Positions 1 to 9,979 of a stretch of DNA of 9,979 nt are shown piece after piece. A model generated the notes under the pieces. The model was not told the DNA's origin and did not search any database. It worked only from the letters and a program-made list of their open reading frames with translations. Numbering within the stretch: the first letter of the stretch is position 1; each line of letters starts with the position of its first letter. Both the position numbers and the translations under genes were made by a program. The stretch spans positions 1 to 9,979 of the forward strand of contig CAMPHX010000022.1 of the NCBI GenBank assembly GCA_946886085.1. The letters run 5' to 3'. The stretch comes from an uncultured Flavobacteriales bacterium. GTDB taxonomy: Bacteria; Bacteroidota; Bacteroidia; Flavobacteriales; Vicingaceae.

Positions 1-22
1 GAAAAAAAGAATCAAACTAAAA

Positions 23-1072
23 ATGAATACTCAAGAAAGTTCAAAAAAGGTAGAAAGAATTAATGCTCACGGACATTTATTGCCCGAACCTCAAGAGGTG
101 CCTCAGTTTATGAAAGATAAAAAATTGTTTTGGATAGACGACAAAAAACAATTTATGCACCAAGGAACATGGTCGAGACCCATTACCGATAAAAGTTTTT
201 TCTTAGATGAAAAAATAATATGGATGGAAAAAAATAATATCGACCATGCCGTTATGCTTAATCTTTCTCAAATTTATTGCAATGGTTGGGATAAACAAGA
301 TGCGGTAGATGCTATTCGTTGGCAAAACGATTTTAACGCTTCGGTGCAGCATAATCACCCCGATAAATTTACTTGTGGATTTGTGGTGCAGCCTTTATAT
401 ATTGAACATGCCTTAAAAGAAATTGAACGCTGTGTTAAACAACATAAAATGAAATTGTTGTGTTTGCCTACACACTTTTTAAACGCTCAAAACCAGTGGG
501 TTTCTATTGCTGATGAAGTGGTTTTTCCTATTTACGAGTTGGCTAACAAATACAATTTAGCGGTAGAAATTCATCCTTATGATGGGGAGAAAATGGTAGC
601 GTTAAAAGATGAATATTGGCGTTTTCATTTGGTGTGGATGATGGCTCAGTCGGCAGATGCGTTGCACATGTTTACCCTTAAAAATATTCCTAATCGTTTT
701 CCGAATATCAGAACTTGTTTTGCCCATGGCTGTATGTTGGGTCAGGCAAATTTTGGTAGAAGAGTGCAAGGTTTTGAGGGAAGACCCGATTTGTTTCAAG
801 ATGTGGAACATCCTAAAACTACGCTTGGGCATCCGAATTTATTTTTTGACACCTTAGTGCATGATCCTTACACTTTACAATTACTTAAACATAGAGTAGG
901 TAGTAATCAAATCGTTTGTGGGGTAGATGATCCTTATCCCCTAGGGGAAATGGAGTCTGTAAAAAATTCTTATCCGGGAAAAGTGTTGGATGATGCATTA
1001 GCATTAAATATTTTAACCGAAGAAGAAGTAAAAAACATTTGGAAAGATAACGTTAGGAGATGGTTGGGGTAG
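23..1072 (+). CDS. ACMSD-type amidohydrolase (2-amino-3-carboxymuconate-6-semialdehyde decarboxylase)
   Basis: This is a 349-aa amidohydrolase-2 family protein. The metal ligands expected for ACMSD are visible: H16-x-H18 in NAHGHLLP near the N-terminus, H184 in EIHPYDG, H235 in CFAHGC, and D302 in GVDDPYPLGE. All keep the spacing of the Pseudomonas enzyme (His9, His11, His177, His228, Asp294 as I recall it), shifted by 7-8 residues. The known reaction is non-oxidative, zinc-dependent decarboxylation of ACMS to 2-aminomuconate semialdehyde, which pulls tryptophan carbon away from quinolinate and NAD synthesis. The length is slightly above the usual 330-340 aa. No signal peptide is seen, so it is probably cytoplasmic. 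The ATG at 23 follows an A-rich leader. The aldehyde dehydrogenase at 2461-3903 could use its product, which supports the assignment. A related decarboxylase acting on another aromatic acid (gamma-resorcylate type) is the main alternative, but the DxPxPLGE motif favours ACMSD. Confidence 0.85.
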   Translation: MNTQESSKKVERINAHGHLLPEPQEVPQFMKDKKLFWIDDKKQFMHQGTWSRPITDKSFFLDEKIIWMEKNNIDHAVMLNLSQIYCNGWDKQDAVDAIRWQNDFNASVQHNHPDKFTCGFVVQPLYIEHALKEIERCVKQHKMKLLCLPTHFLNAQNQWVSIADEVVFPIYELANKYNLAVEIHPYDGEKMVALKDEYWRFHLVWMMAQSADALHMFTLKNIPNRFPNIRTCFAHGCMLGQANFGRRVQGFEGRPDLFQDVEHPKTTLGHPNLFFDTLVHDPYTLQLLKHRVGSNQIVCGVDDPYPLGEMESVKNSYPGKVLDDALALNILTEEEVKNIWKDNVRRWLG

Positions 1073-1217
1073 AAAAAAGCCCCATCCAAGCCTTCCCGAA
1101 GGGGAGGAGTTGCCAACGTACAAGTCCATTTTATGCAGCCCATTTCTCCTCTTGAGAGGAGTAGATGTTGTTCGAAGTTGCGATAGCAGCGAGATTACAA
1201 CATCAGAGGTGTGTTTT
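1073..1217. repeat. Modular intergenic palindromic repeat, long form
   Basis: This non-coding element starts right after the ACMSD stop codon. It contains three successive hairpins: CCTTCCC/GGGGAGG with a GAA loop (1091-1107), CTCCTCT/AGAGGAG (1146-1161), and GATGTTGT/ACAACATC (1164-1204) around an inner GTTGC-GATA-GCAGC hairpin. It ends in CAGAGGTGTGTTTT (1204-1217). The second hairpin and this end reappear in inverted orientation at 6807-6840, so it is a dispersed repeat rather than a gene-specific structure. The first hairpin might end ACMSD transcription, but no U-tract follows it. The look of the element agrees with dispersed palindromic repeats of Bacteroidota genomes; that is recalled, not tested. 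Confidence 0.75.
1164..1204. repeat. Nested hairpin inside the 1073 repeat
   Basis: GATGTTGT (1164-1171) pairs perfectly with ACAACATC (1197-1204). Inside, GTTGC (1177-1181) pairs with GCAGC (1186-1190), including one G-U pair, around a GATA loop. The two stems share almost the same centre (1183.5-1184). The shorter copy of the repeat at 6807-6840 lacks this block, so it behaves as an optional module of about 42 bases (1162-1203). Confidence 0.7.
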
Positions 1218-1326
1218 CTTTTGTCATCATGCAAAAACAAAAATAGTTGATTAATATCACTTTATTTTTTTCTCAAAATGTGTATTTTCGACAAAAAATA
1301 AAAATGCCTGCCAAGCGGGAAAATAC

Positions 1327-1330
1327 GGAG
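1327..1330 (+). promoter_or_regulatory. Shine-Dalgarno site of the threonine dehydrogenase gene
   Basis: GGAG lies 6 bases before the ATG at 1337. It is the clearest purine-rich ribosome binding site in the window and fixes this start; most other genes here show only A/T-rich leaders. A weak -7-like TATTTTCG is present at 1283-1290, but no well-spaced TTG partner was found. Confidence 0.6.
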
Positions 1331-1336
1331 TAATTT

Positions 1337-2269
1337 ATGTCAGAAACGATATTAGTAATAGGCTCTTCGGGGCAAATTGGAACAGAGTTAGTTGAAGAAT
1401 TAAGAAAAATGTATGGCAACGATAAGGTTGTTGCTTCAGATATAAAAATGCCTCAACAAGAACAATCGGGTCCGTTTGAAATACTGGATATTTTGAACAA
1501 AGAACAATTGTTAGCTATTGTAAAAAAACACCAAGTTACTCAAGTATATTTGTTGGCAGCTTTGCTTTCTGCTACAGCAGAGAAAAACCCTGAATTTGGC
1601 TGGAAATTAAACATGGATAGCTTGTTTAATGTGCTAAATTTAGCGAAAGAAGGCATCATTAAAAAAGTATATTGGCCAAGTTCTATTGCTGTTTTTGGCC
1701 CAACAACTCCAAGAATTAACACACCACAACTTACCATTATGGAACCTTCAACGGTTTATGGCATTAGCAAACAAGCTGGTGAGCGTTGGTGCGAATATTA
1801 TTTCAATAAATATAATGTAGATGTTAGAAGCATCCGTTACCCGGGATTAATTGGGTATAAATCATTACCTGGCGGAGGAACAACCGATTATGCGGTGGAC
1901 ATTTACTATCAGGCATTAAAAACGGGTAATTATACTTGTTTTTTATCAGAAAACACCTATTTACCAATGATGTATATGCCCGATGCCATTAGAGCAACCA
2001 TAGAGTTGATGCATGCTAAAGCAGAAGATGTAAAAATTCGTTCGAGTTATAATTTGGGAGGTATTAGCTTTTCGCCAAAAGAAATTGCAGCAGAAATAAA
2101 AAAACATCTTCCTAATTTTGAAATAAGTTATAATGTGGATGAACGTCAGAAGATTGCAGACAGCTGGCCACAAAGTATTGATGATGTTAATGCTCAAGAA
2201 GATTGGGGATGGAGACATCAGTATGATTTGAAGGCTATGACTATAGATATGTTAAAGCATTTGAAATAA
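1337..2269 (+). CDS. L-threonine 3-dehydrogenase, SDR (UDP-galactose-epimerase-like) type
   Basis: This is a 310-aa extended short-chain dehydrogenase/reductase. The Rossmann loop is G9-SSG-QIG15, and D35 in VVASDIK is placed to bind the adenosine ribose, which suggests NAD rather than NADP. The active site shows serines S115/S116 in WPSSIAVFG and the Y141-x3-K145 pair in VYGISKQAGE. The tracts RYPGLIGY, GGGTTDYAVDIYY and YLPMMYMPDAI are hallmarks of the SDR-type threonine dehydrogenases known from Flavobacterium and Cupriavidus. The reaction is L-threonine + NAD+ to 2-amino-3-ketobutyrate, normally split by glycine C-acetyltransferase (Kbl), which is not in this window. The length is normal for the family (about 310-320 aa). 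It lies between two tryptophan-catabolism-like genes but has no obvious biochemical link with them. A generic nucleotide-sugar epimerase is less likely because of the threonine-dehydrogenase-specific motifs. Confidence 0.88.
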   Translation: MSETILVIGSSGQIGTELVEELRKMYGNDKVVASDIKMPQQEQSGPFEILDILNKEQLLAIVKKHQVTQVYLLAALLSATAEKNPEFGWKLNMDSLFNVLNLAKEGIIKKVYWPSSIAVFGPTTPRINTPQLTIMEPSTVYGISKQAGERWCEYYFNKYNVDVRSIRYPGLIGYKSLPGGGTTDYAVDIYYQALKTGNYTCFLSENTYLPMMYMPDAIRATIELMHAKAEDVKIRSSYNLGGISFSPKEIAAEIKKHLPNFEISYNVDERQKIADSWPQSIDDVNAQEDWGWRHQYDLKAMTIDMLKHLK

Positions 2270-2274
2270 TTAGG

Positions 2275-2394
2275 GGATGAACTATAATGTCCGATTTCTT
2301 CGTTATTCTTGTTTTAAAAACCAGTCATTTACGAAAGTAAACTCCTGATTTTCAAAACTGCGAAAGCCTCGAACTCAAACATTATAGTTCATCC
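2275..2394. repeat. 120-bp centred palindrome with 16-bp perfect ends (MITE-like or structured RNA)
   Basis: GGATGAACTATAATGT (2275-2290) and its exact reverse complement (2379-2394) bound a long imperfect palindrome. The inner arms 2311-2324 and 2345-2358 pair at 12 of 14 positions. The tip is TTTAC-GAAA-GTAAA (2328-2341). All three stems share the centre 2334.5, so the whole element folds as one hairpin with a few bulges; only the 2291-2310/2359-2378 section is poorly paired (8 of 20 Watson-Crick plus 3 possible G-U). It starts 5 bases after the threonine dehydrogenase stop and is followed by TTTTAA, so it may also act as a terminator. No clear target-site duplication is seen. Confidence 0.8.
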
Positions 2395-2460
2395 TTTTAA
2401 CTTTATGGGCAGACACTAGAGTTTGATTCTAACCTAACACACAAAAAGTATAATAATATT

Positions 2461-3903
2461 ATGGAAAAACTACTCAACTACATAAACGGAGAGTTGATTG
2501 AACCTCAATCAAAACAATATTTAGACAACTACAACCCGTCAAAAGGAGAGGTATATTCTCTCATTCCTGATTCTGATGCTGCTGATGTAGAATTGGCAGT
2601 GAAAGCAGCTAAAGCAGCTTTTCCATCATGGTCGGTAACACCAAAAGAAGAGCGATATAAAATTATTATGCGTTTGGTTGACTTGATTGAGCAAAATCTG
2701 GACATGTTGGCAGTAGCAGAGTCTAAAGACAATGGTAAACCGTTGAAGTTGGCTCAAACAGTTGATATTCCTAGAGCAGCAAGTAACTTCAGGTTTTATG
2801 CAACAGGCATTTTGCATTTTGCTTCAGAATCGCATGCCATGGAAGACCAAGCCATTAATTATACCTTAAGAGAACCTATTGGTGTTTGTGGATGTATTTC
2901 TCCATGGAATTTGCCGCTATATTTGTTTAGCTGGAAAATAGCACCCGCCTTAGCTGCCGGAAATACGGTAGTAGCAAAACCATCCGAAGTTACACCAATG
3001 ACTGCTTATTTGCTTTCAAAATTGTGTATAGAAGCAGGTTTCCCGAAAGGGGTATTAAATATTGTACATGGATTAGGGCCAAAAGTAGGAGCAGCTATCA
3101 CTAATCACCCAGAAATTCCTGTGGTATCTTTTACAGGGGGGACAGTAACAGGTGCAGAAATTATCAGAACTGCCGGACCAATGTTTAAAAAATTATCATT
3201 GGAATTGGGAGGTAAAAACCCCAATATTATTTTTGATGATTGTGATTTTGAAAAAGCATTGAAAACTACGGTACACTCTTCTTTTGCCAATCAAGGACAA
3301 ATATGTTTGTGTGGCTCTAGAATTTTTGTGCAACGAGGTATTTATGAAAAGTTTAAAAATGCCTTTGTAGAAAAAACCAAGCAATTAAAAGTAGGAAACC
3401 CTTTAGATACTTCCACTAATTTAGGAGCTGTAGTTTCTAAATCGCACATGGAAAAAGTGCTTTCCTACGTCCATTTAGCTCAAGAAGAAGGCGGAAAAGT
3501 AATAGCAGGAGGAAATCAAGTAAGCTTAAATGGAGAATTTGAAAACGGTTGGTACATCGCTCCAACTATCATTGAAGGACTATCATTTAATTGCAGAACC
3601 AATCAAGAAGAAATTTTTGGCCCGGTAGTAACCATTATGCCTTTCGATACCGAAGAAGAAGTGTTGATGATGGCAAATAGCACCAAATATGGGTTAGCTT
3701 CTACCGTATGGACAGAAAATCTTTCTAAAGCCCATAGAGTAGCCGCCAAGTTACACACCGGAATTGTTTGGGTAAATTGTTGGTTATTAAGAGATTTAAG
3801 AACCCCTTTTGGCGGAGTTAAAAACTCAGGAGTAGGCAGAGAGGGCGGTTTTGAAGCCTTACAATTCTTTACCGAACCTAAAAACGTTTGCATTAAATTG
3901 TGA
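2461..3903 (+). CDS. Aldehyde dehydrogenase, 2-aminomuconate/2-hydroxymuconate semialdehyde dehydrogenase type
   Basis: This is a 480-aa NAD-dependent aldehyde dehydrogenase. The catalytic residues are in order: N150 in SPWNLPL (oxyanion hole), E248 in LELGGKNP (general base), C282 in NQGQICLCGSR (nucleophile) and E384 in EEIFGP (cofactor binding). R444 in WLLRDLRTPFGG falls 20 residues before the recalled substrate-binding Arg464 of the Pseudomonas aminomuconate semialdehyde dehydrogenase, the same offset as E248 and C282. The C-terminal GGVKNSGVGREGG tract is typical of the hydroxymuconic/aminomuconic (ALDH8-like) group. FTGG (224-227) replaces the common FTGS. The likely job is oxidation of 2-aminomuconate semialdehyde, the ACMSD product, to 2-aminomuconate. 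The 2-hydroxymuconate substrate of the meta-cleavage pathway cannot be excluded by sequence alone, but the ACMSD gene upstream favours the amino form. The ATG at 2461 follows an AT-rich leader without a clear Shine-Dalgarno sequence. Confidence 0.87.
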   Translation: MEKLLNYINGELIEPQSKQYLDNYNPSKGEVYSLIPDSDAADVELAVKAAKAAFPSWSVTPKEERYKIIMRLVDLIEQNLDMLAVAESKDNGKPLKLAQTVDIPRAASNFRFYATGILHFASESHAMEDQAINYTLREPIGVCGCISPWNLPLYLFSWKIAPALAAGNTVVAKPSEVTPMTAYLLSKLCIEAGFPKGVLNIVHGLGPKVGAAITNHPEIPVVSFTGGTVTGAEIIRTAGPMFKKLSLELGGKNPNIIFDDCDFEKALKTTVHSSFANQGQICLCGSRIFVQRGIYEKFKNAFVEKTKQLKVGNPLDTSTNLGAVVSKSHMEKVLSYVHLAQEEGGKVIAGGNQVSLNGEFENGWYIAPTIIEGLSFNCRTNQEEIFGPVVTIMPFDTEEEVLMMANSTKYGLASTVWTENLSKAHRVAAKLHTGIVWVNCWLLRDLRTPFGGVKNSGVGREGGFEALQFFTEPKNVCIKL

Positions 3904-3941
3904 ACAGCTTTTTCTAAGACTAAAATCGCTTAATAAAGTGC

Positions 3942-3970
3942 TTGCTGTGGAATTTTAATCTTTATCTTTG
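3942..3970 (+). promoter_or_regulatory. Bacteroidota-type promoter for the membrane protein-hflX pair
   Basis: TTG at 3942-3944 is followed after 18 bases by TATCTTTG at 3963-3970, a full match to the TAnnTTTG -7 element of Bacteroidota. Transcription would begin roughly 7 bases downstream, leaving a leader of about 20 bases before the ATG at 3997. The in-frame GTG at 3970 overlaps the -7 box, so it cannot be the translation start. Confidence 0.6.
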
Positions 3971-3996
3971 TGCATCTAACTTTAAAACCTAACAAG

Positions 3997-4437
3997 ATGT
4001 ATAACGGATTAATTCATGCACACAGCGGACTAAGATGGTTGGTAGTGTTATTTTTGGTAATAGCTATCATTAAATCATTTTCAGGCTGGAAAAATAATAA
4101 GTCATTTGATAAATCAGATAATTTGATTGCTTTGCTTTTGCTTAGTTTTACTCACTTGCAATTTGTAATAGGGTTGGTGGTATATTTTATGAGTGGCAGA
4201 CTAGCAGCAATTGGAGAATCAATGAAAATTTCAGAGGCTCGTTTTTGGTCATTAGAACATGGCTTATTAATGATATTAGCCATTGCTTTAATTACTATTG
4301 GTAGAGTAAAATCTAAAAAAGCAGCAACAGATGTAATGAAACACAAAAAAGGAGTTGCTTTTTATTCTGTAGCATTTGTAATAATACTATGGGCAGGATT
4401 GGTAAAGCCTTATTTATTAGGAAAACCATGGTTTTAA
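3997..4437 (+). CDS. Small four-helix membrane protein, cytochrome b-like, function unknown
   Basis: The product is 146 aa when started at the ATG at 3997. An upstream in-frame GTG at 3970 would add nine residues but lies in the promoter, so it was rejected. Four hydrophobic segments are visible, at about residues 13-30, 43-65, 87-103 and 119-138. Histidines sit at or in the helices: H7 and H9 (LIHAHSGLRW), H53 (FTHLQF) and H88 (LEHGL). Such pairs in a four-helix bundle could bind haem, and similar Bacteroidota proteins are, as I recall, often labelled 'cytochrome b'; no haem-binding evidence exists here. The basic loop after helix 3 (KSKKAATDVMKHKK) suggests a cytoplasmic side. It lies 22 bp before the HflX gene on the same strand and the two are probably co-transcribed from the promoter at 3942-3970. 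The physiological role is unknown. Confidence 0.8.
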   Translation: MYNGLIHAHSGLRWLVVLFLVIAIIKSFSGWKNNKSFDKSDNLIALLLLSFTHLQFVIGLVVYFMSGRLAAIGESMKISEARFWSLEHGLLMILAIALITIGRVKSKKAATDVMKHKKGVAFYSVAFVIILWAGLVKPYLLGKPWF

Positions 4438-4459
4438 GACATAAATTTCAAATCGTTTT

Positions 4460-5662
4460 ATGATAAAAAAATCACACGACACACAAGATTTAAGTGTAGA
4501 GAGAACTGTTTTGGTCGGACTGATTATTAAAGGAGAGCAGGACGAAGAGCAGTTACAAGAATATTTGGACGAGTTGGCATTTTTAGCAGAAACTGCCGGA
4601 GCGGAAACTGTTAAAAGATTTACTCAAAAAGTAAGTCACCCCGATACTAAAACTTTTGTAGGAAAGGGAAAGCTGGAAGAAATAAGAACTTTCATTAAAG
4701 AAAATGAGGTAGGGTTAGTTATTTTTGATGATGAACTTTCTCCTTCTCAATTGAGAAATATTGAAAGAGAATTAGAATGTAAAATTTTAGATAGGAGTAA
4801 CTTAATTCTCGATATTTTTGCCTCTAGAGCACAAACTGCTCATGCTCGTGCACAGGTAGAGTTGGCTCAATTACAATATCTTTTACCTCGATTAACTAGA
4901 ATGTGGACGCACTTGGAGCGTCAGAAAGGTGGTATTGGTATGCGTGGTCCGGGTGAAACTCAAATAGAAACGGATAGACGTATTATTTTAGATAAAATAG
5001 CGCTGTTAAAAGAAAAGCTTAAAAAAATTGACAAGCAAAAAGCCACGCAAAGAAAACAGCGAGCTCAAATGGTAAGAGTTGCGTTGGTGGGTTATACCAA
5101 TGTTGGAAAATCTACTATTATGAATATGTTGAGTAAATCGGAAGTTTTTGCTGAAAACAAACTTTTTGCAACCTTAGATACTACCATCAGAAAAGTAGTA
5201 ATAGAAAACTTGCCTTTTTTACTTACCGATACGGTTGGATTCATCAGAAAATTGCCTCACCATTTAATAGAATCTTTTAAATCTACTTTAGATGAAGTAA
5301 AAGAAGCAGAAGTGTTGGTGCATGTGGTAGATATTTCTCATCCTGCATTTGAAGATCATATTCGTGTAGTTAATGAAACCTTACAAGATTTAAATGCTTT
5401 AGATAAACCAACTATTATGGTGTTTAATAAAATTGATGCATTTACTTATGTGAAAAAAGATGAGGATGATTTGTTGCCAAAAACCAGAGAAAATTACTCG
5501 TTGGAAGATTTAAAGAAAATGTGGATGAGCAGAGAAAGCGAAGTGCCTAGCGTTTATATTTCTGCGGAAAAGAAAATTAACATTGAGGAATTTAAACAAC
5601 TATTATACGATAACATTAAAAAAACGCATCTAAGCATTTATCCTAATCAGTTGTTGTATTAA
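4460..5662 (+). CDS. hflX: GTPase HflX
   Basis: This is a 400-aa Obg/HflX-superfamily GTPase. The N-terminal HflX domain (about 1-200) ends in the family signature GMRGPGETQIETDRR, from about residue 160, followed by a charged, probably coiled helix. The G domain shows G1 GYTNVGKS (211-218), G3 DTVGF (257-261), G4 NKID (323-326) and G5 SAEKK (368-372). Known HflX proteins bind the 50S subunit, split stalled or hibernating ribosomes, particularly under heat stress, and act in the cytoplasm. The length is close to other Bacteroidota HflX. The gene follows the membrane protein gene after 22 bp with no clear Shine-Dalgarno sequence of its own. Its last 20 bases overlap the 3' end of the convergent glycosyltransferase gene at 5643-6779, so no room for a terminator exists between them. 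Confidence 0.95.
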   Translation: MIKKSHDTQDLSVERTVLVGLIIKGEQDEEQLQEYLDELAFLAETAGAETVKRFTQKVSHPDTKTFVGKGKLEEIRTFIKENEVGLVIFDDELSPSQLRNIERELECKILDRSNLILDIFASRAQTAHARAQVELAQLQYLLPRLTRMWTHLERQKGGIGMRGPGETQIETDRRIILDKIALLKEKLKKIDKQKATQRKQRAQMVRVALVGYTNVGKSTIMNMLSKSEVFAENKLFATLDTTIRKVVIENLPFLLTDTVGFIRKLPHHLIESFKSTLDEVKEAEVLVHVVDISHPAFEDHIRVVNETLQDLNALDKPTIMVFNKIDAFTYVKKDEDDLLPKTRENYSLEDLKKMWMSRESEVPSVYISAEKKINIEEFKQLLYDNIKKTHLSIYPNQLLY

Positions 5663-6779
5663 TAGCATCAATCAATTTCAGGCAATTTTCCTGATTGGAA
5701 TAATCGGCTAACGATTCTTTTCGCTGTATTTTTATTGTTTCAATATCCATTTCTTGCTGAAAAAGAGATTTAATTTTGGTTTTAAAAGCTTCGTTACTAT
5801 CAGCAATTTCGCATAAATTAGTCAACGTTGTTCCTGCTAACATCGTTGGATTTGCTAAACAAAACCTTCCTTTAAATAATGAATGAAGCAGTTTTAATTT
5901 TAATCCTGTTGGTTGATGCGTGTAAAGCAAATTGATTTGAGCATTGCTAATCAATTCTTGCATGTTACTTTCGGTAGGATTGCCAACCAATTGAATGTTT
6001 TTGTATTTGTTTATTGTTGAACTTAATTTTTTTGTTGGATTTAATCCAGCAATAATTAAAGGAATGTCTAATGAATTGAAGATTTCATTGCAAATTACTA
6101 AAGCAGCAGCTTCATTTTCGGGGACACCCAAATTGCCATGATATAATACATAATCTCCTTTACCTTGCTGGATTTCAATTTTCTCTTCAGCATGAAAGCA
6201 TGGGATAAAAACTGTTTTGTTAGTGGGGTATTGGGTGTTAAAATAGTGTTCGTCTGTTTTAGAAACTACCAAAATAAGGTTGGCTTGCTGAACAATAGGT
6301 TCATATTTTTTGGCTTTCCATGCTTCAATAGAAAAATAGATTTTCTTAAAAAAATGTTGTTCTGCTTTGGCTAAATAGGCATAATAATCATGTTCAATAT
6401 TGGTGGCTCTTAGTATTGTAAAACGCTTTTTAAAAGTTTTGTCATTAAGTAGAAAACTGGTGTGGAGTCCTTCAAACAAAATAGGAAAATCATTTTTTAG
6501 TAAATTGCTTTTTAGCTCTGCGGCAACTCTCGATTTTACGATGTAAGGAGTTAAACTCAAAAATGAGAAAACACCTGTCTGTCGTTTGTAATAATGCACT
6601 GTTTCGCAATATTTTTCTAGTTTGGTTTGTTTTCCTCTGCCGTAATCAAAACAATGTAAGTGTACTTTAATACCATTTTTATGAAGGTGTTTTATTTTGT
6701 AAAAAACATCTATCACACCGCCATAATTTGCCGGATAAGGCACGTTAAAAGAAATGATATTTAGATGTGTTAAGTTCAA
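5643..6779 (-). CDS. GT-B fold glycosyltransferase, family 4-like
   Basis: The product is 378 aa with the two-domain layout of GT-B enzymes. The N-terminal acceptor domain begins with PYPANYGGV (14-22), the usual glycine-rich loop. NIEHDYYAY (127-135) is characteristic of a Bacteroidota GT4 subgroup. The C-terminal donor domain begins near YHGNLGVPENEAA (213-225), with IIAGLNP (242-248) and TGLKLKLLHSL (291-301), where GT4 enzymes place the nucleotide-sugar contacts. No signal peptide or membrane helix is evident, so it is presumably cytoplasmic or membrane-peripheral. Donor and acceptor cannot be read from sequence; cell-envelope polysaccharide or glycolipid synthesis is an inference from the family. 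It lies downstream of, and on the same strand as, a second GT4 gene (7048-8148), with 268 bp of repeat-filled DNA between them. The stop codon is inside the 3' end of hflX. Confidence 0.82.
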   Translation of the reverse strand: MNLTHLNIISFNVPYPANYGGVIDVFYKIKHLHKNGIKVHLHCFDYGRGKQTKLEKYCETVHYYKRQTGVFSFLSLTPYIVKSRVAAELKSNLLKNDFPILFEGLHTSFLLNDKTFKKRFTILRATNIEHDYYAYLAKAEQHFFKKIYFSIEAWKAKKYEPIVQQANLILVVSKTDEHYFNTQYPTNKTVFIPCFHAEEKIEIQQGKGDYVLYHGNLGVPENEAAALVICNEIFNSLDIPLIIAGLNPTKKLSSTINKYKNIQLVGNPTESNMQELISNAQINLLYTHQPTGLKLKLLHSLFKGRFCLANPTMLAGTTLTNLCEIADSNEAFKTKIKSLFQQEMDIETIKIQRKESLADYSNQENCLKLIDAINTTTD

Positions 6780-6806
6780 TTTATTTAAATAAAGTTAGAA
6801 GGTTTT

Positions 6807-6840
6807 AAAAACACACCTCTGCCCCTCTCAAGAGGGGAAG
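6807..6840. repeat. Modular intergenic palindromic repeat, short form
   Basis: AAAAACACACCTCTG (6807-6821) is followed directly by CCCCTCT-CA-AGAGGGG (6822-6837). Read on the minus strand this matches the second hairpin plus the CAGAGGTGTGTTTT end of the element at 1073-1217, without the 42-base hairpin block found there. It lies 28 bp upstream of the 5643-6779 glycosyltransferase start. Confidence 0.7.
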
Positions 6841-6914
6841 CCATCACACAAAGCCACGCTATAGTTTTTAAAGGTATCATTTTTAACAATTAATATTAAT
6901 TATTAGCTTGTTCT

Positions 6915-6988
6915 CGACTCACCCCCAAGTTATCTTCCAATAACTTCTCCCCCTCTCTTTGAAGAGAGGGGGTTAGGGGGGTGAGTTG
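6915..6988. repeat. Three-way-junction (cloverleaf-like) palindromic repeat
   Basis: An outer stem pairs 6915-6926 with 6977-6988: ten perfect pairs of ACTCACCCCC with GGGGGTGAGT, then one G-U and one C-G. It encloses two hairpins: AAGTTAT/ATAACTT (6927-6946, 6-base loop) and CCCCCTCTCTT/AAGAGAGGGGG (6949-6972, 11 perfect pairs, 2-base TG turn). Only a few bases are unpaired. Its high GC content stands out sharply from the AT-rich surroundings, including the 14-bp AT palindrome at 6888-6901. It lies between two minus-strand glycosyltransferase genes and could stabilise or end the upstream mRNA. Confidence 0.8.
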
Positions 6989-7047
6989 TGAATGGATATT
7001 TTCTATTTTAAAATAAAGCTCAATACATTAATGGTTTTAAGTAAATA

Positions 7048-8148
7048 CTATCTTTTATTAATCAACATTTCTTTAATTATTTCCGATTCTTTTTCCCAAT
7101 TCAATTCTTGTTTAGCTTTTGCTGAATTTACTTTCCAACTATTGAGTTGAGCTTCGTTTTTCAGCATTTCATTGAGTTGATTGGCTAATACTTTTGGGTC
7201 GGTACTTTGTGCAACTTCTCCAAGTTGATACTGTTTCACTAACGTACTCATTTCGGGTAAATCAGCTACTAAAACAGGTATTTCTGCGTGGATGTAATCA
7301 AACAATTTATTGGGCAATGCCAATTGGTAGTTTAAACCAACATTTTCTTCTAAACTTAATCCGATAGTTGCTTGTTGCGTATAGTTCTTGAGTTCTTGAT
7401 AAGGAATTTCTCCCAGCATTATTACTTTATCGCTTAAGTTGAGTTGCTCAATAAGTTGCTGAATAGAGGCAGAGATGTCGCCTTTTCCAATAAGTTGCAA
7501 GGTTGCTCCATCAATATACTGCATGGCTTTTACCATAGTTTCAATGCCTCGGTTTACATTTATCGCTCCCTGATAAAGTATGATTTTTTCTGATTTTTTT
7601 GAATGAGGACTAGACGCTTTTAAAAAAGGAACATTTCTTACCACTTTTACATCAATGTTATATTCGTTGCGATAGATTTCGGCAATGCCATTACACACTG
7701 TAATTACCTTGGTTAGTTGAGGTAAGATAAAGCGTTCTATTCTTTTCCAGAATGCCTGAATTTTCGGACGAGGAATTAGTTCCGGTACTTCGGTAAAATA
7801 TTCGTGACTATCAAAAATCAAGGTATTGTTTTTTATTTTTGAAGCTAAAAAACAAGCCGGTAGCGTATCTAAATCGTTATTCCAAATGAGCGATTGCTTA
7901 CTGAAAAGCAAGAAAAAAAACAATCGGATGTTGTAATTGGCATAGAAAAAAGCACCTTTACCAAACCATAGCTTAAACCTTTTGGTAGCATAACTTTGAG
8001 TTTGAAGCGGCAAACTATCTTTTTTTAACCTACCAACAAGTAGCACGTTGTAATTTAACGATAGCAACGTAGTACAAATTTTATGTGCCCGCTGGTCGGT
8101 GGTTAAATCGTTGGTTACGGCTACAATGGCTTTAGGTCTGTTGGTCAT
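7048..8148 (-). CDS. Glycosyltransferase family 4 protein
   Basis: The product is 366 aa from the ATG at 8148. A TTG six codons upstream (8166) is possible, but the conserved part begins at KAIVAVTNDLTTDQR, so the ATG is preferred. The GT-B fold is visible: an N-terminal domain with the nucleotide-fold start AIVAVTNDL, a hydrophobic tract NIRLFFFLLF (73-82) and DSHEYFTEVPEL (113-124); then a donor domain with ILYQGAINVNRGIETMV (190-206), LIGKGD (219-224) and LSLEENVGLNYQLALPNKLFDY (about 264-285), the site of the GT4 nucleotide-sugar motif. No signal peptide is seen. It is upstream of another GT4 gene on the same strand, which suggests shared work on an envelope glycan or O-antigen-like polymer, but no flippase, polymerase or sugar-nucleotide gene is visible to confirm it. 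No convincing promoter was found; a near-match TATTTTTA box exists upstream on the minus strand. Confidence 0.83.
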   Translation of the reverse strand: MTNRPKAIVAVTNDLTTDQRAHKICTTLLSLNYNVLLVGRLKKDSLPLQTQSYATKRFKLWFGKGAFFYANYNIRLFFFLLFSKQSLIWNNDLDTLPACFLASKIKNNTLIFDSHEYFTEVPELIPRPKIQAFWKRIERFILPQLTKVITVCNGIAEIYRNEYNIDVKVVRNVPFLKASSPHSKKSEKIILYQGAINVNRGIETMVKAMQYIDGATLQLIGKGDISASIQQLIEQLNLSDKVIMLGEIPYQELKNYTQQATIGLSLEENVGLNYQLALPNKLFDYIHAEIPVLVADLPEMSTLVKQYQLGEVAQSTDPKVLANQLNEMLKNEAQLNSWKVNSAKAKQELNWEKESEIIKEMLINKR

Positions 8149-8246
8149 TTGAGCGTTGACGTTCAAGGTTAAGTTTTTGGTAAAAATAAGATTTTTTTGA
8201 GGAGAAAATAAAATCAGATAGTTGTTACTAATGTTTTAGAAAGAGG

Positions 8247-8307
8247 TTTTCGTTTCAAGTAGTTTTAGCAATAATTTGAGACTTTATTGCTATTACTCAA
8301 CAGGTTT
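8247..8307. repeat. Repeat block A, copy 1
   Basis: This block begins TTTTCGTTTCAAG and ends ACTCAACAGGTTT. It matches the block at 8837-8896, which begins TTTTCCTTTCAAG and ends ACTTAACAGGTTT. The ends are well conserved and the middle is diverged. Here it directly precedes the left arm of the inverted repeat at 8299-8353, overlapping it by nine bases. Confidence 0.55.
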
Positions 8308-8353
8308 CCTCCTGAATGACCTTGGTTTGTTGTCATTCAGGAGGAAACTTGTT
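8299..8353. repeat. Strong inverted repeat upstream of the GIY-YIG gene
   Basis: GTTTCCTCCTGAATGAC (8304-8320) and its perfect reverse complement (8332-8348) are separated by 11 bases. The pairing extends to 8299/8353 with a single G-T mismatch, giving 21 of 22 pairs. The right arm GTCATTCAGGAGGAAAC is repeated exactly at 8739-8755 and in inverted, one-mismatch form at 8945-8960. It may also work as a bidirectional terminator between the diverging glycosyltransferase and nuclease genes. Confidence 0.85.
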
Positions 8354-8421
8354 TGTACAAGAGATAAAAATTATTTTTGTGTTAATATTGAATAAAGGCA
8401 GCTATTATCAAGCAATTAAAT
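8332..8421 (+). repeat. Direct repeat B, copy 1 (carries the GIY-YIG promoter)
   Basis: This block of about 90 bases runs from GTCATTCAGGAGGAAAC up to the nuclease start codon. It recurs at 8739-8838 with roughly 80% identity by eye and is nearly identical over its first 48 bases. The last shared bases, AATTAAAT, touch the ATG. Confidence 0.8.
8349..8379 (+). promoter_or_regulatory. Promoter of the GIY-YIG gene within repeat B
   Basis: TTG at 8349-8351 is followed after 20 bases by TATTTTTG at 8372-8379, matching the Bacteroidota TTG / TAnnTTTG pattern. The expected start of transcription is near 8386, leaving a leader of about 36 bases before the ATG at 8422. Confidence 0.6.
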
Positions 8422-8718
8422 ATGTCATCAAAAAACTTTTTTGTTTATATCACAACTAATCCAGGTAAGACAGTTCTTTATGTTGGTATTACCAATGATT
8501 TAAAAACAAGGATGAAACAACATTATGATAATAGAGGTAAAAAACAAACTTTTGCAGGAAGTTATTATTGTTATAAGTTAATTTACTATGAGAGGTATGG
8601 TGATGCTACTATGGCAATTGAAAGAGAAAAAGAAATAAAAGATTTAAGCAGAGAGAAAAAAGAAAAGCTAATTGCAACAGAAAATCCAAGATGGAATAGA
8701 ATTGAGTTTTATGATTAA
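8422..8718 (+). CDS. Small GIY-YIG nuclease domain protein
   Basis: This 98-aa protein is a stand-alone GIY-YIG domain (COG2827-like, related to the UvrC N-terminal nuclease). The motif appears as VYI (8-10) and YVG (20-22). Expected active-site residues are all present: Y9, Y20, R30 in TRMKQH, and E67 in MAIEREKEIK as metal ligand. The C-terminal half is rich in Lys and Glu and helical; no additional DNA-binding domain is visible. Members of this group are predicted DNA endonucleases with mostly unknown roles. The gene is complete and starts at an ATG exactly at the end of repeat B. Its promoter lies in that repeat, and a second copy of the repeat begins 20 bp after its stop. This arrangement suggests that it belongs to a small repeat-associated mobile or selfish unit; that is inference. 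A host DNA-repair function is the alternative. Confidence 0.88.
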   Translation: MSSKNFFVYITTNPGKTVLYVGITNDLKTRMKQHYDNRGKKQTFAGSYYCYKLIYYERYGDATMAIEREKEIKDLSREKKEKLIATENPRWNRIEFYD

Positions 8719-8738
8719 TTGTTTTCCCTCACCTTCTT

Positions 8739-8838
8739 GTCATTCAGGAGGAAACTTGTTTGAACAAAGAGATAAAGATTATTTTTGTACTGATGTTTAA
8801 TAGAGGTAGTTAGTTAATAATCAAGGATAAATTAAATT
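8739..8838 (+). repeat. Direct repeat B, copy 2
   Basis: This is the second copy of 8332-8421, starting with the identical 17-mer GTCATTCAGGAGGAAAC. It keeps a promoter-like pair: TTG at 8756-8758, 21 bases, TATTTTTG at 8780-8787. Where copy 1 reads into the nuclease ATG, copy 2 reads into block A, so the promoter has no gene of its own and points at the 3' end of the asparaginase gene. Confidence 0.75.
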
Positions 8839-8896
8839 TTCCTTTCAAGGTTACTTATTTATAGTTAGGCACATTTTGCCACTACTTAACAGGTTT
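8837..8896. repeat. Repeat block A, copy 2
   Basis: It matches 8247-8307, with conserved outer segments TTTTC-TTTCAAG and ACT-AACAGGTTT. After it come about 48 AT-rich bases with ATTGAT repeats before the right inverted end of the unit at 8945. Confidence 0.5.
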
Positions 8897-8972
8897 ATCA
8901 ATGTCTTTAATATTGATTTGATAATGTATTGATGATACTTCGTATTCCTCCTAAATGACAGTTAGAAAAAAT

Positions 8973-9979
8973 TCACTCCACCAACTCTCCTCTAAGGGAT
9001 TGCTGCATGGATGATTTAGTTTCATCAAGTGGTAGGTTTTTGCCTAATAAGTACATCAATTTGGTAATTGTAGCTTCAAAGGTTAAGTCTTTGCCGCCAA
9101 CAACACCAATTCTTTTAAGTGCCGAGCTTGTTTCGTATTTGCCTTGTTCTACGCTTCCGCTAATGCACTGCGAAATGTTTATTACTAACACATCTTTTTT
9201 GATTGCTTTTTGTAAACACTCAATAAACCAATCAGCGGTGGTGCTGTTTCCTGCTCCAAAAGTTTCTATTACCAAGGCTTTTAAATTCGGAATGGAAACA
9301 ATGGCTTCTACAATATGTTGGTTAATTCCCGGAAACATCTTTAAAGTAGCGATATTGGTATCCAACTCATAATGAAACTGTGTGGGAGCATCAAAATCAG
9401 GTTGTAAAAGATGTTGTGAGTTAAATTTTAAGTTTACTCCGGCTTCGGCTAAAAAAGGATAGTTGGGCGATTGAAAAGCTTCAAATTGCTCGGCACTTAC
9501 TTTGGTAGATCGGTTTCCTCGGTATAAATTGTATTCAAAATAAATAGCCACTTCAGGCACTAACATTTTTCCGTTAAATTTTGAAGCTGCAATTTCTATA
9601 GCCGAAAGTAAATTTTCTTTAGCATCTGTTCTTACCGCTCCAATAGGTAATTGAGAACCAGTAAGAATAATAGGTTTAGTAAGGTTTTCTGTCATAAAAC
9701 TTAATACAGAAGCAGTGTAAGCCATGGTATCTGAACCATGTAACACCACAAAACCATCATAGTTGTTATAGTTTTCTTCAATAATCTTACATAGCTTTAT
9801 CCAATGTTGCGGATTAATGTCTGATGAATCTATGGGGTGTTCAAAAGAAATGGTATTTATAGTGGCGTTAATTTTTTTTAGTTCAGGAATCTCATGCAAT
9901 AAGGCATCAAAATTAAAAGAAACCAATGCTCCCGTAATTTTATCCTGAACCATTCCTATGGTACCGCCTGTATATATTA
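8973..9979 (-). CDS. ansA: Type I L-asparaginase, 5' end beyond the window
   Basis: The reading frame is open to the edge of the window. The first visible residues are IYTGGTIGMVQD, which hold the nucleophile threonine of the TGGTIG motif (T3 in visible numbering; the second conserved Thr is T6). A methionine at 9953 lies after this motif and cannot be the true start. The 334 visible residues also show HGSDTMAYTAS (about 80-90), where HGTDT is usual, and TGSQLPIGAVRTDAKEN (about 107-123) with catalytic K120. It hydrolyses L-asparagine to aspartate and ammonia. The absence of a signal sequence cannot be checked because the N-terminus is cut, but type I enzymes are cytoplasmic and only about 4-8 residues should be missing. 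The neighbouring GIY-YIG unit converges on its 3' end. Confidence 0.93.
   Translation of the reverse strand, partial: IYTGGTIGMVQDKITGALVSFNFDALLHEIPELKKINATINTISFEHPIDSSDINPQHWIKLCKIIEENYNNYDGFVVLHGSDTMAYTASVLSFMTENLTKPIILTGSQLPIGAVRTDAKENLLSAIEIAASKFNGKMLVPEVAIYFEYNLYRGNRSTKVSAEQFEAFQSPNYPFLAEAGVNLKFNSQHLLQPDFDAPTQFHYELDTNIATLKMFPGINQHIVEAIVSIPNLKALVIETFGAGNSTTADWFIECLQKAIKKDVLVINISQCISGSVEQGKYETSSALKRIGVVGGKDLTFEATITKLMYLLGKNLPLDETKSSMQQSLRGELVE

Follow-up and report, generated by a model that had tools for sequence, protein, structure and literature searches.

A small GIY-YIG nuclease and the short GTC-tagged palindromic repeats around it: a probable repeat family with its own enzyme

Described repeat families and their enzymes

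Ssn is reportedly a published family of GIY-YIG nucleases with target repeats (NTS), found in Neisseria and elsewhere, whose homologues are said to have differing target sequences and to cut the single-stranded repeat site-specifically; in Neisseria the enzyme reportedly cuts incoming ssDNA at these sites, modulating both DNA uptake and nearby recombination. The locus considered here lies in the window, by which is meant the whole stretch of 9,979 nt that was analysed, and resembles Ssn in that a small GIY-YIG nuclease is tied to a dispersed repeat. Cognate repeats both around the gene and dispersed, a feature likewise ascribed to Ssn, are found here, although the two sister genomes, G001 and G002, have few copies (6 and 8). 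Unlike in Ssn as reported, the nuclease gene and its repeats make up a block, with two inner segments termed B and A, that is present or absent as a unit; the carriers are Bacteroidota and metagenome-assembled genomes (MAGs) of KSB1 and Calditrichota rather than Neisseria, and cutting is putative here. The Neisseria precedent makes doubtful the remark, in the initial annotation of this DNA, that no well-described system of this form was known.

That remark is further weakened by the CGTC/TGTC-tagged REPs, which, according to Di Nocera et al. (2013, PMC3733652), seem to be without a transposase of their own, have Bacteroidetes among their listed hosts and include CGTC-1 of the Neisseriae, which is dRS3. 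As described there, tagged REPs share with the window repeats a palindromic body, multiple copies, a GTC tag beside AT and dimers of opposite orientation; they differ in stem length (8–9 bp as against 3 bp in a single window repeat) and in being apparently without transposase, where the window repeats have a nuclease attached (PMC3733652). Among the literature matches listed, no link of a GIY-YIG nuclease to GTC-tagged REPs was found. The neisserial intergenic mosaic elements (NIME) are described in PMC3898611 as arrays of dRS3 and RS units spanning 200–2700 bp, with repeats of about 20 bp and a dRS3 pattern of ATTCCC(N8)GGGAAT. The window array also has unit blocks with repeats of about 20 bp, but differs from the NIME (PMC3898611) in carrying a nuclease gene inside and in occurring in other phyla.

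In the REP/RAYT systems (REPtrons, REPINs), as here, the genes of one enzyme family have their own short palindromes on either side, and dimers lacking the enzyme lie elsewhere; the likeness that had been drawn to these systems holds in outline. There the enzyme is an HUH tyrosine transposase and the tag is GTAG, whereas the window system has a GIY-YIG enzyme and a GTC tag; its repeat-flanked protein belongs to PF01541, not to the HUH transposases (PF01797) by which REP/RAYT is recognised.

The window array and its units in relatives

The array sits between a glycosyltransferase gene and an asparaginase gene, and the nearest relatives of the window DNA are Flavobacteriales MAGs. Its features are as follows.

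8216..8970, no strand: whole array; only 2 nt in relative G003 (L148)
8247..8303, + strand: block A1, tail of a preceding unit; similar to A2 of relative L001 and to A2 of the window
8304..8320, − strand: exact repeat core, inverse, by motif match; carries GGTC
8321..8331, no strand: 11-nt spacer between the facing cores
8332..8348, + strand: exact repeat core, by motif match
8327..8421, + strand: block B1 including this core; 84.8% over 79 nt to B2
8422..8718, + strand: GIY-YIG nuclease, 98 aa; PF01541 (E 4e-15), AF2 model and fold matches
8734..8838, + strand: block B2 including the exact core at 8739–8755; similar to B1
8837..8896, + strand: block A2; B2 and A2 together align with solo units
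8897..8942, no strand: 46-nt segment from A2 to the right core; present in G010 (L147), absent in L001 and L002
8943..8959, − strand: degenerate repeat core with 3 mismatches, at the right end of the array

The 17-nt core GTCATTCAGGAGGAAAC is present in three exact copies (+8332–8348, +8739–8755 and −8304–8320) and in one copy with 3 mismatches (−8943–8959). At up to 3 mismatches the window holds five matches, where 0.01 is expected and 0 of 200 shuffles gave as many; the fifth, at +6441 with 3 mismatches, lies within an ORF and is probably due to chance. The matched direct and inverted repeats which the initial annotation had described around the nuclease are thereby confirmed as genuine, far above chance level. 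Its description of every block as bordered by the core stands for the three exact cores; the right core is degenerate and lies 46 nt (8897–8942) from A2. Its pairing of blocks is clear for B (8327–8404 against 8734–8812, 84.8% identity over 79 nt, E 1e-18) and weaker for A, where similarity inside the window is confined to 21 nt at 86% and is supported by relative L001, whose A2 matches the window A1 at 75% over 77 nt (E 3e-6).

In L001 (Flavobacteriales BRH_c54) the order is repeat-B-nuclease-A-repeat, the very plan that had been put forward for a complete unit, and nuclease-free repeat-B-A-repeat units of about 167–195 bp are found elsewhere in G001, G002 and G003; the array is therefore composed of units, with the gene in one of them. 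The basic unit consists of two facing repeats enclosing B and A, and it occurs in copies with and without the nuclease gene; B2 and A2 of the window align at 70–72% over 163 nt with the solo units L082, L083 and L086. L002 (UBA2669) has kept the second B, as in the window, and its facing cores are separated by an 11-nt spacer whose sequence is exactly the L001 spacer in reverse complement. Such an inversion is as expected from events at an extruded or single-stranded palindrome, and template switching would give it equally.

Taken together, the facing cores (8299–8353) are predicted to fold as ssDNA into a 22-bp stem with an 11-nt loop (−20.8 kcal/mol, z −8.0), and a single window repeat folds weakly (3-bp stem, loop of 5, −0.4 kcal/mol). 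The TGTCAT tag at 8331 and 8738 agrees with the CGTC/TGTC-then-AT feature of the tagged REPs, and dimers of opposite orientation are formed by the facing pair of the window, by the solo units and by repeats of Hymenobacter G071; the stem of 8–9 bp with a loop of 4–5 typical of CGTC/TGTC-tagged REPs is not attained by single window repeats. In G071, close pairs comprise 48 of the 69 listed repeats, with one facing arrangement in 24/24 pairs and 72–74 nt in 15/24.

As to whether a relative has an empty site, G003 provides one: its blastn matches to window positions 7500–9979 leave off at 8215 and start again at 8971, 2 nt lying in between, the flanks are 93–95% identical to the window, and the junction lacks the core. 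The nuclease gene is retained at this site in G001 and G002; G010 has a differently arranged piece near a contig end, and the contig of G011 ends at the array site. The L084 unit of G002, another solo unit, is missing from the same site in all five relatives with usable flanks (G001, G003, G009, G010 and G011), out of eight genomes searched; of the other three, G014 matched at a single flank and G012 and G013 at none. Clean insertion boundaries were not found for the L084 unit (about 279 nt in G002 versus about 31 nt in G001 and G003). No target-site duplication was recognised at any of the sites.

The window nuclease has an uninterrupted reading frame (8422–8718, 98 aa) and matches PF01541 at 56.3 bits, with a cut-off of 22.6 and E 4e-15. 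The catalytic residues of GIY-YIG nucleases are two Tyr, Arg, His, Glu and Asn; Y9, Y20, R30, H34, E69 and N88 are invariant in 30/30 aligned sequences, chosen from 120 listed matches. The AF2 model (pLDDT 91.1) has UPF0213 1zg2 as its top Foldseek match (E 5e-5, TM 0.56), followed by weaker matches to Slx1 entries (E 0.02–0.07, probability 0.97–1.00). In sequence and fold the protein thus resembles the small UPF0213 GIY-YIG proteins (PDB 1zg2, 1ywl), for which COG2827 is presumably the label; the matched entries make no mention of repeats. A role in anti-phage defence was considered and set aside, PADLOC matches being weak (best E 0.002). At least five PF01541 genes are present in G002, and the three nucleases examined there adjoin three different repeat types.

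Several other features of the window were recorded. An imperfect palindrome at 2275–2394 (58-nt arms, 71% complementary, 4-nt loop) sits between epimerase and aldehyde dehydrogenase genes, and a 25-nt inverted repeat (1144–1168 and 6815–6839, 84%) perhaps represents another dispersed repeat family. The proteins encoded at 3970–4437 and 5643–6779 have no Pfam match at E 0.001.

Nucleases and repeats across loci and genomes

A scan of genome contigs gave 251 nuclease-encoding stretches, and the best 80 were retained; together with the window they make 81 loci, of which one was too short, so that the motif counts cover the window and 79 of the 80 relatives. By a GTCAT motif rule framed after the flanks had been viewed, a repeat lies on both sides within about 200 nt at 57/80 nuclease loci versus 4/871 other ORFs, and on at least one side at 76/80 versus 74/871, the control ORFs being taken from the same loci at least 1 kb away with a downstream stretch of 200 nt, as against 230 nt for nucleases. 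The tie between the nuclease and its own palindromes, proposed from the window alone, is borne out by these counts. Flank inverted-repeat scores of at least 12, a cut set after the scores had been seen, were obtained at 66 of 79 evaluable loci (one of the 80 was not evaluable) versus 26/526 shifted controls. When loci from relatives of G002 were added and the duplicates L042/L092 and L045/L093 dropped, 96 of 111 loci had one or more covarying repeats within 500 nt and 15 had none. The matched nuclease stretches translate without a stop in 109 of 113 cases and contain stops in four; the 113 include two duplicates, one of them (L093) covering the still-open portion of the disrupted gene L045.

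Some flanks and some other GIY-YIG genes showed further arrangements. The nuclease flanks of L007 and L008 hold a second palindrome within the repeat loop, for example GTCATTCAGAAGG...CCCGGGGAACCT (nested palindromic inserts), and in L049 and L050 the nuclease lies between the two arms of very long inverted repeats (124 and 101 nt). Another GIY-YIG gene forms tandem arrays in L123 (942–5583, G020; 10.2 units of 457 bp) and L124 (718–3627, G024; 7.8 units of 379 bp), both at the 3' half of a tRNA-Met(cat) gene, with units that repeat the T-arm and acceptor end of the tRNA, as if insertions kept restoring it. When 46 genomes of the order were searched for the junction pattern of the G024 tRNA array, G024 was the only one to contain it.

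The repeats covary within their stems. Under a rule framed after the flanks had been read (GTCAT-N1N2 ... N2'N1'-A(A/C/T)CT), the stem dinucleotides are complementary in 283 of 361 repeats from 111 distinct loci, where 1000 shuffles gave a mean of 67.4 and a maximum of 91; away from nucleases the figure is 55/181. On a tree of 107 nucleases, 93 of them labelled, with few columns, many unresolved forks and a contribution from near kin, the dominant dinucleotide requires 28 changes versus 49.4 when shuffled, a value as low being reached in 0/200. Nuclease branches go with repeat types; the GC and CT types, each taken alone, are not clustered on the tree. Before the duplicates were dropped, the counts were 287/367 repeats, 98/113 loci and 29 changes versus 50.8. 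A 16-row clade around the window, drawn from Flavobacteriales, Cytophagales, KSB1, Calditrichota and Deferribacteres records with TC (12), GC (3) and AC (1) repeats, was starred on the first tree and lost its star after the two duplicate loci were dropped; on the duplicate-free tree the starred set around the window consists of the window, L001 and L002 only.

Copy number varies widely among genomes. At up to one mismatch the 16-mer GTCATTCAGGAGGAA is present in 6 copies in G001, 8 in G002, 5 in G003 and 1 in G008, which has a nuclease, and in 60, 40, 84 and 146 copies in G004, G005, G006 and G007; the reversed GTCATTCAGGAGGAA control gave 0–1 copies per genome. Within a set of 60 relatives of G002, itself included, seven genomes carry at least four copies, and five of these seven are among the seven with a nuclease at E <1e-30. 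The other two, G009 and G010, have 6 core copies each without a nuclease match. In G011, which has 7 core copies, the best nuclease adjoins another repeat type. A core confined to this locus, a core widespread without association to GIY-YIG genes, and orthologous nucleases lacking the repeats were the outcomes that the initial annotation had set against its own reading, and none of them occurred.

The fadJ–thiolase site of Pontibacter allows the block to be followed at one position, as the gap between the two conserved genes was read in 50/50 genomes. A full-length nuclease is present at 11 sites, with repeats in 11/11 and an internal stop in two (G087, G092); one site has a partial nuclease with repeats, four have repeats or half-repeats without a nuclease, and two are otherwise. 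The remaining 32 have short gaps (≤130 nt) without a nuclease, and among these repeats are found in 0/32 and the repeat core is absent in 32/32. Nuclease and repeats thus come or are missing together, as a single block, at defined sites. Several further Pontibacter nuclease copies carry stops.

On a quick tree of the flanking genes, where whole-locus exchange would add to the counts, the state of block or repeats versus none changes at least 14 times among the 50 species, with 12 changes forced by starred branches, and that of the full nuclease alone changes 11 times, 10 of them forced; neither of these two characters is clustered on the tree. Divergence of the Pontibacter nucleases tracks that of their flanks (r 0.73, 0/2000 permutations), which disfavours recent insertion, and all 11 lie in a single orientation. 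The block thus behaves as a unit, here mostly via loss or whole-locus exchange; a block that was present early and has often been lost, or one exchanged with its entire locus, fits the pattern better than fresh insertion.

In L159, L162 and L181, three of the four sites with repeats or half-repeats but no nuclease, a different palindromic repeat (CGGATTTGCAATCCG type) lies between GTCAT-type repeats or half-repeats in place of the nuclease, and L202 has a CGGATTTGCAATCCG-type repeat without GTCAT repeats; cargo between GTCAT-type repeats seems exchangeable. Median repeat copies are 9 in the 22 genomes with a close nuclease versus 4.5 in the 28 without (one-sided p 0.024, uncorrected for kinship), so that the link of copy number to nuclease presence over the 50 genomes is modest; the idea that nuclease presence drives copy number was dropped on the size of this difference. 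One genome, G096, has 50 repeat copies and no nuclease match of at least 138 bits.

Interpretation and alternative explanations

As enzyme-plus-repeat blocks are present or absent in one piece, they probably represent a repeat family with its own enzyme. Described more closely, the family likely consists of short hairpin repeats with a (T/C)GTC tag, served by a dedicated GIY-YIG nuclease of the Ssn type. By analogy, the window system fits best as an instance of the pairing of a GIY-YIG Ssn nuclease with target repeats; we take the window nuclease to be of the Ssn type and to target a repeat like the dRS3 of Neisseria, and we regard the array as corresponding to a neisserial intergenic mosaic element. 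The nuclease would recognise the repeat, folded or single-stranded, during replication or DNA uptake and would nick or cut it near the GTC tag, and the ensuing repair or recombination could then copy, swap or delete units between repeats.

The nuclease may instead serve the host, cutting incoming ssDNA at the repeats and tuning uptake and recombination beside them, with the spread of repeats as a by-product. This matches the role ascribed to Neisseria Ssn, and both the open frames in 109/113 stretches and the gene kept at the window's site in G001 and G002 speak for it; the at least 14 state changes at one site among 50 species are unlike a stable host gene, and stops occur in 4/113 stretches and in several further Pontibacter copies, so that such a role is considered unlikely. 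A homing endonuclease, to which the initial annotation had also likened the enzyme, would have the repeats merely as its target and the gene inserted into repeat dimers, and in L001 the gene is located between the B and the A of a single unit, in the manner of an insertion into a solo unit. However, the empty sites of G003 and of the 32/32 short-gap Pontibacter genomes are without the core, the presumed target, and homing at those sites is therefore unsupported; repeats and gene also go missing together. That likeness is not supported, and homing is regarded as distinctly improbable.

Chance capture of the nuclease as a passenger, with the repeats moved by another enzyme such as a RAYT or an IS, draws on the presence of PF01797 proteins in 12/13 genomes searched. 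Repeats were found on both sides of 0/30 and on one side of 1/30 PF01797 (IS200/RAYT-type) loci, taken from a longer match list and read over stretches 150–700 nt from the locus middle, some cut by contig ends; RAYT/IS200 was accordingly rejected as the repeat partner. As repeat type is also predicted by nuclease branch, and repeats are enriched at 57/80 nucleases, chance capture appears very improbable. Still harder to credit is that the repeats are plain intergenic hairpins (terminators, for instance, or regulatory RNA) with no connection to the adjacent gene: they do sit between genes, but repeats on both sides are rare at other ORFs of the same loci (4/871), B and A recur with the repeats elsewhere, and gene and repeats are absent together. 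The preferred reading remains that of a tagged hairpin repeat family with a dedicated nuclease.

Beyond this family, it is plausible, at slightly less than even odds, that the whole super-family of (C/T)GTC-tagged REPs has its missing dedicated enzymes in small GIY-YIG nucleases, which would form a second, RAYT-independent class of REP system. This general link to GTC-tagged REPs, together with block-wise gain and loss, may go beyond what is in print. Through the strong pairing of nuclease and repeat, with repeat type following nuclease branch and presence or absence going by blocks, the CGTC-tagged repeats, reported in 2013 as apparently transposase-less (PMC3733652), obtain a named candidate enzyme. 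The matched enzyme–repeat pairs lend themselves to in vitro swaps, and the 50 Pontibacter genomes provide a natural series of gain and loss at one site. On the general reading, if true, a structure- and site-specific nuclease, not a transposase, would drive the turnover of intergenic hairpin units and cassettes and the exchange of their cargo.
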